Part shown: in pieces, positions 1-64,000 of the stretch
How positions within the stretch are numbered: position 1 is the stretch's first letter
Layout: every line of letters starts with the position of its first letter
NCBI RefSeq assembly: GCF_000148725.1
Contig: NZ_GL476320.1
Coordinates: 823,175-887,174, forward strand
Length of the DNA: 64,000 nucleotides
From: Roseibium sp. TrichSKD4
GTDB lineage: Bacteria > Pseudomonadota > Alphaproteobacteria > Rhizobiales > Stappiaceae
Direction of reading: 5' to 3'
Position numbers and translations under genes: made by a program
The notes under the pieces: model-generated
Told to the model about the DNA's origin: nothing
Database searches by the model: none
The model's input: the letters and a program-made list of their open reading frames with translations, nothing else

Positions 1-1
1 G

Positions 2-367
2 GAGTGCATGGCCCCGGGTTTGAAAGACCATTTGCAACTTGTCACGATCAGTTTTGACCCGGAGCGAGATACACCGGAGGCTCTTGAGAGCTTTGCTTTT
101 CCGGTGAACTCGGACCCCAAAGCAGATCAAAAGCTGGATTGGCACTTTTTGACCTCGACAGGGGATGAAGAACTCAAGCCAGTGTTGGATGGGTTTGGGC
201 AATCCATCATGCGTGTTGCTGATAGTGACACCATCAACCACCTTTTGCGGATGTATTTGGTGGACGAGCAGGGCCGCATTCGGAATGTCTATGGGCTCGG
301 AATGATCGACCCACGTTTGCTCATGAGCGATGTCGAAACGCTGTTGTTGGAGGCGAAGGGCTCGTGA
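2..367 (+). CDS. SCO1/SenC family copper chaperone, 3' part only
   Basis: This is the C-terminal part of a SCO/SenC thioredoxin-fold protein, which delivers copper to the CuA site of cytochrome c oxidase or acts as a thiol redox protein in the periplasm. The reading frame is open to the left edge, so the gene starts upstream of the window; the ATG at 8 is probably internal. The family pattern VTISFDPERDTPEAL is visible, as is a conserved His before a MYLVDEQG strand, the expected third copper ligand. The CxxxC copper motif would lie before the visible part. Its stop overlaps the GTG start of the peroxidase gene by four bases, so the two are translationally coupled. Confidence 0.85.
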   Translation, partial: ECMAPGLKDHLQLVTISFDPERDTPEALESFAFPVNSDPKADQKLDWHFLTSTGDEELKPVLDGFGQSIMRVADSDTINHLLRMYLVDEQGRIRNVYGLGMIDPRLLMSDVETLLLEAKGS

Positions 368-1542
368 TCGGTTGGCCTGCGCTTAATTGGTTTGTGCTCG
401 GATTTGCCTTGTTCTTGTCCTTTGGCTCAACTGCGTTGGCAGGAGACTGGGCGGATGCCGCAGTTGCCCGCAAAACCGAAGGTGCCCTCGGACTTCCCAA
501 ACTTGACCATCCGTCAGACAATCCGCCGAGCGCTGAAAAGATACGTCTTGGCCGAAAATTGTTCTTTGATCGCCGATTGTCCCTGAACAGGACCATGTCA
601 TGCGGCATGTGTCACATTCCGGAGCAGGGTTTTGGAAACTATGAGCTTCAGCGGGCGGTAGGGCTGGAAGGGCGCAGTCTCAGGCGCAATGCACCTAGTC
701 TGGTCAATGTGGGGTATTACAAAACACTCTTTGTCGATGGTCGTGAGACGGCTTTGGAAACGCAGTTTGTGTCTCCTCTGATCGCCAAGAATGAGATGGC
801 CAATCCCTCCATCGGCTATGTTGTGGAGCTGGTTAAAAGCCTGCCAGACTATGAAAAGAAATTCGAAGCGGCATTTGGCGGGCCAGCCACGCTGCAAAGA
901 ATTGGTCAGGCCCTTGCAGGCTATCAGCGCTCTTTGATTGCCGCGAACAGTCCGTTTGATCAGTGGAAGTATGGTGGTGACGAAACGGCTCTAAATGAAA
1001 GTGCCAAACGCGGGTTTGCGCTTTTCAGCGGCAAGGCGGGGTGCAGTCAGTGTCATTTGGTAGGGAAAGAGGACGCGGTCTTCACCGACCAATCCTTTCA
1101 CGACACCGGCTATGGCTGGATGAGGGAGCAGGAAAGGCAAAACCCGCCAACAACCCAACCTGTAGAGGTATCTCCAGGAGTTGTGTTTCACATGTCCCGC
1201 AAACAAATAGACGACGTATCGGGACCCGCTTTACCCGACCTCGGCCGGTATGAAGTGACACAAGACCCTGCTGACAGTTGGAAGTTTCGAACTCCGTCCC
1301 TTCGCAACATTGAATTGACCCGGCCTTATATGCACGACGGCGGATTTGCCCGCTTGAAGGATGTGCTAGCGTTCTATAACGGCGGCGGAGCTCCGCATGA
1401 TCGGCAAAGTCAGCTCCTACGCCCCCTCGGCCTTGAGAAAAGCGAACTTGCCGACCTTGAGGCGTTTTTGAAATCCCTGACGTCGCCGGACTTTTCAAAG
1501 CTTGCGGAAGAGGCCCGTGTTGAAGCGCCAGACAATTGGTAA
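364..1542 (+). CDS. di-haem cytochrome c peroxidase, MauG/CCP family
   Basis: A 392-residue periplasmic protein of the bacterial cytochrome c peroxidase / MauG family, which reduces hydrogen peroxide or oxidises a partner protein with two c-type haems. Residues 1-27 form a signal peptide ending in STALA before GDW. Two CxxCH haem sites are visible, CGMCH near residue 80 and CSQCH near 227, and a late PYMHDGGFA stretch carries the Met/His region typical of the family. The start is GTG at 364, overlapping the SCO stop. Which branch it belongs to (classical CCP or MauG) cannot be decided from sequence reading alone. The pairing with a SCO gene suggests a role linked to respiration or oxidative stress; this is inference. 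Confidence 0.88.
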   Translation: MIGWPALNWFVLGFALFLSFGSTALAGDWADAAVARKTEGALGLPKLDHPSDNPPSAEKIRLGRKLFFDRRLSLNRTMSCGMCHIPEQGFGNYELQRAVGLEGRSLRRNAPSLVNVGYYKTLFVDGRETALETQFVSPLIAKNEMANPSIGYVVELVKSLPDYEKKFEAAFGGPATLQRIGQALAGYQRSLIAANSPFDQWKYGGDETALNESAKRGFALFSGKAGCSQCHLVGKEDAVFTDQSFHDTGYGWMREQERQNPPTTQPVEVSPGVVFHMSRKQIDDVSGPALPDLGRYEVTQDPADSWKFRTPSLRNIELTRPYMHDGGFARLKDVLAFYNGGGAPHDRQSQLLRPLGLEKSELADLEAFLKSLTSPDFSKLAEEARVEAPDNW

Positions 1543-1545
1543 GCG

Positions 1546-1728
1546 TTAGGTGGCCGCCGCTTTCATTTCCGATTGAAAAAGGTGGTCGTAATCGTCTTCG
1601 ACGAAAACTTCCGCCGATTTTTGCTTTTTCCGTTTCGCCCGATACATTGCTTCGTCTGCCTGCCCGAGCAGTGTATCCCAAGTCATTCCCGGAGTTGCTA
1701 CCGCAAGACCCCGGCCAATGAGCTGAAA
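1546..1728 (-). pseudogene. remnant of a GGDEF-domain gene (C-terminal end only)
   Basis: Read on the minus strand, this 60-codon stretch gives the C-terminal end of a GGDEF diguanylate cyclase: GLAVATPGMTWDTLLGQADEA leads directly into AMYRAKRKKQK, the last conserved helix of such domains. An in-frame TGA at 1729-1731 closes the frame, the sequence just before GLAVATPG does not look like the expected SIG strand, and no GG(D/E)EF motif is found upstream. It has no start codon with a ribosome site. I read it as the leftover 3' end of a gene whose front was lost when the adjacent AT-rich gene arrived or through a deletion. The intact diguanylate cyclase at 13494-14549 has a different C-terminus. 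Confidence 0.65.
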
Positions 1729-1817
1729 TCAACAGCCATGTTCTCCCGGTTTTCGGAGCTTTTGAATTTGTGTGACATGTACCTAGCAAAATTATTAGCC
1801 AAAGCTGCCAAATAGTG

Positions 1818-3884
1818 TCAGTAACCTCCACCATCATAAACGTTGTGGCTAACAACGACGTTAAATTGAGCTAGATTTGCTGGTACAGTAACTCTGTAGC
1901 TGTCATTTGTGCCAAATGATCTCGTGTAAGTGTATCTGTTGTCACCACCTCCCCTTATTGTATTGCTTATGTCGAATATGCCAGTCCCCGATGCTGAAAT
2001 ACTCCAATCTCCCCACTCTACGCCTGGGCCGATTCCCCCGTACAGTGTAGTTGCCCCAGCCACATTCGGTCCAACAGTCGCTTCTATTATTTGGCTGGCA
2101 AAGGATATGCCAGAGTATTCTCCTAACCTTTTAGATGATAGGAAGACCGAATTGCTTCCGCCAATCTCTACGTCGCCCGTTATGGTCGGCGAGTATTCTT
2201 GAAATGTTTCATTTAGTGCAGTCAAGTCTAAGTTATCAAGGTATTCTGTGTGTCCAGATGTTCTCAAGTAGTCCGCGAACGCCTCTGAATAATTAAAGTT
2301 ATCAGTGCTGAGAGAGCCATTCGCCACCCATGTATTTGCGACAGAGGATTTTTCTGTATTAACACCATTCTTATCTATGTTAAGATTGAGAGTGGTTTTG
2401 TGTATGATATTGGGAAGGCACTTATTGTTAGTTTTTATTATGTTTTCTGCCCTAAAAAATACTTGAAAATCACCATTAAATTCTTTTCCAGCCCAAAGTT
2501 GGATTTTTCTACCTTGCATATTTGGATTTTCTCCAAGGCCCAAATCATTTTCCAATTTTATTGATGCAGGTGTCCGTACTTCCACGCGTCCTGACGCTCT
2601 CTCGGTAAAAGATTTGCTTTCAAGATGCCGATGCCGGGTGGAACCATCGTCAGCGTCAACTGTGTCGTCAGCGTCAAGTGTGTTTTTTTCGATGGAGATA
2701 TGATCCATCTCTTTTTTGATTGAATTGAAACTGGCGTCAAAGAACTCTTTAAAGGTAGTGTCTCCTCGAGCATAATTGATGATTGCATGTTGAGCTGCGA
2801 GCCCGTTTATCTCGTAAGTTGCCTCTTTGGGCCCCATCTTGGAGATTGCAGCAAGTGCCAAGTTTTCTTCGGGTGTCGGTTGGATCTTCCCATCCTTGAT
2901 CGCCTGAAGATAATCTACTGAAAATGAGCTGAGTTGGCCCTTATGATTGGAGAGATATTCATCTGCAATTCCGGGAATAATTTCATTGTTGTGGTCGTTG
3001 GCTAATTCACTTCGGATTTTTTCTATCTTGCGCTGGCCTTCTATATTCTGAATCTCGTCTTTACATGGAATATCCTTGTCGGTATCAGGTTTATCAGAGC
3101 CGATGTTGTTGATATTCGATTCGCTTTTTTGTTGTCCTGTAGTCTCATTGTTGCTTTTTGGTATTTTTATTACATTGCCATCTGGTGTTTGGCCAACGTC
3201 ATAATTTTCATTTTGATTGCTTTGTTGACCCTCATTAGTGTTGATCTGTTCCTCGATCGGGCCGTTTTCTTGTTCGTTAAGTTGTTGTTGGAATTGCCTG
3301 GTAAGCGTATGGCGTCCAAGTTCGCCGAGCTCATGAATCAATAAAAATGGATTTGCAAAGGTTGGGAGTCCGAATAATTCACGTCTTTCTCGCGATTGAG
3401 GTTCAACGTCTAACGAAGCAAATTCATTTTGCAGCTTCAGTTGTTCCTCGCTGCTTTTTGGTATTTCTGTTACATTGCTATCTGGTGTTTGATAAAAAAT
3501 ACTATTTTGATCTTCTTTAACAAAGTTTCCAATTCCACCAACAAATCCATTACTCTGGTTCAGTTGTTCCAATATTTTTTGGCGATTTGCACTATGTGCA
3601 TCTTGTATGTTGTTTGTAATATCGCCCAGGTTATTTTTGTTTGCAGCATTCAATTGGCTGGTTGTTGCGCTTACATTGTCATTAGCTTGTGCTTGGCTTC
3701 TGTTTGTTTCGTTATTCGAATTTGATTTTCTACCAGTATTACTATCCGTTGACGAATAATTTTTTCTGTTCTTTTCGTTCTTTTTTGCTTTATCGAGTTC
3801 TTGTTTAAATGAGGTTTCTTTGGTGTTTGCGTTGGATTTGGTCTCCGTTGATTTGTTGCTTGAACTCGTTTTTTCTATTGACAT
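1818..3884 (-). CDS. large Asn/Ser/Gln/Lys-rich protein of unknown function, AT-rich, probably acquired
   Basis: I do not recognise this 688-residue protein. Its DNA is strikingly AT-rich compared with every neighbour and its composition (Asn, Ser, Lys, Gln, Glu) is unlike the rest of the window, which points to horizontal transfer. The start is supported by a strong GGGGGAG site just upstream of ATG. There is no signal peptide or membrane segment. Residues 1-120 are low-complexity and hydrophilic. Two copies of a QTPD.NV..IPKS segment follow, with an ELFGLPTFANPFLLIHELGE stretch between them. A middle region (about 300-420) looks helical, and the last 200 residues are beta-rich and glycine-rich (YGGIGPGVEWGDW). 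This could be a secreted effector, toxin or surface protein delivered without a Sec signal, but nothing visible proves it. Confidence 0.75.
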   Translation of the reverse strand: MSIEKTSSSNKSTETKSNANTKETSFKQELDKAKKNEKNRKNYSSTDSNTGRKSNSNNETNRSQAQANDNVSATTSQLNAANKNNLGDITNNIQDAHSANRQKILEQLNQSNGFVGGIGNFVKEDQNSIFYQTPDSNVTEIPKSSEEQLKLQNEFASLDVEPQSRERRELFGLPTFANPFLLIHELGELGRHTLTRQFQQQLNEQENGPIEEQINTNEGQQSNQNENYDVGQTPDGNVIKIPKSNNETTGQQKSESNINNIGSDKPDTDKDIPCKDEIQNIEGQRKIEKIRSELANDHNNEIIPGIADEYLSNHKGQLSSFSVDYLQAIKDGKIQPTPEENLALAAISKMGPKEATYEINGLAAQHAIINYARGDTTFKEFFDASFNSIKKEMDHISIEKNTLDADDTVDADDGSTRHRHLESKSFTERASGRVEVRTPASIKLENDLGLGENPNMQGRKIQLWAGKEFNGDFQVFFRAENIIKTNNKCLPNIIHKTTLNLNIDKNGVNTEKSSVANTWVANGSLSTDNFNYSEAFADYLRTSGHTEYLDNLDLTALNETFQEYSPTITGDVEIGGSNSVFLSSKRLGEYSGISFASQIIEATVGPNVAGATTLYGGIGPGVEWGDWSISASGTGIFDISNTIRGGGDNRYTYTRSFGTNDSYRVTVPANLAQFNVVVSHNVYDGGGY
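3152..3491. repeat. imperfect 40-bp direct repeat inside the AT-rich gene
   Basis: The copies at 3152-3191 and 3452-3491 match at 37 of 40 bases by eye and start exactly 300 bp apart. They encode the two QTPD.NV..IPKS segments of the 688-residue protein. The spacing of exactly 100 codons suggests an ancient internal duplication whose middle has since diverged. Confidence 0.8.
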
Positions 3885-4058
3885 GATTACTCCCCCATTT
3901 CAGCAATTACTTGCAATTTTCTGAAATTTATCTTTTATGAATTAATAAAAATGTAGAGGTGGGTTGCTACAATGCGTGGTGTGTGCGTAAATTTGATGTT
4001 CGCTACGTATCCATTCTCTCGGTAGTTGGGTTGCTCTGAGGATATAATCTGAACAAAA

Positions 4059-4086
4059 AAAAACCGCCGGGTTGGCGGGTTTTTTC
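4059..4086 (-). terminator. Rho-independent terminator of the hydrolase gene
   Basis: A CCGCC/GGCGG hairpin with a five-base loop is flanked by A-rich sequence on one side and T-rich on the other. On the minus strand the stem is followed by a run of nine T, so it should end transcription from the hydrolase gene at 4109-4777. On the plus strand it is also followed by TTTTT, so it may work both ways. Confidence 0.8.
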
Positions 4087-4108
4087 TTGGTTTGACGTCT
4101 CTTACAGA

Positions 4109-4777
4109 TCAGTCGATATCAACGTAGTCTGCCGGTGTGAGGCCCAAGCGCTTGTCGACATAGTCGCCGCACCGACCCAGCAGCTCATCCACGTCGTTTT
4201 CAAAGAAGTGGTTGGCGCCCGGCAGGATTTCGTGATCGATCACGATGCCTTTTTGTGTCTTTAGCTTGTCGACCAGAGTTTGCACGTCCTTTTGCGGGAC
4301 CACCTTGTCGTTCTCGCCGTTGATAATGAGGCCGGAAGACGGGCAGGGGGCGAGGAACGAGAAGTCATGAAGGTTGGCTGGTGGGGCAACTGAAATAAAG
4401 CCTTCCACTTCCGGACGGCGCATCAACAGCTGCATGCCGATCCACGCGCCAAAAGAAAATCCGCCAATCCAGCAGGCCCGTGCATCCGGATGAACGGTCT
4501 GAACCCAATCAAGTGCTGCGGCTGCATCTGACAATTCGCCCTGACCGTGGTCAAAAGACCCCTGCGAGCGGCCAACACCCCGGAAGTTGAACCGCAGAAC
4601 CGCAAAGCCGCGCTGCGCGAACATGTAATACATCTGGTAGACGATCTGGTTGTTCATCGTGCCCCCGAATTGCGGGTGCAGATGCAGTACCAGGGCGATG
4701 GGTGCATTGCGTTTCTTTGCAGGATGGAACCGGCCTTCCAGCCGGCCCGCGGGACCGTTGAAGATCACCTCAGGCAT
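4109..4777 (-). CDS. alpha/beta hydrolase, COG2945-like
   Basis: A 222-residue cytoplasmic alpha/beta-fold hydrolase. The nucleophile elbow GFSFGA is visible near residue 117, an acid in NGENDKVVP and the catalytic His in PGANHFF, completing a Ser-Asp-His triad. An early LHPQFGGTMNN segment is typical of the COG2945 group, whose natural substrates are not firmly known. It is divergent from the SUF operon, and the 333-bp region between them holds the Irr-like box. The family is often found beside alphaproteobacterial suf operons, but I know of no established role in cluster assembly. Confidence 0.85.
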   Translation of the reverse strand: MPEVIFNGPAGRLEGRFHPAKKRNAPIALVLHLHPQFGGTMNNQIVYQMYYMFAQRGFAVLRFNFRGVGRSQGSFDHGQGELSDAAAALDWVQTVHPDARACWIGGFSFGAWIGMQLLMRRPEVEGFISVAPPANLHDFSFLAPCPSSGLIINGENDKVVPQKDVQTLVDKLKTQKGIVIDHEILPGANHFFENDVDELLGRCGDYVDKRLGLTPADYVDID

Positions 4778-4869
4778 GGAGCGCTATGTCCTTCTTATGA
4801 TCGGCGTTGCTGTTGGCAAAGCGCATTGTGATTTTTATTCTGGATACGTGAAATCCCGTAAGTCTAAAC

Positions 4870-4898
4870 TTGACTCCGAAGCTCCATGTTTCTAGAAC
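4870..4898 (+). promoter_or_regulatory. candidate promoter of the SUF operon
   Basis: TTGACT at 4870-4875 and TAGAAC at 4893-4898 are separated by 17 bases, a fair sigma-70-type arrangement with a weak -10. The Irr-like dyad begins five bases further on, where a repressor would block initiation. It lies about 210 bp before the first gene, so the leader would be long. This is inferred from pattern only. Confidence 0.4.
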
Positions 4899-4902
4899 CT
4901 TT

Positions 4903-4919
4903 TTTAGAATTGTTCGAAA
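4903..4919. promoter_or_regulatory. Irr-like iron control element (ICE box)
   Basis: TTTAGAA-TTG-TTCGAAA forms an interrupted dyad with one mismatch. It closely resembles the iron control element bound by Irr, the haem-responsive Fur-family regulator of Hyphomicrobiales (consensus of the type TTTAGAA-N3-TTCTAAA). Its position upstream of the SUF operon fits, since Irr or RirA control of suf genes is known in this order. The nearby TTCTAGAA at about 4890 is a second, shorter palindrome. Confidence 0.6.
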
Positions 4920-5110
4920 CTTGGGGCGGATATACAGAGGCGTGTCAGCCCTAATCCGAACTTCGTTTCACACGGTTGGCGACCGTTATCGTCATCAACG
5001 CGGGAAATTTCAAGCATTCCCTGAAGTTGACCGTAATATTTGGTCTTTTTTGGTCTCAGTCGAGGTTAGAGAGGGCCGCTTCATGAAGAAACCTGCCCTT
5101 TGAGGTGATG

Positions 5111-6271
5111 ATGAAGAAGTCTGTCTATCTTGACCACAATGCTGGCGCGCCGCTTCGACCAAGCGTGCGCGAGGCGATGGTTGAGGTCATGATGGACGCG
5201 GGCAACGGCTCCTCCGTGCATAGTCACGGGCGCAAGGCGCGTGGGAGAATCGAAGAGGCGCGGGAGCAGGTGGCTCGATTGTGCGGTGCCCGGAACAGAG
5301 CGGTTACATTCACATCCGGCGCGACTGAAGCCAATATGACGGTTCTTACACCATCTTGGCAGGACCAGGGTGCTCCAGCTTATCTGGATCGGTTAATCCG
5401 CAGCGCGGTTGAGCATCCCTCTGTGATGTCTGGAGGCCGATTCGCAGCCAAGGGTCAGTCTGTTTTGCCTGTTGACGCCACCGGGGTGGTGAAACTCGAC
5501 CAGCTTAAAGAGATGTTGGAGGCCGGTGGCCCAGCTCTGGTCTCTGTCATGGCAGCGAATAATGAGACCGGAGTGGTTCAGCCTCTGGCCGAAATTGGTT
5601 CCATGCTGAGAGACACCGAGCATTTTTTCCATGTTGATGCCGTTCAGGCTGCTGGCCGGATGCTGATTGATATCGAAGCGTGGCAGGCGGATGCTGTAAC
5701 GCTGTCTGCTCACAAGTTTGGTGGTCCGCAGGGCATGGGGGCGATTGTTGTTCGCTCGACAGCGCGGGTTCCAGCGCCTTTGATTACAGGCGGCGGGCAG
5801 GAAAACTGGCGTCGATCCGGCACGGAGAATGTTGCAGGTGTTGTCGGCTTTGGAATAGCCGCCACTGATGCCTATATAGAGGCACAGGATACGGACGCGA
5901 TCACAGCTTTGCGTGATCGGCTGGAGAGCGGCATAGCAGCGGTGTGTCCGCAAGTAGCGATCTTTGGGAACGATGCACAACGCCTTGGAAATACGAGCTG
6001 TTTTGCGGTTTGTGGCATTCAGGCGGAAACAGCACTGATCGCTTTCGATCTTGAACGCGTATCTGTGTCAAGCGGTTCGGCATGTTCCTCCGGCAAAGTG
6101 TCTGTGTCCCATGTTTTGACGGCAATGGGCATTGAGGAAGAGACAGCGCGCTGCGCGCTTCGTGTGAGCTTGGGGTGGGATACGCGCGAAGAAGATATCG
6201 ACCGATTTCTGGAACTTTGGCCGGTCATCGTTGACCGCCTTAATCCGGCAGCTCGAACGCGAGCAGCCTGA
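5111..6271 (+). CDS. cysteine desulfurase, class I (IscS/NifS-like), first gene of the SUF operon
   Basis: A PLP enzyme of about 386 residues that takes sulfur from cysteine to give alanine and an enzyme persulfide for Fe-S cluster building. YLDHNAGAPLRP opens the fold, LSAHKFGGPQG carries the Schiff-base lysine, and SSGSACSSG holds the mobile-loop cysteine with the longer class I loop. ATG at 5111 is preferred because GAGG at 5102-5105 is correctly spaced; GTG 5105 and ATG 5108 are alternatives. It is distinct from SufS further down, so the locus encodes two desulfurases, a common arrangement in alphaproteobacterial suf operons. No Rrf2-type regulator gene precedes it here. Confidence 0.9.
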   Translation: MKKSVYLDHNAGAPLRPSVREAMVEVMMDAGNGSSVHSHGRKARGRIEEAREQVARLCGARNRAVTFTSGATEANMTVLTPSWQDQGAPAYLDRLIRSAVEHPSVMSGGRFAAKGQSVLPVDATGVVKLDQLKEMLEAGGPALVSVMAANNETGVVQPLAEIGSMLRDTEHFFHVDAVQAAGRMLIDIEAWQADAVTLSAHKFGGPQGMGAIVVRSTARVPAPLITGGGQENWRRSGTENVAGVVGFGIAATDAYIEAQDTDAITALRDRLESGIAAVCPQVAIFGNDAQRLGNTSCFAVCGIQAETALIAFDLERVSVSSGSACSSGKVSVSHVLTAMGIEEETARCALRVSLGWDTREEDIDRFLELWPVIVDRLNPAARTRAA

Positions 6272-6359
6272 CCCTTTTCACGAATTTCAGTGCGGCTCGC
6301 TGCACTGACCGATCTAACAAACCAGCGGACGGAAGATCCGCGTATATGGAGAGACGAAC

Positions 6360-7832
6360 ATGCCAGCGGTGCAGGAAACAATCGATCAGGTGAAGGCCAT
6401 CGATGTTGACCAGTATAAATATGGCTTTGTGACGGACATCGAGTCGGAAAAGGGCGCCAAGGGCCTCTCCGAAGAGACTGTCCGTTTCCTCTCTGCCAAG
6501 AAGAATGAGCCGGAATGGATGACCGAGTGGCGTCTGGATGCGCTGCGCCGGTTCCAGACCATGACCGAGCCGGACTGGGCACGGGTGGAATATCCGCCGA
6601 TTGATCTGAATGAACTTTATTACTGGGCGGCACCTAAGTCTGTCGAAGGTCCAAAGAGCCTCGATGAAGTCGATCCGGAACTGCTGGAAACCTACGCGAA
6701 GCTTGGCATTCCGCTGGCGGAGCAGGAGATCCTGGCCGGTGTTGAGCCGAAGAACCGGGTTGCTGTGGATGCCGTGTTCGATTCCGTCTCGGTTGTCACG
6801 ACCTTCAAGGAAGAGCTTGCAAAGGTCGGCGTTATCTTCTGTTCCATTTCAGAGGCGCTGCGGGAGCATCCGGAGCTGGTGAAGAAGTATCTCGGGTCCG
6901 TTGTTCCGGTCACCGACAATTATTATGCAACGCTGAACTCTGCCGTGTTCTCCGACGGATCCTTCGTCTACATTCCCGAGGGCGTTCGCTGTCCAATGGA
7001 ACTGTCGACCTATTTCCGGATCAACGAGCAGAACACCGGTCAGTTCGAGCGCACGCTGATCATTGCGGACAAGGGCTCTTATGTCTCTTATCTGGAAGGT
7101 TGCACCGCGCCTCAGCGCGATGAAAACCAGCTGCACGCGGCCGTTGTTGAACTTGTCGCGCTGGATGATGCGGAGATCAAATACTCTACCGTTCAGAACT
7201 GGTTTCCGGGCGACAAGGACGGCAAGGGCGGCATCTACAACTTCGTAACCAAGCGGGGCGATTGCCGCGGCAAGAACTCCAAAATCTCTTGGACACAAGT
7301 TGAAACCGGGTCTGCCATCACTTGGAAATACCCGTCTTGCATCCTGCGTGGTGACAATTCTCGCGGTGAGTTCTATTCCATCGCCGTTTCCAACGGTCAT
7401 CAGCAGGTCGACAGCGGCACCAAGATGATCCACCTCGGCAAGAATACGTCGAGCCGGATCATCTCCAAGGGTATCTCCGCGGGTAAGTCTCAAAACACCT
7501 ATCGCGGCTTGGTATCGGCTCACAAAAAAGCGTCCAACGCGCGGAACTTCACCCAGTGTGACTCGCTCCTGATTGGTCAGGACTGCGGCGCGCATACGGT
7601 TCCTTACATTGAGAGCAAGAACGCATCTGCCCAGTTCGAACACGAGGCAACGACTTCGAAAATTTCGGACGACCAGATGTTCTACTGCCTGCAGCGCGGA
7701 TTGAGCGAAGAAGAAGCGGTGGCGCTGATCGTCAACGGCTTCGTCAAAGACGTCATCCAGCAACTGCCAATGGAATTCGCCGTCGAATCCCAAAAGCTGA
7801 TCTCCATCAGCCTTGAGGGAAGCGTGGGGTGA
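6360..7832 (+). CDS. sufB: Fe-S cluster assembly scaffold protein SufB
   Basis: A 490-residue protein of the SufB family, the beta-helix scaffold on which SufBCD assembles nascent iron-sulfur clusters using sulfur from SufS. The family segments [39 protein letters not shown] and [20 protein letters not shown] are visible, and [16 protein letters not shown] holds conserved cysteines in the C-terminal core. Length agrees with the family. The ATG is preceded by GGAGAG. It sits 88 bp after the desulfurase and is followed by a short hairpin repeat and two small membrane-protein genes before sufC, an unusual interruption. Confidence 0.97.
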
Positions 7833-7840
7833 TTTCAATA

Positions 7841-7873
7841 GGTCGTCATCCTCGGGCTTGACCCGAGGATCTA
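7841..7873. repeat. REP-like extragenic palindrome
   Basis: A nine-base stem (7848-7856 with 7862-7870) around a CTTGA loop, with the pattern GTCGTCATcctcggg-CTTGA-cccgaggATC. This is an alphaproteobacterial dispersed palindrome type; a related copy with a different but still paired stem lies at 63080-63110. It lies eight bases after the sufB stop and could stabilise or attenuate the message. Confidence 0.7.
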
Positions 7874-7918
7874 TCGGCTTTGGAGGCAGAACGTAAGGTA
7901 GCGGAGAGCATTAGAAAT

Positions 7919-8191
7919 ATGGACGAGAAAGCGACAGATTTCAGCCGGTTTTACGGGCTCTGGCGCATTATCTCTCATCCAGCTTTTTTAGTAGTAACAG
8001 CGTTGGTGATCGGCGTTTTTGCTACTCGGTATTGGGAAATTGCCGGTCTGGTTGCCGGGACGTTTCTCGCACTTGCTGCGATCTCTTATTTTGTCAGGAA
8101 TTGGCAATTTGAGATCATGAGCGAGGTGTTTGAGGGCATGTTCCGTTGGTTAGATAGCTTGTTAGGAAACGACAATGGGCCGCGGAAATGA
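7919..8191 (+). CDS. small two-helix membrane protein inside the SUF operon
   Basis: I do not recognise this 90-residue protein. It has two hydrophobic helices, roughly residues 20-37 and 42-60, followed by a C-terminal amphipathic segment (FEGMFRWLDSLLG). ATG at 7919 is the first sensible start; an in-frame TTG at 7880 would add 13 residues but reads into the palindromic repeat. Its end overlaps the next small gene by 17 bases, and both lie between sufB and sufC in the same direction, so they are probably co-transcribed. Codon use is somewhat more AT-rich than sufB and sufC. A link with Fe-S assembly is only suggested by position. Confidence 0.65.
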   Translation: MDEKATDFSRFYGLWRIISHPAFLVVTALVIGVFATRYWEIAGLVAGTFLALAAISYFVRNWQFEIMSEVFEGMFRWLDSLLGNDNGPRK

Positions 8192-8525
8192 TCATCAGGA
8201 GTTGGCAGTAGCGCTAAGCCAAATCAAAGCCGCGGAACAGACCCTAAACGACGGTGATGGACTTGATCATTTGTGTCGTGTCCAGAAGAAAGAGGCTTCA
8301 GAACGAAGCATTGGAGCCTTTATCGCTATTTGCATTTTGATTTGTGTATTCGGCATTTTCGCTGGCTACGCAGGTTATGCTTCGGGAATGATGGGCTTTT
8401 TGGTTTTTGCTTATGTCGCCGTGCGCTTTTGGCGATACCGGATTAAGCAAAACAAAAGAGCAGAAGATTTGCGCCGGTTGGCGGAACAAAAAACGGATAG
8501 TGAAACGGTAGGCAACAATGCTTGA
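8175..8525 (+). CDS. small membrane protein overlapping sufC
   Basis: A 116-residue protein I cannot name. Residues 1-45 are hydrophilic and probably helical, residues about 47-85 are strongly hydrophobic (IGAFIAICILICVFGIFAG and a second segment), and the tail is basic (RYRIKQNKR). It overlaps the upstream small gene by 17 bases and its TGA overlaps the ATG of sufC by eight bases. Such tight overlaps on both sides argue for a real, translationally coupled gene. It may form a pair with its neighbour. No catalytic motif is visible. Confidence 0.65.
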   Translation: MGRGNDHQELAVALSQIKAAEQTLNDGDGLDHLCRVQKKEASERSIGAFIAICILICVFGIFAGYAGYASGMMGFLVFAYVAVRFWRYRIKQNKRAEDLRRLAEQKTDSETVGNNA

Positions 8526-9270
8526 GATCAAGAACCTGCACGCGCGTATCGCGGAAGATGAAACTGAAATCCTGCGTGGGATTGACCTGACCATCAAGGC
8601 AGGTGAAGTGCATGCCATCATGGGGCCAAACGGCTCCGGTAAGTCCACGCTGTCCTATATTCTCGCTGGCAAGGAAGACTACGAAGTCACCGAAGGCGAG
8701 ATCCTGTTCAACGGCGAAAACATGCTCGACATGGAGCCGGATGAGCGCGCTGCAGCTGGCATGTTCCTGGCGTTCCAGTACCCGATTGAAATCCCGGGTG
8801 TTGCGACCATGGAATTCCTGAAAACGGCGATGAACGCGCAGCGCAAGGCGCGCGGCGAAGATGCGCTGACCATTCCCGACTTCATGAAACGCGTCAAGGA
8901 GCAGGCAGCTCACTTGAACGTCTCCATGGACATGTTGAAGCGCCCGCTGAACGTCGGCTTCTCAGGTGGTGAAAAGAAGCGCGCTGAAATTCTGCAAATG
9001 TCGCTTCTTGAGCCGAAGCTCTGTGTCCTTGATGAAACTGATTCCGGCCTTGATATCGACGCTCTCCGCGTTGTGTCCGACGGCGTGAACAAGCTGCGCG
9101 GCCCAGACCGGGCCATGGTGGTCATCACCCACTATCAGCGCCTTCTGGACCACATTGTCCCCGATGTTGTCCACGTGTTGTCCAAAGGCAAGATCGTGAA
9201 GACCGGCGACAAGGATCTGGCGCTTGAGCTGGAAAAGAACGGTTACGCCGACTTTGTGAACGCGGCCTAA
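8518..9270 (+). CDS. sufC: Fe-S assembly ATPase SufC
   Basis: A 250-residue ABC-type ATPase that powers the SufBCD scaffold complex in the cytoplasm. The Walker A motif GPNGSGKST is at about residues 36-44, the ABC signature appears as FSGGEKKRAEILQM, and Walker B as CVLDETDSGLDIDAL, the family's characteristic variant. A conserved His in ITHYQRLL completes the site. The start overlaps the end of the preceding small membrane gene; sufD follows after 18 bases. Confidence 0.97.
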   Translation: MLEIKNLHARIAEDETEILRGIDLTIKAGEVHAIMGPNGSGKSTLSYILAGKEDYEVTEGEILFNGENMLDMEPDERAAAGMFLAFQYPIEIPGVATMEFLKTAMNAQRKARGEDALTIPDFMKRVKEQAAHLNVSMDMLKRPLNVGFSGGEKKRAEILQMSLLEPKLCVLDETDSGLDIDALRVVSDGVNKLRGPDRAMVVITHYQRLLDHIVPDVVHVLSKGKIVKTGDKDLALELEKNGYADFVNAA

Positions 9271-9288
9271 GGCGAACGGGAGAAGGAC

Positions 9289-10611
9289 ATGAACGTCACA
9301 GCACCCATAGCCCATACGCAAGGCGAGAGTGATCTGATCGCACGGTTTGATGCTGCCAGAGACAATCTGGCAGGGACCGTGTCCATCGGCGCGCTGCGCT
9401 CTGCAGCGCTGGAGCAGATCAAGGCCAAGGGCCTGCCGCATCGCCGGGTCGAAGAGTACAAATATTCCGACCTTCGGGCTTTCCTGAAATCAGCCGCCCC
9501 GCTTGCGGCTACTGCAGAGCGGGCCGCCACAGAAGCCGCTCTTGCTGCGGCTGATACGTTTGGCGATCTGGAGCGCTACAAGCTGGTCATTGCCAATGGC
9601 AGCCTTGTGGCAGATCTTTCGGATATCTCGGCGCTTGAAGCCGATGGTGTCTCGGTCACTGATTTCGTTGAAGCGCTTGGCAGCGGAAATGGCTCAGCAC
9701 TTCTGGCGAACCCCATGACAGCCCCGAATGACGGTCTTCTGGCGCTGAACACAGCGTTTGTTCAGGGCGGCGTTGTCTTGAGCGTGAAGGCGGGATCGCA
9801 AGTGTCCAAGCCTGTTGAAATCGTTCACGTGGCCGCCAGCGAAGGCGCTCAAACAACCCGTTGTCGGGTTGAGGTCGGGGAGGGGGCAAACCTACGCCTT
9901 CTGGAGACCTTTGTCGGCGAAACCGGCTCTGGCGAAATCAACGCGGTCTTTGATTATCAGGTTGCAGACAATGCAACCCTTGCCACTACCCGCTTGATGA
10001 TTGGCGAGGCGTCCGCACCGCGTCTGTTTACCTCCATTGCCCATATTGGCGCGGAGGCTCTGTTCAAGTCGCTTGGGTTCATTGCCGGTCCGGAATTCAC
10101 CCGAAACCAGCAGTTCGTTCATTTTCAGGGCGAGAACTCGGAAGCCAAAGTCTACGGCGTCGGCATGGCGCGTGGCAAAGGCCTTGCGGATCAGACACTT
10201 ATCGTCGATCACGCTGTTACACATTGTAACAGCCGGGAGTTCTTCAAGACCGTTCTGGATGATCAGGCGCGCGGCGTCTATCAGGGGCGGATCAATGTGG
10301 CGCAGCACGCCCAGAAGACCGATGGCGAAATGATGACCCAGGCGCTTCTCTTGTCAGAAGAAGCTGAGATGGCCAACAAGCCGGAGCTGGAAATCTTTGC
10401 TGACGATGTTCTGTGCGCCCATGGTGCCACAAGCGGTCAAATCGACGAAGACCTTCTGTTTTATCTTCGCGCCCGTGGAATTCCCGAGGCAGAAGCGCGC
10501 ACGCTGCTGGTTCTGGCTTTCCTTTCCGAGGCAATTGAGGAATATGACGAGGAAGACGTGACCGAGGGTCTGGAGACCCGCGTTCGCGACTGGCTCGCAC
10601 AAAGAAGCTAA
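9289..10611 (+). CDS. sufD: Fe-S assembly protein SufD
   Basis: A 440-residue SufB paralogue that forms the SufBC2D complex and helps iron entry into the nascent cluster. The N-terminal half is variable with an early RRVEEYKYSDLRAF motif typical of SufD. The C-terminal beta-helix half carries THCNSREFFKTVLDD, GRINVAQHAQKTDGEM and DDVLCAHGATSGQIDEDLLF, the conserved SufD core with its key Cys and His. A GGAGAAGG site precedes the ATG. It is followed 16 bases later by sufS. Confidence 0.96.
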   Translation: MNVTAPIAHTQGESDLIARFDAARDNLAGTVSIGALRSAALEQIKAKGLPHRRVEEYKYSDLRAFLKSAAPLAATAERAATEAALAAADTFGDLERYKLVIANGSLVADLSDISALEADGVSVTDFVEALGSGNGSALLANPMTAPNDGLLALNTAFVQGGVVLSVKAGSQVSKPVEIVHVAASEGAQTTRCRVEVGEGANLRLLETFVGETGSGEINAVFDYQVADNATLATTRLMIGEASAPRLFTSIAHIGAEALFKSLGFIAGPEFTRNQQFVHFQGENSEAKVYGVGMARGKGLADQTLIVDHAVTHCNSREFFKTVLDDQARGVYQGRINVAQHAQKTDGEMMTQALLLSEEAEMANKPELEIFADDVLCAHGATSGQIDEDLLFYLRARGIPEAEARTLLVLAFLSEAIEEYDEEDVTEGLETRVRDWLAQRS

Positions 10612-10627
10612 AGAGGAGCAGCGCCGG

Positions 10628-11871
10628 ATGACGGTCGCAACCGCAAGTACGATTGCCACATATGATGTTGATCTCATTCGTCAGGACTTTCCGATCCTGT
10701 CTCGTGAGGTTTACGGCAAGCCATTGGTTTATCTGGATAATGGTGCATCAGCACAAAAACCGACGGTGGTGATTGATGCGGTTTCTCATGCCTATAGGCA
10801 TGAGTATTCGAACGTTCACCGCGGCCTTCATTTCCTGTCCAATACGGCAACTGACAATTATGAAGCGGCGCGCGAGAAAGTGCGCCGGTTCCTGAATGCG
10901 CCAACCGTTGATGAGATCGTGTTTACGCGGTCCACAACGGAGGCCATCAATCTGGTGTCCTACGGGATGGGGCACGAGTTTGAGCCAGGCGATGAAATCG
11001 TTCTCTCCATCATGGAGCACCACTCCAATATTGTGCCGTGGCATTCCACCGCGAGCGCAATGGTGCTGTCCTCAAGTGGGTTTATGTGCGTGAGGACGGC
11101 TCGTTTGATCTGGATGCATTCGTCGACGCGCTATCTGACAAGACAAAGCTTGTCGCCATCACTCATATGTCCAACGTTCTTGGAACGGTTGTTCCGGTGA
11201 AAGAAATCTGCCGGATTGCGCATGAACGGGGCATCAAGGTGTTGGTTGACGGCAGTCAGGCAGCAGTTCACATGGATGTTGATGTTCAGGACATTGATGC
11301 CGACTTCTATGTCTTTACCGGTCACAAGGTTTATGGGCCGTCCGGCATTGGTGTGCTGTGGGGCAAAACCGAGCATCTCAAGGCCATGCAGCCGTTCTGT
11401 GGTGGCGGTGAAATGATCCTCGACGTGACCGAGGACAACATCACCTATAACGACCCACCACACCGGTTCGAGGCTGGTACGCCGCCAATTGTTCAGGCAA
11501 TCGGGTTGGGAGCTGCACTTGATTACATGGATCAGGTGGGGCGCGATAACATCGCCCGTCATGAAGCCGATCTGAAAGACTACGCGCATCAAAAGTTGTC
11601 TGAAATCAACTCGCTTCGCATATTCGGGACGACGCCGGACAAGGGGGCCATTGTCTCCTTTGAGATTGAAGGAGCGCACGCACATGATGTTGCAACAATT
11701 ATTGATCGCTCAGGAGTGGCTGTGCGTGCTGGAACCCATTGCGCACAACCGCTTCTTGCACGATATGGTGTAACATCCACATGTCGGGCGAGTTTCGGCA
11801 TGTACAATACACGGGCTGAAGTGGACGCTCTTTATGATGCGCTTTTAAAGGCGCAGGCGTTCTTCGGTTAG
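10628..11871 (+). pseudogene. sufS: cysteine desulfurase SufS, frameshifted as given
   Basis: SufS is the class II desulfurase that feeds persulfide sulfur to SufBCD. The protein is complete in content but split over two frames. The first frame runs from ATG 10628 through IMEHHSNIVPWH; the second resumes in FHRERNGAVLKWVYV and carries the Schiff-base lysine (FTGHKVYGPSG) and catalytic cysteine (RAGTHCAQPLL) to the stop at 11871. One base is missing in the T run at 11044-11045: restoring TTT makes a single 414-residue protein, the normal SufS length. Since all other parts look intact and under selection, a sequencing error in a homopolymer is more likely than a real knock-out. If real, the class I desulfurase at 5111 could partly substitute. 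Confidence 0.88.
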
Positions 11872-11882
11872 GATTTCGAGTG

Positions 11883-12281
11883 ATGGAAAACGCAAAAACA
11901 ACCACCGATACCAACGCTGCCGGCGAAGAAATGCAGGCGGAAGTCGCCAGCACATCTGCCATTCCGGCAGCGGAGTTGGAGCAGCTGACCAGCGATATTA
12001 TCGGTGCGCTCAAGTCTGTCTATGACCCGGAAATTCCGTGCGACATCTACGAGCTTGGTTTGATCTACAAGGTCGATATCGAGGATGACCGTTCGATTAA
12101 TATCGACATGACCTTGACGGCGCCGGGCTGTCCGGTTGCCGGTGAAATGCCGGGCTGGGTCGAAAATGCAGTCTCCGCCGTTGCTGGTGTCGGGCCGGTC
12201 AACGTTGACATGGTGTTCGATCCGCCGTGGACGCCGGACCGCATGTCCGACGAAGCGAAGGTCGCGCTTAACTGGTATTAG
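11883..12281 (+). CDS. sufT: SUF system maturation protein SufT (MIP18/DUF59 family)
   Basis: A 132-residue protein of the MIP18/DUF59 family, which helps maturation of Fe-S proteins. After a variable N-terminal tail of about 30 residues comes the DUF59 core: SVYDPEIPCDIYELGLIY, then MTLTAPGCPVAGEMPGW with the reactive cysteine, and FDPPWTPDRMSDEAK near the end. ATG 11883 is preferred over the in-frame GTG at 11880. It lies 11 bases after sufS and 79 before sufA. The paralogue PaaD in this window shares the same fold. Confidence 0.93.
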   Translation: MENAKTTTDTNAAGEEMQAEVASTSAIPAAELEQLTSDIIGALKSVYDPEIPCDIYELGLIYKVDIEDDRSINIDMTLTAPGCPVAGEMPGWVENAVSAVAGVGPVNVDMVFDPPWTPDRMSDEAKVALNWY

Positions 12282-12360
12282 GCGCTCTGAACAACACCCT
12301 TTGAGTTTTAACCTGACTTCCTATATCAGGTTATATCCCGAGTTTGAAAACGAGGATCTC

Positions 12361-12729
12361 ATGGCCGGATTTCAGGTGATGACACTGACTGAAGCTGCTG
12401 CAGAGCGGGTTAAAGAGCTTGTCGATAATTCTGACAAGAATGCACTTGGGCTGCGTGTTGGCATCAAGAAGGGTGGATGTGCGGGCATGGAATACACCAT
12501 GGATTTGGTGGAGGAGGCACAGGCCGGAGATGATGTGATCGATGACAAAGGCGCAAAGCTGTTTGTGGATCCATCAGCTGTTCTGTTTCTGCTTGGCACT
12601 GAAATGGATTTTGAAGTGACGAAATTCCGCTCTGGATTCGTTTTCAAAAACCCGAATGAAACATCTGCTTGCGGGTGCGGAGAATCTGTTGCCTTGCAGG
12701 CTGCGGACCCAAGCGTTCTGCAGCAATAG
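12361..12729 (+). CDS. sufA: A-type Fe-S carrier SufA/IscA
   Basis: A 122-residue A-type carrier that accepts clusters from SufBCD and delivers them to apo-proteins. The three conserved cysteines are visible in KKGGCAGMEY and SACGCGES. The ATG at 12361 follows a GAGG site; the reading frame is open further upstream but without homology. A second A-type carrier, ErpA, is encoded at 22448-22789. It is the last clear suf gene; tenA follows after 21 bases. Confidence 0.94.
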   Translation: MAGFQVMTLTEAAAERVKELVDNSDKNALGLRVGIKKGGCAGMEYTMDLVEEAQAGDDVIDDKGAKLFVDPSAVLFLLGTEMDFEVTKFRSGFVFKNPNETSACGCGESVALQAADPSVLQQ

Positions 12730-12750
12730 TACTTTCAGGAAACTTCCAAC

Positions 12751-13410
12751 TTGTCTTTATTTGAACGTTTGAAAGCGGACGCACCGGCTGCGTGGTCCGC
12801 TTATGTTTCTCATGACTTTGTCAAACAGCTTGGCGATGGCGATTTGCCTCTCAGTGCATTCAAGACCTATTTGGTTCAGGACTATTTGTTTCTGATCCAG
12901 TACTCGCGGGCCTATGCGCTTGCCGTTTACAAGAGCCCGACGGTTGATGACATGAAGGTCTCGCTTGACGGATTAAATGGCATTTTTTCCGAAATGGGAC
13001 TGCATCTGGAACTTTGTGAGGGCTGGGGCCTTTCTCGGGCTGACATTGAGGCGGCACCGGAGCTGAACCAGACAATGGCCTATACCCGATTTGTTCTGGA
13101 AGCTGGAATGGCAGGCGATCTTCTCGATCTGCAGACGGCATTGGCGCCTTGCGTTGTGGGGTACGCAGAAATTGGCGCAGCGTTATCGGCGCAAACGGGT
13201 GACCTTATTGAAAAGAACCCGTATCGACGCTGGATCGAGGAGTATGCCAGCGAGGGCTATCAGGATCTGGCGAGGGCCTTTGGGGCTTGGATGGACAGGA
13301 CAGCTGATGTCTATCTGACAGAGCAACGCTACGAGCGTTTACAGCAGACCTTTGAAAAAGCAACTTGGCTGGAAGCAGATTTTTGGCAAATGGGTTTGGA
13401 CGCCAAGTAG
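12751..13410 (+). CDS. tenA: TenA-family aminopyrimidine aminohydrolase (thiaminase II)
   Basis: A 219-residue all-helical TenA/THI-4 protein. Such enzymes hydrolyse aminomethyl-pyrimidine breakdown products of thiamine so that the pyrimidine can be salvaged. The active-site pieces are present: Asp in VQDYLFL near residue 45, Cys in LAPCVVGYAEIG near 134 and Glu in ATWLEADFW near 208. The best start is an uncommon TTG at 12751 with AGGAA at the right distance upstream. It is probably read with the suf operon. Some TenA-family members have other roles, so the exact substrate is inferred. Confidence 0.85.
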   Translation: MSLFERLKADAPAAWSAYVSHDFVKQLGDGDLPLSAFKTYLVQDYLFLIQYSRAYALAVYKSPTVDDMKVSLDGLNGIFSEMGLHLELCEGWGLSRADIEAAPELNQTMAYTRFVLEAGMAGDLLDLQTALAPCVVGYAEIGAALSAQTGDLIEKNPYRRWIEEYASEGYQDLARAFGAWMDRTADVYLTEQRYERLQQTFEKATWLEADFWQMGLDAK

Positions 13411-13437
13411 CGGGTGCTTTTTCACCTCGGTCCGAAT

Positions 13438-13470
13438 AAATTAGGCGGCAAAATATTTGCCGCCTAATTT
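13438..13470. terminator. bidirectional terminator between tenA and the diguanylate cyclase gene
   Basis: A perfect 15-base stem with a three-base loop (AAATTAGGCGGCAAA and its complement). It lies between convergent genes, with AT-rich arms giving T-rich ends on either strand, so it should stop both transcripts. Confidence 0.85.
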
Positions 13471-13493
13471 ACACGAACATGCTGTTGGTTCGG

Positions 13494-14549
13494 TTACGCC
13501 ACTTGTTCGGAGGACTGTGCCAGATCGTCTTCTGTGCGAACGCAATCCCGACCATCATGTTTGGCCTGATAGAGAGCCTGGTCGGCGCGTGAGATCAGTG
13601 ATTCGGCGGTATCACCAGATTGATACGTTGAGATGCCGATGGAGATCGTGATCCTGCCAAGGTTTTGACCCGTGGAGCGTTTCACCAATTCCTTGGATTT
13701 GACCGCATCGCGAATTTTGTCTGCAACTGTACAGGCATTTGCTTTGGGGCATGTCGGCAGGATGATGGCAAATTCTTCACCGCCATAACGGCAGGCAGTA
13801 TCATTGCTTCGCACATTCTGCTTGACTGATAAGGCTACAAGGCGGAGCACCTGATCGCCTGTTTGGTGGCCGAACGTGTCATTGAACTTCTTGAAGTGAT
13901 CAATGTCGGTCATCAGCAATGCAAAACCTGTTTCGGTTTCAACTGCATTCTGAATTGCCCGATCCAAGGATCCATCGAAGTGTTTGCGGTTGTTGAGCGT
14001 TGTCAGCTCGTCAGTCAAAGACTCGTGACGAATGGTCTCTAGGTTTGCCTGAAGCGTCTGGATCTGATTTTTCGACTCGAGAAGCTGGCCCTCCAACTTC
14101 CGGTTGGATTCGACTGCAGATCGAGTGGATTTGACCAAATGTGCAACGAACATCTGGATCTTGGCCGGGTCCTTCAGGTCCTTCATCTTTTCACCGGCCT
14201 TCTCTAGAAGGTCGCCGTAATCAGAAGTCGTATCTGCACTATGTTGCAGGGTGTCGACCAGGTCCTCGACTTCAGCGGAGACCTTTTCACCAAGCTCTTC
14301 CAATCTACTTTCCAGTCGGTTTGAAGAGAGAAACTTGTTGTAGATGCGGTGCATCTCTTCGGTATTCAACTGACCATCAGATTTAATCGTCTTGTTTACT
14401 TCGCGATTAAGTTCGTGATTGTAACCAGAAGAATAGGTGTACCACAGCTCGTAAGCGCGAGGGTGGGCCGGCAGTTTGTTCCGCTTGATATAGGAAATGG
14501 CAAACTCACCGTAGCCGATGGTCCGCTCGTAGTCGTCTTTTTCCGCCAT
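13494..14549 (-). CDS. GGDEF-domain diguanylate cyclase
   Basis: A 351-residue soluble protein that should make cyclic di-GMP from two GTP. The C-terminal GGDEF domain has the active-site signature RYGGEEF near residue 254, and an inhibitory I-site RxxD (RSND) exactly five residues before it, so product feedback is expected. The N-terminal 160 residues are helical with coiled-coil character and no membrane segment; they may sense a signal or dimerise the protein. ATG 14549 (MAEKDDYERT) is preferred to the in-frame GTG at 14588. It is convergent with tenA. Confidence 0.92.
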   Translation of the reverse strand: MAEKDDYERTIGYGEFAISYIKRNKLPAHPRAYELWYTYSSGYNHELNREVNKTIKSDGQLNTEEMHRIYNKFLSSNRLESRLEELGEKVSAEVEDLVDTLQHSADTTSDYGDLLEKAGEKMKDLKDPAKIQMFVAHLVKSTRSAVESNRKLEGQLLESKNQIQTLQANLETIRHESLTDELTTLNNRKHFDGSLDRAIQNAVETETGFALLMTDIDHFKKFNDTFGHQTGDQVLRLVALSVKQNVRSNDTACRYGGEEFAIILPTCPKANACTVADKIRDAVKSKELVKRSTGQNLGRITISIGISTYQSGDTAESLISRADQALYQAKHDGRDCVRTEDDLAQSSEQVA

Positions 14550-14666
14550 TTGAATTCTCACGTAGAAGCCGCTACCAGCGCCCCACACGTCGGGCGGCTT
14601 ACACTGGTAATTTCTACAGTAACAATTAATGGTTAGTTAAACTTGACGATAATTAGGTAAAAAATA

Positions 14667-16082
14667 TCAAGATGCTTTTTTAGGGCGGGGCTCGCGCAAA
14701 AGAAAAGCCGGAATATGAACACCGCCACTAAATGCAGGCTCGTTATTTTTCTTTTCCGAACGTTTCTTTGTGTGTGTATTCATTGTGTCTCGCTGTTTTG
14801 GTCTGGCGTTCTTCTTTCTCTCGCCAGAATTAACATCATCCGCAACTTCAAATTTTTGAGCCTCTGCTTGCGCGGGTTGAGCTGTGTTGTCGTTTGTCGG
14901 CTTTTGGGTTTTGCCGCGTTTCCGACCCTTACGGGCTTGATGAGCAGCTTCAAAATCTACCGGATCACCGAGCCACTCGATATCTTGAGCGATGAGTTTC
15001 TCAATTGATTCCAGGTACTTTTGATCACTCCCGCTGACCAAGGTGTAAGCAACGCCCGTTCTTCCAGCTCGCCCGGTACGCCCAATGCGGTGAACATAAT
15101 CTTCCGCGTGGCTGGGAACGTCATAGTTGAAAACATGGCTAACTTCGGGAATGTCGAGGCCGCGAGCAGCCACGTCACTGGCAATCAAAAGCTTGATTGT
15201 ACCCTTTTTAAAGTTGTCGAGCATGGTCATGCGGGTTCGCTGATCCATGTCGCCATGAAGTGAGCCAACGCTGTAGCCGTGGCGCTCAAGAGACCGGAAG
15301 AGGGTGCTAATGTCGCGTTTCCGATTACAGAAGACAATTGCGTTGTTCAAATCTTCTGCGCCTTCAAGCAGCTCACGCAGAACTGCACGCTTTTCGTAAT
15401 CCTTGCCTTCAGCAGCCCGCAAATAATGGCTGATGTTTTCTGAGGTTGAAGACGTCCGGGCCACTTCAACCCGGGCCGGATTTTGCAAAAACGTCTCTGT
15501 CAAACGCTGGATCTCTGGCGGCATGGTAGCCGAGAAGAAGAGTGTCTGGCGTGTAAACGGAATGAGTTTGCAGATACGTTCGATATCGGGAATGAAGCCC
15601 ATATCCAGCATTCGGTCTGCTTCGTCGATCACAAGGACCTCCACACCTTGAAGCAACAGCTTTCCGCGCTCAAAGTGGTCCAGCAAGCGGCCCGGCGTGG
15701 CAATGAGAACATCGGTGCCGCGATCGAGCTTCTTGTCCTGTTCACCAAAGGACACACCGCCAATCAGCAAAGCAACATTGAGTTTGTGATTGGTACCGTA
15801 CTTCTCGAAATTCTCCTGAACCTGGGCAGCGAGTTCCCGGGTTGGTTCGAGAATCAAGGTTCGCGGCATGCGCGCACGTGCCCGGCCTTTTTCAAGCAGG
15901 GTCAACATGGGCAAGGTAAAGCTGGCTGTCTTACCCGTTCCGGTCTGTGCAATGCCAAGGACATCGCGGCGTTCAAGGACGTGAGGAATAGCACCGGCCT
16001 GAATTGCAGTCGGTTCTGTATACCCCGAAGCATCAACTGCTGAGAGGACCTTGTCGCTAAGACCGAGGGTTTTAAATGTCAT
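14667..16082 (-). CDS. DEAD-box RNA helicase, RhlE-like
   Basis: A 471-residue ATP-dependent RNA helicase that unwinds structured RNA in ribosome assembly or RNA decay. The core motifs are in order: AQTGTGKT (motif I), PTRELAAQ (Ia), DEAD (II), SAT (III), ASDVAARGLD (V) and HRIGRTGRAGRTG (VI). The last 95 residues are basic and disordered (KGRKRGKTQK and similar), a typical RNA-binding tail. Length and motif context fit RhlE better than DeaD or SrmB, but assignment within the family is approximate. It stands alone, with parE upstream in the same direction after 299 bp. Confidence 0.92.
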   Translation of the reverse strand: MTFKTLGLSDKVLSAVDASGYTEPTAIQAGAIPHVLERRDVLGIAQTGTGKTASFTLPMLTLLEKGRARARMPRTLILEPTRELAAQVQENFEKYGTNHKLNVALLIGGVSFGEQDKKLDRGTDVLIATPGRLLDHFERGKLLLQGVEVLVIDEADRMLDMGFIPDIERICKLIPFTRQTLFFSATMPPEIQRLTETFLQNPARVEVARTSSTSENISHYLRAAEGKDYEKRAVLRELLEGAEDLNNAIVFCNRKRDISTLFRSLERHGYSVGSLHGDMDQRTRMTMLDNFKKGTIKLLIASDVAARGLDIPEVSHVFNYDVPSHAEDYVHRIGRTGRAGRTGVAYTLVSGSDQKYLESIEKLIAQDIEWLGDPVDFEAAHQARKGRKRGKTQKPTNDNTAQPAQAEAQKFEVADDVNSGERKKNARPKQRDTMNTHTKKRSEKKNNEPAFSGGVHIPAFLLREPRPKKAS

Positions 16083-16381
16083 AGAGCTTATTGCCCAGAT
16101 TTGGTAAACTGTTCACGGCCACTGTATTTTGTCAATACCTTGTGAAGCCGCGCACACCCTACCTCTCAATTTACTGCTGTCAACAAAGTTGCTGCTGATT
16201 CACTGAGAAATTTCTCGGTTTGGTTGATGAACATGAAGGTTCTGCAACAGAGTTGCGTTTATAGCCTTGTTTTTGCAATAAATCGTGTGATGTTGCGCAG
16301 GGCTTTATCGTGCAGGATATTTTTGTGTTCTGTGCCGGTTGACTGGCTCAATGGCCTTAAAAGCGTTGTATTTCGAAAAAA
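16083..16381. other. intergenic region between parE and the helicase gene, no gene seen
   Basis: The 299 bp upstream of the helicase and downstream of parE, both on the minus strand. No open frame on either strand shows family-like sequence. It probably holds the helicase promoter and leader. I see no strong hairpin terminator for parE here. Confidence 0.5.
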
Positions 16382-18430
16382 TCAGATATCTAGGTCCTCA
16401 GCGAACTCGGCGTTTTCCTGAATGAAACGGAATCGAGCCTCTGGCTTGTTACCCATCAAACGGTCAACGGTTGTGCCGGTTTCTTTCTCAAACCCACTTT
16501 CGACGCCTACCTTGAGCAAAGTCCGGCGGGTGGGGTCCATTGTGGTTTCTTTGAGCTGCGCAGGCAGCATCTCACCAAGACCCTTGAATCGGCCAATGTC
16601 GATTTTGCCTTTGCCTTTGAAGGCCTTTGCAAGCAGCTCATCCTTGTGCGTATCATCGCGTGCGTAAAGCGTCTTTCCGCCTTGCGTCAGCCGATAGAGA
16701 GGCGGCACAGCAAGATAAAGGTGCCCGTTGTGGATCATCTCCGGCATTTCGCGGAAGAAGAACGTGATCAACAGCGAGGCAATATGTGCGCCGTCGACGT
16801 CGGCATCGGTCATGACGATGATCTTTTCATAGCGCAGATCGTCATCACGATAGGAAGACCGTGTCCCGCAGCCCAAGGCCTGAATAAGGTCAGCCAGTTG
16901 CTGGTTTGCAGCCAGTTTGTCTCGCCCGGCGTTGGCAACGTTCAAGATCTTGCCGCGAAGTGGAAGCACGGCCTGATTTGACCTGTTCCGCGCCTGCTTT
17001 GCAGAGCCACCCGCTGAGTCGCCCTCAACGATGAACAATTCCGTTCCGTCGGACTGGTTGGCAGAACAGTCAGCCAGTTTGCCCGGAAGGCGAAGCTTTC
17101 GAACCGCAGTTTTACGAGCGACGTCTTTTTCTTTCCTGCGGCGCAACCGGTCTTCAGCCCGGTCGATCACCCACTCCAGAAGCTTGTTGGCCTGATTTGG
17201 GGAGGCTGTCAGCCAATGATCAAAGGCATCGCGTACCGCATTTTCCGTAATACGGGTCGCTTCATTGGTGGCGAGCTTGTCTTTCGTCTGGCCAACGAAT
17301 TCGGGTTCGCGGATGAAAACGGACAACATTCCACCGGCTGAGGTTAGGATGTCATCGCCGGTGATGATGGCAGCTTTTTTGTTGTTTGTGAGTTCGCCAT
17401 AGGCTTTCAGGCCGCGCATGAGAGCATAGCGCAAGCCGGTTTCGTGCGTTCCACCTTCGGGGGTTGGAACAGTGTTACAATAGGAATTTACAAACCCGTC
17501 GCCTGCAAACCAGGAAACCGCCCATTCGACCGAACCGTGACTGCCGGCCTTGTCGGTGCGCCCGGCAAAGATGTCGTCGACAACGCGACGTTCTTTTTCC
17601 AGACGCTCAGCCAGAAAATCTTTCAGACCACCTGGGAAATGAAACACCGCTTCGGTTGGTGTCTCGTCTTTTTCCTTGATGAGCGCGGGTTCACAATGCC
17701 AGCGTATTTCAACGCCGCCAAAAAGATAGGCCTTTGAGCGAGCCATCTTGAGCAGGCGTTCGGGTTTGAAACCGGCTGACTTTCCGAATATTTCGGGATC
17801 CGGCTTAAAGCGGACAGATGTTCCGCGACGGTTGTGAGTATCCCCAACCAGTTCAAGCGGGGCGACCGGTCTGCCGCGCTGAAATTGTTGGCGATAGAGT
17901 TTACGGGTTCTCGCCACCTCAACCACAAGGTCTTCGGACAAGGCGTTGACCACTGACACGCCAACACCGTGAAGGCCGCCTGAGGTTTCGTAGACCTTTG
18001 AGTCGAATTTCCCGCCCGCATGCAGTGTCGTCATAATGACTTCAAGTGCGGACTTGTCGACGAACTTCGGATGAGGGTCGACGGGGATGCCGCGGCCATT
18101 ATCAACAATCGTCAGATATCCGTCTGCGCCCAGTGTGACATCAATCCATGTCGCATGTCCGGCGACGGCCTCATCCATTGAGTTGTCGATAACTTCGGCG
18201 AAGAGGTGGTGGAGGGCTTTTTCATCAGTTCCGCCGATATACATGCCGGGTCGGCGGCGAACGGGTTCAAGCCCTTCAAGAACTTCGATATCCGCGGCCG
18301 AGTAGTCTCCGGCTTCTGCGGGAGCAACAGGCTGAGGCCGAGCTTGCGCCTTTTTTTCCGGTTTCGGTTTCGCCTTTGCTTTTTCAGAAAGGGCCGTGTT
18401 TCCAGCAAAAAGGTCGTCTTTTGCGCTCAT
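16382..18430 (-). CDS. parE: DNA topoisomerase IV subunit B
   Basis: A 682-residue type IIA topoisomerase ATPase subunit that, with ParC, unlinks daughter chromosomes. The GHKL ATPase domain is marked by RRPGMYIGGTDE, VDNGRGIPVD and GGLHGVGVSVVNALS; the Toprim domain by EGDSAGGSAKQARNR and MTDADVDGAHI; the C-terminus by IGRFKGLGEM. The alphaproteobacterial N-terminal extension of about 40 residues, rich in Lys, Ala and Pro, is present. Length and the short C-terminal part favour ParE over GyrB. Confidence 0.93.
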   Translation of the reverse strand: MSAKDDLFAGNTALSEKAKAKPKPEKKAQARPQPVAPAEAGDYSAADIEVLEGLEPVRRRPGMYIGGTDEKALHHLFAEVIDNSMDEAVAGHATWIDVTLGADGYLTIVDNGRGIPVDPHPKFVDKSALEVIMTTLHAGGKFDSKVYETSGGLHGVGVSVVNALSEDLVVEVARTRKLYRQQFQRGRPVAPLELVGDTHNRRGTSVRFKPDPEIFGKSAGFKPERLLKMARSKAYLFGGVEIRWHCEPALIKEKDETPTEAVFHFPGGLKDFLAERLEKERRVVDDIFAGRTDKAGSHGSVEWAVSWFAGDGFVNSYCNTVPTPEGGTHETGLRYALMRGLKAYGELTNNKKAAIITGDDILTSAGGMLSVFIREPEFVGQTKDKLATNEATRITENAVRDAFDHWLTASPNQANKLLEWVIDRAEDRLRRRKEKDVARKTAVRKLRLPGKLADCSANQSDGTELFIVEGDSAGGSAKQARNRSNQAVLPLRGKILNVANAGRDKLAANQQLADLIQALGCGTRSSYRDDDLRYEKIIVMTDADVDGAHIASLLITFFFREMPEMIHNGHLYLAVPPLYRLTQGGKTLYARDDTHKDELLAKAFKGKGKIDIGRFKGLGEMLPAQLKETTMDPTRRTLLKVGVESGFEKETGTTVDRLMGNKPEARFRFIQENAEFAEDLDI

Positions 18431-18967
18431 TCAGGGGTCGCCGTCAGTGTTTGTGTTGAGTCCGCGCCAAGAATGGTCGCGAATCAGTGTGTGATTGTCG
18501 CAGGACAAACCCGGAACGGTAAAGCGCTCTCTCGGCTTGTCCAACATTCATCAACATACTGCAGGGCTTTGCCTGTCGGGGAGCGAAAGTCAACCGTATT
18601 ATGCTGTCATTGGAATTACCATCATTGCATAAACTCCGATGGCGTTATCGAGCAGATGAGGATTCTTGTGTTATTCCTGCAACAGGGCAAAACGAAGTGA
18701 GGGGCAAACCACAGACTTGGGCAATTTGCCGTTGTTCGGCCACTTTTCGGAAACACCCATTGAGGTAGCGTAGATTTCGAAGTTGCTTGTAGCGACAGCC
18801 GCAACAAGGTTGAAGTTCAGTTTCTTCTGAGGCCGCAAGAGAACCGCCCTTTTGCCGTATTTGACACATGAGCGTCAATGAATGGACGAATTGGGTGTGT
18901 AGGCCTGATGTGAGCAAGAGTGAGACGTTTGCCTTTGTGACGAAGGCTGCGGAGAGAGTTAGGTAGC
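18431..18967. other. 537-bp region between divergent parE and exoR-like genes, no gene seen
   Basis: Several short open frames cross this region on both strands, but none shows a recognisable domain, a good ribosome site or sensible composition. No tRNA-like or strong terminator structure was seen. It must carry the promoters of parE and of the exoR-like gene; a small regulatory RNA cannot be excluded. Confidence 0.5.
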
Positions 18968-19918
18968 ATGCGCCAAGTGCGGTGGGACAATAGCGATATG
19001 AAAGTGCAACATTCTCGGCTGAACATGAGAACACCCGGGCTGGGTGCGATCTGTCGTGATGCGTTGCGTTTCAAGTCAGGAAACCGGATTGCCGCGGTAT
19101 GCTTATCAGCGGCATTGGTGGCCTCCTCGGCAGTTTTGACTGCTCCTGCTTTTGCTCTCGATCCTGCCTCTACCGAGAAAGAAACCTCAGCCATCCTTAG
19201 CCCAATGGAGGCTTTGCGGAGCGGTGCTCGAAAGTACTATTCGGGCGATAAGGAAGGAGCTCTTCAATCGCTCCAATACGCCGCCGAGAACGGTCAGCCG
19301 ATGGCTGCCTGGAAACTCGGTGAAATGTACGCTCATGGCGACGGCGTGGCTGCTGACGACAAGAAGGCCTTTGAGTATTTCACCCAGATCGTTCGTGAGC
19401 ATGGCGACGACCGTCCGGACGCTCCGGATGCTCCGTTTGTGTCCAGTGCATTTGTAGCTCTCGGGAGCTATTATCTGACCGGTATAAAGGGTGTCGTCCA
19501 GAAAAACCCGGCGCGGGCGCGGCAGATTTTCACACATGCGGCATCTTATTTTGGCGACGCGGACGCTCAATTCCAGCTTGGGCAGATGTATCAAGGTAGC
19601 AGTGAGCGCCTTGCTGTGCGTTGGTACAATCTTGCTGCTATCAAAGGCCATGTTGGAGCGCAAGCACGGCTTGGGGAGACCCTGTTTAACCTTGGGCAAT
19701 CCGAAGCAAAGCAGGCTCGCGGACTGATGTGGATCACGGTTGCGCGAGACCAGGTCGTCGATGCCGAGGCCAACTGGGTTCTCGATCTTCATGAGCGGTA
19801 TTTTGCATTGGCCAGTGAACCAGTTCGGTCTTTGTCTCGCAGAATGGCTGATACTTGGATTGAACGGAATCGGCCAGAACTCATGACAGCACAAACCGTG
19901 GCGGCAGATCAGAACTAA
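18968..19918 (+). CDS. periplasmic Sel1-repeat protein, ExoR-like regulator
   Basis: A 316-residue exported Sel1/TPR-like repeat protein. A signal peptide with a long basic N-region ends near residue 57 (SSAVLTAPAFA before LDP). The mature part has Sel1 repeats: AENGQPMAAWKLGEMYAHGDG, then a FGDADAQFQLGQMY repeat and KGHVGAQARLGETLF. The order, length and MEALRSGARKYYSGDKEGAL opening resemble ExoR of rhizobia, the periplasmic inhibitor of the ExoS/ChvI two-component system that controls exopolysaccharide and motility. Orthology is inferred from resemblance by eye. The start may instead be ATG 18998 or 19025, which would give a more usual signal peptide. Confidence 0.75.
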   Translation: MRQVRWDNSDMKVQHSRLNMRTPGLGAICRDALRFKSGNRIAAVCLSAALVASSAVLTAPAFALDPASTEKETSAILSPMEALRSGARKYYSGDKEGALQSLQYAAENGQPMAAWKLGEMYAHGDGVAADDKKAFEYFTQIVREHGDDRPDAPDAPFVSSAFVALGSYYLTGIKGVVQKNPARARQIFTHAASYFGDADAQFQLGQMYQGSSERLAVRWYNLAAIKGHVGAQARLGETLFNLGQSEAKQARGLMWITVARDQVVDAEANWVLDLHERYFALASEPVRSLSRRMADTWIERNRPELMTAQTVAADQN

Positions 19919-19955
19919 GGTGAGCGATTCTATTTCGTCGTTCGGTTGGCTCTGA

Positions 19956-20348
19956 TCAGCCCTTCGTTTGATCTAAAAGCCTTGAACCGCGCGGAATTGG
20001 CGTGAGCTGATTTGGGGAAACTGCCGCCGTAGGGCAGGGTGCTGTGGTCATGTTCCAAGATGTATTGTTCAGGACATAGCCACATTGAGCCATTCTTGGC
20101 CCATCTGAACCTTTAAGGCAGATGAGATCTCCAACTTGATAATCAACACCCTTATAGCGGCAGGTGCACGAGGATGATTGTGCCTTGGATGTTGAAACAA
20201 AGGAGAAGATTGTCAGAGGGAAGCATAGAATCAGCGCAAATAGGACTTTACGAAGTCGTGTTGACTGCGTTTGAAAGTGCCCGGGTGAAGCCGTCTGGCC
20301 GGGCTGACTGCGGCCAATCCTTATCCCATTAGAGAAAAAGGGTACCAT
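19956..20348 (-). CDS. small cysteine-containing secreted protein of unknown function
   Basis: A protein of about 130 residues, of which the last 80 or so are exported: LRKVLFALILCFPLTIF followed by STSKAQ looks like a signal peptide. The mature region contains four Cys (CTCRYKGVDYQVGDLICLKG and later MAQCGYVLNNTSWN) and one more near the end, a pattern suggesting disulfides. Similar short proteins occur in alphaproteobacteria without an assigned role. The start is uncertain: ATG 20348 lacks a clear ribosome site and leaves a long N-terminal stretch before the signal peptide. It is convergent with the exoR-like gene. Confidence 0.6.
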   Translation of the reverse strand: MVPFFSNGIRIGRSQPGQTASPGHFQTQSTRLRKVLFALILCFPLTIFSFVSTSKAQSSSCTCRYKGVDYQVGDLICLKGSDGPRMAQCGYVLNNTSWNMTTAPCPTAAVSPNQLTPIPRGSRLLDQTKG

Positions 20349-20397
20349 GACGAGTGGTATCTGCAAGTCAATCTTACGCTGCGTTGCGAAAGGTAAG

Positions 20398-20428
20398 GTC
20401 GGAGCGTATCTTCGCTCTACGCTCCGAC
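20398..20428 (-). terminator. hairpin downstream of the DHH phosphoesterase gene
   Basis: An eleven-base perfect stem (GTCGGAGCGTA and its complement) with a nine-base loop, 22 bases after the stop of the minus-strand DHH gene. The following sequence on the minus strand is only moderately T-rich, so terminator activity is likely but not certain. Confidence 0.5.
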
Positions 20429-20449
20429 TGCATAGTCTTGTTACGGTGA

Positions 20450-21445
20450 TTATTTGGCAGAATCGGACTTTATAGTCTCAATCAGCTCTACAAGTGTTTC
20501 TTCAGCTTTTGGTGTGTCGATCTGACATGTGCCCGCCGCAGTGTGGCCGCCACCGCCATATTTCAGCATCAGCTCGCCAACATGTGTCGGGTTCGAGCGG
20601 TCAAAAATCGACTTACCGAATGCAAACACCGTGTTTTGCTTCGCCTTGCCCCACATGACATGGCACGAAATGTTCGTCTCTGGGAAGAGCGCGTAGATCA
20701 TGAAGCGATTGCCGGAAAAGATTGTCTCTTCATCGCGCAGATCCAGAACCGCAAGAGGACCATGCACTGTCGTGCAACGCTTGATCTGATCCTCGAACTT
20801 GTCCTTGTGGGACATGAACAGATCGATTCGCTCTGCAACATCCGGCAGTTCAAGCAGTTTTTCGATATTGGGCTCATCCCGGCAGAAATCAATCAGCTGC
20901 ATCATCAGCTGGTAATTTGAAATGCGGAAATCGCGGAAACGGCCGAGGCCTGTGCGTGCATCCATCAGGAAGGACAGAAGTTCCCAGCTTTGCGGGTTGA
21001 GGACATCTTCGCGTGTGAACTGTGCCGCGTCGGCCTTGTCCACCGCGTGCATCATATCATCAGTGACTTTTGGAAACTTCGCATTTCCGCCGAAATAGTC
21101 ATAGACGACACGGGCTGCTGACGGTGCAGATGGATCAATGATGTGATTGCCGTAATACGCGTCAACTCGCTTTGTTTCACTGTCATGGTGATCAAAGGCC
21201 AAGCCGACGCCGGGAACATATGGCAGGTTTGTTGTGATGTCGTTTGGCGTCACTTCAATGATGCCGTCTTGCATATCCTTCGGGTGGGCGAAAGTGATTT
21301 CACCGACAAGACCCAAGTCTTTGAGCAAAACGGCACAAACCAGACCGTCCATGTCCGAACGTGTAATGAGCCGGTATCCGCCCTCGGGTTTTTCGTCGAA
21401 AATAGATCCGAGCGTTGGCATTGCGGACTGTTCATGCACATTCAT
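20450..21445 (-). CDS. DHH-family phosphoesterase (exopolyphosphatase-like)
   Basis: A 331-residue member of the DHH/DHHA1 phosphoesterase superfamily. The N-terminal metal site shows TRSDMDGLVCAVLL, AHPKD and the hallmark DHH in LAFDHHDSETK; the C-terminal DHHA1 domain ends in LKYGGGGHTAAGTCQ. Family members cleave short RNA, cyclic dinucleotides or polyphosphate; which of these applies here cannot be read from the sequence. It is a single-gene unit with its own terminator-like hairpin. Confidence 0.85.
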   Translation of the reverse strand: MNVHEQSAMPTLGSIFDEKPEGGYRLITRSDMDGLVCAVLLKDLGLVGEITFAHPKDMQDGIIEVTPNDITTNLPYVPGVGLAFDHHDSETKRVDAYYGNHIIDPSAPSAARVVYDYFGGNAKFPKVTDDMMHAVDKADAAQFTREDVLNPQSWELLSFLMDARTGLGRFRDFRISNYQLMMQLIDFCRDEPNIEKLLELPDVAERIDLFMSHKDKFEDQIKRCTTVHGPLAVLDLRDEETIFSGNRFMIYALFPETNISCHVMWGKAKQNTVFAFGKSIFDRSNPTHVGELMLKYGGGGHTAAGTCQIDTPKAEETLVELIETIKSDSAK

Positions 21446-21590
21446 CTAAAAAGACCCCACGTTTTAAAAGTTGAGTGTGAGACTTTCACATAATTGTTAA
21501 AATAAACTGGACATTTTCAGAAAGACCATAGTGAAATTGAATAACCGATATTAATTGCTATTCTCAATAATGAATATACTTCTGCATTCA

Positions 21591-22373
21591 TTACGCGGCT
21601 AGATTCACCCATACTGGTACGTGGTCGGACGGTTTTTCCCAGCCACGCACGTGTTTGTCGATACCACAACCGGCCATCAGGTCGCTGGCTTGAGGTGACA
21701 ACAAGATGTGGTCAATTCTAATGCCGTTGTTTTTTTGCCAAGCTCCGGCCTGATAGTCCCAAAAGGTGAAGGTTTCTGGTGCATCCGTACAGGCACGCAC
21801 AGCCTCGGTAAAACCAAGATGTGTCAGGGTCCTGAACTTTTGACGGCTTTCAGGTTGGAAGAGCGCGTCATTTCCCCAGTTCTCCGGGTTTTTGGCGTCC
21901 ATCGGATCAGGGATCACGTTGTAATCGCCCAACAGCAGATAGGGGATTTCATCATCAAGGCGCCGTTTTGCGTGGGCGATCAGGCGATCCATCCAACCGA
22001 GTTTGTAGGGGAATTTCTCGGTCCCGAGCGGATTGCCATTGGGAAGATAAAGGCAGCCAACTCGCACAACACCATTGTCCGTTGAAACCGTTCCTTCGAT
22101 GAAACGGGCCTGTTCGTCGCTATCATCGCCGGGCAATCCACGTTGGACATCTTCCAGCGGGCGATTTGACAGCAAGGCAACGCCGTTAAAGCTCTTTTGC
22201 CCATGCGTTTTAACGTTATAGCCGAGTTCTTCAATCGCTTCGCGTGGAAAATTCTCATCGACAGATTTGATTTCCTGAAGACAGGCGATTTCCGGTTCTG
22301 CTTCCTGGAGCCACGCGAGAACAGTGTCGAGGCGCGCCTTGACGCCATTGATATTCCACGTGGCAATTTTCAT
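21591..22373 (-). CDS. xthA: exodeoxyribonuclease III
   Basis: A 260-residue AP endonuclease / 3'-5' exonuclease of the XthA family for base-excision repair. MKIATWNINGVKARL begins the fold, CLQEIKS holds the metal-binding Glu, LLGDYNVIPDPMD the catalytic Asp-Asn pair, and the C-terminal SDHVPVWVNL the catalytic His. Length matches the family. It lies downstream of erpA on the same strand with 74 bp between. Confidence 0.95.
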   Translation of the reverse strand: MKIATWNINGVKARLDTVLAWLQEAEPEIACLQEIKSVDENFPREAIEELGYNVKTHGQKSFNGVALLSNRPLEDVQRGLPGDDSDEQARFIEGTVSTDNGVVRVGCLYLPNGNPLGTEKFPYKLGWMDRLIAHAKRRLDDEIPYLLLGDYNVIPDPMDAKNPENWGNDALFQPESRQKFRTLTHLGFTEAVRACTDAPETFTFWDYQAGAWQKNNGIRIDHILLSPQASDLMAGCGIDKHVRGWEKPSDHVPVWVNLAA

Positions 22374-22447
22374 TTGGTTCGTCTTTCAGAGAAGAAAATA
22401 GCGTCCCGGCTGAGTATTTGTCAGCCGGGGAAGGAGCTGGTTGGATT

Positions 22448-22789
22448 CTATATCGTAAAGCTCGTTCCGCAGCCGCAACCAGCGACCGCATTCGGATTGT
22501 TGATCTGAAAGGACTGGCCGATCAGATCATCCACGAAATCAATTTCTGATCCATCCATGTATTGCAGAGAAATACTGTCGATCAGGACGGTAACACCACC
22601 TTTGCCGATCGCCAGGTCGTCGTCCTCTCGCTGTTGAACCAGATCGTATTTGTATTGAAGCCCGGAGCATCCGCCGCCTTCAACACTGACGCGCAGCATG
22701 CTGCCTTGAGGTTCTGAGGACAGAATCTTAGCGATGCGCTTGGCAGCACGGTCACTGACTGTTACGGGATGTTCGAGTGTTTCGGTCAT
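22448..22789 (-). CDS. erpA: iron-sulfur cluster insertion protein ErpA
   Basis: A 113-residue A-type carrier that inserts clusters into final targets. Conserved cysteines are in EGGGCSGLQYKYDL and AGCGCGTSFTI; VLIDSISLQYMDGSEIDFVDD is the family core. It is the second A-type carrier in the window besides SufA. It is divergent from the dGTPase gene, an order seen in many Hyphomicrobiales (xthA-erpA / dgt-argS). Confidence 0.93.
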   Translation of the reverse strand: MTETLEHPVTVSDRAAKRIAKILSSEPQGSMLRVSVEGGGCSGLQYKYDLVQQREDDDLAIGKGGVTVLIDSISLQYMDGSEIDFVDDLIGQSFQINNPNAVAGCGCGTSFTI

Positions 22790-22984
22790 CGCCTTTGCCT
22801 TGAACTTGCGTATTTCCTGTCATCATTCGAAGACGACCGGGAAAAGCTGACTTTATAGCATAGGTATGATGGCATGGTGCCCACGTCAATGATGGCAGAG
22901 CTGGCTAGCAACGTCATTCGTGGGTAATGCAAAGAAGATATTCGGTGGGACTGAGGACCGGGTATCAAGGGTTTGTGGGGAGTT

Positions 22985-24202
22985 ATGAGACCAGGTATCG
23001 GGTATGGCGCGCAGCCGAGAGCAGATTTTGCCGAACATCCGGGGCAGAGCAGGGGGCGTCTGGTTCCCGAACAGGAGAGCCCGACCCGGACGCCTTACCA
23101 GCGGGACCGGGATCGCATCATCCATTCCTCCGCTTTTCGGCGGCTGAAGCACAAGACTCAGGTCTTCGTGTATCACGAGGGCGATCATTTCCGCACGCGG
23201 CTGACACACACGATTGAGGTTTCTCAAATTGCCCGGTCTCTGGCTCGCGCACTAAGGCTCGATGAGGACTTGGCAGAATGCCTTGCTCTTGCACATGACC
23301 TTGGCCACACGCCTTTTGGCCATGAGGGGGAAGATGTCATGCACGAATGCATGGCAGGCTTCGACGGGTTTGATCATAACGCGCAATCGCTTCGCGTTGT
23401 GACCCACCTTGAACAACGGTATGCCGAGTTTGACGGCCTAAATCTCTCCTGGGAAACGTTGGAAGGGTTGGTCAAGCACAATGGTCCGCTGGTCTCGAAT
23501 GATGGCGCGCCGCTAGGCAAGTTTGCAGGAAGCGAATTGCCGTTTGCTATCCGGGAATATGTGGCGCAACAGGACTTGTTGCTCGGTACTTGGCCCGGTG
23601 GTGAGGCGCAGGCTGCAGCGATAGCAGATGACATTGCCTATGACGCCCATGACCTTGATGACGGCTTGAGAGCTGGATTGATCCAAATTGAGGACTTGAA
23701 AGAAGTTCCGTTTTTGCGATCCATTCTGGAAGAGGTGGATGGGAGATATCCGGGTCTGGAAGAGCAGCGCCGCATTCATGAGATCGTGCGCTGCTCGATC
23801 ACGCGAATGGTCGAAGATGTTATCGCACACAGTTATAGCCAGATTGAAAAGCTAGGACCTAAGTCAGCTGATGATGTTCGCCATGCTGGTGCGTGTCTTG
23901 TTGGGTTCTCGCCGGACATGATCGCGCAAGAAAAGGAAGTGAAACGGTTTCTTTTCGCGCGAGTTTATCGTCATCCGGATGTTCTGGCAGTGCGGAAGCT
24001 GGTTGCCGATGTGGTGCGGGATTTGTTTGCGCGCTTCATGAAAGAACCTAGAGTCATGCCCGCGCCCTGGAGCAAGGATCTCGACAAACTGACAGAAGCG
24101 GCGCTCGCGCGTCGGGTCTGTGATTACATTGCGGGAATGACGGATCGGTACGCAATTGACGAGCACCGCCGATTGTTTGACCACACGCCGGAATTGGGGT
24201 AG
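22985..24202 (+). CDS. dgt: deoxyguanosinetriphosphate triphosphohydrolase-like protein
   Basis: A 405-residue HD-domain enzyme of the dGTPase family, which splits dNTPs into nucleoside and tripolyphosphate. The first metal-binding part is [19 protein letters not shown], the HD motif is [16 protein letters not shown], and a later Asp sits in [36 protein letters not shown] is the typical N-terminal block. ATG 22985 is chosen; the in-frame TTG at 22973 would add four residues. It starts the long plus-strand gene run. Confidence 0.92.
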
Positions 24203-24295
24203 GCCCTCGCCAACAATTCATCAGGCCCGCAACACCGTGATTGTAATCTGCGGTGTGCGGGCTCTTTGTGTACTACGGGATACCGGTTGGCGGTC

Positions 24296-26065
24296 ATGAA
24301 CATCTTCACAGAGTTTTCCGAGCGTGTGAAAGACATGCTCAAGGGTTTGGACCTTCAGACAAAGGATGGGGCAGCGCCGGACCTTTCTCGCGTAACGGTC
24401 GAATCCCCGCGTGATCCCGCTCATGGCGATCTGGCGACAAATGCAGCCATGGTGTTGTCCAAACAAGTGGGCATGAAGCCGCGTGATTTGGCCGAAAAGC
24501 TCGCCGAGGCGCTAAAAAACGATCCGGATGTTCAGGACGTTGATGTTGCGGGGCCAGGCTTCATCAACATGCGGCTGGCCCATTCTGTGTGGCAGAAGGT
24601 TTTGAAGTCTGTTCTGGAGCAGGGCCAAGACTTTGGCCGATCTGATTTTGGCGGCGGCAAGAAAACGAATGTTGAATACGTTTCGGCCAACCCAACCGGT
24701 CCTATGCACGTGGGGCACACGCGCGGAGCTGTCGTTGGCGATGTGCTGGCCAATCTGCTGGCTTTTGCAGGTTACGATGTCACGCGTGAGTACTATATCA
24801 ATGACGCGGGATCGCAGATTGACACGCTCGCACGCAGCGCATTCCTGCGCTATCGCGAAGCTCTTGGCGAAGACATCGGCGAGATCCCGGCAGGGCTATA
24901 CCCCGGCGACTATCTGAAGCCTGTGGGTGAAAAACTGGCGGCCGACTACAAAGAAAGTTTGAAAGACAAGCCGGAAGAAGAGTGGCTGCCGGTCGTCAAG
25001 GGCCTTTCCATCTCCATGATGATGGATATGATCCGCGAAGACCTTGCCAGCTTGAACGTTCATCATGACGTCTTCTTTTCTGAGCGGACATTGCATAGTC
25101 GGGGTGAGGGCAACGTCTCCAAAATCGATGAAATGCTCGATGCCCTGCGGAATCGGGACCTTGTGTATCAAGGTACTTTGCCGCCGCCGAAGGGACAAGT
25201 TCCTGACGACTGGGAAGACCGGGAGCAGACCCTGTTCCGTGCAAGCGATTATGGAGATGACACGGATCGCGCGCTGAAGAAGTCAGATGGTTCTTATACG
25301 TACTTTGCCGCTGACGTCGCTTATTTTCGTGACAAATTCCAGCGTGATTTCAAAGAAATGATCTACGTTCTGGGCGCGGACCATAGCGGCTACGCCAAGC
25401 GGCTTCAGGCTGTTGGTAAAGCTGTTTCGGATAGCCAGGCAGAGGTGGTGGTTCGCTTCTGCCAACTGGTCAAGCTGTTCCGGGGCGGTGAACCGTTCAA
25501 GATGTCCAAGCGGTCCGGAGACTTCATCACGCTCCGTGATGTGGTCGACGAGGTTGGCCGGGATCCTGTTCGGTTCATGATGCTTTACCGGAAAAACGAT
25601 GCCCCGCTGGATTTTGATTTCCAGAAGGTTACAGAGCAATCCAAGGATAATCCGGTCTTTTATGTTCAGTACGGCCACGCCCGTTGTCGGTCTGTCATGC
25701 GGCAAGCTGCAGAAGAACTCTCGGGTGTCGCAATTGATGACAAGGCGCTCGCTGAAGCGGACTTTTCTGCGCTGACTGATTCGGGAGAATTGGAGCTTTT
25801 GGCAAAAATGGCCGTTTGGCCGAAGATTGTTGAAGCTGCGGCCGAAACACATGAGCCGCACCGGATTGCGTTTTACCTGCACGATCTCGCCAGTTCTTTG
25901 CATGGACACTGGAATCGGGGCAAGGAATTGCCGCAATTACGTTTTATTAACGCTGACGACACCAAATTGACTGTGGCACGACTCGCAATGGTCCGGGCTG
26001 TGTCTTCGGTGATCGCTTCGGGACTATCGGTTCTCGGCGTAGATGCACCGGAAGAAATGCGCTGA
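24296..26065 (+). CDS. argS: arginyl-tRNA synthetase
   Basis: A 589-residue class I aminoacyl-tRNA synthetase that charges tRNA-Arg. The HIGH-type motif is HVGHTRG near residue 138 within [16 protein letters not shown], and the KMSKS-type motif is [10 protein letters not shown] near 401. The C-terminal anticodon-binding domain contains [12 protein letters not shown] and ends in [21 protein letters not shown] 24296 fits the family N-terminus ([11 protein letters not shown]). Confidence 0.96.
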
Positions 26066-26143
26066 AAATTGCGTTATCTGCTCTTGTCGTCTAGCTTTGT
26101 ACTGCAGAGGCAAGAAGTTGTTTGACCGGCTTACAGATCGTCG

Positions 26144-28882
26144 ATGGTAAAAGAATTCGGAAGACCTTCTCACGACTCCGCAGCTGCTTCCGATAGCGGC
26201 GACGGTGAAACGCGCGATGCGCTGGATGATCCGCTTCTGGAACTTGCACGGATCGTGCACAAGAACAATCAGACGGGGGAGCCAGTGACAAGCAACCGTG
26301 TCGGAAGCACCGATTACTTCGCCGATCTGGAAGATGTCGTTCCAGGCTTCACGCGCGACGACCAAAAGACCAAACAGCCTTCGCAAACTGAAGGCCGTGT
26401 CGAACCTAGTTTCGGGTTTTCCAGCACTCCGGCTGAAAGCGCGGCGTCCACGCAGGGTCCGGCTCCGTCACAAAGCCCGTCTACTCCTGCAGAGCCAAAT
26501 GTTAGCCATGCATCCGTTTCACCTTTCCCAGGACTGGCGAAAGAAGAGCCAGCTGCGAGTGTAACAGCGCCTTCAGCTGATGACTTTTCGGTTTCGGATA
26601 ACTTCATAGCTGAATTTGAAGCCAGCTCAGCGCCTGTTACGAGTGTGCAGTGGCCGTCTGGCGGGAATGATTTTGACGCAACATCGTCGGATACAGGCCG
26701 TGCACCGAATATTCAGTTATCTCCGGAAGACCTGCTCGGCGGGGATGAAGCTGAAGATCAAGCCTCAGGTTTTGCCGAACCTCAGTCTCCGAGTGCGGCT
26801 TCGCCTGTGTTCCAATCTCCGATTTCTCAATCCCCCGACCTAACACAAGCCCCCGAAGCCGACCCCCTTATACTGCGTGAGCCTGTGTCACGTGAGCCGA
26901 TGATGCAGGCGGCCAATGATGGTTTGAAGAGCGCCGGTTTCTCTCCATCTCAGGATTTGCAACAAAATTTGGAGCAAAATCTCGAAAGTGAGTTGGAAGA
27001 TGAGCTGATTGGGGCATTTCGCCAATCATTCGATCCATTTGACCCGCAACAAGCATCCGCAACTGTTGAGGAAAAGACCGAAGACAAAGCACCGATGGCT
27101 GCGCAGCCACCAGTCGTGCCACCGCTTGAGATCCCGAATTCAACTGTGACAGCGCCTAAGTTTGCGCAAAGTGTTCCGACACCAGATGCTCATCCAGAAG
27201 GCGCACCTGCATCCGGACCTCAGGGCGATCCTTTGGACGTGTTGGCGCGCATGGCGAGCCAGCCGGCACCGTTTGATACGGCGTCCGCTGACACAGAAAC
27301 TCGCGACGTTGAAACCGAGATTGAACCTGTAGCGTCTCCAACGCCTGTGTCCACTTTTTCAGCTGCGCCGACAATTGGCCTGCAGGCCATGCAGGAAGAG
27401 CTTCTTACAAAGCCGACGGATAGCGTTGGTGCGCCCTCAACTCAGTTAGATGATAACGATGACGGGCTTTTCGGAGAGCCGACCGTCGCGTCTCAATCTT
27501 CACTGACCGCCGATTTCGCTGCGCCACGTTTCGATACGGCGTCTTTGAATGCTGCGTCGTCCGTTCAGAAGTCTCCTGTACCGACGCAATCCGACGATAT
27601 TGACGACATGGCTTGGCCAGCTGCCGCTGCTGCTGTGCCACAAATTGATGAGGACGAGACACGGCCACCGCCAGAAGGGTATGATCTGGATGCAGTGGCG
27701 AAAGCAATGCAGGAGAGTGATCCGAGCCTCGATGGCTCAGGTGTCCTTCCTCCTCATCCTCCTGCGCAGCAACAGGCAGTTTCCGCCGAAAAGCCGAAGT
27801 CTAAGAAGGCGATGCTTGCTGCGGCTGCCGTTTTGGGAGTTGCTGTTTTGGGCGGCGGTGCGTTCATGTTCATGGACAGTGGCGGCATTGAAGCGCCAAC
27901 CGGTGCGCCGCCAATCATTGCAGGTCTGCAAGGTCCGCTAAAGGTTTTGCCTGAAACGAGTGCCAATAACGCAGGGACCGATGGTTCCAAGCTTATCTAT
28001 GATCGGGTTGGGGGGACGGAAGATACATCCCGGGAACGTTTGGTTGTGCAAGACACACCAGAACCTGCAGCACTGCCACCGGCTCCGCAGACAGGCTCTG
28101 ATCCTTTGGTGCCGGGCACCCCAAAGCGTGTTCGTACGGTTATCGTAAAGCCTGACGGAACAATTGTTCCAAGCGGTGGATCGCAAACCACGAAACCACG
28201 GGTTATCAGCACGGTTCCAGTCACTGTAAATCCGGATACACCTGCTGCGCCTGCACCGGCCGTTCCTCAGCCGGCTGAGCCGACAACAATTGCTCAGCCA
28301 AGCGGGAACGAGACGAACCCTGCACCAGCCCCGGCCCAGCCGACAACGGTCGTGACAACACCTGTTGTTGTGAACCCTGGAGCAGAGGGGCAGGATACCG
28401 CATCGACGGCAACACCTGCGCCTGAAACGCAAGGGACACAGACTGATGCGCCGACAATCAGTGTTACGCCGCGCCGGAAGCCACCGGCACCAGTTCGTGT
28501 GGCAACAGCGCCTGTGACGACAACACCGGTTCAAACGCGACCTGTTCAGAACTCAGGTCCTCTGGATTTGTCCAATCCCGGCCCAGCACCGGTTCAGACA
28601 CAAACTCCAGCGACATCCGGCGGTACGATTGCCAGCGGCACCTATATTGTCCAAGTGACATCACAGCGCTCTGAGGCCGCGGCACGCAATGCCTATCAAG
28701 GCCTGCAGCGCCGGTATCCTGGTGTTCTTGGCAATGTGAATGCGGTTATTGTTCGCGCAGATCTCGGAGATCGCGGAACTTTCTACCGTGCTCGCATTCC
28801 GGCCAATTCGCGTGGTGCGGCGTTCAATTTGTGCGAAAGCCTGAAATCTGCTGGCGGTGACTGCTTCGTTCGCCAGAACTAA
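26144..28882 (+). CDS. SPOR-domain membrane protein with long disordered regions
   Basis: A 912-residue protein with one transmembrane helix at about residues 555-575 (MLAAAAVLGVAVLGGGAF). The roughly 550 residues before it are acidic, Pro/Ser/Ala-rich and would be cytoplasmic; residues 580-825 are Pro/Thr-rich and periplasmic. The C-terminal SPOR domain, about 830-912, starts at GTYIVQVTSQRSEAAA and should bind peptidoglycan with stripped peptides at the division site. It fits the SPOR protein found between argS and nagZ in many Hyphomicrobiales. The large cytoplasmic half suggests it could link cytoplasmic partners to the septal wall. Confidence 0.88.
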   Translation: MVKEFGRPSHDSAAASDSGDGETRDALDDPLLELARIVHKNNQTGEPVTSNRVGSTDYFADLEDVVPGFTRDDQKTKQPSQTEGRVEPSFGFSSTPAESAASTQGPAPSQSPSTPAEPNVSHASVSPFPGLAKEEPAASVTAPSADDFSVSDNFIAEFEASSAPVTSVQWPSGGNDFDATSSDTGRAPNIQLSPEDLLGGDEAEDQASGFAEPQSPSAASPVFQSPISQSPDLTQAPEADPLILREPVSREPMMQAANDGLKSAGFSPSQDLQQNLEQNLESELEDELIGAFRQSFDPFDPQQASATVEEKTEDKAPMAAQPPVVPPLEIPNSTVTAPKFAQSVPTPDAHPEGAPASGPQGDPLDVLARMASQPAPFDTASADTETRDVETEIEPVASPTPVSTFSAAPTIGLQAMQEELLTKPTDSVGAPSTQLDDNDDGLFGEPTVASQSSLTADFAAPRFDTASLNAASSVQKSPVPTQSDDIDDMAWPAAAAAVPQIDEDETRPPPEGYDLDAVAKAMQESDPSLDGSGVLPPHPPAQQQAVSAEKPKSKKAMLAAAAVLGVAVLGGGAFMFMDSGGIEAPTGAPPIIAGLQGPLKVLPETSANNAGTDGSKLIYDRVGGTEDTSRERLVVQDTPEPAALPPAPQTGSDPLVPGTPKRVRTVIVKPDGTIVPSGGSQTTKPRVISTVPVTVNPDTPAAPAPAVPQPAEPTTIAQPSGNETNPAPAPAQPTTVVTTPVVVNPGAEGQDTASTATPAPETQGTQTDAPTISVTPRRKPPAPVRVATAPVTTTPVQTRPVQNSGPLDLSNPGPAPVQTQTPATSGGTIASGTYIVQVTSQRSEAAARNAYQGLQRRYPGVLGNVNAVIVRADLGDRGTFYRARIPANSRGAAFNLCESLKSAGGDCFVRQN

Positions 28883-28906
28883 ATTTAATGCGACTTTTGA
28901 TCTACT

Positions 28907-28937
28907 AAACAAGCCGCCCTAGTTGGGCGGCTTGTTT
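28907..28937. terminator. terminator after the SPOR gene
   Basis: A near-perfect stem AACAAGCCGCCC / GGGCGGCTTGTT with a five-base loop followed by TTGTTCGTT. It lies between convergent genes (SPOR protein and esterase), so it probably serves both. Confidence 0.85.
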
Positions 28938-28942
28938 GTTCG

Positions 28943-29953
28943 TTAGATGAGCGCTTTTGCAAGGAACGGAAGGCTCAAGTCCATTCGATAATCAATTGAC
29001 GAATGGTTGTCGTTGAATTCCTGATAAACGTGTTCAACCCCTGCGGTGGACAGCTTTTTGGTTAATCGCCGTGCGCCATAGACCAGATTATATTGGTCGA
29101 CATCGCCGCAATCGATCCACAGTCCCTTGAGAGATTTAAGCGCGCCCGTGTGATCCTCGACCATGTGAACCGGATCCCACTTGATCCACGCTTGCCAACG
29201 CTCCTCATCAATTTCGCAAGTTTCATAATCTACAGGAAGCCTGATACCACAAAAAACAGAAGGATCCGGATCAGGATCATACGTTGCGGCCATGGCAAAG
29301 GTCATCAGATCATGAAATGCACTGCCGGAGTATTTGGGGCCTTTTTCGAAATCGGTCACAAAGGCCTCAACAGAGCCTTTGCGGGCAATCGCCCGAAGCG
29401 CGCTCGGCATTTCGGGCAAGTAACACAGCTCAAAAGCCATGTCTCCGGAATGACAAGCCGCCGCTGACCAAACATCCGCATGCTTCATGGCGTGCACCAT
29501 GGAGCCATATCCGCCGGACGACTTACCAAATACACCGCGTTTTCCAGGGCCGCCGCAGCCAAAGGCGCTTTCCACCGCTTCCAGCATGTCCGTGGTCAGC
29601 CAGGTGGCCCAAGGCCCCATGGAGAGGCTGTCGATATATTGATTGCCGCCTAGCCGCGTGAAGCAATCAGGAAAAGCGATGGCAACCGGGGGAAGGGTGC
29701 CTTCATGAATCAGGCGATCAGCCCGTTCCGGAACATTTTCGCCGAAATTTTTCCAATTGGTATGGGCTGGGCCACCTGACGTGTAGCCAACCAGATCGAC
29801 CAACAGAGGAAGTCCTTCGCCAGTGTGTCCGTGAGGAATATAGATGATCACATCGCGTGTGCTGCTGTCGCCCAGACGATTTTCGGCGAGAATGTCGGAC
29901 TGGATGGTCAGCCGATGCAGGTCTCCTGCGGGGATATCCGGGCGTGCACGCAT
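28943..29953 (-). CDS. putative serine esterase, alpha/beta fold
   Basis: A 336-residue protein of the esterase D / enterochelin-esterase type. FGKSSGGYGSM carries the probable nucleophilic serine, LWIDCGDVDQYNL the likely acid and EFNDNHSSIDYRM the His. No signal peptide is seen. ATG 29953 with AGGAG seven to eight bases upstream is a much better start than the frame's first ATG-like codon near 30136, which would overlap the divergent nagZ gene. The substrate is unknown. It interrupts the otherwise plus-strand conserved gene run between the SPOR gene and nagZ, so it may be a later insertion. Confidence 0.8.
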   Translation of the reverse strand: MRARPDIPAGDLHRLTIQSDILAENRLGDSSTRDVIIYIPHGHTGEGLPLLVDLVGYTSGGPAHTNWKNFGENVPERADRLIHEGTLPPVAIAFPDCFTRLGGNQYIDSLSMGPWATWLTTDMLEAVESAFGCGGPGKRGVFGKSSGGYGSMVHAMKHADVWSAAACHSGDMAFELCYLPEMPSALRAIARKGSVEAFVTDFEKGPKYSGSAFHDLMTFAMAATYDPDPDPSVFCGIRLPVDYETCEIDEERWQAWIKWDPVHMVEDHTGALKSLKGLWIDCGDVDQYNLVYGARRLTKKLSTAGVEHVYQEFNDNHSSIDYRMDLSLPFLAKALI

Positions 29954-30068
29954 AAATCGTCTCCTGATGACTTGAAAGCTGTGCCTTTCATTGCAAAGCC
30001 TAGTGGAGCAGTGCAAGAGGTGATTTCCTTGTTGGGGAAACACAAGCCATCGGGAGGCCCCTTCGGTT

Positions 30069-31088
30069 ATGACAAAAGCCTTTATCAGCGGGTGTGCGGC
30101 CCACGCCTTGTCCGACGAAGAAATTGCTTTCTTCAAAGCTGAAGATCCGTGGGGGCTTATCCTTTTTCGCCGGAATATTGAGACGCCGGAACAGGTGCGG
30201 GCATTGACGCAAGCCTTTCGCGATGCCGTTGGTCGCGCCGATGCACCGGTTCTGATCGATCAGGAGGGGGGACGGGTGCAGCGACTGCGCCCACCGCATT
30301 GGCCCTCCTTTCCGCCACAAAAGCTGTTCGGTGATCTTTACCAATCCGACCCTGGCAGGGCGCGAGACGCAGCAAAACTTGGCAGCCGCTTGATTGCTCA
30401 TGAATTGCGGGGTGTTGGGATCACCGTGGACTGTCTGCCTTGTCTTGATGTGTCCTTTCCCGAAACCGTCGATGCGATTGGTGATAGATCTTTGTCCGCG
30501 GACCCGAATGTCGTGGCTGACCTTGGCAGGTCAGTTGCAGATGGATTGCTGGAAGGTGGGGTTCTGCCCGTGGCCAAGCATATTCCGGGGCATGGGCGCG
30601 CGCAGGTGGACAGTCATCTTGATCTACCGCACATTGCTGCAAGTGCAGGCGAACTTGCGGAAGTAGACTTCAAGCCGTTTTTGGCTCTTGCTGATCTTCC
30701 ATTCGGTATGACCGCTCATCTGCTTTATCAGGACCTCGATCACGATACACCGGCAACCCAAAGCCAAAAAATTATTCAGGATGTAATTCGAAAGACCATC
30801 GGTTTTGACGGCTGTCTGCTCTCTGATGATATCTCCATGAAGGCGCTGGGTGGGGATATGTTGGATAGGGCACGAAAAACCTTTGCTGCAGGTTGCGACA
30901 TTGTGCTCCACTGCAATGGTGAGATGCAGGAAATGCAGACTGTTGCCGCTGCTGCCCCGAAACTGGAAGGCAGGAGTGCAGAGCGGTGTTCTGCAGCGCT
31001 TTCAATGCTTGGCCCTGTTCTTGAAGATTTTGACCGGGACGCAGAGCGCGCGCGGTTCGATCAACTGGTGAGTCCAGTGATCGCCTGA
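30069..31088 (+). CDS. nagZ: beta-N-acetylhexosaminidase NagZ
   Basis: A 339-residue glycoside hydrolase family 3 enzyme that removes N-acetylglucosamine from anhydromuropeptides during cell-wall recycling in the cytoplasm. The hallmark KHIPGHGRAQVDSHLDLP is visible near residue 171, with the catalytic His-Asp pair; LIDQEGGRVQRLRPPHWPSFP and LSDDISMKALGG are further family segments. It precedes scpA with 45 bp between and is probably in the same transcript. Confidence 0.94.
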   Translation: MTKAFISGCAAHALSDEEIAFFKAEDPWGLILFRRNIETPEQVRALTQAFRDAVGRADAPVLIDQEGGRVQRLRPPHWPSFPPQKLFGDLYQSDPGRARDAAKLGSRLIAHELRGVGITVDCLPCLDVSFPETVDAIGDRSLSADPNVVADLGRSVADGLLEGGVLPVAKHIPGHGRAQVDSHLDLPHIAASAGELAEVDFKPFLALADLPFGMTAHLLYQDLDHDTPATQSQKIIQDVIRKTIGFDGCLLSDDISMKALGGDMLDRARKTFAAGCDIVLHCNGEMQEMQTVAAAAPKLEGRSAERCSAALSMLGPVLEDFDRDAERARFDQLVSPVIA

Positions 31089-31133
31089 GCATAGTCGCTC
31101 TCTTTTCCGCATGTGTCTGGGTTTGGAGTGTTT

Positions 31134-31946
31134 ATGGTCGATAGCGATTTTCATGACTTGTTGGACGGAAAGGAGCCGGACGCAGAGCGTGCGGTTACAG
31201 ATCCGTTGCTGGTCGTGGATGTCGATGGGTTTGAAGGCCCGCTCGATCTGCTCTTGACGCTTGCGCGAAATCAGAAAGTTGATCTTGCTCGGATTTCCAT
31301 CCTCGCGCTCGTGGAGCAGTATCTCGAGTTTGTGACAGAGGCGCGCCGAATGCGCCTTGAACTGGCCGCCGATTACCTCGTCATGGCCGCCTGGCTAGCG
31401 TATCTGAAATCACGGCTTTTGATCCCTGAACAGAAAGATGATGATGAGCCGACGGGTGAGGAACTGGCCGCAGCACTTGCCTTTCGGCTGAAGCGTCTTG
31501 AAGCCATGCGTGAGGCAGCCGACAGGCTGATGGCGCGCAACAGGTTAGGGCGCGACATTTTTGCCCGCGGTGCGCCCGAAACCATGAGTGTTGACCACAA
31601 GAGCATTTGGTCCGCAACGACGTATGAGTTGCTCTCTGCCTATGCGACCCAACGCCAGCGAACCTCTGTTACATCTGTGCAGGTGTTGCGTAGAACCGTG
31701 TGGTCGTTGCAGGAGGCGCGGGAGTTGTTGGTGAAGTTGATCGGTCGGATCGGGGAATGGGCTCCAATCAACAGCTATCTAAAAGACTACCTTTATGACG
31801 ATAAGGACTGGGCGACGGTTGTGGCCAGCACGTTTTCTGCAAGCCTTGAAATGGTTCGTGAAGGGCAGGTTGAATTAAAGCAAAGCGAGCCGTTTGCTCC
31901 GGTCTATATCCGGGCGCGTGAGCCGGAGGCTGACCATGGAAGTTGA
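31134..31946 (+). CDS. scpA: segregation and condensation protein A
   Basis: A 270-residue kleisin that bridges SMC heads and helps condense and segregate the chromosome with ScpB. GFEGPLDLLLTLARNQKVDLARI is split in the usual way at the N-terminus, and the helical LELAADYLVMAAWLAYLKSR follows. ATG 31134 with GGAG upstream is preferred to the longer frame from 31113. It overlaps scpB by 11 bases. Confidence 0.93.
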   Translation: MVDSDFHDLLDGKEPDAERAVTDPLLVVDVDGFEGPLDLLLTLARNQKVDLARISILALVEQYLEFVTEARRMRLELAADYLVMAAWLAYLKSRLLIPEQKDDDEPTGEELAAALAFRLKRLEAMREAADRLMARNRLGRDIFARGAPETMSVDHKSIWSATTYELLSAYATQRQRTSVTSVQVLRRTVWSLQEARELLVKLIGRIGEWAPINSYLKDYLYDDKDWATVVASTFSASLEMVREGQVELKQSEPFAPVYIRAREPEADHGS

Positions 31947-32634
31947 AGACAGTCTCCTTGATATTGGACAGGATGGCTCGCTTGAAGTCTCAACGAGGCC
32001 AGACCGTGAGGGCGTTCGGATGGCGGAGGCTTTATTGTTCGCTTCCGCTGATCCACTGTCGCAAGAGGAGCTCTCCAAGCGTCTGCCAAGAGGCACCGAT
32101 GTTGAAGCAGTGATTGTGGAACTACGCAAAACCTATTCAACACGCGGTGTCAATTTGGTGAATGTGGCTGGCAAGTGGTGTTTCCGGACAGCCGAAGACT
32201 TGTCATTTTTGATGAAGGAAAGTCTGGAAGAGCAGCGAAAGCTGTCTCGGGCGGCGCTCGAAACCCTTGCAATCATTGCATATCATCAGCCGGTAACGCG
32301 CGCAGAGGTTGAGGAAATTCGCGGGGTATCCACATCCAAAGGGACGCTGGATGTCCTCATGGAAACAAGCTGGATTCGGCTTCGCGGACGGCGTCGAACA
32401 CCGGGGAGGCCTGTAACCTACGGAACGACCGAGGATTTTCTTATCCATTTTGGTCTGGAGAGCGTAAAAGATCTGCCCGGACTTGAAGAATTGAAGGGTG
32501 CGGGACTGCTTGACAGCGCGGTACCATCGTCTTTCATGGTACCTACACCAGATGATACAGAAGAGCTGACCGAGGATGAAGACCCTCTGGACGAAGGCTC
32601 CCTGTTTGAAGAGACAGAGGCTCAAGACCCCTGA
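31936..32634 (+). CDS. scpB: segregation and condensation protein B
   Basis: A 232-residue winged-helix protein, partner of ScpA and SMC. Family segments are RMAEALLFASADPLSQEEL, ALETLAIIAYHQPVTRAEVE and GRPVTYGTTEDFLIHFGL. The tail is acidic (TEELTEDEDPLDEGS). ATG 31936 has GGAGG at an ideal distance, inside the end of scpA, so translation is coupled. Confidence 0.93.
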   Translation: MEVEDSLLDIGQDGSLEVSTRPDREGVRMAEALLFASADPLSQEELSKRLPRGTDVEAVIVELRKTYSTRGVNLVNVAGKWCFRTAEDLSFLMKESLEEQRKLSRAALETLAIIAYHQPVTRAEVEEIRGVSTSKGTLDVLMETSWIRLRGRRRTPGRPVTYGTTEDFLIHFGLESVKDLPGLEELKGAGLLDSAVPSSFMVPTPDDTEELTEDEDPLDEGSLFEETEAQDP

Positions 32635-32639
32635 CCGAG

Positions 32640-33779
32640 ATGCCAAGAACGTTTGATCGCCAGTCTTCTGCCACCGCCAATATTGAAGGTGCGGGGCCGA
32701 GATGGGGTGCGCGTGGAACAGCCGGAGCAACATTTGCTGCCGGACTGACATTTCAGAACATCAGCCATGACTATGATGGCAATACATCGGTTGAAGACCT
32801 GACCCTTGATGTGGCTCCGGGCGAGGTGCTTTGCCTTTTGGGGCATTCCGGATGTGGCAAAACCACCTTGATGCGGATCGCAGCTGGCGTTGAACGCCAA
32901 AACGGTGGCAGCGTCATGATCAATGGCAAGGAAGTTGCGGGCCCCAATAGCTTCTTGCCACCCGAAAAGCGCGGTGTTGGCCTGATGTTTCAGGACTATG
33001 CCCTGTTTCCTCACATGACGATCAAGGCAAATGTCATGTTTGGTTTGACAAACATGCCGAAGAAGGATGCCGAGCAGGTGGCGCATGCGGCCTTGCGGCG
33101 TGTGGGGCTTGATGGCTACGCGGATGATTATCCACATGCTTTGTCGGGCGGCGAGCAACAACGGGTCGCGCTTGCCAGAGCGATGGCGCCGCGTCCAGGC
33201 ATTTTGCTCATGGACGAGCCGTTTTCCGGTCTCGATAGCCGTTTGCGCGATACGGTGCGCGAGGAAACCATCTCTATTTTGCGAGAAACCCGCGCCACAT
33301 GTATCATCGTGACCCACGATCCGGAAGAGGCCATGCGGATGGGAGACAAGATCGCTCTCATGCGCAAAGGACGGCTTGTTCAACACGGCACGGCAGATGA
33401 TCTGTACAACCATCCGAACAACACATTTGTTGCTCGGTTCTTCTCTGAAATGAACCAGTTCTCTGGTGTTGTGACGTCAAACGGTATTGAGACACCTCTT
33501 GGCGTCATTCCTGCAGGCGATCATCAACCGGGAACCAGAGTTGAGATTTGCGTGCGGCCACAGGGTGTGATGGTAAACTCTCCAGATGTTTGCGGCGTCA
33601 TTGGCCGGATTTCGGCAAAACGGTTTGTTGGCGAGGTGGATCTGGTGTCATTGATCGTTGATGGACTGGATGAACCGGTGAACGCTCGCCTGCGGGCTGG
33701 AAGCTCATGGCAAGTTGGACAGGATGTCAGAGTGACGACAGATCCCAAAGATGTCCTTGTATTTCCGGCTGACAAATAG
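32640..33779 (+). CDS. ABC transporter ATP-binding protein, Fe3+/polyamine-import type
   Basis: A 379-residue ATPase of the CUT1/FbpC-PotA type: Walker A GHSGCGKTT, Q-loop MFQDYALFPH, signature ALSGGEQQRVALARAMA, Walker B ILLMDEPFSGLD, and a C-terminal TOBE-like domain with a VEICVRPQGV strand. The N-terminal 30 residues are a variable extension. No permease or binding-protein gene is next to it, so it is an orphan ATPase, set five bases after scpB and before tatA. Its substrate, and whether it works in import at all, cannot be told here. Confidence 0.85.
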   Translation: MPRTFDRQSSATANIEGAGPRWGARGTAGATFAAGLTFQNISHDYDGNTSVEDLTLDVAPGEVLCLLGHSGCGKTTLMRIAAGVERQNGGSVMINGKEVAGPNSFLPPEKRGVGLMFQDYALFPHMTIKANVMFGLTNMPKKDAEQVAHAALRRVGLDGYADDYPHALSGGEQQRVALARAMAPRPGILLMDEPFSGLDSRLRDTVREETISILRETRATCIIVTHDPEEAMRMGDKIALMRKGRLVQHGTADDLYNHPNNTFVARFFSEMNQFSGVVTSNGIETPLGVIPAGDHQPGTRVEICVRPQGVMVNSPDVCGVIGRISAKRFVGEVDLVSLIVDGLDEPVNARLRAGSSWQVGQDVRVTTDPKDVLVFPADK

Positions 33780-33909
33780 CATGTAAGACAAAATGGCCTT
33801 TAAAAAGCCTACGCCCATCGTTGCATGACAGCGTGTGTTGCGGCGGCCAAGGCTTTTTTGTACAAGGGAAATTGGGCCGCAAGAGCCTACACAATTGGGA
33901 GTTTGGCGT

Positions 33910-34149
33910 ATGGGCATTAGTGTTTGGCAGATCTTGATCATTGCCGTGGTCGTTGTTCTGCTGTTTGGGCGCGGCAAGATTTCTGAGCTGATGGGTGACG
34001 TCGCTAAGGGAATCAAGAGTTTCAAAAAGGGCATGGCCGAAGACGACGATGCTCCTGCTGCAGCCAATGAGCCCGCGAAAACCATTGATCATCAGCCGTC
34101 CGAAAGCGTGGCGTCCGAAGAGACCAAAGATCAGTCGAAGGCTGGCTGA
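33910..34149 (+). CDS. tatA: Sec-independent translocase protein TatA
   Basis: A 79-residue protein with an N-terminal membrane helix ([15 protein letters not shown]) followed by the hinge and amphipathic helix [20 protein letters not shown], the hallmark of TatA, which forms the pore for folded proteins with twin-arginine signals. ATG 33910 gives the canonical N-terminus (MGISVWQ); the frame is open upstream without homology. tatB follows after 52 bp. Confidence 0.95.
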
Positions 34150-34201
34150 TCCGGGCGTTTTTTGCGCACGGTTCAGTAACCCCTAACACGGCGGATCGAC
34201 C

Positions 34202-34636
34202 ATGTTCGATATCGGATGGACAGAGCTCATGGTGATTGCCTGTGTGGCAATCATCGTGGTGGGTCCGAAGGATTTGCCTCGGATGCTCCGGACACTTGGC
34301 CAGACAATGGGCAAGGTGCGGCGGATGTCCCGTGAATTTCAGTCCACATTCAATGATGCTTTGCGCGAAGCAGAGCAGCAAGCCGATATTGCGGACATGA
34401 AAAAGCAGGTTGAGTCGGTTGGAAACTTCAATCCGCTCGGCGACTTGAAAAAATCTATCGAGGACGACTTCAAGGGTAAGACAGAAGATAAGCCGAGCGA
34501 GCCGAAGTCTGACACTGCACCGTCAAGCGAGCCAGCCAAGCGGGCTGCGGATGAAGTTGAGGCACCTGCGGTCGCGGCTGCCGTTGAACGTTCCCAAGCC
34601 TCCAAGACGCCGGTCTCAGAAGAAAACAAGGCATGA
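34202..34636 (+). CDS. tatB: Sec-independent translocase protein TatB
   Basis: A 144-residue protein with the family start MFDIGWTELMVIACVAIIVVG as its membrane helix, then GPKDLPRMLRTLGQTMGKVR and a long amphipathic helix. It forms the substrate receptor with TatC. The acidic, Ala/Pro/Ser-rich tail is typical. It overlaps tatC by four bases (ATGA). Confidence 0.95.
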   Translation: MFDIGWTELMVIACVAIIVVGPKDLPRMLRTLGQTMGKVRRMSREFQSTFNDALREAEQQADIADMKKQVESVGNFNPLGDLKKSIEDDFKGKTEDKPSEPKSDTAPSSEPAKRAADEVEAPAVAAAVERSQASKTPVSEENKA

Positions 34637-35430
34637 CCCAGGAAGATATCGAGTCCTCAAAGGCGCCTCTCATCGAGCACCTGATCGAGTTGCGCCAACG
34701 GCTGATGTGGTCGATTGGGGCCATCCTGGTGATGTTTGTGATCTGCTTCTATTTCGCGACAGACATTTACAACATCCTGACGGTTCCTTATCTGCGCGCT
34801 GCACCGGATCCGGATGCGGTGAAGATGATCTTCACTGCCCCGCAAGAGTGGTTTTTCACGCAGTTGAAGCTGGCATTGTTCGGCGCGCTGTTTCTGGCGT
34901 TTCCTGTTGTCGCTTCCCAAATCTACATGTTTGTAGCACCCGGCCTTTACAGGGAAGAACGTGGGGCATTTCTGCCGTTCCTCGTTGCGACACCGATCCT
35001 CTTTCTGATTGGGGCGTGTCTGGTCTATTTCCTCGTTATGCCCATGGCCATGAGCTTTTTCCTCTCAATGGAGCAAAGCGGAGGGGCAGGGCAGGTCGCA
35101 ATTGAGCATCTTGCCAAAGTCAGTGAATATCTGGGTCTAATCATGATCCTGATCTTCGCATTCGGCCTTGTTTTCCAGTTGCCAGTCGTGCTCACGCTTT
35201 TGGGGCGCGCTGGTCTGGCCACCAGTGATGGGCTGAAGAGCAAGCGCAAATATGCAATCGTGGCGGCCTTTGCAGCGGCAGCAATCTTGACACCACCAGA
35301 CCCGATCTCGCAGATCGGTCTTGCACTGCCAACGCTCCTTCTCTACGAAGTCTCCATCATTTCAGTCAGACTCGTCGAGAAGAAACGGGCCGAACGGGAA
35401 GCAGAGAAAGAAGCCGAAGAGGCAAGCTAA
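34633..35430 (+). CDS. tatC: Sec-independent translocase protein TatC
   Basis: A 265-residue protein with six membrane helices, the core receptor for twin-arginine signal peptides. PLIEHLIELRQRLMWS at the N-terminus, the FTAPQEWFFTQLKLALFGA loop and AAILTPPDPISQ near the last helix pair are diagnostic. It completes the tatABC operon; serS follows after 66 bp. Confidence 0.96.
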   Translation: MTQEDIESSKAPLIEHLIELRQRLMWSIGAILVMFVICFYFATDIYNILTVPYLRAAPDPDAVKMIFTAPQEWFFTQLKLALFGALFLAFPVVASQIYMFVAPGLYREERGAFLPFLVATPILFLIGACLVYFLVMPMAMSFFLSMEQSGGAGQVAIEHLAKVSEYLGLIMILIFAFGLVFQLPVVLTLLGRAGLATSDGLKSKRKYAIVAAFAAAAILTPPDPISQIGLALPTLLLYEVSIISVRLVEKKRAEREAEKEAEEAS

Positions 35431-35496
35431 TCTGCCAGACCCCATGCTCTTGCGGACCGGCGAGATGATAAACCACGCGCCGTTCCGGGAAGCACA

Positions 35497-36774
35497 ATGT
35501 TCGATATTAAATGGATCAGGGAAAACAGCGAAGCTTTTGATGCAGCTTTGGCAAAGCGAGGCTATGAGCCGTCCGCTGCCAAACTGATTGCGCTGGATGA
35601 TGCCCGCCGCAGCCATATTACCAAGCTTCAGGAAGTACAGGAGCGCCGGAACTCTACCTCCAAGGAAATTGGCAAGGCGAAAGCCACCAAGGACGAGGAA
35701 AAGGCGCAAGCGCTGATCAATGAAGTCGCCGAAATCAAGGCCTTCATCCAGTCAGGTGAGGAAGAAGAGCGCAAACTGGTCGCGGCTGTCGAAGACGCGA
35801 TGGCGGTTATTCCCAACCTTCCTCATGACGATGTGCCCGTGGGCGAAGATGAAGCTGACAACGTGCTTTATCGCACGCACGGCGAAAAGCCGACTTTCAC
35901 TTTCAATCACGCTCCGAAAGAACACTTCGAGCTGGGCGAAGAAAACGGTGGCATGGACTTTTCCACGGCAGCTAATCTTTCCGGTTCGCGGTTTGTGGTG
36001 CTGAAAGGCCAGATTGCTCGTCTTGAGCGTGCTCTTGGTCAGTTCATGATCGACACGCATACGCAAGAACATGGGTATACAGAAGTGTCGCCGCCGCTTC
36101 TTGTTCACGACAAGCCGCTGTTCGGCACAAGCCAGCTGCCGAAATTTGAAGAAGATCTCTTCAAGACCGGCGACCATTATCTGATCCCAACCGCGGAAGT
36201 GCCGCTGACCAATCTGGTTGCCGATCAAATCCTCATTGATGAAGCTCTGCCTGTTCGGGTCAGCGCGTTGACCTATTGTTTCCGCTCCGAGGCGGGCTCT
36301 GCCGGTCGCGACACACGCGGAATGCTGCGCCAGCACCAGTTCCAGAAATGTGAGCTGGTTTCGGTGACGAAGCCTGAAGACTCTCTCAATGAGCTGGAAC
36401 GCATGCTCGGCTGCGCGGAAACAATTTTGCAGAAGCTGGGGCTGCATTACCGCGTCATGACGCTGTGTACCGGCGATATGGGCTTCGGCGCACGCAAGAC
36501 TTACGACATTGAAGTCTGGCTTCCGGGGCAGGACACATATCGTGAAATTTCGTCCTGTTCGGTCTGCGGAGACTTTCAGGCCCGTCGCATGAATGCTCGT
36601 TTCCGTCCGCAAGGCGAAAAACAAACGGTGCATGTTCACACATTGAATGGGTCCGGCATCGCCGTTGGGCGGGCACTGATTGCAGTGCTTGAAAACTACC
36701 AAAACGGCGACGGCACCATCACTGTGCCTGAGGTTCTGCGTCCTTACATGAACGGTCTGGAGACATTCGGCTGA
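35497..36774 (+). CDS. serS: seryl-tRNA synthetase
   Basis: A 425-residue class II synthetase. Residues 1-105 form the coiled-coil tRNA-binding arm. Motif 2 is seen as [20 protein letters not shown] followed by QHQFQKCEL, and motif 3 as [35 protein letters not shown] lies between. The order tatC-serS-surE-pcm is conserved across Hyphomicrobiales. surE begins one base after its stop. Confidence 0.97.
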
Positions 36775-36775
36775 C

Positions 36776-37534
36776 ATGCGCATTCTGATCACAAATGATG
36801 ATGGCATTCACTCACCGGGGCTGACGGCGCTGGAGCGGATTGCCCGGACCTTGTCCGACGATGTTTGGACCGTTGCACCTGAAACGGATCAAAGCGGCGT
36901 TGCGCATTCCTTGACGTTGAATGATCCATTGCGGTTGAGGCAAGTCGCAGACCGTCAGTTCGCCTTGAAGGGCACGCCAACCGATTGTGTGATCATGGGT
37001 GTGCGCAAGGTTTTGCCAGCACTGCCTGACTTAATCCTCTCCGGGATCAATCGCGGACAAAATCTGGCTGAAGATGTCACTTATTCCGGGACTGTAGCCG
37101 GAGCTATGGAAGGTGCGATTCTTGGCATTCGCTCCATTGCCGTGTCTCAGGCCTATGATTGGGATACAAAGTCCGAGCCCGTTTATGAGACAGCCGAGCG
37201 TCATGCGCCGGAGCTGTTCAAGAAGCTGATTACTTTTGAGACCCCGCGTTACACCTTGTTGAACGTCAACTTCCCGGCCACGGGTCCAGATGGTGTCAAA
37301 GGCACGAAAGTGACCGTCCAGGGACATCATGAGCAAAGCGGGCTGATTATTGACGAGCGTACGGACGGGCGCGGCTTTCCCTATTATTGGTTAGGATTTC
37401 GGGACCGTGGCAATTCGGTTCTTGGCAATTCCGATCTTCAAGCCGTTCGAGATGGCTATATTTCGGTGACGCCTTTGCGGATTGATCTGACGGCTCATGA
37501 TATGGTGTCGGGACTTGCTCAGGAATTGAAGTGA
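36776..37534 (+). CDS. surE: 5'-nucleotidase SurE
   Basis: A 252-residue metal-dependent nucleoside monophosphate phosphatase important in stationary phase. [16 protein letters not shown] carries the metal-binding Asp pair, [16 protein letters not shown] a conserved Ser, [18 protein letters not shown] the Asn-containing loop. It lies between serS and pcm, its usual partner. Confidence 0.96.
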
Positions 37535-37562
37535 TTCCTTCGCACCATCCGGAGATACGAGT

Positions 37563-38252
37563 ATGGCTTCGGCCGAACAGGCGTCCCATTTTTTGACTGC
37601 TGAACCGCTTCCTGATGAAGCTGAGGCCCGTGCCTCCTTCGTTCTGGGACTGCGTCGGCGGGGCATTGGGGCGCATGATGTGCTCTCGGCCATAGAACGC
37701 GTCCCGCGCCGTCTGTTCTTGTCTGCCCGGTTTCACGGTCTGGCTTATGACGATTCAAATCTGCCCATCGAATGTGGGCAGGTTGTTGCCGCACCGTCTC
37801 ATGTCGCGCATGTGGTGCAAGCACTCTCCATTGCGAAGAAGCACCGGATTTTGGAAATCGGAACTGGGTCCGGTTACCAATCAGCGATCCTCGGGCATCT
37901 GGCTGGGCGGGTAGATACGGTTGATCGCTATCAGACCCTTGTGAGTCTTGCCGAGCAACGGATCGCTGCACTGCGCCTTGGGAACGTGTTCGTTCACCAT
38001 AATGATGGTCTTTCCGGCCTGACGCAAAAGGCACCATTTGACAGAATCATTCTTAATGGGGCTGTGGAAAGCATTTCCGAAGAAATACTGGGGCAACTCG
38101 CACCGGAAGCTATTTTAATCGCACCTATCGGTGCGGCAGGTGAACCGCAAGACCTTGTAAAACTGTCAAGAATCAATGGTCAAATTACCAAGGTGAAGAT
38201 TGGGGTGGTCCGATCCGTGGCGTTGACCGCCGGAAAAGCCCAAAGCCTTTAG
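37563..38252 (+). CDS. pcm: protein-L-isoaspartate O-methyltransferase
   Basis: A 229-residue SAM-dependent methyltransferase that repairs isoaspartyl damage in proteins. SAM motif I is RILEIGTGSGYQSA near residue 97, preceded by SHVAHVVQAL. The conserved Asp in VDTVDRYQTL follows. The sequence is more divergent than classical Pcm: the usual PMV/I...AERIE-type residues are present only loosely, as is common for the second alphaproteobacterial Pcm type next to surE. Confidence 0.88.
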   Translation: MASAEQASHFLTAEPLPDEAEARASFVLGLRRRGIGAHDVLSAIERVPRRLFLSARFHGLAYDDSNLPIECGQVVAAPSHVAHVVQALSIAKKHRILEIGTGSGYQSAILGHLAGRVDTVDRYQTLVSLAEQRIAALRLGNVFVHHNDGLSGLTQKAPFDRIILNGAVESISEEILGQLAPEAILIAPIGAAGEPQDLVKLSRINGQITKVKIGVVRSVALTAGKAQSL

Positions 38253-38360
38253 GGTTTTAGTTAAAATCCAAATTTGATGCCGGATATTCAGCCTTTATAA
38301 ACCTAACTGGTCTCTACTCTTAACCATAAGAACTTATTTTAAGTTGGTCAGAGTAGAGCT

Positions 38361-40154
38361 ATGACGAAGCGGAAGCGTATCCTCCGCAGCGACCTTATGT
38401 GTAAGGTTGCTCTTGTTTCACTGGTTGCCGGAATGGCTGCAGGCTGCAGTGACGCCGTTGAGCGTCTTGGAGGAGGGCCTGTCTATACTGGTGGAACTGC
38501 AAATCAGCGTGAAATTCTGACCGGGTCGGCCAAACAGCCGACTTACGAGGATATCATGTACGGGTCCGGTGGGACGGTTGCCGGTTTGCCTGCCGCCAAT
38601 TCAGCGCCGGTGACCACTGGTTCCATCCCGACGACATCGTATAAGCCGCCGGTCATTTCAGGCCCGGTTCAGCCGAGCTATCAGCCTGTTCGTCCAACAT
38701 ACCAGCAGCCTCAACCTGTTGCGCAGGTTCAAACCCGTCCGCTGGCGCATATGCCTCAAGCGCCGACTGCGCCTGTCTATGCATCGCGTGTGCCTGTGCC
38801 AACACCATCTCCACTTGGTGGTCGTGCGCCGGTTTATGCGCAGCAACAGCCGACATTTACGCCGACGTTTCAGCAGCCGACTTATAACCAGCCGCTGCCA
38901 AGCGCGAGCGCTCCAGTTTATACCGGGTTCATACCAACAAGTCCGAACGTGCCGGCAGCCGTCACATCCAATCCGACTGTCTCCAATCCAGTCACCTGGA
39001 AGGGGTGGACGTCTGCCGGCGGGACACGTGTTCCGGTTCGCACTGGCGATACGCTGCATTCCATGTCACGCCGCTTCGGCGTTCCGGTGAATGCGGTCGC
39101 TGCGGTCAATGGTATTTCTGATCCTTCGCAGGTGCGTGCGGGTCAAACCTTGATCATTCCGACCTATGTGTATTCTTCGCGCAATGGCACAACAGACGCT
39201 ACGGTGTCTTCCACCTCGCCGGTACGTTTGCCCGCACCGACGAATGCAAATCAGCAATTCTCAACCGGCTCTATCCCGAACCAAATCGTTGCAAATGCGA
39301 CGGTTCCCGGTCGCAAGCCCGGCGGTTATCAGCCAACGTTTGAGCAAATTGCCAGAGGGCGCTTGCCTACTGCGACGATCCCGGCACAACAGATCGCGCC
39401 TCCGACGACGGTTGCAAGTATTACTCAGCCTTATGCAACCAGCTCTGTTGCGCCGCGCCGGAAACCGTTTGCGCATGGTGGATCTCAAGGCATGTCGATT
39501 GCCTCGATCTCGTCGCAGCAGTCTGACGACAATTTGACGACGGCTTCGATTTCCGGAATGAGCCGTGCTCCGGCAATTCCGGCGGCTGTCGTTCCTGTTC
39601 CGCGTCGCCAGCCTGTACGCAAAATCTCGACAGCGTCTTCGACGGCACCAGCTGTCCCGACACGGACACCGGTTCCAAACAGTATACCTGCACGCAACGC
39701 GGAAGCGAAGCCGACGAAACCGATCGGGCGGCCGCAAATTGCAACAGCAGAACCACAGGCAACTGAACCGGCCGGTCCAATGTTCCGTTGGCCTGTGCGT
39801 GGGCGAATCATTTCTGAATTCGGTCCAACAGCCGGTGGTGGTCGCAATGAGGGTGTGAACCTTGCTGTTCCAGCCGGAACACCGGTTAAGGCAGCCGCAG
39901 ACGGTACCGTTATTTATGCTGGCAATGAGCTGAAGGGGTACGGCAACCTGGTTCTTGTTCGTCACGATGACGGCTGGGTCTCAGCCTACGCGCATAACAG
40001 CAAGCTGCAGGTGAAACGCGGCGAAACTATTCGTCGGGGGGATGTCGTTGCCAATGCAGGCGCCACTGGATCCGTTTCTCAGCCACAGGTCCACTTTGAG
40101 CTGCGCAGAGGCAACAAACCGGTCAACCCGATGCGTTACCTGCCGCGCACCTAA
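38361..40154 (+). CDS. NlpD-like lipoprotein with LysM and degenerate M23 domain
   Basis: A 597-residue lipoprotein: the N-terminus ends in SLVAGMAAGC, a lipobox with the acylated Cys near residue 29. Residues 30-225 and 275-475 are Pro/Thr/Gln-rich linkers. A LysM domain (RTGDTLHSMSRRFGVPVNAV) lies at about 226-270 and an M23/LytM domain at about 491-590. The zinc ligands of active M23 enzymes are missing: the HxxxD site reads NEGVN and the HxH site reads QVH. It is therefore probably an amidase activator like NlpD/EnvC or DipM, acting in septal cell-wall splitting, rather than a peptidase. It follows surE-pcm, the same order as enterobacterial surE-pcm-nlpD. Confidence 0.9.
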   Translation: MTKRKRILRSDLMCKVALVSLVAGMAAGCSDAVERLGGGPVYTGGTANQREILTGSAKQPTYEDIMYGSGGTVAGLPAANSAPVTTGSIPTTSYKPPVISGPVQPSYQPVRPTYQQPQPVAQVQTRPLAHMPQAPTAPVYASRVPVPTPSPLGGRAPVYAQQQPTFTPTFQQPTYNQPLPSASAPVYTGFIPTSPNVPAAVTSNPTVSNPVTWKGWTSAGGTRVPVRTGDTLHSMSRRFGVPVNAVAAVNGISDPSQVRAGQTLIIPTYVYSSRNGTTDATVSSTSPVRLPAPTNANQQFSTGSIPNQIVANATVPGRKPGGYQPTFEQIARGRLPTATIPAQQIAPPTTVASITQPYATSSVAPRRKPFAHGGSQGMSIASISSQQSDDNLTTASISGMSRAPAIPAAVVPVPRRQPVRKISTASSTAPAVPTRTPVPNSIPARNAEAKPTKPIGRPQIATAEPQATEPAGPMFRWPVRGRIISEFGPTAGGGRNEGVNLAVPAGTPVKAAADGTVIYAGNELKGYGNLVLVRHDDGWVSAYAHNSKLQVKRGETIRRGDVVANAGATGSVSQPQVHFELRRGNKPVNPMRYLPRT

Positions 40155-40183
40155 ACTCTAAAAAGTGCTATTTGGGCGACGAC

Positions 40184-41053
40184 TTAAATGGACTTGCCCA
40201 AACGACCTGCCAGATCCTGAACATATTGATAGGCGACCCGTCCGGACCTGCTGCCGCGGGTTGTTGCCCATTCAAGGGCTTCCGCACGCAATTTTTCAGG
40301 CGTGATTTCAAGGCCGTAGTGGCTCACGTAGCCGCTGACCATCTCCAGATAATCGTCCTGACTGCATTTGTGGAAACCGAGCCACAGTCCGAAGCGGTCT
40401 GATAGAGACACTTTTTCTTCAACAGCTTCTGCCGGGTTGATCGCTGTTGAGCGCTCGTTTTCGATCATGTCGCGTGGGATCAAGTGACGACGGTTGGACG
40501 TTGCATAGAAGATGACGTTTTCAGGTCGCCCCTCAATTCCACCTTCGAGAACGGCCTTTAAGGACTTGTAAGACGTATCATCATTGTCGAACGAAAGATC
40601 GTCGCAGAAGATGATAAAGCGGTACTGCGTCTCCCTGATCAAGGTCATCAATGCAGGCAGGCTTTCAATGTCTTCGCGGTGAATTTCGATCAGCTTCAGA
40701 TTTGTATCACCGCGTTCCTTGTTAATGGCCGCGTGCGCAGCCTTTACCAGTGAGCTCTTTCCCATGCCGCGCGCGCCCCACAGCAGGGCATTGTTGGCTG
40801 AAAGACCAGCTGCAAAGCGGCGGGTGTTGTCGAGCAAGATGTCTCTTAACCGGCTGACGGCGCACAGCAGCTCAATATCCACCCGATTTACTTTTCTGAC
40901 CGGATTGAGTTCGCCAGGGTTTGGAACCCATAAAAACGCTTCGGCACTTTCAAAATCAGGTGATTTTGGCGCACTCGGTACAGCTCGCTCGACCAAGGAG
41001 ATTAGGGAATCGAGTTTTGCATTCAGTTGGGAAATCGCGTCAGAATCCGGCAT
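40184..41053 (-). CDS. DUF815 family AAA-type ATPase
   Basis: A protein of about 289 residues with a P-loop ATPase domain of the DUF815 family. LLWGARGMGKSSLVKA is Walker A, FIIFCDDLSFDNDDTSYKSL contains Walker B, and VIFYATSNRRHLIPRD the sensor region; EEKVSLSDRFGLWLGFHKC is highly typical of the family. Its role is not established. ATG 41053 (MPDSDA) is preferred; ATG 41086 is possible. It lies on the opposite strand between the NlpD-like gene and yajC, a position it often holds in this order. Confidence 0.88.
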   Translation of the reverse strand: MPDSDAISQLNAKLDSLISLVERAVPSAPKSPDFESAEAFLWVPNPGELNPVRKVNRVDIELLCAVSRLRDILLDNTRRFAAGLSANNALLWGARGMGKSSLVKAAHAAINKERGDTNLKLIEIHREDIESLPALMTLIRETQYRFIIFCDDLSFDNDDTSYKSLKAVLEGGIEGRPENVIFYATSNRRHLIPRDMIENERSTAINPAEAVEEKVSLSDRFGLWLGFHKCSQDDYLEMVSGYVSHYGLEITPEKLRAEALEWATTRGSRSGRVAYQYVQDLAGRLGKSI

Positions 41054-41186
41054 TCTTGTCTTGTAACCCCTATCAGTTTGCCCCATTTCAGGGCACATGC
41101 AGCTTGGTATTTGCCATATCATGGGGCGAAGGCGTCGAAAACGACTGTTATTCCCAATCCGGTACGGCCCAACCATGCGAGATAGC

Positions 41187-41214
41187 TTGAAAACCGGCGC
41201 GCCACGGTTATAGT
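41187..41214 (+). promoter_or_regulatory. candidate promoter of yajC-secDF
   Basis: TTGAAA (41187-41192) and TATAGT (41209-41214) with a 16-base spacer, about 80 bases before yajC. This is a good match to a housekeeping promoter; it also sits just upstream of the divergent ATPase gene. Confidence 0.55.
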
Positions 41215-41294
41215 CCGCGCCACAGAAAGAAGCCCGCGATCTGGCGCGTGTTCCAACGACACTGCGCCGGAGCGGGCCGTTTAAGGAGAGTTAC

Positions 41295-41630
41295 ATGTTT
41301 GTCACCCCAGCTTACGCGCAGGCCGCAGGCGGCGCAGGTGGTCCGGATTTTCTGATTTCCATGCTGCCGTTCGTTGCGATCTTCGCAATCATGTATTTCC
41401 TGATCATTCGTCCGCAGCGCCAGCGTATGAAACAGCATCAGGACATGGTGGCAAACCTGCGTCGCGGTGACACCATCGTTACCACAGGTGGCCTAATTGG
41501 TAAGGTGTCCAAGGTGGTTGATGATGGCGAAGTACAGGTTGAGCTTGGCGAAGGCGTCAAGGTTCGCGTTGTGCGCCAGATGGTTCAGGAAGTGCGTTCC
41601 AAGTCCGAGCCTGCCAAGGAAAACGCATAA
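41295..41630 (+). CDS. yajC: preprotein translocase subunit YajC
   Basis: A 111-residue single-helix membrane protein of the SecDF-YajC-YidC holotranslocon. The helix FLISMLPFVAIFAIMYFLII is followed by RPQRQRMKQHQDMVANLRRG and TTGGLIGKVSKV, the family core. AAGGAGA precedes the ATG at the right distance. secD follows after 83 bp. Confidence 0.96.
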   Translation: MFVTPAYAQAAGGAGGPDFLISMLPFVAIFAIMYFLIIRPQRQRMKQHQDMVANLRRGDTIVTTGGLIGKVSKVVDDGEVQVELGEGVKVRVVRQMVQEVRSKSEPAKENA

Positions 41631-41713
41631 TTACCGCGTTAATCCGCTTGGACCTGACGAAAAGCCGGGTCGATTGGTTCTGATCGACCCGCCCCAATGC
41701 ACAGGCTTTTAAC

Positions 41714-43324
41714 ATGCTCTATTTTGCCCGATGGAAGATCGCCCTGATCCTGGTGGTGGTCACCGCCGGTATCCTCGCAACGCTTCCGAATTTCCTTTCT
41801 CAAAAGACGCTGGACAGTTGGCCGGATTTCCTGCCCAAAAACCAGATGGTGCTGGGTCTTGATCTTCAAGGCGGAGCGTACCTGCTCTATGAGGTCGACA
41901 AGGAAGATTACATTCAGAAACGGTTGAAGGGCCTTGTTGGTGACATTAGGGCCACTTTGCGAGAGCAGCCGCGTATTGGATATACAGGTCTTGGCGTTCA
42001 GGGCGAGGCAGCGCAGGTTCGTATTCGGGATCTGACGAAGCTCGCGGATGCGGAAGAGCGTCTTCAAGACCTGAAGAACCCTTTGGTTTCGAACCTGTTC
42101 GCCGGTCAGCCTGTTGATGAATTTCAAATCAATGTCTCTGACGATGGCTTGATCCGGTTCACCTACACAGATGAAGGCTTGGACAACCGGCTTCAGTCGA
42201 TTGTGCAGCAGTCCATCGAAGTTATTCGCCGCCGTGTTGATGAGCTTGGCACAACGGAACCCAACATTCAGCGTCAGGGGACCGACCGTATCCTCGTGGA
42301 AGCGCCGGGCGAGAATGATCCTGAGCGTTTGAAAGACCTCGTCGGGCAAACGGCGCAGCTGACCTTCCACATGGTCGACACGTCCATGTCTGGCGATCAG
42401 GCGATGCAATCACGTCCGCCGGTTGGAACAATGGTTGCTTTCTCCATCGACGATCCGCCAATTCCGTATCTTCTGGAAGAAACACCGCTTCTTGGTGGTG
42501 AGGATCTGGTGGACGCACAGGTCAGCTTTGACCAGCGCAATAATGAGCCGGTGGTGAATTTCCGCTTTAATACGTCTGGTGCGCGCAAGTTCTCGGTTAT
42601 CACTCAGCAAAACGTGGGTCGTCCGTTTGCCATCGTGCTGGACGAGGAAGTGATTTCTGCGCCGGTCATCCGCGAGCCAATCACAGGTGGTTCTGGTCAG
42701 ATTTCCGGAAGTTTCACGGTCGAAGGCGCGAATGACCTTGCGGTTCTGCTGCGTGCAGGTGCATTGCCGGCGAAGTTGACCGTTATCGAGGAACGCTCGA
42801 TTGGTCCGGGTCTTGGACAAGACTCTATTGAAGCCGGTGAATACGCCTCGATTATCGCAGGTGTGGCCGTTATCGCCTTCATGCTGCTTGCTTATGGACG
42901 GTTTGGTGTCATTGCCGATCTGGCGTTGATGGCGAATATCTTCCTGATTTTTGGAGCGCTTACTTTCCTTCAGGCAACGCTCACGTTGCCGGGCATTGCG
43001 GGCATCGTTCTGACAATCGGTATGGCGGTGGACGCCAACGTGCTGATCTTTGAGCGAATACGTGAAGAGGCGAGGGCCGGGAGATCGGCTATCACCGCCA
43101 TCGATGCGGGCTATAAGCGAGCGTTGGGAACCATTTTGGACGCGAACGTGACCACGCTGATTGCTGCGGTCATCCTCTTCCAGTTGGGATCTGGTCCTGT
43201 GCGCGGCTTTGCAGTGACGCTCGCTATCGGTATCTTCACCACCGTTTTCTCCGCCTTCACGTTCAGCCGTTTGCTTGTCGCGCTTTGGGTGCGCACCGCA
43301 CGGCCAACTAAACTACCAATCTAG
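41714..43324 (+). CDS. secD: protein translocase subunit SecD
   Basis: A 536-residue RND-type membrane protein that uses the proton gradient to pull proteins across after SecYEG. One N-terminal helix is followed by LGLDLQGGAYLLYEVD, the large periplasmic P1 domain, and five C-terminal helices with VDANVLIFERIREE. Family length is normal. secF starts 15 bases after its stop. Confidence 0.96.
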   Translation: MLYFARWKIALILVVVTAGILATLPNFLSQKTLDSWPDFLPKNQMVLGLDLQGGAYLLYEVDKEDYIQKRLKGLVGDIRATLREQPRIGYTGLGVQGEAAQVRIRDLTKLADAEERLQDLKNPLVSNLFAGQPVDEFQINVSDDGLIRFTYTDEGLDNRLQSIVQQSIEVIRRRVDELGTTEPNIQRQGTDRILVEAPGENDPERLKDLVGQTAQLTFHMVDTSMSGDQAMQSRPPVGTMVAFSIDDPPIPYLLEETPLLGGEDLVDAQVSFDQRNNEPVVNFRFNTSGARKFSVITQQNVGRPFAIVLDEEVISAPVIREPITGGSGQISGSFTVEGANDLAVLLRAGALPAKLTVIEERSIGPGLGQDSIEAGEYASIIAGVAVIAFMLLAYGRFGVIADLALMANIFLIFGALTFLQATLTLPGIAGIVLTIGMAVDANVLIFERIREEARAGRSAITAIDAGYKRALGTILDANVTTLIAAVILFQLGSGPVRGFAVTLAIGIFTTVFSAFTFSRLLVALWVRTARPTKLPI

Positions 43325-43339
43325 TCCGGGAGACAGAAT

Positions 43340-44299
43340 ATGGCTTTGCTCCGTTTGGTACCGGACAACACAAAATTCCGCTTCATGTGGTTGCGGTCTG
43401 TCAGCTTTCCGCTGTCGATTGTCCTTGTCATCGCCTCCATTGCGCTGTTCGTAACAGTTGGCCTGAACTACGGCATCGACTTCAAGGGCGGCACCATTGT
43501 CGAAATTAAGACAGAGGGCGCTGCTGATATCGGAAAAATCAGAACTGATCTGGGGACGCTGAACCTCGGGGATGTTCAGGTGCAGCAGTTCGGTGGAGAG
43601 GATGAAGTCCTGATCCGCGTTGAGGAACAGCCGGGCGGCGAACTTGCCCAGCAGGCTGTTGTTGGCAAGATACGGACGCTGTTTGCCGAAGACGGCTATG
43701 ATTTCCGGCGTGTGGAAGTTGTTGGTCCGCGTGTTTCTGGTGAACTTGCGCAAGCTGGTGCGATTGCGGTTGCAGCATCTTTGTTGGCGATCTTGTTCTA
43801 CATCTGGTTCCGCTTTGAATGGCAGTTCGCGGTTGGTGCGATCCTGACCACGGCGAATGACGTGATCATAACCGTGGGGCTATTTGTGGTCCTACAGCTC
43901 GACTTCTCGCTGTCATCGATTGCGGCGGTGTTGACGATTATCGGCTACTCGCTGAACGACACTGTGGTGGTCTATGACCGGATCCGGGAGAACTTGCGCA
44001 AATACAAGAAAATGGATTTGCCAGATCTTCTGGATCTTTCCATCAACCAGACGCTCTCACGGACGGTTTTGACCTCTGTCACAACCCTGCTAGCGCTGAT
44101 TTCGCTTTACGTCTTTGGTGGTGAAGTCATCCAATCATTCACACTCGCGATGATTTTCGGCATCCTGATCGGCACCTATTCGTCCATTTTCCTGGCGGCT
44201 CCGTTTCTCATCATCTTGAAGTTGCGCACGGGTGGCACATCTGGTGATGAAGAAGGGGAAGCGTCTTCTGGCGATACCGCAGCTGCTCAGGGAACCTGA
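43340..44299 (+). CDS. secF: protein translocase subunit SecF
   Basis: A 319-residue partner of SecD with six helices. GLNYGIDFKGGTIVEI marks the first periplasmic segment and GYSLNDTVVVYDRIRENLRK the conserved cytoplasmic motif. The tail is acidic. Its TGA overlaps the ATG of the broken Mth938-like gene by one base. Confidence 0.96.
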   Translation: MALLRLVPDNTKFRFMWLRSVSFPLSIVLVIASIALFVTVGLNYGIDFKGGTIVEIKTEGAADIGKIRTDLGTLNLGDVQVQQFGGEDEVLIRVEEQPGGELAQQAVVGKIRTLFAEDGYDFRRVEVVGPRVSGELAQAGAIAVAASLLAILFYIWFRFEWQFAVGAILTTANDVIITVGLFVVLQLDFSLSSIAAVLTIIGYSLNDTVVVYDRIRENLRKYKKMDLPDLLDLSINQTLSRTVLTSVTTLLALISLYVFGGEVIQSFTLAMIFGILIGTYSSIFLAAPFLIILKLRTGGTSGDEEGEASSGDTAAAQGT

Positions 44300-44672
44300 T
44301 GGAAATACGGGATGCACATTTTCCGGGACGGGCGCCGATTGATGCTTATGGCAGTGGCGGCTTCCGTTTCGCGGATATGTCCCACCGTGGTTCCATCTTC
44401 ACTGTGCCCAGTGGCATTTACGGCTGAGCGCGAATCTCCAGCCGACTTCTCTGTTGAGGCGTTTAATCAATCCTCGCAGAAGCTGCCGATATCGAGGTTC
44501 TTCTCGTTGGAACCGGTCCGGATCTGGTGCCGCTGCCCAAAGACTGAAAGAGGCGTTCCGCGAGGCAGGGGTTCTGGCAGATCCAATGTCAACGGGTGCT
44601 GCAATCAGAACATTCAATGTTCTGCTGTCAGATGACAGGGCTGTTGCAGCGGCGCTTCTAGCTGTCGACTAA
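44299..44672 (+). pseudogene. Mth938-like (DUF498) protein gene with four apparent one-base losses
   Basis: The sequence encodes a recognisable Mth938/DUF498 domain, but in five successive frame segments. MEIRDAHFPGRAPIDAYGSG runs to a stop at 44425; the frame must then shift near 44426, 44446, 44470 and 44541 to recover EAFNQ, AEAADIEVLLVGTGPDLVPL and RLKEAFREAGVLADPMSTG up to the stop at 44672. Each shift is explained by one missing base beside a repeated base. With four bases added, the gene is 126 codons, the normal family length. Family members are small proteins of uncertain function, some linked to respiratory complex I assembly. Either this is a decaying gene or the assembly has homopolymer errors here. 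The position after secF is conserved. Confidence 0.82.
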
Positions 44673-44698
44673 GGGTCTCAAACACGCGAAAGCGGGCG

Positions 44699-45550
44699 AT
44701 GAACACGAATTTCGACTATGCAGCCGAGAGTTTGCGGACACTGGACTGGAACCGGTATTTCACTGTCCTTTTTGCAGACAAGGCGCATAGGCCGGGGCTG
44801 TTTGCGCTTTACACGTTCAATGCTGAGATCGCGCGCATTCGGCAATTGGTCAGCGATCCGATGCCGGGTGAAATTCGTTTGCAGTGGTGGCGCGACCTCC
44901 TGAGCGGTGAGGGGCATGGGGACGTGTCGGCAAATCCGAATGCCGCAGCGCTAAAAGCAACTGTTGAGACTTACAAGCTTCCTGTTCCAGCTCTGGAAGC
45001 GATGATCGATGCGCGGGTGTTTGATCTTTATGATGATCCGATGCCGAGCCTCAACGATCTTGAGGGGTATGCGGGGGAAACCACTTCGGCGGTGTTTCAG
45101 CTTGCCAGCCTAATCTTGAACAATGGGGAAGATGCGGGAACAGCAACAGTCGCCGGCCATGCAGGCATTGCCTATGCGCTTACCGGGTTGATGCGGGCAT
45201 TGCCCTATCACGCATCAAGGCGGCAGGTGTTTTTGCCCTCAGACCTTTTAAATCGTCACAATGTTGATATGGAAACAGTTTTTCAGGGCCAGTCTACCCT
45301 GGAGCTGTCCTCAGCTCTTTCCGAGCTGCGCGAACATGCACGCCATCATATGAAGCGCGTTCGCGAAAACTTGCATGATGTTCCTGAAAATGTAGCCGCC
45401 GCCTACTTGCCGCTGGCTCTCGTTGATCCTTACTTGGTGGAGCTGGAAAAATCATCGGATCAGGCTTTGCAGAGTTTGAGTGAACTCTCCAAACTTCGCC
45501 GGCAATGGATTTATTGGCGAAAAGCCCGGAAAGGTCTTTCCGGGCTTTGA
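44699..45550 (+). CDS. squalene/phytoene synthase family protein
   Basis: A 283-residue protein of the squalene/phytoene synthase fold. RYFTVLFADKAHRPGLFALY and QWWRDLLSGEGHGD cover the first conserved region; the DxxxD aspartates of true synthases are not clearly conserved (EIARIRQLV replaces the first). It therefore resembles the NDUFAF6-type branch, which is linked to complex I assembly rather than carotenoid synthesis, and which fits a neighbouring Mth938-like gene (NDUFAF3-type). That functional link is inference. Confidence 0.8.
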   Translation: MNTNFDYAAESLRTLDWNRYFTVLFADKAHRPGLFALYTFNAEIARIRQLVSDPMPGEIRLQWWRDLLSGEGHGDVSANPNAAALKATVETYKLPVPALEAMIDARVFDLYDDPMPSLNDLEGYAGETTSAVFQLASLILNNGEDAGTATVAGHAGIAYALTGLMRALPYHASRRQVFLPSDLLNRHNVDMETVFQGQSTLELSSALSELREHARHHMKRVRENLHDVPENVAAAYLPLALVDPYLVELEKSSDQALQSLSELSKLRRQWIYWRKARKGLSGL

Positions 45551-45560
45551 GGTTATCAGC

Positions 45561-46973
45561 TCATTCGGCAGCTTCTGCCGGAGCGAGATCGGCAAACCAG
45601 GCTGCAAAATCGGCCTTCGCGCGCGTGGTCATGGCCAGTTTCTTGGCGCGAGATTTGTCTTTTCCCTTGATCCGTTTGCCGTTCTCGTCGGTCTTCGGTG
45701 CTTCTACAGGGGGGAACAAGCCGAAGTTAACGTTCATTGGTTGGAATGAGCGCGGCTTACCGCTTTCCTCGTGAACAAGGTGCCCACCGGTGATATGGCT
45801 TAAAAGCGCGCCCATGGCTGTTGTCTGCGGCGGTGTTGTAATGGGCTGACCAAGTCGCTCCATTGCCGCAAAAATACCGGTCATGCACCCAACGCTGGCT
45901 GATTCCACGTAACCCTCACAGCCTGTGATCTGCCCGGCAAACCGCAGCCGCGGTTCGGCCTTCAGTTTCAGCGTTTCATCCAAGACTTTCGGTGAGTTTA
46001 AAAAGGTGTTGCGGTGTAGGCCGCCAAGACGAGCGAATTGCGCATCTTCAAGGCCCGGAATCATCCGGAAAATATCTGCCTGAGCGCCGTAACGAAGTTT
46101 TGTCTGAAAACCGACCATGTTGTACAGCGTGCCGAGCGCATTATCTTGCCGAAGCTGCACCACAGCATAGGGCTTCACATCCGGATTGTGCGCATTTGTG
46201 AGTCCCATCGGTTTCATGGGGCCATGGCGCAACGTTTCCCGGCCACGAGCGGCCATTACCTCGATTGGGAGACAGCCATCAAAATAGGGCGTGTTTTCTT
46301 CCCATTCCTTGAAGTCGGTCGTATCTCCGCTGATCAGAGCGTCAATGAAGGCCTCATACTGGTCCTTGTCCATCGGGCAGTTGAGATAGTCCTTGCCGGT
46401 CCCGCCTGGGCCGACCTTGTCGTAACGCGATTGAAACCAGGCTTTTTCCAGATTGACGCTCTCGAAATGAACGATTGGAGCAATCGCATCAAAGAAAGCT
46501 AGGGCGTCTTCACCGCTCTTCGCCAAGACAGCTTCCGACAAAGCCGGAGATGTAAGTGGTCCGGTGGCAATGATAACGCTGTCCCAGTCTTCTGGTGGAA
46601 GCCCTGCGATTTCCTCGCGTTCAATTGTGATCAGGGGATGGTCTTGGAGCGCTTTTGAAACCGCGTCTGAAAATCCGTCACGGTCCACGGCGAGAGCGCT
46701 CCCGGCAGGTACCTGATTTGCATCGGCGCTGGCCATAATCAGAGAACCTGTTTTCCGGAGCTCATTGTGGATCAGACCGACCGCGTTTTGTTCTGAATCA
46801 TCAGAGCGGAATGAGTTGGAGCAAACCAGTTCTGCCAATCCTTCGGTCTTATGGGCATCAGTTTTGCGAACTGGCCGCATTTCGTGAAGAACAACCGGGA
46901 TGCCGCGTTTTGCGATCTGCCAGGCCGCTTCCGATCCAGCCAAACCACCGCCAACCACATGGATGGGTTTCAT
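45561..46973 (-). CDS. trmFO: folate/FAD-dependent tRNA (uracil-54) methyltransferase TrmFO
   Basis: A 470-residue flavoprotein that makes 5-methyluridine at position 54 of tRNA using methylene-tetrahydrofolate. [20 protein letters not shown] is the FAD-binding start, [11 protein letters not shown] holds the conserved Cys, and [14 protein letters not shown] and [12 protein letters not shown] are family motifs. ATG 46973 with AAGGA eight bases upstream is chosen over the frame's first codon at 47003. Confidence 0.94.
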
Positions 46974-47123
46974 TCTTTTGATCCTTGATGTGTTTTTGGG
47001 CAAAGCCCATCCAGCTAACGCTGATAATTGCCCTCCTGATATCAGCTAGATGCGGTGGGCAGCAATGGGTATGAAGCCAGCGGGGCGGGAGAAACTGCTG
47101 CTGATTTTTATCAGCGCATAAAG

Positions 47124-47160
47124 AAAAACACCCACCGGGGGAGGACCGGTGAGTGTTTTT
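47124..47160 (-). ncRNA. CcsR-like hairpin and terminator after the first DUF1127 gene
   Basis: A 15-base stem closes a seven-base loop that reads UCCUCCC on the minus strand, followed by TTTTTCTT. On the minus strand the one imperfect position is a G-U pair, while on the plus strand it would be a C-A mismatch, so the minus-strand RNA is the functional one. It resembles the terminal hairpin of CcsR ('cuckoo') small RNAs, with a shorter anti-Shine-Dalgarno motif than the array at 47696-47819. Confidence 0.6.
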
Positions 47161-47266
47161 GGTCTGCATCTGGCCATGGTGCAGGCGAATTCAATTCGTC
47201 TTCATGGCCGCGGCAGAGGAGAGTGGGCTGCTGGCAGGTGCCGCGCTCATCACCCTCAAGCGCACA

Positions 47267-47416
47267 TTACTTCATCGCGCCGCGTGCAACGGTGGAGATG
47301 TCTGCACGGCTGATGCCGAGGTCGTCCAGCTCACGATTGCTGAGGCGGGACAGCTCGTCATAAGTTGAGCGGTAACGTTTCCAGTTTTGGTAAGAGCGTA
47401 CAACAGAGTCCAACAT
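47267..47416 (-). CDS. DUF1127 small protein (first copy)
   Basis: A 49-residue basic protein of the DUF1127 family. It starts MLDSVVRSYQNWKRYR and has the family pattern ELSRLSNRELDDLGISRADI. Such proteins are abundant in alphaproteobacteria; in Rhodobacter one (CcaF1) binds RNA and influences maturation of the CcsR small RNAs transcribed with it. A CCUCC-loop hairpin lies 107 bases downstream. The second copy at 47838-47987 has the same length. Confidence 0.88.
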   Translation of the reverse strand: MLDSVVRSYQNWKRYRSTYDELSRLSNRELDDLGISRADISTVARGAMK

Positions 47417-47695
47417 GGTTAAGGCCTTTCTATCTTATGGCCATGGCACCGCGTGTCGGCGTCTGGCCCGTTCCTTTCGAATGATCATAAGATAAGACTG
47501 TTTAAAACGATTAGGTAGTAGGCCTTCTGCAAGTCAGCTCTGCCAAAAATGCAAGTCACCAAATAGTTAATATGGCCTCAGAACCTTGTGCTTCGTCAAA
47601 GTTACAACGTGTTTGTTTGCATGTTGCACGAAGTTACACGGCAAGTTGAATTTTCTGGGTGTTTTTATTTGGATTGCAAATTTCTGGTCCAGAAA

Positions 47696-47737
47696 AACGT
47701 CACCCGCCGGTGGGAGGAGGTACCGGCGGGTGACGTT
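47696..47737 (-). ncRNA. CcsR-like hairpin 3 with CCUCCUCCC loop, also the terminator
   Basis: A perfect 16-base stem around a ten-base loop. On the minus strand the loop reads ACCUCCUCCC and the stem is followed by TTTTTCT, a strong Rho-independent terminator. The loop contains exactly the CCUCCUCCC motif that defines the CcsR small RNAs of Rhodobacter and the wider 'cuckoo' family. It is the last of three tandem hairpins after the second DUF1127 gene. Confidence 0.78.
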
Positions 47738-47742
47738 ATTCA

Positions 47743-47774
47743 GAGGCAAGATTGGGAGGAGGAGTTCTTGCCTC
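47743..47774 (-). ncRNA. CcsR-like hairpin 2 with CCUCCUCCC loop
   Basis: A nine-base perfect stem (GAGGCAAGA and its complement) with a 14-base loop that reads ACUCCUCCUCCCAA on the minus strand. It lies five bases from the terminator hairpin, so together they match the two-hairpin layout known for one CcsR unit. Confidence 0.72.
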
Positions 47775-47777
47775 AAA

Positions 47778-47819
47778 CGTGTTCTTCGGCTTGGGAGGAG
47801 GAGGTAGCCTCGGAACACG
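47778..47819 (-). ncRNA. CcsR-like hairpin 1 with CCUCCUCCUCCC loop
   Basis: An outer seven-base stem (CGTGTTC/GAACACG) and an inner four-base stem (GGCT/AGCC) separated by a small internal loop. The apical loop on the minus strand contains CCUCCUCCUCCC. It begins 19 bases after the stop of the second DUF1127 gene. The stem is less regular than in the other two. Confidence 0.68.
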
Positions 47820-47837
47820 ATCCTCATATAGTGACGC

Positions 47838-47987
47838 TTAATCGCTTTTGCGACGGGCCACGAAATCTATTTCGCTGCGAGTAATTCCCAGATCGCTCAG
47901 TTCCCGAGGTGACAGGCTGGACAGCTCATCAACTGCTCTGCGAACTTTCTTCCAGTTGTTGTATCTGCGGATAACAGATCCAAACAT
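47838..47987 (-). CDS. DUF1127 small protein (second copy), host gene of the hairpin array
   Basis: A 49-residue DUF1127 protein: MFGSVIRRYNNWKKVRRAVD, then ELSSLSPRELSDLGITRSEI and a basic end. It aligns along its full length with the first copy at 47267. ATG 47987 with GAGAG upstream is the natural start. Its direct downstream neighbour is the triple CCUCCUCCC hairpin array, the same gene order as ccaF1-ccsR in Rhodobacter sphaeroides, where the transcript is induced by stress sigma factors RpoHI/RpoHII. Here the promoter class could not be fixed. Confidence 0.9.
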   Translation of the reverse strand: MFGSVIRRYNNWKKVRRAVDELSSLSPRELSDLGITRSEIDFVARRKSD

Positions 47988-48201
47988 TTTACTCTCTTGA
48001 CAGACGGCCAATCTTGCGTGTGGCCCGTTCGTCTTTGCGATGACCAATATCTAGTTCGCGAATTCAAACCTTTGAAGCCCTGCGGGCGCATGTCTGTCAT
48101 GCATTTTGTGCAATGCATCAAATAAATTTTGGAAAACCGCGAAAAAGACGGTATATACTCGTTAAAAATGAAAGTTTTAAGCCCTTTTGTGCACTGCGGC
48201 G

Positions 48202-51135
48202 TCATTCTGCCGCAGTGACCTTTGCTTGTGGACGGCGTTCCAAAAGTTCTTTCAGGAACTGTCCAGTATAGCTTTCCGGGACGGTTGCAACGTCTTCCGG
48301 ACGTCCGGTGGCCACGATTGTACCACCTCCGTCTCCACCCTCTGGGCCAAGATCAACAATCCAGTCGGCCGTCTTGATGACCTCAAGATTGTGCTCAATC
48401 ACCAACACAGAGTTGCCTTGGTCCACCAGTTCATGCAGCACTTCCAGAAGTTTTTCGACATCGTGAAAATGCAGGCCGGTGGTTGGTTCGTCCAGAATAT
48501 AAAGCGTACGACCTGTCGAGCGGCGCGAGAGTTCCTTCGCCAGTTTGACCCTCTGCGCCTCACCACCAGATAGCGTCGTCGCCTGTTGGCCAACCTTGAT
48601 GTAGCCAAGACCAACACGGGCGAGTGTCTCCATCTTGTCGCGAACAGCGGGCACAGCTGAAAAGAAGTTGGCGGCTTCTTCAACCGTCATGTCGAGGACA
48701 TCGGCGATCGATTTACCCTTGAACTGGACTTCCAGTGTTTCGCGATTGTAGCGTTTTCCGTTACAAACATCGCAGGTCACATACACATCCGGCAGGAAGT
48801 GCATTTCAATCTTGATGACGCCGTCCCCCTGGCAGGCTTCGCAGCGGCCGCCTTTCACATTGAAGGAAAAGCGACCCGGCGCGTATCCACGGGCTTTCGC
48901 CTCCGGCATTCCAGCGAACCATTCACGGATTGGCGTAAAAGCACCGGTGTAGGTGGCCGGGTTGGAGCGTGGTGTTCGTCCAATTGGGGATTGGTCGATA
49001 TCAATTACCTTGTCCAAAAGTTCCAGCCCGTCAATGCGATCGTGCGGGGCAGGGTTGTCGCGCGCTCCATTCAGCCTGCGCGCCGCGGCCTTGAATAGGG
49101 TGTCGATCAGGAACGTTGATTTTCCGCCGCCTGATACACCGGTGACGCAGGTAAAGGTTCCCAAAGGGATATCTACCGAAACGTCTTTCAGGTTATTGCC
49201 TCTGGCACCTACCACCGAAAGCTTGCGGGCTTTCTTTGGCTTTCTGCGTTCCTCAGGCTGGGGGATCAATTGCGCACCTGACAGATACTGCCCGGTTAGA
49301 GACTTCGGATTTGCCATCACATCTTGCGGTGAGCCCTGCGCAACAATTTGCCCACCGTGAATGCCTGCACCGGGCCCTACATCCACCACATAGTCCGCCG
49401 TCAGAACGGCGTCTTCATCATGCTCCACGACAATCACGGTGTTGCCCAGATCGCGAAGGTGTTTGAGCGTTTCAAGAAGGCGCGCATTGTCGCGTTGATG
49501 AAGACCGATGGAAGGTTCGTCCAAGACATACAAAACGCCGGTTAAGCCAGATCCGATTTGGGAGGCGAGCCGGATCCGCTGACTTTCACCGCCGGACAAA
49601 GTGCCAGATCCGCGGGACAGCGTTAGATACTCAAGGCCAACATCGTTCAGGAATTTCAGCCGTTCTCGGATTTCCTTCAGGATGCGCCCTGCAATTTCCT
49701 GCTGCTTGTCCGTCAGCTTATCCGGCAATGTGTCGAACCACGCATTCGCGTCGCGAATGCTCAGCTGTGACGCATGGCCGATGTGCCGATCCGCGATCTT
49801 GACGGCAAGCGCTTCCGGCTTCAGGCGATAGCCTTGGCAAGCGGGGCAGGCGTGGTCTGACTGGAAGCGTGACAGTTCTTCGCGAACCCAGGTGGATTCT
49901 GTTTCGCGCCACCGGCGTTCAATGTTGCCAATGACGCCCTCAAACGTCTTTTCTGTGCGATAGCTGCGCACGCCATCGTCATAAACGAATTCGATTTTTT
50001 GCTTGCCAGTGCCATGCAAGACAGTTTTCTGAAACTCGGTTGGCAGTTCCTTCCATGGGGTCGCCATGGAGATATCATAATGACGGGTAAGGGCCTCGAG
50101 AGTTTGCGTGTAATACGGCGAAGTAGAGCCAGTTTTCGCCCAAGGCAGCACAGCACCTTCGCGCAAGGATAGCGTTTGATCTGGCACGACAAGGTCGTCT
50201 TCAAAGGCGAGGGTCGTGCCAAGTCCATCGCAGGTCGGGCAGGCGCCGAACGGGTTGTTGAATGAAAACAGACGTGGTTCGATTTCCGAAATTGTAAACC
50301 CGGATACTGGGCAGGCGAATTTTTCAGAGAAAATCAGCCGTTCAGGAGCGCCTTTTTCATCCTTTTTGTCCGCGAATTCGGCAACGGCGATGCCGTCTGC
50401 TAGTTTCAATGCCGTTTCCATGGAGTCAGCCAGTCGCCCTGCGATATCCTCGCGCACGACAATCCGGTCCACGACAACATCAATATCGTGCTTGAATTTC
50501 TTGTCGAGTGCAGGGGCGTCGGCAATTTCATGGAATTCGCCGTCAATCTTGACCCGCTGAAAACCCTTCTTCATGAGTTCGGCGAGTTCTTTTTTGTATT
50601 CGCCTTTACGGCCCCGCACGATCGGCGCCAGCAAGTACAGGCGGGATCCTTCTTCAAGCTCCAAAACGCGGTCAACCATCTGACTGACGGTTTGACTTTC
50701 AATAGGAAGGCCGGTTGCAGGAGAATAAGGAATACCTACTCTGGCGAACAACAGGCGCATGTAGTCGTAGATTTCAGTGACCGTACCGACTGTTGAGCGT
50801 GGGTTGCGCGACGTCGTTTTTTGCTCGATGGAAATTGCCGGGGAAAGGCCGTCGATCTGATCGACATCCGGCTTTTGCATCATTTCCAGAAATTGGCGAG
50901 CGTAGGCAGACAGGCTTTCTACATACCGGCGCTGACCTTCAGCATAGATAGTATCGAACGCCAGCGAAGATTTTCCCGATCCGGACAGCCCGGTCATCAC
51001 GATCAACTTGTCTCGCGGAAGATCCAGATCAACGCCTTTGAGGTTGTGCTCCCGTGCACCGCGAACGGAAATGACACGTGTCGGATCGGCTTCCAGAAGG
51101 ACCTTCGAAGCTCTGTCTGACTTTTTGGGTGCCAT
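48202..51135 (-). CDS. uvrA: excinuclease ABC subunit A
   Basis: A 977-residue nucleotide-excision-repair protein with two ABC modules. The first Walker A is [20 protein letters not shown], the second is [16 protein letters not shown]; zinc-finger cysteines are in [10 protein letters not shown] and in [11 protein letters not shown] with [10 protein letters not shown]. Both signature motifs ([16 protein letters not shown] and [17 protein letters not shown]) are intact. Full family length. It is divergent from ssb, with a LexA box between them. Confidence 0.97.
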
Positions 51136-51591
51136 GGGGTAGGTTCTCCGCCCAGTTTACAGTGGTGCCGAAAGGCAGCGTTGGCGCTCCGCATAACAGG
51201 AGCACAGCACGTCGATATAGCATTCGGGACCGGTTGTTCCAGTCGGCAAAGCGACTCAATTTTAATCGGATTTTCTGGATCGTATCTAAAACTAAGGAAC
51301 ATAACAAGAACGACGTTGCCTGTGCAGGCGAAAATCATTGCCTATCGTTCGTAAATGTGTAGATTACAGTACAAAGCATGAACATGAAGTCTGGTTGCAG
51401 GCCGAAATCTGTGCCGCGCTGTTGCGTCCGATTGTGGAAAAGAAGGAGGAGCGACGGAAAAGGATCGGCGTTGTTCGACGAAGGCGTTAGGTTCGGCATC
51501 TGAAGTGCAGCCCTATGGCAGAGGCTGGAAAAATCACGGCATGGCAGTTTGGTCACTTTGACCAGCCATGTTGGACGAACAGGAGCGCAGG
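51136..51591. other. divergent promoter region of uvrA and ssb
   Basis: A 456-bp stretch without convincing genes; short frames on both strands have no family resemblance. Apart from the LexA-type box at 51297-51311 I see no clear structure. It must contain the promoters of both repair/replication genes. Confidence 0.6.
51297..51311. promoter_or_regulatory. LexA (SOS) box, alphaproteobacterial type
   Basis: GAAC-N7-GAAC, which on the other strand reads GTTC-N7-GTTC, the direct-repeat LexA site of alphaproteobacteria. It lies about 160 bp before uvrA and 280 bp before ssb. SOS control of uvrA (and often ssb) by this motif is established in several alphaproteobacteria. Confidence 0.75.
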
Positions 51592-52155
51592 ATGGCGGGC
51601 AGCGTCAACAAAGTAATTCTCGTTGGAAATTTGGGGGCTGACCCGGAAATTCGTCGTACGCAGGACGGGCGCCCGATCGCCAACCTCAGTGTGGCAACCT
51701 CTGAGAGTTGGCGGGATCGGAACTCCGGCGAACGCCGTGAGCGTACAGAGTGGCACCGAGTGGTGATTTTCTCCGAAGGTCTGTGCAAGGTGGCAGAGCA
51801 GTTTCTACGCAAGGGTTCCAAGGTTTATCTGGAAGGACAGCTGCAGACACGCAAGTGGCAGGATCAGAACGGTCAGGACCGGTATTCCACCGAAGTTGTT
51901 TTGCAGGGCTTTAACTCGAATCTGACCATGCTCGATGGCCGCGGCGAAGGTGGCGGTGGTGGCAATCTGCCAGACTATAGCGGCGGTGGGTTTGGCGGAG
52001 GTTCTCAAGGCGGCGGCAGCTTTGGCGGCGGTGGTGGCCAGGGTGGCAGTTTCAGCGGGGGCTCCTCCGGTGGTGGATATGGCGGCGGAGGCGGCGGCTT
52101 TGGTGGTGGCGGCCAAGGCGGCGGTGGACCGATGGACGACGAAATTCCGTTCTAA
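51592..52155 (+). CDS. ssb: single-stranded DNA-binding protein
   Basis: A 187-residue SSB. Residues 1-112 form the OB fold ([52 protein letters not shown]). The next 65 residues are an unusually pure Gly/Ser linker, and the protein ends in the universal acidic tip DDEIPF that recruits partner proteins. ATG 51592 with an upstream GGAGCGCAGG is the right start. Confidence 0.96.
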
Positions 52156-52189
52156 GCGGTCCCGAACATGCATTCATGCAAGCAGAGAG

Positions 52190-52216
52190 AGGTCGGTATT
52201 CCCGGCCTTTTTCTTT
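52190..52216 (+). terminator. ssb terminator
   Basis: AGGTCGG-TATT-CCCGGCCT hairpin (one G-T pair) followed by TTTTCTTTG, 35 bases after the ssb stop. The next 250 bp up to the transpeptidase gene contain no gene that I can support. Confidence 0.75.
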
Positions 52217-52465
52217 GTTTATTTTGTCTCGACACTGCTGATTGGCCTTGCAACCTTGCCTTACGGAAGGCAATTTCACCACCGATGATCACAGATCAGT
52301 GATTTGGATGCTAAGGACGCGGGAAATCTCTTAACCTCTTGTCGGGCGCTGATATAGTATTGTCTGAATCACGAATGCAGTTCGCTTTCATGGGCAGGGA
52401 ATGAAGGTGGGCAAATGTTGATACCAAACGTGGTGTTTTGGAAATGCGAGCCGGTTAGCCAATAA

Positions 52466-54529
52466 ATGATCCGACCCATTGAAATGCCGCGCGAACGAAC
52501 CTCAAAGAGCCTTAATCACATGAATGTTTCCAGCCTCCGGTCCGAGAACAAGCTCGCTAAATCCGGTGAAGCAAAATCCAACGTGAAATCCCCGCTTGCC
52601 GTATTGTTGATGGCAACCATGTTGTCGGGTGGTTTTGTCGGCCTGTCTGCGAGTGATGCTTCTGCGCAGAACTTCCTGCAACGCCTGTTCACGCCGAAGG
52701 AAAAGCGGCTGGAAGAACTCAAGGCGCGCGAGGCGCAAGCAAAGCGCAAGACGGCCGTCAAATACAAAGTTTCAGCGCCCAAGATTTTCACCTACAAGCC
52801 CGATGCTTGGAAAACAGTCTCCCTTGCATCTCTCGCCAAGGTGACCACGGCAGCTGTCCAATCCAGCGAAGCCACCGAAGTGACGTCCGATCTTGAAGGC
52901 CAGATTAGAGAGGCAGAAAAACCGCTTCCGGTCCTGACGGCTTTTGACAAGGCGCGGCCCGCGCTCAAAGAGCTGCGTTTCAAGGCTTTGCCGGAGGTTG
53001 GCGAGGCGTTGGAAGCTTATTACCGCGAACATCCGGATTTCCTTTGGTCGACAGACGGAGAGATCAACCCAAAGGCTTTGGCTGCGTTGGAAGCTCTTGA
53101 GGACGCAGACAGGTTCGGCCTTGACCCGGAAGATTATTCAGTTGGTTTGCTGAAGCCCGTCTCGTTGATCCCGATATCCGGTTCTGATGCAGATGAAGCG
53201 CCCGTCGATCCGCGTGCTGCTGCGGCGATGGCCTTTGAGATGGAACTGTCTGCTGCTGTTCTGACTTATATACTCGATGCAGAACGTGGCCGTATCGATC
53301 CGAACCGGCTGTCAGAATATCATGACTTGCCGCGCGCCGAGGTCGATCTTGTAGCGTCTCTTCGGGATGTGCAGGCATCGACTGATGTGAAGGTCGCCAT
53401 GAAGGCTCACCAGCCGCAGGATGATGTTTTTTCTGAGCTTCAGTCAGAGTTGGCAAAGCTGCGTGCGGAGGATGAGGAAGAAGATGCGATTGTCATTGCT
53501 CCAGGCACCTTCCTGAAGGTCGGGCGGTCCAGCCCGGAAGTGAAGAACATTGTCGCTGCCATTCGAAAGAACGGCTCTGATGCGCTTCGCGAAAAGCATA
53601 TGAAACTGCTTGTCTCCTACACTGGTGAAAACCTTTATTCTCAAGAAATCGCCAATCTGGTGAAAGGCTTCCAAAAGGAAAACAAGCTCGCAGCCGACGG
53701 AATTGTTGGAAAGAACACTATCCGGGCGATGGTTGGCGAGACCAACGCGGCCAAGATTGCCAAGATTGAACTGGCGATGGAGCGTCGGCGCTGGTTGCCG
53801 GATGAGCTTGGGGAACGGCGGGTTTTCATCAATCAGCCAGCCTTCACGGCGACCTTCTATGAAGGGAGCAGCTTGCCACTTTCCATGCGGGTGGTCGTTG
53901 GCAAGAAGTCCAACCAGACCAACTTCTTCTACGACAATGTCGAGATCGTTGAGTACAACCCCTACTGGGGAGTGCCGTACTCCATTATCGTCAATGAAAT
54001 GATCCCGAAATTGGCGGCTAATCCCTATTATCTGGATCAGGCTGGGTATGAGGTGACAACTCCGTCAGGCCGAAAAGTCTCGTCCGCCAATGTGAACTGG
54101 TATGCGGTTGCATCCCGGCAGCAAAGTATCAATGTCCGGCAGTATCCGGGAGCCAAAAACGCACTTGGTGTGGTGAAAATCCTGTTCCCCAACAAACACC
54201 ATATTTACATGCATGACACGCCTGCCAAGAGCCTGTTCAACAAGGACACACGTGCCTATAGCCATGGATGCGTGCGCTTACATGACCCGAAGGCGATGGC
54301 TGCTGCCGTGCTTGGCAAATCGAAAGATTATGTGTCTCAGCAAATCGCCAAGGGGAAAAACCGGCAAGAGCGTGTGGAAGGCGATCTTCCTGTTTATGTG
54401 TCGTATTTCACCGCTTGGCCGAATGATGCCGGTCAGGTCGAATATTTCGCGGATGTCTATGATCGTGATCGACACCTTTTGAAGGCACTTAAGAAAACAG
54501 ACGACAGCCGCGCCAGCGCGCGCAGTTAG
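52466..54529 (+). CDS. L,D-transpeptidase, YcbB/LdtD-like
   Basis: A 687-residue periplasmic enzyme that makes 3-3 peptidoglycan cross-links. A signal peptide with a long N-region (VLLMATMLSGGFVGLSASDASA) ends near residue 68. After a scaffold region comes a peptidoglycan-binding domain at about 378-425 (ANLVKGFQKENKLAADGIVG) and the YkuD catalytic domain at about 450-615, whose active site is HIYMHDTP ... YSHGCVRLHDP with the nucleophilic Cys near residue 600. The start could also be ATG 52520 (MNVSSLRSEN), which gives a more usual leader length; no ribosome site decides it. Confidence 0.9.
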   Translation: MIRPIEMPRERTSKSLNHMNVSSLRSENKLAKSGEAKSNVKSPLAVLLMATMLSGGFVGLSASDASAQNFLQRLFTPKEKRLEELKAREAQAKRKTAVKYKVSAPKIFTYKPDAWKTVSLASLAKVTTAAVQSSEATEVTSDLEGQIREAEKPLPVLTAFDKARPALKELRFKALPEVGEALEAYYREHPDFLWSTDGEINPKALAALEALEDADRFGLDPEDYSVGLLKPVSLIPISGSDADEAPVDPRAAAAMAFEMELSAAVLTYILDAERGRIDPNRLSEYHDLPRAEVDLVASLRDVQASTDVKVAMKAHQPQDDVFSELQSELAKLRAEDEEEDAIVIAPGTFLKVGRSSPEVKNIVAAIRKNGSDALREKHMKLLVSYTGENLYSQEIANLVKGFQKENKLAADGIVGKNTIRAMVGETNAAKIAKIELAMERRRWLPDELGERRVFINQPAFTATFYEGSSLPLSMRVVVGKKSNQTNFFYDNVEIVEYNPYWGVPYSIIVNEMIPKLAANPYYLDQAGYEVTTPSGRKVSSANVNWYAVASRQQSINVRQYPGAKNALGVVKILFPNKHHIYMHDTPAKSLFNKDTRAYSHGCVRLHDPKAMAAAVLGKSKDYVSQQIAKGKNRQERVEGDLPVYVSYFTAWPNDAGQVEYFADVYDRDRHLLKALKKTDDSRASARS

Positions 54530-54576
54530 GGTCTGGGCCGTAAGTTCAGCTCAAATAGGGATTGCCGTATAGAAAG

Positions 54577-54611
54577 AAGGCGCTGCGAGGAATGTCGCAG
54601 CGCCTTTTTTG
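54577..54611. terminator. terminator between the transpeptidase and znuA genes
   Basis: A perfect 12-base stem AAGGCGCTGCGA with its complement and a six-base loop, followed by TTTTT on the plus strand. It lies between convergent genes. Confidence 0.9.
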
Positions 54612-55733
54612 TCAGCTGGAAGATGCCAAACAGTCTTTCAGGCTTTTTGCCAGGTTTGCAATCAGTTGCGGATAAAGGTCCGGCCCATTGGCAAGATTTG
54701 CTCCAAGTGGGTCAAGAGTTGCCGTTTTTGCGCCGGTGCCTTCGATGACGGTTGCGACGATCTTTGGCTCAAACTGCGGCTCAGAGAAAACGCAACGTGC
54801 GCCGATTTCGGAGATCGTCGCCCGAATTTCCGTTACACGATCAGCGCTCGGTGCTGTTTCCGGGGACAGTGTGATCGCGCCAGCGGCCTCCACATCATAT
54901 CTGTGTTCAAAATGATGATAGGCATCATGGAAAACGATGAACCCGGTGTTTTCCAAGTTCTTCATTGAACCTTCGATTTCCGCTGAAAGATTGTCCAGAG
55001 CCGTGCTCATAGCATCTGCGTTTTTTTGATACAAAGCAGCATTGTTCGGGTCCGCTTCGCTCAATGTTGCGCTGATTGTTTTCAGCATGGCTTTCCCGTT
55101 GTCCGGGTTAAGCCAAATATGCGGGTCCTTGCCGCCATGGTCATGCCCATGGTCATCATGCTTGTGTTCTGCATACTTCTCATCATCGTGATCATGGTCG
55201 TCGTGCTTGTGATCTGTATGTTTCTCATGATCGTGATCATGGTCGTCATGCTTGTGATCTGTATGTTTCTCATGATTATGGTCATGCCCATCATGGTCTT
55301 CGTCACCATGGTCGTGGGCTTCAAAAGTCGCGCCCTCACGGAAATCGAGGTGGGAAATCCCTTTGGTATCCATCAGTTCAACGACAGTTGCCTTGGTCGA
55401 AAGCGTATCAATCGGCTTTTTCAAAGAGGGTGCCAGATCTTCGCCAATCCAGAAAACGATATCTGCGTCTTGCAGTGCACCTGCTTGCGACGGCTTCAAG
55501 GCGTAGCCATGCGGTGAATTCGCGCCATCGATCAACAATGTCGGTTCGCCAACACCTTGCATCACTGCTGACACCAGCGAATGAACGGGTTTGATGGACG
55601 TGACAACGGTCGGGCTGTCAGCCTGTGCCGCTGCAAGTGGGGTCATCACCAGTGAAAACGCGGCAAGTGCTGTGCAGGATTTCAAAACAGACGCGCGAGA
55701 ATTCGCGCTGGATGGTCGGCTAAACGGGCGCAA
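54612..55733 (-). CDS. znuA: zinc ABC transporter substrate-binding protein ZnuA
   Basis: A 373-residue periplasmic zinc-binding lipoprotein-like or soluble receptor for high-affinity Zn uptake. TSIKPVHSLVSAVMQGVGEP begins the mature part, SPHGYALKPSQA and DPHIWLNPDNGK contain zinc-binding His, FHDAYHHFEHRY a further His. Residues about 138-203 are a His/Asp-rich loop with three 15-residue repeats. I choose the unusual TTG at 55733 because GGAG stands six bases before it and it gives a normal signal peptide (SCTALAAFSLVMTPLAAAQA); earlier starts would place the Zur box inside the gene. No znuB or znuC is adjacent. Confidence 0.88.
   Translation of the reverse strand: MRPFSRPSSANSRASVLKSCTALAAFSLVMTPLAAAQADSPTVVTSIKPVHSLVSAVMQGVGEPTLLIDGANSPHGYALKPSQAGALQDADIVFWIGEDLAPSLKKPIDTLSTKATVVELMDTKGISHLDFREGATFEAHDHGDEDHDGHDHNHEKHTDHKHDDHDHDHEKHTDHKHDDHDHDDEKYAEHKHDDHGHDHGGKDPHIWLNPDNGKAMLKTISATLSEADPNNAALYQKNADAMSTALDNLSAEIEGSMKNLENTGFIVFHDAYHHFEHRYDVEAAGAITLSPETAPSADRVTEIRATISEIGARCVFSEPQFEPKIVATVIEGTGAKTATLDPLGANLANGPDLYPQLIANLAKSLKDCLASSS
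55137..55271. repeat. three 45-bp tandem repeats in the ZnuA histidine loop
   Basis: Three in-frame copies of a 45-base unit encode EKHTDHKHDDHDHDH, a near-identical second copy and a diverged third (EKYAEHKHDDHGHDH). The first two copies differ at only a few bases by eye, so this tract can change length by slippage or recombination. Confidence 0.85.
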
Positions 55734-55763
55734 AGCAGGCTCCAAAAATGTTATGATGTTACT

Positions 55764-55778
55764 TGTTATTGTATAACA
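55764..55778. promoter_or_regulatory. Zur-like operator upstream of znuA
   Basis: TGTTAT-TGT-ATAACA, a perfect six-base inverted repeat, 31 bases before the proposed znuA start. It resembles the alphaproteobacterial Zur site (of the type TGTTATATTATAACA). A partial second half-site TGTTATGATG lies at 55749-55758. Confidence 0.65.
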
Positions 55779-55857
55779 TTGATTTTTTTCGATGCAAGAG
55801 TTTCGAATCGAATGGTTGCTTAGTTTTTGAATTGCCAGATAGAACGGACATGCCTTT

Positions 55858-56742
55858 TTGAATTTGAACAGCGCTGGACATTCTATTTTGCACCTCTCCG
55901 AAATGATCTCAGACATGATGGGGCCAACCCCGCCCAAGTCGGCGAGCTTTATCGTGACGATTTATGGTGATGTCGTGGAGCCGCGAGGCGGTGTCCTCTG
56001 GATGGGCAATTTGATTGAAGTGTGTGGGCATTTCGGGATCAGCGAATCTCTTGTCCGCACAGCCGTTTCGCGTTTGGTGAGTGCCGGACAATTGGTCGGT
56101 GAGCGGGAAGGGCGGCGCAGCTACTACCGCCTGACCAAAGAGGCGCGGTCTGAATATATGGAAGCGGCGCGCGTCCTGTTTGGGCCTGCATCGCAGACAA
56201 GTGGCTTCAAGTTTCTGTTCAATCTCCCGGAGGACAAAGAGAAGCAGGCGCAAAGCCTCGGCTATGTATCAATCGGGCAGGGCGGCTGGATTGGGCCAGA
56301 CCGTGGAACGACAGAAGGACTAGTTTCAGATGCTGTCGGGTTTATGGCAAGCCCTGAGCAAAACTCACCGGAATTACATCGCTTTCTGGCCGAGCGTTGG
56401 GATCTCAAGTCTTATGTGGACCAATATGAAGCCTTCATTGACCGTTATCAGCCGCTTGGGAAAAGGATTGACGGGGCACTTCAGTTGGAAGGGGCAACCG
56501 CACTTCATCTAAGGTTGGCAATGGTGCACGCTTTCCGTGCGATCTTGCTCAAGGACCCAAGATTGCCTGCCGAATTCTTGCCCGAAGATTGGGTGGGCGA
56601 ACGCGCTTATCAGCTGTTTGTCAAGCTTTATCGATTCTTGTCTGAGGCGGCCGACCTCTATATCGGGCGCGTGTTTGAAGATGGAAATGGCAACTTGCCA
56701 TCAGTGACCGACGCAGTTCGCAAGCGCCTCGCAAACCTCTGA
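55858..56742 (+). CDS. paaX: phenylacetate catabolism repressor PaaX
   Basis: A protein of up to 294 residues of the PaaX family, a GntR-like repressor released by phenylacetyl-CoA. The winged-helix part shows SFIVTIYGDVVEPRGGVLWM and ISESLVRTAVSRLVSAGQLV followed by REGRRSYYRLT; the C-terminal half has the family's effector region and a LRLAMVHAFRAILLKDPRLP stretch. The start is uncertain: TTG 55858 gives the full frame, ATG 55903 or 55915 are alternatives, none with a strong ribosome site. It is divergent from znuA and precedes paaA by 247 bp. Confidence 0.9.
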   Translation: MNLNSAGHSILHLSEMISDMMGPTPPKSASFIVTIYGDVVEPRGGVLWMGNLIEVCGHFGISESLVRTAVSRLVSAGQLVGEREGRRSYYRLTKEARSEYMEAARVLFGPASQTSGFKFLFNLPEDKEKQAQSLGYVSIGQGGWIGPDRGTTEGLVSDAVGFMASPEQNSPELHRFLAERWDLKSYVDQYEAFIDRYQPLGKRIDGALQLEGATALHLRLAMVHAFRAILLKDPRLPAEFLPEDWVGERAYQLFVKLYRFLSEAADLYIGRVFEDGNGNLPSVTDAVRKRLANL

Positions 56743-56844
56743 AAGTCTGACCAAAATGGCATCAGACGAATTCTCATCGCTCTAAACATCACAAAGAAGT
56801 TCTTAATTCCTCTTTTCTTGTGATGTTTTCTGATGTATAAAGTG

Positions 56845-56858
56845 ACCGACCGGTCGGT
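56845..56858. promoter_or_regulatory. TetR-type operator in the paaA promoter region
   Basis: ACCGACCGGTCGGT is a perfect 14-base palindrome, extended to TGACCGACCGGTCGGTGA. It follows TATAAA at 56837-56842 directly, where a bound repressor would block initiation of paaABCDEZ. Its form is typical of TetR-family operators, so the TetR gene at 63176-63775 is the natural candidate to bind it. The match between protein and site is inference. Confidence 0.65.
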
Positions 56859-56989
56859 GATTGGCGGCTTTTGCTTATCGGCACGGCGTTCGGCGCTTGT
56901 GGGACCTTGGCAGGATTGGCATCCTGCGGGAAGTGCCAAGGGTCTGGTTTGGAGGGGTATTGCCGCTCCGCCTTGAGGAGGGAGTGAAC

Positions 56990-57982
56990 ATGTACGCGCA
57001 AATGGTGAAGTCCACCGGTAAAGGTGTGCAGTCTCTGGAAGATATGAGCCCTGAAGAGCGCGCTTTTCAGGAGCGTATTGATCGCGGCGAGAAAATCGAG
57101 CCCAAAGAGTGGATGCCGGATGGCTATCGCAAGACGCTCGTTCGTCAGATTGGTCAGCACGCCCATTCCGAAATTGTCGGTCAGCTGCCGGAAGGCAACT
57201 GGATCACCCGCGCCCCGACGCTTGAGCGCAAGGCTATTTTGCTGGCCAAGGTTCAGGATGAGGCCGGTCATGGCCTTTATCTTTACTGCGCCGCCGAGAC
57301 CCTCGGTGTCAGCCGTGACGAGCTTTTGGAAAAGCTTCATTCCGGCGATATGAAATACTCTTCCATTTTCAATTATCCGACGCTGAACTGGGCCGATATT
57401 GGTGCGGTCGGCTGGCTGGTTGATGGCGCTGCGATTATGAACCAGGTGCCGCTCCAGCGGACATCCTATGGGCCTTACAGTCGCGCGATGATCCGCATCT
57501 GCAAGGAAGAAAGCTTCCACCAGCGCCAAGGCTACGACATCATGATGAAGATGGCTTTCGGCACGGAAGAGCAAAAGGACATGGCTCAGGATGCCCTGAA
57601 CCGCTTCTGGTATCCGTCATTGATGATGTTCGGCCCGTCAGACAAAGACTCTGTGCATTCCGCCCAGTCCATGGCGTGGAAGATCAAGATCAACACCAAT
57701 GACGAACTTCGCCAGAAGTTTGTCGATCAGACGGTGCCGCAGGCCAAATATCTTGGTCTCACCATTCCGGACGAGAACTTGAAGTGGAACGAGGAGAAGG
57801 GTGGTTACGACTTCTCCGAGCCGGACTGGACCGAGTTCTTCGAAGTGATCAAGGGCAATGGCCCGTGCAACAAGGAACGGCTCGGCGCCCGCGTGAAGGC
57901 GTGGGACGATGGAGCATGGTTCCGGGACGGGCTGATGGCCCATGCAGAGAAACAATCCGCAGCAAAGCTGGCCGCGGAATAG
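56990..57982 (+). CDS. paaA: phenylacetyl-CoA epoxidase subunit PaaA (catalytic)
   Basis: A 330-residue di-iron oxygenase subunit that epoxidises the ring of phenylacetyl-CoA in the PaaABCE complex. The di-iron ligands are visible in [17 protein letters not shown] and [13 protein letters not shown] (E..H pattern), with [15 protein letters not shown] upstream. ATG 56990 has a strong GAGGAGGGAG site; the open frame upstream to 56861 is leader. It is first in paaABCDE-paaZ. Confidence 0.96.
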
Positions 57983-58067
57983 GACCACTGACGCCGGGCC
58001 CCATCGACACAACCATAACAACACACTGTGCAAAAGGCCCGGCGGCGGTGACTTTGGGAGAGATCCG

Positions 58068-58352
58068 ATGAAAAAAGAATGGCCCCTTTGGGAAGTTTTC
58101 ATCCGCGGACAGCACGGGCTGAACCACCGTCACGTGGGCAGCCTGCATGCACCGGATGCGGAAATGGCGATCAAGAATGCCCGCGACGTTTACACCCGTC
58201 GCAACGAAGGCGTGTCGATCTGGGTGGTGGAAGCCAACAACATCACCGCCTCCAGTCCTTCGGACAAGGGCCCGCTGTTTGAGCCGTCCAATTCCAAGGT
58301 TTATCGGCATCCGACCTTCTTCGATATTCCCGAAGAAGTGGGGCACATGTAA
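58068..58352 (+). CDS. paaB: phenylacetyl-CoA epoxidase subunit PaaB
   Basis: A 94-residue structural subunit that bridges PaaAC dimers. MKKEWPLWEVFIRGQHGLNH and VGSLHAPDAEMAIKNARDVY are the family segments. GGGAGAG precedes ATG 58068. It lies 85 bp after paaA and its stop overlaps the paaC start (TAATG). Confidence 0.95.
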   Translation: MKKEWPLWEVFIRGQHGLNHRHVGSLHAPDAEMAIKNARDVYTRRNEGVSIWVVEANNITASSPSDKGPLFEPSNSKVYRHPTFFDIPEEVGHM

Positions 58353-59128
58353 TGACCGTGGCCTTCACCACACTTGATCCGGCGGTTTATGCCGACTGGC
58401 TGATGAGGCTCGGTGACAACACGCTGATCCTCGGCCATCGCCTGTCTGAATGGTGCGGTCATTCTCCGGTGCTGGAGGAAGATATCGCCATGGCGAACAC
58501 CGCGCTTGATTTGCTCGGTCAGACGCAGTTGTGGCTCGGTCTTGCCGGCGAAGTTGAAGGCAAGGGCCGCACGGCAGACAATCTGGCGTATTTGCGAGAT
58601 GCATCACGGTTTCGCAATGTCCTGCTGCTTGAGCGCCCGAATGGCGACTTTGGCCAGACCTTGATGCGCCAGTTCCTGTTCGATGCCTTCCATCTTGAGC
58701 TTTTGAAGTCCCTGCAGACATCCAGCGATCCACGGGTTGTCGAAATCGCGGGCAAGGCGATCAAGGAAGTTGCTTATCATCTGGAGCGCTCCGCTGATCT
58801 GGTGATCCGTCTTGGCGATGGAAACGGGGAAAGCCATGGGCGCATGCAGTCGGCGCTTGACGATCTGTGGCCCTATGTGGGTGAGCTGTTCGTTAGTGAC
58901 GATGTCGACAAGGCTGTTGCTGATGCCGGTATCGGACCCGATCCTGCAGATATGAAGGCGGCTTGGCGGCAAACAGTAGACGAGGTTCTGCGGGCAGCTA
59001 CCTTGAGCGTTCCCGGTGAGGGGTATGTTCACAAGGGCGGTAAGCGCGGCGTTCATACTGAACACCTTGGATACATTCTGGCGGAAATGCAGTTCCTGCA
59101 GCGCGCCTATCCGGGCGCAACCTGGTAG
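58352..59128 (+). CDS. paaC: phenylacetyl-CoA epoxidase subunit PaaC
   Basis: A 258-residue structural paralogue of PaaA that supports the epoxidase complex. LGDNTLILGHRLSEWCGHSP, EEDIAMANTALDLLGQTQLW and KEVAYHLERSADLVIRLGDG are the helical family motifs; HTEHLGYILAEMQFLQRAYP closes it. Start overlaps paaB. Confidence 0.95.
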   Translation: MTVAFTTLDPAVYADWLMRLGDNTLILGHRLSEWCGHSPVLEEDIAMANTALDLLGQTQLWLGLAGEVEGKGRTADNLAYLRDASRFRNVLLLERPNGDFGQTLMRQFLFDAFHLELLKSLQTSSDPRVVEIAGKAIKEVAYHLERSADLVIRLGDGNGESHGRMQSALDDLWPYVGELFVSDDVDKAVADAGIGPDPADMKAAWRQTVDEVLRAATLSVPGEGYVHKGGKRGVHTEHLGYILAEMQFLQRAYPGATW

Positions 59129-59137
59129 GCGGCGGTG

Positions 59138-59650
59138 ATGCAGGTCGCGCTCGATACAGTCTGGGATTGGCTAGGCGAGGTGCCTGATCCGGAAATTCCG
59201 GTGATTTCGCTGACCGATCTTGGGATCATCCGCGATGTTGCGTGGGATCGGGAAACGTTGATTGTGACTGTCACGCCAACCTATTCCGGCTGCCCGGCAA
59301 CCACGCTGATCAATCTGGAAATCGAGACTGCCTTGCGGGAGCGCGGCGTGGAACACATCCGGCTGGAACGCCAGCTTTCTCCGGCCTGGACCACGGACTG
59401 GATCAGCGCTGAAGGCCGGGAAAAGCTCAAGGCCTATGGCATTGCTCCACCTGTCGACGGAACAGCTGCGGACGGCAAGACTGTTGCACTCGCTTCCCGT
59501 CTTCTGGGGCAGGGCAATCTGGTGATTGAGTGCCCGCGCTGCGGATCAACTAAGACGGAGAAGGTGAGCCAGTTCGGCTCCACTCCCTGCAAGGCGGCCT
59601 ATCGCTGCAAAAGCTGCCTTGAACCCTTTGACTATTTCAAATGCATTTGA
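59138..59650 (+). CDS. paaD: phenylacetate degradation protein PaaD (DUF59 + zinc ribbon)
   Basis: A 170-residue protein thought to help mature the epoxidase metal centres. The N-terminal DUF59/MIP18 domain has DPEIPVISLTDLGIIRDV and TPTYSGCPATTLI with the conserved Cys; the C-terminal zinc ribbon has CPRCG and CKSCLEPFDYFKC. ATG 59138 is chosen over the in-frame GTG at 59135. It is related in fold to SufT in this window. Confidence 0.94.
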   Translation: MQVALDTVWDWLGEVPDPEIPVISLTDLGIIRDVAWDRETLIVTVTPTYSGCPATTLINLEIETALRERGVEHIRLERQLSPAWTTDWISAEGREKLKAYGIAPPVDGTAADGKTVALASRLLGQGNLVIECPRCGSTKTEKVSQFGSTPCKAAYRCKSCLEPFDYFKCI

Positions 59651-59669
59651 TGCACCGGAGTGATCTGGC

Positions 59670-60746
59670 ATGGCACGTTTTCATCCGCTTGAAGTAACTG
59701 ACGTTAAGCATGACACCCGCGATGCGGTGGTCGTGACCTTGAAGCCGCGCGAGGAGGACAAGGCTGCCTTCGACTTCGTGCAAGGCCAGTACCTGACCTT
59801 CCGGCGCGACTTTGATGGCGAGGAATTGCGCCGCTCCTACTCGATTTGCGCGGGCAAGGACGAAGGAGTTCTGCGGGTTGGGATCAAACGGGTCGACGGC
59901 GGCGCCTTTTCGACCTGGGCCAATGAAAACCTTGCGCCCGGCGACGTTGTTGATGCCATGCCACCGATGGGGCGCTTTCATACCGATCTCGATTCTGCGA
60001 CAGAGCGGCACTATGTCGGCTTTGCCGCTGGATCGGGTATCACTCCGATCCTCTCAATCATCAAGACAACGCTGGCGCGTGAGCCCGGTTCCCGCTTCAC
60101 GCTGGTCTATGCCAACCGGCAAATCAGTTCCATCATGTTCCGTGAGGAACTGGAAGATTTGAAGAACCAGTATCTTGGCCGGTTCTCTGTCCTGCATATC
60201 CTTGGCAAAGAAGCGCAGGATATTGATCTTTTCACAGGCCGGATCGATGCAGAGAAGCTGCGCCAGCTGTTCAAGATGTGGATCGACCCGTCATCCATTG
60301 ACACAGCTTTTATCTGCGGTCCCGAAGAGCTGATGCACACGATTTCCGATAGCTTGAAAGAGCACGGACTCTCCGCTGATCAGATCAAGTTTGAGCTGTT
60401 TGCCTCCAGCCAGCCGGGCAGGGCTAAGACCCGCGCCGTCAGCAAGAAAGCAGACACGGCTGTCGGAGAAGCCGAGGTCTCCATCACGCTGGATGGCGCA
60501 ACGCGCACCATCACCATGGACAAGGCAGATATGAGCGTTGTCGATGCGGCGCATGCCAACACAATCGACGTGCCTTATTCCTGCAAGGCGGGCGTTTGCT
60601 CGACTTGTCGCTGCAAGGTGATTGAAGGTGAGGTCGAAATGGCGGTGAACCACGCGCTGGAGGACTACGAAGTGCGACAGGGCTACGTCCTGTCCTGCCA
60701 GTCCACGCCTCTCACTGACAAGGTCATCGTTTCGTACGACCACTAA
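59670..60746 (+). CDS. paaE: phenylacetyl-CoA epoxidase reductase subunit PaaE
   Basis: A 358-residue NADPH-dependent reductase that supplies electrons to PaaA. In order: FAD-binding barrel (LRRSYSICAGKDEG), NAD(P)-binding domain (VGFAAGSGITPILSIIK, FICGPEELM) and a C-terminal plant-type ferredoxin with the [2Fe-2S] cysteines in YSCKAGVCSTCRCKV and LSCQS. It needs an Fe-S cluster from the SUF system upstream in the window. Confidence 0.96.
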   Translation: MARFHPLEVTDVKHDTRDAVVVTLKPREEDKAAFDFVQGQYLTFRRDFDGEELRRSYSICAGKDEGVLRVGIKRVDGGAFSTWANENLAPGDVVDAMPPMGRFHTDLDSATERHYVGFAAGSGITPILSIIKTTLAREPGSRFTLVYANRQISSIMFREELEDLKNQYLGRFSVLHILGKEAQDIDLFTGRIDAEKLRQLFKMWIDPSSIDTAFICGPEELMHTISDSLKEHGLSADQIKFELFASSQPGRAKTRAVSKKADTAVGEAEVSITLDGATRTITMDKADMSVVDAAHANTIDVPYSCKAGVCSTCRCKVIEGEVEMAVNHALEDYEVRQGYVLSCQSTPLTDKVIVSYDH

Positions 60747-60817
60747 CCTCATTTCAGGACGGATGCCCGGTGCAGGAGGGTTTGCAGCGGGCCAAGAACA
60801 CGCAAGGATATTTCAGC

Positions 60818-62896
60818 ATGACTTTATCGGCCCAAACGCCGCGCCGCCTCGAGAGCTTTGTCTCTGGCCGTTGGACTGCAGGTCAGCGGGACGGCAAGCC
60901 GCTGCTCAATGCAGCTAACGGCCAGACTGTCGCGCTGATTGACGCCTCAGGTCTCGATTACGGCGCTGCGCTTGAGTGGGGCCGAAAGGTTGGCGGAAAG
61001 AACCTGCGCAAATATTCCTTCCATGAACGGGCGGCCATGCTGAAGGCGCTGGCTCAGGCCTTGATGGAGCAAAAGGAAGCATTCTACGCCGAGAGCTTCC
61101 TGACCGGTGCGACCCGGACCGATGGTTGGATCGACATTGAAGGTGGGTTTGGAACACTCTTTGCCTATTCTTCCAAAGCGCGCCGCGAGCTGCCAAATAC
61201 GCGCATCCTGACAGAGGGCGACGTTGAGGTTCTGTCCCGCGACAACACCTTCGCTGCACAGCATATTTTGACGCCGATGGAAGGTGTTGCCGTTCACATC
61301 AACGCCTTCAACTTCCCGGTCTGGGGCATGTTGGAAAAGATCGCGCCGACGCTGATCGCCGGTATGCCGTGCCTTGTGAAACCGGCCAGCCAGACGGCCT
61401 ATCTGACAGAGCTTGTGGTTCGCCGCATTCTGGAAACCGGCATCCTGCCGGAAGGCACTCTGCAGCTGGTTTCCGGATCTGCTGGCGACATGCTGGATCA
61501 TTTGACAGGTGAGGACGTTTTGACCTTCACAGGCTCTGCCTCCACGGGTCAGATGCTGCGCGGTCATCCGAAGGTCGTCTCTGAATCTGTTCGTTTCACC
61601 ATGGAAGCAGACAGTTTGAATTCTTCCGTTCTTGGCACAGATGCAGCTCCGGGCACACCGGAATTTGATTTTTTCGTCAAGGAAGTCGCACGGGAGATGA
61701 CCACGAAGGCGGGCCAGAAATGTACGGCGATCCGCCGTGTCATCGCGCCGCGTGCCCACACTGACGCCCTGATCGAGGCCCTGTCTGCCCGTCTCGGCAA
61801 AACCGTGATCGGCGATCCTGCCTTGGAAAACACGCGCATGGGGCCGCTTGCCTCGCTTGATCAACGCGAGGAAGTTCGCGACCGGATCAAGGATCTGTGC
61901 GCAGAAGCCGAAATCGTTGCCGGAAACCCGGACGAAGTCTCCGTCGCCTCCGGGGATGCAGACAAGGGGGCCTTCCTCAACCCCGTCCTGCTCCATTGCG
62001 CCAAGCCGCTGGATGGCACCGCCATCCACGATGTGGAGGCCTTTGGCCCGGTGGCGACCGTCATGCCTTACGACGATATCGAAGAGGCCGTTGAGTTGGC
62101 GAAGCGCGGCAAGGGATCGCTGGTCGCCTCTGTCTTCACCAATGATCCGAAGGTCGCCGAGGAAGTGGTCATCGGCATGGCTCCGCTTCATGGCCGTGTA
62201 CTGATCGGCAACCGCGACAGCGCCAAGACCTCTACGGGTCATGGTTCTCCGTTGCCGATGCTGGTTCATGGCGGTCCGGGACGGGCGGGCGGCGGCGAGG
62301 AAATGGGCGGCATGCGCGGTGTGAAGCACTACATGCAGCGCACCGCCGTTCAGGGAACGCCACGTCTTCTTTCTGCGGTCACAGGTCGCTGGATTGCTGG
62401 GGCTAGTGGCCTTGATACGCCGGTGCATCCGTTCCGCAAGTCTTTGGCTGAACTCAATATTGGCGATCAACTGATCACCAAGTCGCGGGAAGTCACGCTT
62501 GCCGATATCGAGCATTTCGCGACCTTCACCGGCGACACATTCTATGCCCACATGGACGAGGAAAGCGCCCGCGCCAATCCGTTTTTCGAAGGCCGTGTCG
62601 CGCATGGCTATCTGATCGTGTCCTTTGCCGCCGGTCTCTTTGTAGACCCGGCTCCGGGGCCTGTTCTCGCCAATTACGGCGTCGACAACCTGCGTTTCCT
62701 CACACCGGTCAATCCGGGTGATGAACTGAAAGTTCAGCTGACGGCCAAGGAAATCAACCCGCGCATTACCGCCGATTATGGCGAAGTCCGCTGGGATTGC
62801 TGCGTCACCAACCAGAACGACGAAGTCGTCGCCCAATACGACGTCCTGACCATGGTTGCCAAGACCTGGCCGCAAGTCGCGCAGGCTGCTGAGTAG
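60818..62896 (+). CDS. paaZ: bifunctional oxepin-CoA hydrolase / semialdehyde dehydrogenase PaaZ
   Basis: A 692-residue fusion that opens the oxepin ring and oxidises the resulting aldehyde. Residues 1-525 are an aldehyde dehydrogenase with the catalytic Glu in FTMEADSLNSSVLG and Cys in KAGQKCTAIRRV; residues about 538-690 are a MaoC-type hydratase with FATFTGDTFYAHMDEESARA and GRVAHGYLIVSFAAG. ATG 60818 has AAGGA nine bases upstream. It follows paaE by 71 bp and is likely co-transcribed. Confidence 0.95.
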   Translation: MTLSAQTPRRLESFVSGRWTAGQRDGKPLLNAANGQTVALIDASGLDYGAALEWGRKVGGKNLRKYSFHERAAMLKALAQALMEQKEAFYAESFLTGATRTDGWIDIEGGFGTLFAYSSKARRELPNTRILTEGDVEVLSRDNTFAAQHILTPMEGVAVHINAFNFPVWGMLEKIAPTLIAGMPCLVKPASQTAYLTELVVRRILETGILPEGTLQLVSGSAGDMLDHLTGEDVLTFTGSASTGQMLRGHPKVVSESVRFTMEADSLNSSVLGTDAAPGTPEFDFFVKEVAREMTTKAGQKCTAIRRVIAPRAHTDALIEALSARLGKTVIGDPALENTRMGPLASLDQREEVRDRIKDLCAEAEIVAGNPDEVSVASGDADKGAFLNPVLLHCAKPLDGTAIHDVEAFGPVATVMPYDDIEEAVELAKRGKGSLVASVFTNDPKVAEEVVIGMAPLHGRVLIGNRDSAKTSTGHGSPLPMLVHGGPGRAGGGEEMGGMRGVKHYMQRTAVQGTPRLLSAVTGRWIAGASGLDTPVHPFRKSLAELNIGDQLITKSREVTLADIEHFATFTGDTFYAHMDEESARANPFFEGRVAHGYLIVSFAAGLFVDPAPGPVLANYGVDNLRFLTPVNPGDELKVQLTAKEINPRITADYGEVRWDCCVTNQNDEVVAQYDVLTMVAKTWPQVAQAAE

Positions 62897-62921
62897 GGTT
62901 TGGCGCAATTTGTGAGAAGCT

Positions 62922-62985
62922 GTCGTCCCGGCCTTGCGCCGGGACCTGCTGTCTTGCGGAAAAGGCCCCGGATCCGGCGTCCGGG
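62922..62985. repeat. REP-like palindrome pair after paaZ
   Basis: Two hairpins: GTCCCGGC-CTTGC-GCCGGGAC (62925-62945) and CCCGGA...TCCGGG (62967-62985). The first shares the CGTC.. prefix and CTTG loop with the repeat after sufB but has a different paired stem. It may end or stabilise the paa transcript. The region 62897-63175 holds no gene. Confidence 0.65.
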
Positions 62986-63079
62986 TTGGCGTGAGTGTTT
63001 CCATGCTTCGTGTGGTCACCCAATGGCTTGACCATGGGGTCCATACCGTTCATTGGCCGTTTCGGGAGCTATTACGGAT

Positions 63080-63110
63080 TGGATCACCGGATCAAGTCCG
63101 GTCATGACGA
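63080..63110. repeat. REP-like extragenic palindrome
   Basis: ACCGGA-TCAAG-TCCGGT (63086-63102) with flanks GGATC and CATGACGA. Read on the minus strand it is CGTCATGACCGGACTTGATC..., the same family as the copy at 7841-7873, with compensating changes in the stem. Confidence 0.7.
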
Positions 63111-63175
63111 TCGAGTTGGGTGGCCAAATCTGGCGGAACGGATCGGAGTGCAGACTTTAATGTGCACTCACCCAA

Positions 63176-63775
63176 TCACTTCACCGATTTCGCGCCTTCC
63201 AGAATGAGTTGGGTGGCCAGGTCGGCGTAGTTTTCGCGGGTGACCGGGCCGCCGTCGCGGAACCACATGTAGACCCAGTTCATCATGCCGAAGAGGCTCA
63301 TGGTGACCGGCATCAGGAGTGGTTTTTCCGGGTTTTCGAGGTTCGGATTAATCTCTTTCAGGATCGTCGAAAAGCGGCGGACGATCCGGCGTTCCAGAGC
63401 CGTGATCTCGCTTTTCTGCTCGTCGCTGAGGAGCGGGCCCGCGTTGAGCTGCACCTTGTGCAGGTCGTCTGCGTCTTTGTAGTTTTCCAGAACCGCGCGA
63501 ACGAGGTGCTTCAGCCGTTTTTCGGTTTCGAGATCCGGCTGATCAGCTTTTTCAATATCCCGATCAAGGTCTTCCAGATGGCTGCGAATGATCTCGAAGA
63601 TCAAGGCGTCCTTGTTCGGGTAGTAGTGGTAGAGAAGCGACTTGGAGACTCCCGATGCGGTGGCGATTGCGGACATGGACGCCTTTTCCATGCCCTGTTC
63701 CGCAAAGACGGAGGCGGCCTGGATCAGGATATGCCGTTGTTTGTCCTCAAAATCGTCGGCGCGGGTGCGAGCCAT
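63176..63775 (-). CDS. TetR family regulator, PaaR-like
   Basis: A 199-residue TetR repressor. The helix-turn-helix is seen in AASVFAEQGMEKASMSAIAT followed by SGVSKSLLYHYYPNKDALIF. The C-terminal ligand domain is helical, with MPVTMSLFGMMNWVYMWFRD. It is downstream of paaK on the same strand and opposite paaABCDEZ. A role as the phenylacetyl-CoA-responsive repressor PaaR is inferred from position and from the palindrome before paaA. Confidence 0.85.
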   Translation of the reverse strand: MARTRADDFEDKQRHILIQAASVFAEQGMEKASMSAIATASGVSKSLLYHYYPNKDALIFEIIRSHLEDLDRDIEKADQPDLETEKRLKHLVRAVLENYKDADDLHKVQLNAGPLLSDEQKSEITALERRIVRRFSTILKEINPNLENPEKPLLMPVTMSLFGMMNWVYMWFRDGGPVTRENYADLATQLILEGAKSVK

Positions 63776-63835
63776 ATTTATCTCTTCTGTTACAGTATCT
63801 TGTGATCAATAGTCGACAAAATGAATCAGCTATAA

Positions 63836-64000
63836 TCACGATTCCTTTGGCCGGTTGTCGACCACGCGCTTTGCCTTGCCTTCCGAACGGGCAACTTTGC
63901 CGGGCTCCCTTACATCAATTTTCGTGGAAACGCCAACCACGCTCTTGATGTGATGGGAAAGCTCCTTGGCAGACGCAGCGCGGGCCTTGGACGAGGACAT
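63836..64000 (-). CDS. paaK: phenylacetate-CoA ligase PaaK, C-terminal end
   Basis: The last 54 residues of PaaK, which activates phenylacetate to phenylacetyl-CoA with ATP, feeding the epoxidase. KELSHHIKSVVGVSTKIDV and GKVARSEGKAKRVVDNRPK are the typical end of the ligase. The gene continues beyond the right edge. It ends 60 bp before the TetR gene, which is likely in the same transcript. Confidence 0.9.
   Translation of the reverse strand: MSSSKARAASAKELSHHIKSVVGVSTKIDVREPGKVARSEGKAKRVVDNRPKES

Follow-up and report, generated by a model that had tools for sequence, protein, structure and literature searches.

A three-hairpin RNA array of the ar14 family behind a DUF1127 gene in Roseibium sp. 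TrichSKD4

Three tandem hairpins on the minus strand of a 64-kb stretch of Roseibium sp. TrichSKD4 DNA (the whole of which is called the window) are, judged by sequence and predicted structure, an ordinary new member of the ar14 family in the DUF1127-linked CIN1 arrangement. The array probably encodes an NfeR1-like small RNA that acts in trans and is made as the 3′ portion of a transcript starting before DUF1127. The Rfam ar14 model (RF02344) aligns over its full length (1–123 of 123) with minus-strand positions 47695–47822, and the score of 75.1 bits lies above the curated cut-off of 58.8. An earlier account made from the letters alone, referred to here as the sequence-only reading, had placed the hairpins in the cuckoo group of anti-Shine-Dalgarno RNAs and linked them with DUF1127. 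Both assignments stand, a gene matching PF06568 being found directly before the array, and the distance of 19 bases that it gave from this gene to the start of the array agrees with the coordinates (Table 1).

Table 1. Coordinates of the array, of the two DUF1127 units and of the putative control elements in the window.
Feature	Position	Strand	Basis
Hairpin 1	47778-47819	-	7+4 pairs and a 3x3 internal loop; read from sequence and fold
Hairpin 2	47743-47774	-	9 pairs; read from sequence and fold
Hairpin 3	47696-47737	-	16 uninterrupted pairs, then TTTTT; read from sequence and fold
Anti-Shine-Dalgarno loop 1, CCUCCUCCC	47793..47801	-	Motif search, unpaired probability
Anti-Shine-Dalgarno loop 2, CCUCCUCCC	47754..47762	-	Motif search, unpaired probability
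Anti-Shine-Dalgarno loop 3, CCUCCUCCC	47712..47720	-	Motif search, unpaired probability
ar14-family small RNA, three hairpins	47695..47822	-	RF02344 75.1 bits, fold, covariation
Hairpin 3 and its TTTTT tail, probably the intrinsic terminator of unit 1	47693..47737	-	Sequence and fold
DUF1127 protein 1, 49 aa	47838..47987	-	PF06568 50.2 bits, cut-off 23.3
Putative LsrB/VtlR-type operator: TGCA-N6-GCAT (48099-48112) overlapping palindrome GCATGACAGACATGC (48088-48102)	48088..48112	-	Position and conservation
Putative -10, TAGATAT (many aligned relatives: GAATTATAT)	48047..48053	-	Read from alignment
DUF1127 protein 2, 49 aa	47267..47416	-	PF06568, 59.9 bits
Degenerate box of unit 2, TGCATTTTTGGCAG	47540..47553	-	Alignment; GCAT end in 15/24 panel members
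Remnant array of unit 2	47112..47202	-	Model R1 20.6 bits, E 0.00052 (rough)
Terminator hairpin of unit 2, loop UCCUCCC	47124-47160	-	Fold; exact motif absent

All three copies of CCTCCTCCC in the window lie on the minus strand inside the array. The mean expected per window is 0.49, and at least three copies, placed anywhere, were seen in 2 of 100 shuffles, while three spaced copies on one strand within 130 bases were not produced by any of 1000 first-order Markov sequences of window length. The minus strand of the array folds into three hairpins carrying the motifs in their loops, with an energy of -64 kcal/mol (z -7.88) that was equalled by none of 200 shuffles, and each motif base is unpaired with a probability of at least 0.996. 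Motif search, fold and unpaired probabilities thus bear out the proposal of three tandem minus-strand hairpins with anti-Shine-Dalgarno loops, and the last hairpin is, as had been claimed, perfect over 16 bp. It is the only perfect one, hairpin 1 being weaker. From sequence and fold, hairpin 3 and its T tail are probably the intrinsic terminator of the unit; the hairpin is absent from the output of a terminator scan in which loops go to 8 bases at most, and the T run behind it is interrupted in many of the relatives in an alignment of 31 arrays. An 86-codon open frame also runs through the array on the minus strand (47567-47827), with the loops read as Leu-Leu-Leu-Pro or Leu-Leu-Pro-Pro; it is a mechanical by-product of the repeats and shows no sign of use.

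The array shares with ar14 its three hairpins, each with CCUCCUCCC unpaired, on stems that differ in sequence yet pair, and with CIN1 the short DUF1127 gene beside CCUCCUCCC hairpins on the same strand. The sequence-only reading had favoured the CcsR type, but the closest family is ar14/NfeR1; the covariance-model search that it had suggested gave a full-length match above the cut-off for ar14, CcsR1 (RF02791) being rejected at 22.2 bits against a cut-off of 65.3. Two other models also scored under their cut-offs, 6C RNA (RF01066) with 33.3 bits (cut-off 47) and snoU82P with 23.9 bits (cut-off 42). The cuckoo family is said to range over two to four hairpins, as reportedly set out by Reinkensmeier and Giegerich in 2015. 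RS0680a of Rhodobacter sphaeroides is presumably CcsR. Two stem loops are described for RS0680a, three hairpins for SmelA075 and four for SmelA099, each with CCUCCUCCC and with variable stems (PMC3927594), while in the published text on ar14 RNAs, of which NfeR1 is the founder, three hairpins with an ultraconserved loop are given as the common plan (PMC10746234, PMC7143759). The statement that known units have two hairpins was therefore mistaken, since three are on record for ar14 and four for SmelA099 (PMC3927594, PMC10746234), and the surprise expressed at a triple array falls away, the design being already in print for ar14/NfeR1. Nor is the arrangement new, since the pairing of a short DUF1127 gene with a CcsR-like RNA already bears the name CIN1 (PMC10253847). 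It is very unlikely that the array is nevertheless an RNA of CcsR type controlled by RpoH in heat or oxidative stress. Such RNAs belong to the same group, carry the same loop and have DUF1127 in the same operon according to the text of the reports (PMC3927594, PMC10253847), and a weak CcsR1 match is present, but this match falls far under the cut-off, the hairpins number three and an LsrB-type box stands upstream.

Covariation was examined in an alignment (A1) of 31 of the 33 listed unit-1 arrays, from which the shorter and divergent L150 and L151 were omitted; the source list held only arrays with three exact motifs behind DUF1127, identical arrays being entered once. Compensatory changes on both sides were found in 23 of the 28 consensus pairs, and the share of cells that pair was 96.0%, compared with 85.3% for shuffled and 34-45% for slid versions; these counts are inflated by the kinship of the rows, which the slid versions share. 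The covariation score was matched by none of 500 shuffles, while one of five measures, that of further pair types, was unexceptional, its value being reached by 46 of 500. The expectation that stems would change and loops stay is upheld by these both-side changes, although the invariance of the loops in A1 is partly by construction because three exact motifs were a condition for entering a row. In minimum-energy folds of 64 clusters of at least two motifs (window and L001-L080), 190 of 199 motifs lay wholly inside a hairpin loop, and 9 of the clusters had one motif outside. If the hairpins acted in cis, ending the DUF1127 mRNA and stabilising its 3′ end while the loops titrate a protein instead of pairing with mRNAs, it would be left unexplained why the stems change and the 9-nt loops stay exposed and identical, and action in trans through the same loops is published for NfeR1 in the text at hand (PMC10746234, PMC7143759). 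Such a cis role would be in keeping with the terminator stem of a second unit, which is kept where the loop motif is gone, but we consider it highly improbable. Some relatives, namely L150 (1280-1950, motif orientation), L152, L154, L034 and L041, have long runs of this unit, with 9 to 12 copies of CCTCCTCCC in about 360 to 680 bases.

Of the 87 genomes in the family of G001, 85 have an ar14 match and 61 one above the cut-off, and exactly two matches are present in 62 (hand count). A class-wide draw of 115 genomes under stricter filters gave five with a match, and the one above the cut-off was the centre genome itself. TrmFO, encoded downstream of the array, shares 81-85% identity with its five best records, whose labels are Roseibium, Labrenzia, Stappia and, for one of them, alphaproteobacterium, and it is 91% identical to that of G053, the best among eight genomes compared. 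The window thus belongs to the family of these genera, Stappiaceae. Among 80 named trmFO loci, the stretch surveyed at each contained an array of at least two motifs in 44 and an array directly behind DUF1127 in 24. In the latter the first loop follows the DUF1127 stop by 20-33 bases, the distance in the window being 37. The UvrA end was present in 10 of the 80 trmFO stretches, four of which have arrays (L001, L002, L003 and L005).

Upstream of DUF1127 gene 1 lies a box, TGCACAAAATGCAT, of the form TGCA-N6-GCAT, 125 bases before the gene start and, counted by hand from the putative -10, at about -72; that -10 would place the transcription start near 48040. A generic sigma-70 scan gave no minus-strand site in the putative -10 region. 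By itself the box is not significant (8 copies in the window against 4.18 expected; at least 8 in 9 of 100 shuffles), and because it is so common the reading as an LsrB-type operator rests on its place and its conservation. Both were followed in 45 loci (the window, L001-L003, L005 and L121-L160), of which five had no DUF1127 match and one, L159, was left out with a single motif and no box (3 mismatches). In the remaining 39, the window and 38 relatives with the array behind DUF1127, the box is exact in 30 and has one mismatch in 9, standing 117 to 154 bases ahead of the DUF1127 start. An overlapping palindrome, GCATG-N-C-N-G-N-CATGC, is present in 30. Over 121 stretches (window, L001-L080 and L121-L160), an exact box lay within 600 bases upstream of 55 of the 74 arrays directly behind DUF1127, 19 having none, and of 20 of the 51 other arrays, with a background of 0.11 per kb; these counts are not independent, since the genomes surveyed are related. 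In a panel of 24 rows hand-picked from the 45 loci, the other 21 being omitted as more distant or differently arranged, the box was exact in 24 of 24, as against 6 of the 15 omitted loci with an array of at least two motifs behind DUF1127; the panel figure overstates the box, as the choice of rows favoured it, and the 39-locus count is the fair one. The promoter alignment holds 17 of the 24 panel rows.

In the published text NfeR1 is activated by LsrB, whose site, TGCA-N6-GCAT, spans -72 to about -57, and its promoter is CTTAGAC-N17-CTATAT (PMC10746234). In the window the conserved box stands before DUF1127, and the array is preceded by a CTATAT that has no good -35. An internal promoter is possible because of this CTATAT, and the main rival to our reading is that, like NfeR1, the array has a promoter to itself, lying within the last part of the DUF1127 gene, and that the linkage with DUF1127 is a matter of position only. 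The hexamer, at 47826-47831, would fit as the -10 for a start at hairpin 1 and recurs in the NfeR1 promoter (PMC10746234), and there are Rhizobium and Sinorhizobium arrays with no DUF1127 directly before them, of which those in L044, L075 and L079 have an exact box some 90 bases ahead of the first loop. No -35 can be recognised, however, GTCGCA at that place being poor, the hexamer is not kept in relatives (ATTTAGAG, CATATAGAG and ACATAGAG), and the conserved box stands before DUF1127, all of which make this explanation unlikely.

A gene for an LsrB-like regulator, of the type that may bind the putative operator, is present in G053, the nearest genome compared. It lies beside trxB, and the LysR protein that it encodes is 62% identical to the one beside trxB in a Sinorhizobium. 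Among solved structures this protein is closest to 9hh1 (433.5 bits, the next reaching 115), deposited with a paper on A. tumefaciens OxyR and LsrB and, from the text available, one or other of the two (PMC11975290). VtlR is described as switching on three DUF1127 genes in Brucella (PMC12595884) and atu1667, an orthologous gene for a small protein, in Agrobacterium (PMC7486931). For the Brucella genes under VtlR and for the short DUF1127 proteins of Agrobacterium, no tie to an adjacent cuckoo RNA was found in the published text examined. No match to the Brucella VtlR 15-mer was present at the operator even when 3 mismatches were allowed. The two Brucella loci contain it with 2 mismatches, 84-118 bases ahead of the DUF1127 domain; matches of this sort also turned up in 21 of 200 and 7 of 200 shuffles.

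With the box conserved before DUF1127, the small RNA is most likely the 3′ part of an LsrB/VtlR-switched DUF1127 message. We propose that a LysR regulator of this type, bound at about -72, would recruit RNA polymerase and that a single transcript would run through DUF1127 and then the array, ending at hairpin 3. An RNase E cut, as for ccaF1-CcsR, or a separate internal promoter would yield an RNA of about 125 nt, whose three interchangeable loops may pair with the purine-rich, GGAGGAGG-like Shine-Dalgarno regions of several mRNAs and so block translation. Release of CcsR RNAs from ccaF1 by RNase E is reported in the text of two papers (PMC8625941, PMC10253847), and NfeR1 is described with three redundant loops and as a repressor of ntrB and two transporter mRNAs (PMC10746234). 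Among 57 genes of the window no clean complementary ribosome site was found for the one loop sequence used, the best site having -15.3 kcal/mol with interruptions and the median being -8.1; this is expected of a trans-acting RNA, yet lends it no support.

The window contains a second DUF1127 gene with a remnant array behind it. Across the panel, this unit 2 has two exact motifs in 14 rows, one in 2 and none in 8; where there are two they occupy the first and last hairpins, with a motif-less hairpin between them in most folds. The window, L122, L123, L124 and L121 lack an exact motif in unit 2, the longest remnants being 7, fewer than 5, 8, 6 and 7 bases, respectively, and in L122 the terminator loop bears no trace of the motif. 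All five have three of three motifs in unit 1 and have the unit 2 terminator stem, which is present where the loop motif is not, so that a terminator function exists independently of the loop. These four relatives have the highest UvrA-end identity to the window, L124 tying with L138. Close relatives that keep the stems but not the loop motif, named in the sequence-only reading as a finding that would refute its proposal, are therefore seen for the paralogous unit 2 but not for the reported unit 1, where the window and each of the 23 panel relatives carry three exact motifs, some of these rows having been chosen for their motifs.

The distal half of the unit 2 box is altered in the same genomes whose unit 2 is motif-less. 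At least one exact loop motif was found in 15 of 15 panel members with GCAT and none in 8 of the 9 without it (Fisher p 1.2e-5). On a uvrA tree of 23 of the 24 rows (L136 was omitted, having no uvrA match in 1000 bases) the two traits change 3 and 2 times, a single independent pair has support and 12 of the 20 inner branches are open, and L127, with two motifs in unit 2, is as near the window as L122, with none. From so few changes the coupling of box and loop, be it by loss or by gain, is not significant once kinship is counted. The leader of DUF1127 gene 2 (47411-47498, minus strand) contains a hairpin element that is strongly conserved (ACGGGCCAGACGCCGATCCGCGGTGCCATGGCC in many relatives) and lies just ahead of a ribosome-site region, AAAGGCC. 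Over 21 sequences 9 pairs are predicted, of which 1 has a compensatory change, so the element is conserved in sequence without covariation support; it has no Rfam match.

Membership of the ar14 family is in itself routine, and the evolutionary lead is a modest one. A possible though rather doubtful history is that the ancestral cuckoo locus was one LsrB/VtlR-controlled unit, in which a DUF1127 protein and a ribosome-site-blocking RNA served one response. Sinorhizobium NfeR1 would have arisen by loss of the intervening DUF1127 gene, leaving the operator directly before the RNA, while in the family of the window the unit would have doubled, the second copy in several members losing the box half-site and the RNA loops together and keeping protein and terminator. 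If this is true, unit 2 is a natural separation of the job of the DUF1127 protein from that of the RNA. The proposal joins two strands described in the published text, LsrB acting on NfeR1 in Sinorhizobium (PMC10746234) and VtlR acting on DUF1127 genes in Brucella (PMC12595884) and on atu1667 in Agrobacterium (PMC7486931), and one operator before a DUF1127-ar14 unit would account for both. A whole-word search of 5.39 million papers found none naming NfeR1 and DUF1127 together, the main cuckoo and ccaF1 papers being outside its reach, and no priority is claimed.

Of the known systems, ar14/NfeR1 (Smr14C2, SmelC397; RF02344) is matched in full length above the cut-off, with three hairpins and CCUCCUCCC in each loop; the model consensus likewise has a T-rich end after hairpin 3, and NfeR1 has an LsrB-type box upstream. 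NfeR1 differs in that an own promoter is described for it (PMC10746234), whereas here the DUF1127 gene stands between box and array. The SmelA075 and SmelA099 RNAs, likened by description and not by model, show the same loop on each of three or four hairpins (PMC3927594). Short Agrobacterium DUF1127 proteins share the small size of the proteins encoded here but are described as acting on PhoR through protein contact (PMC12501420), and the Brucella DUF1127 genes under VtlR share control of LysR type (PMC12595884). CcsR1-4 with ccaF1 (Rhodobacter sphaeroides; CIN1 locus) resemble the array in having anti-Shine-Dalgarno hairpins immediately after a DUF1127 gene, and differ in the length of CcaF1 (71 aa, as against 49 aa in the window), in the two stem loops given for RS0680a (PMC3927594), as against three here, and in the RpoHI/RpoHII promoter described in Rhodobacter sphaeroides (PMC10253847).
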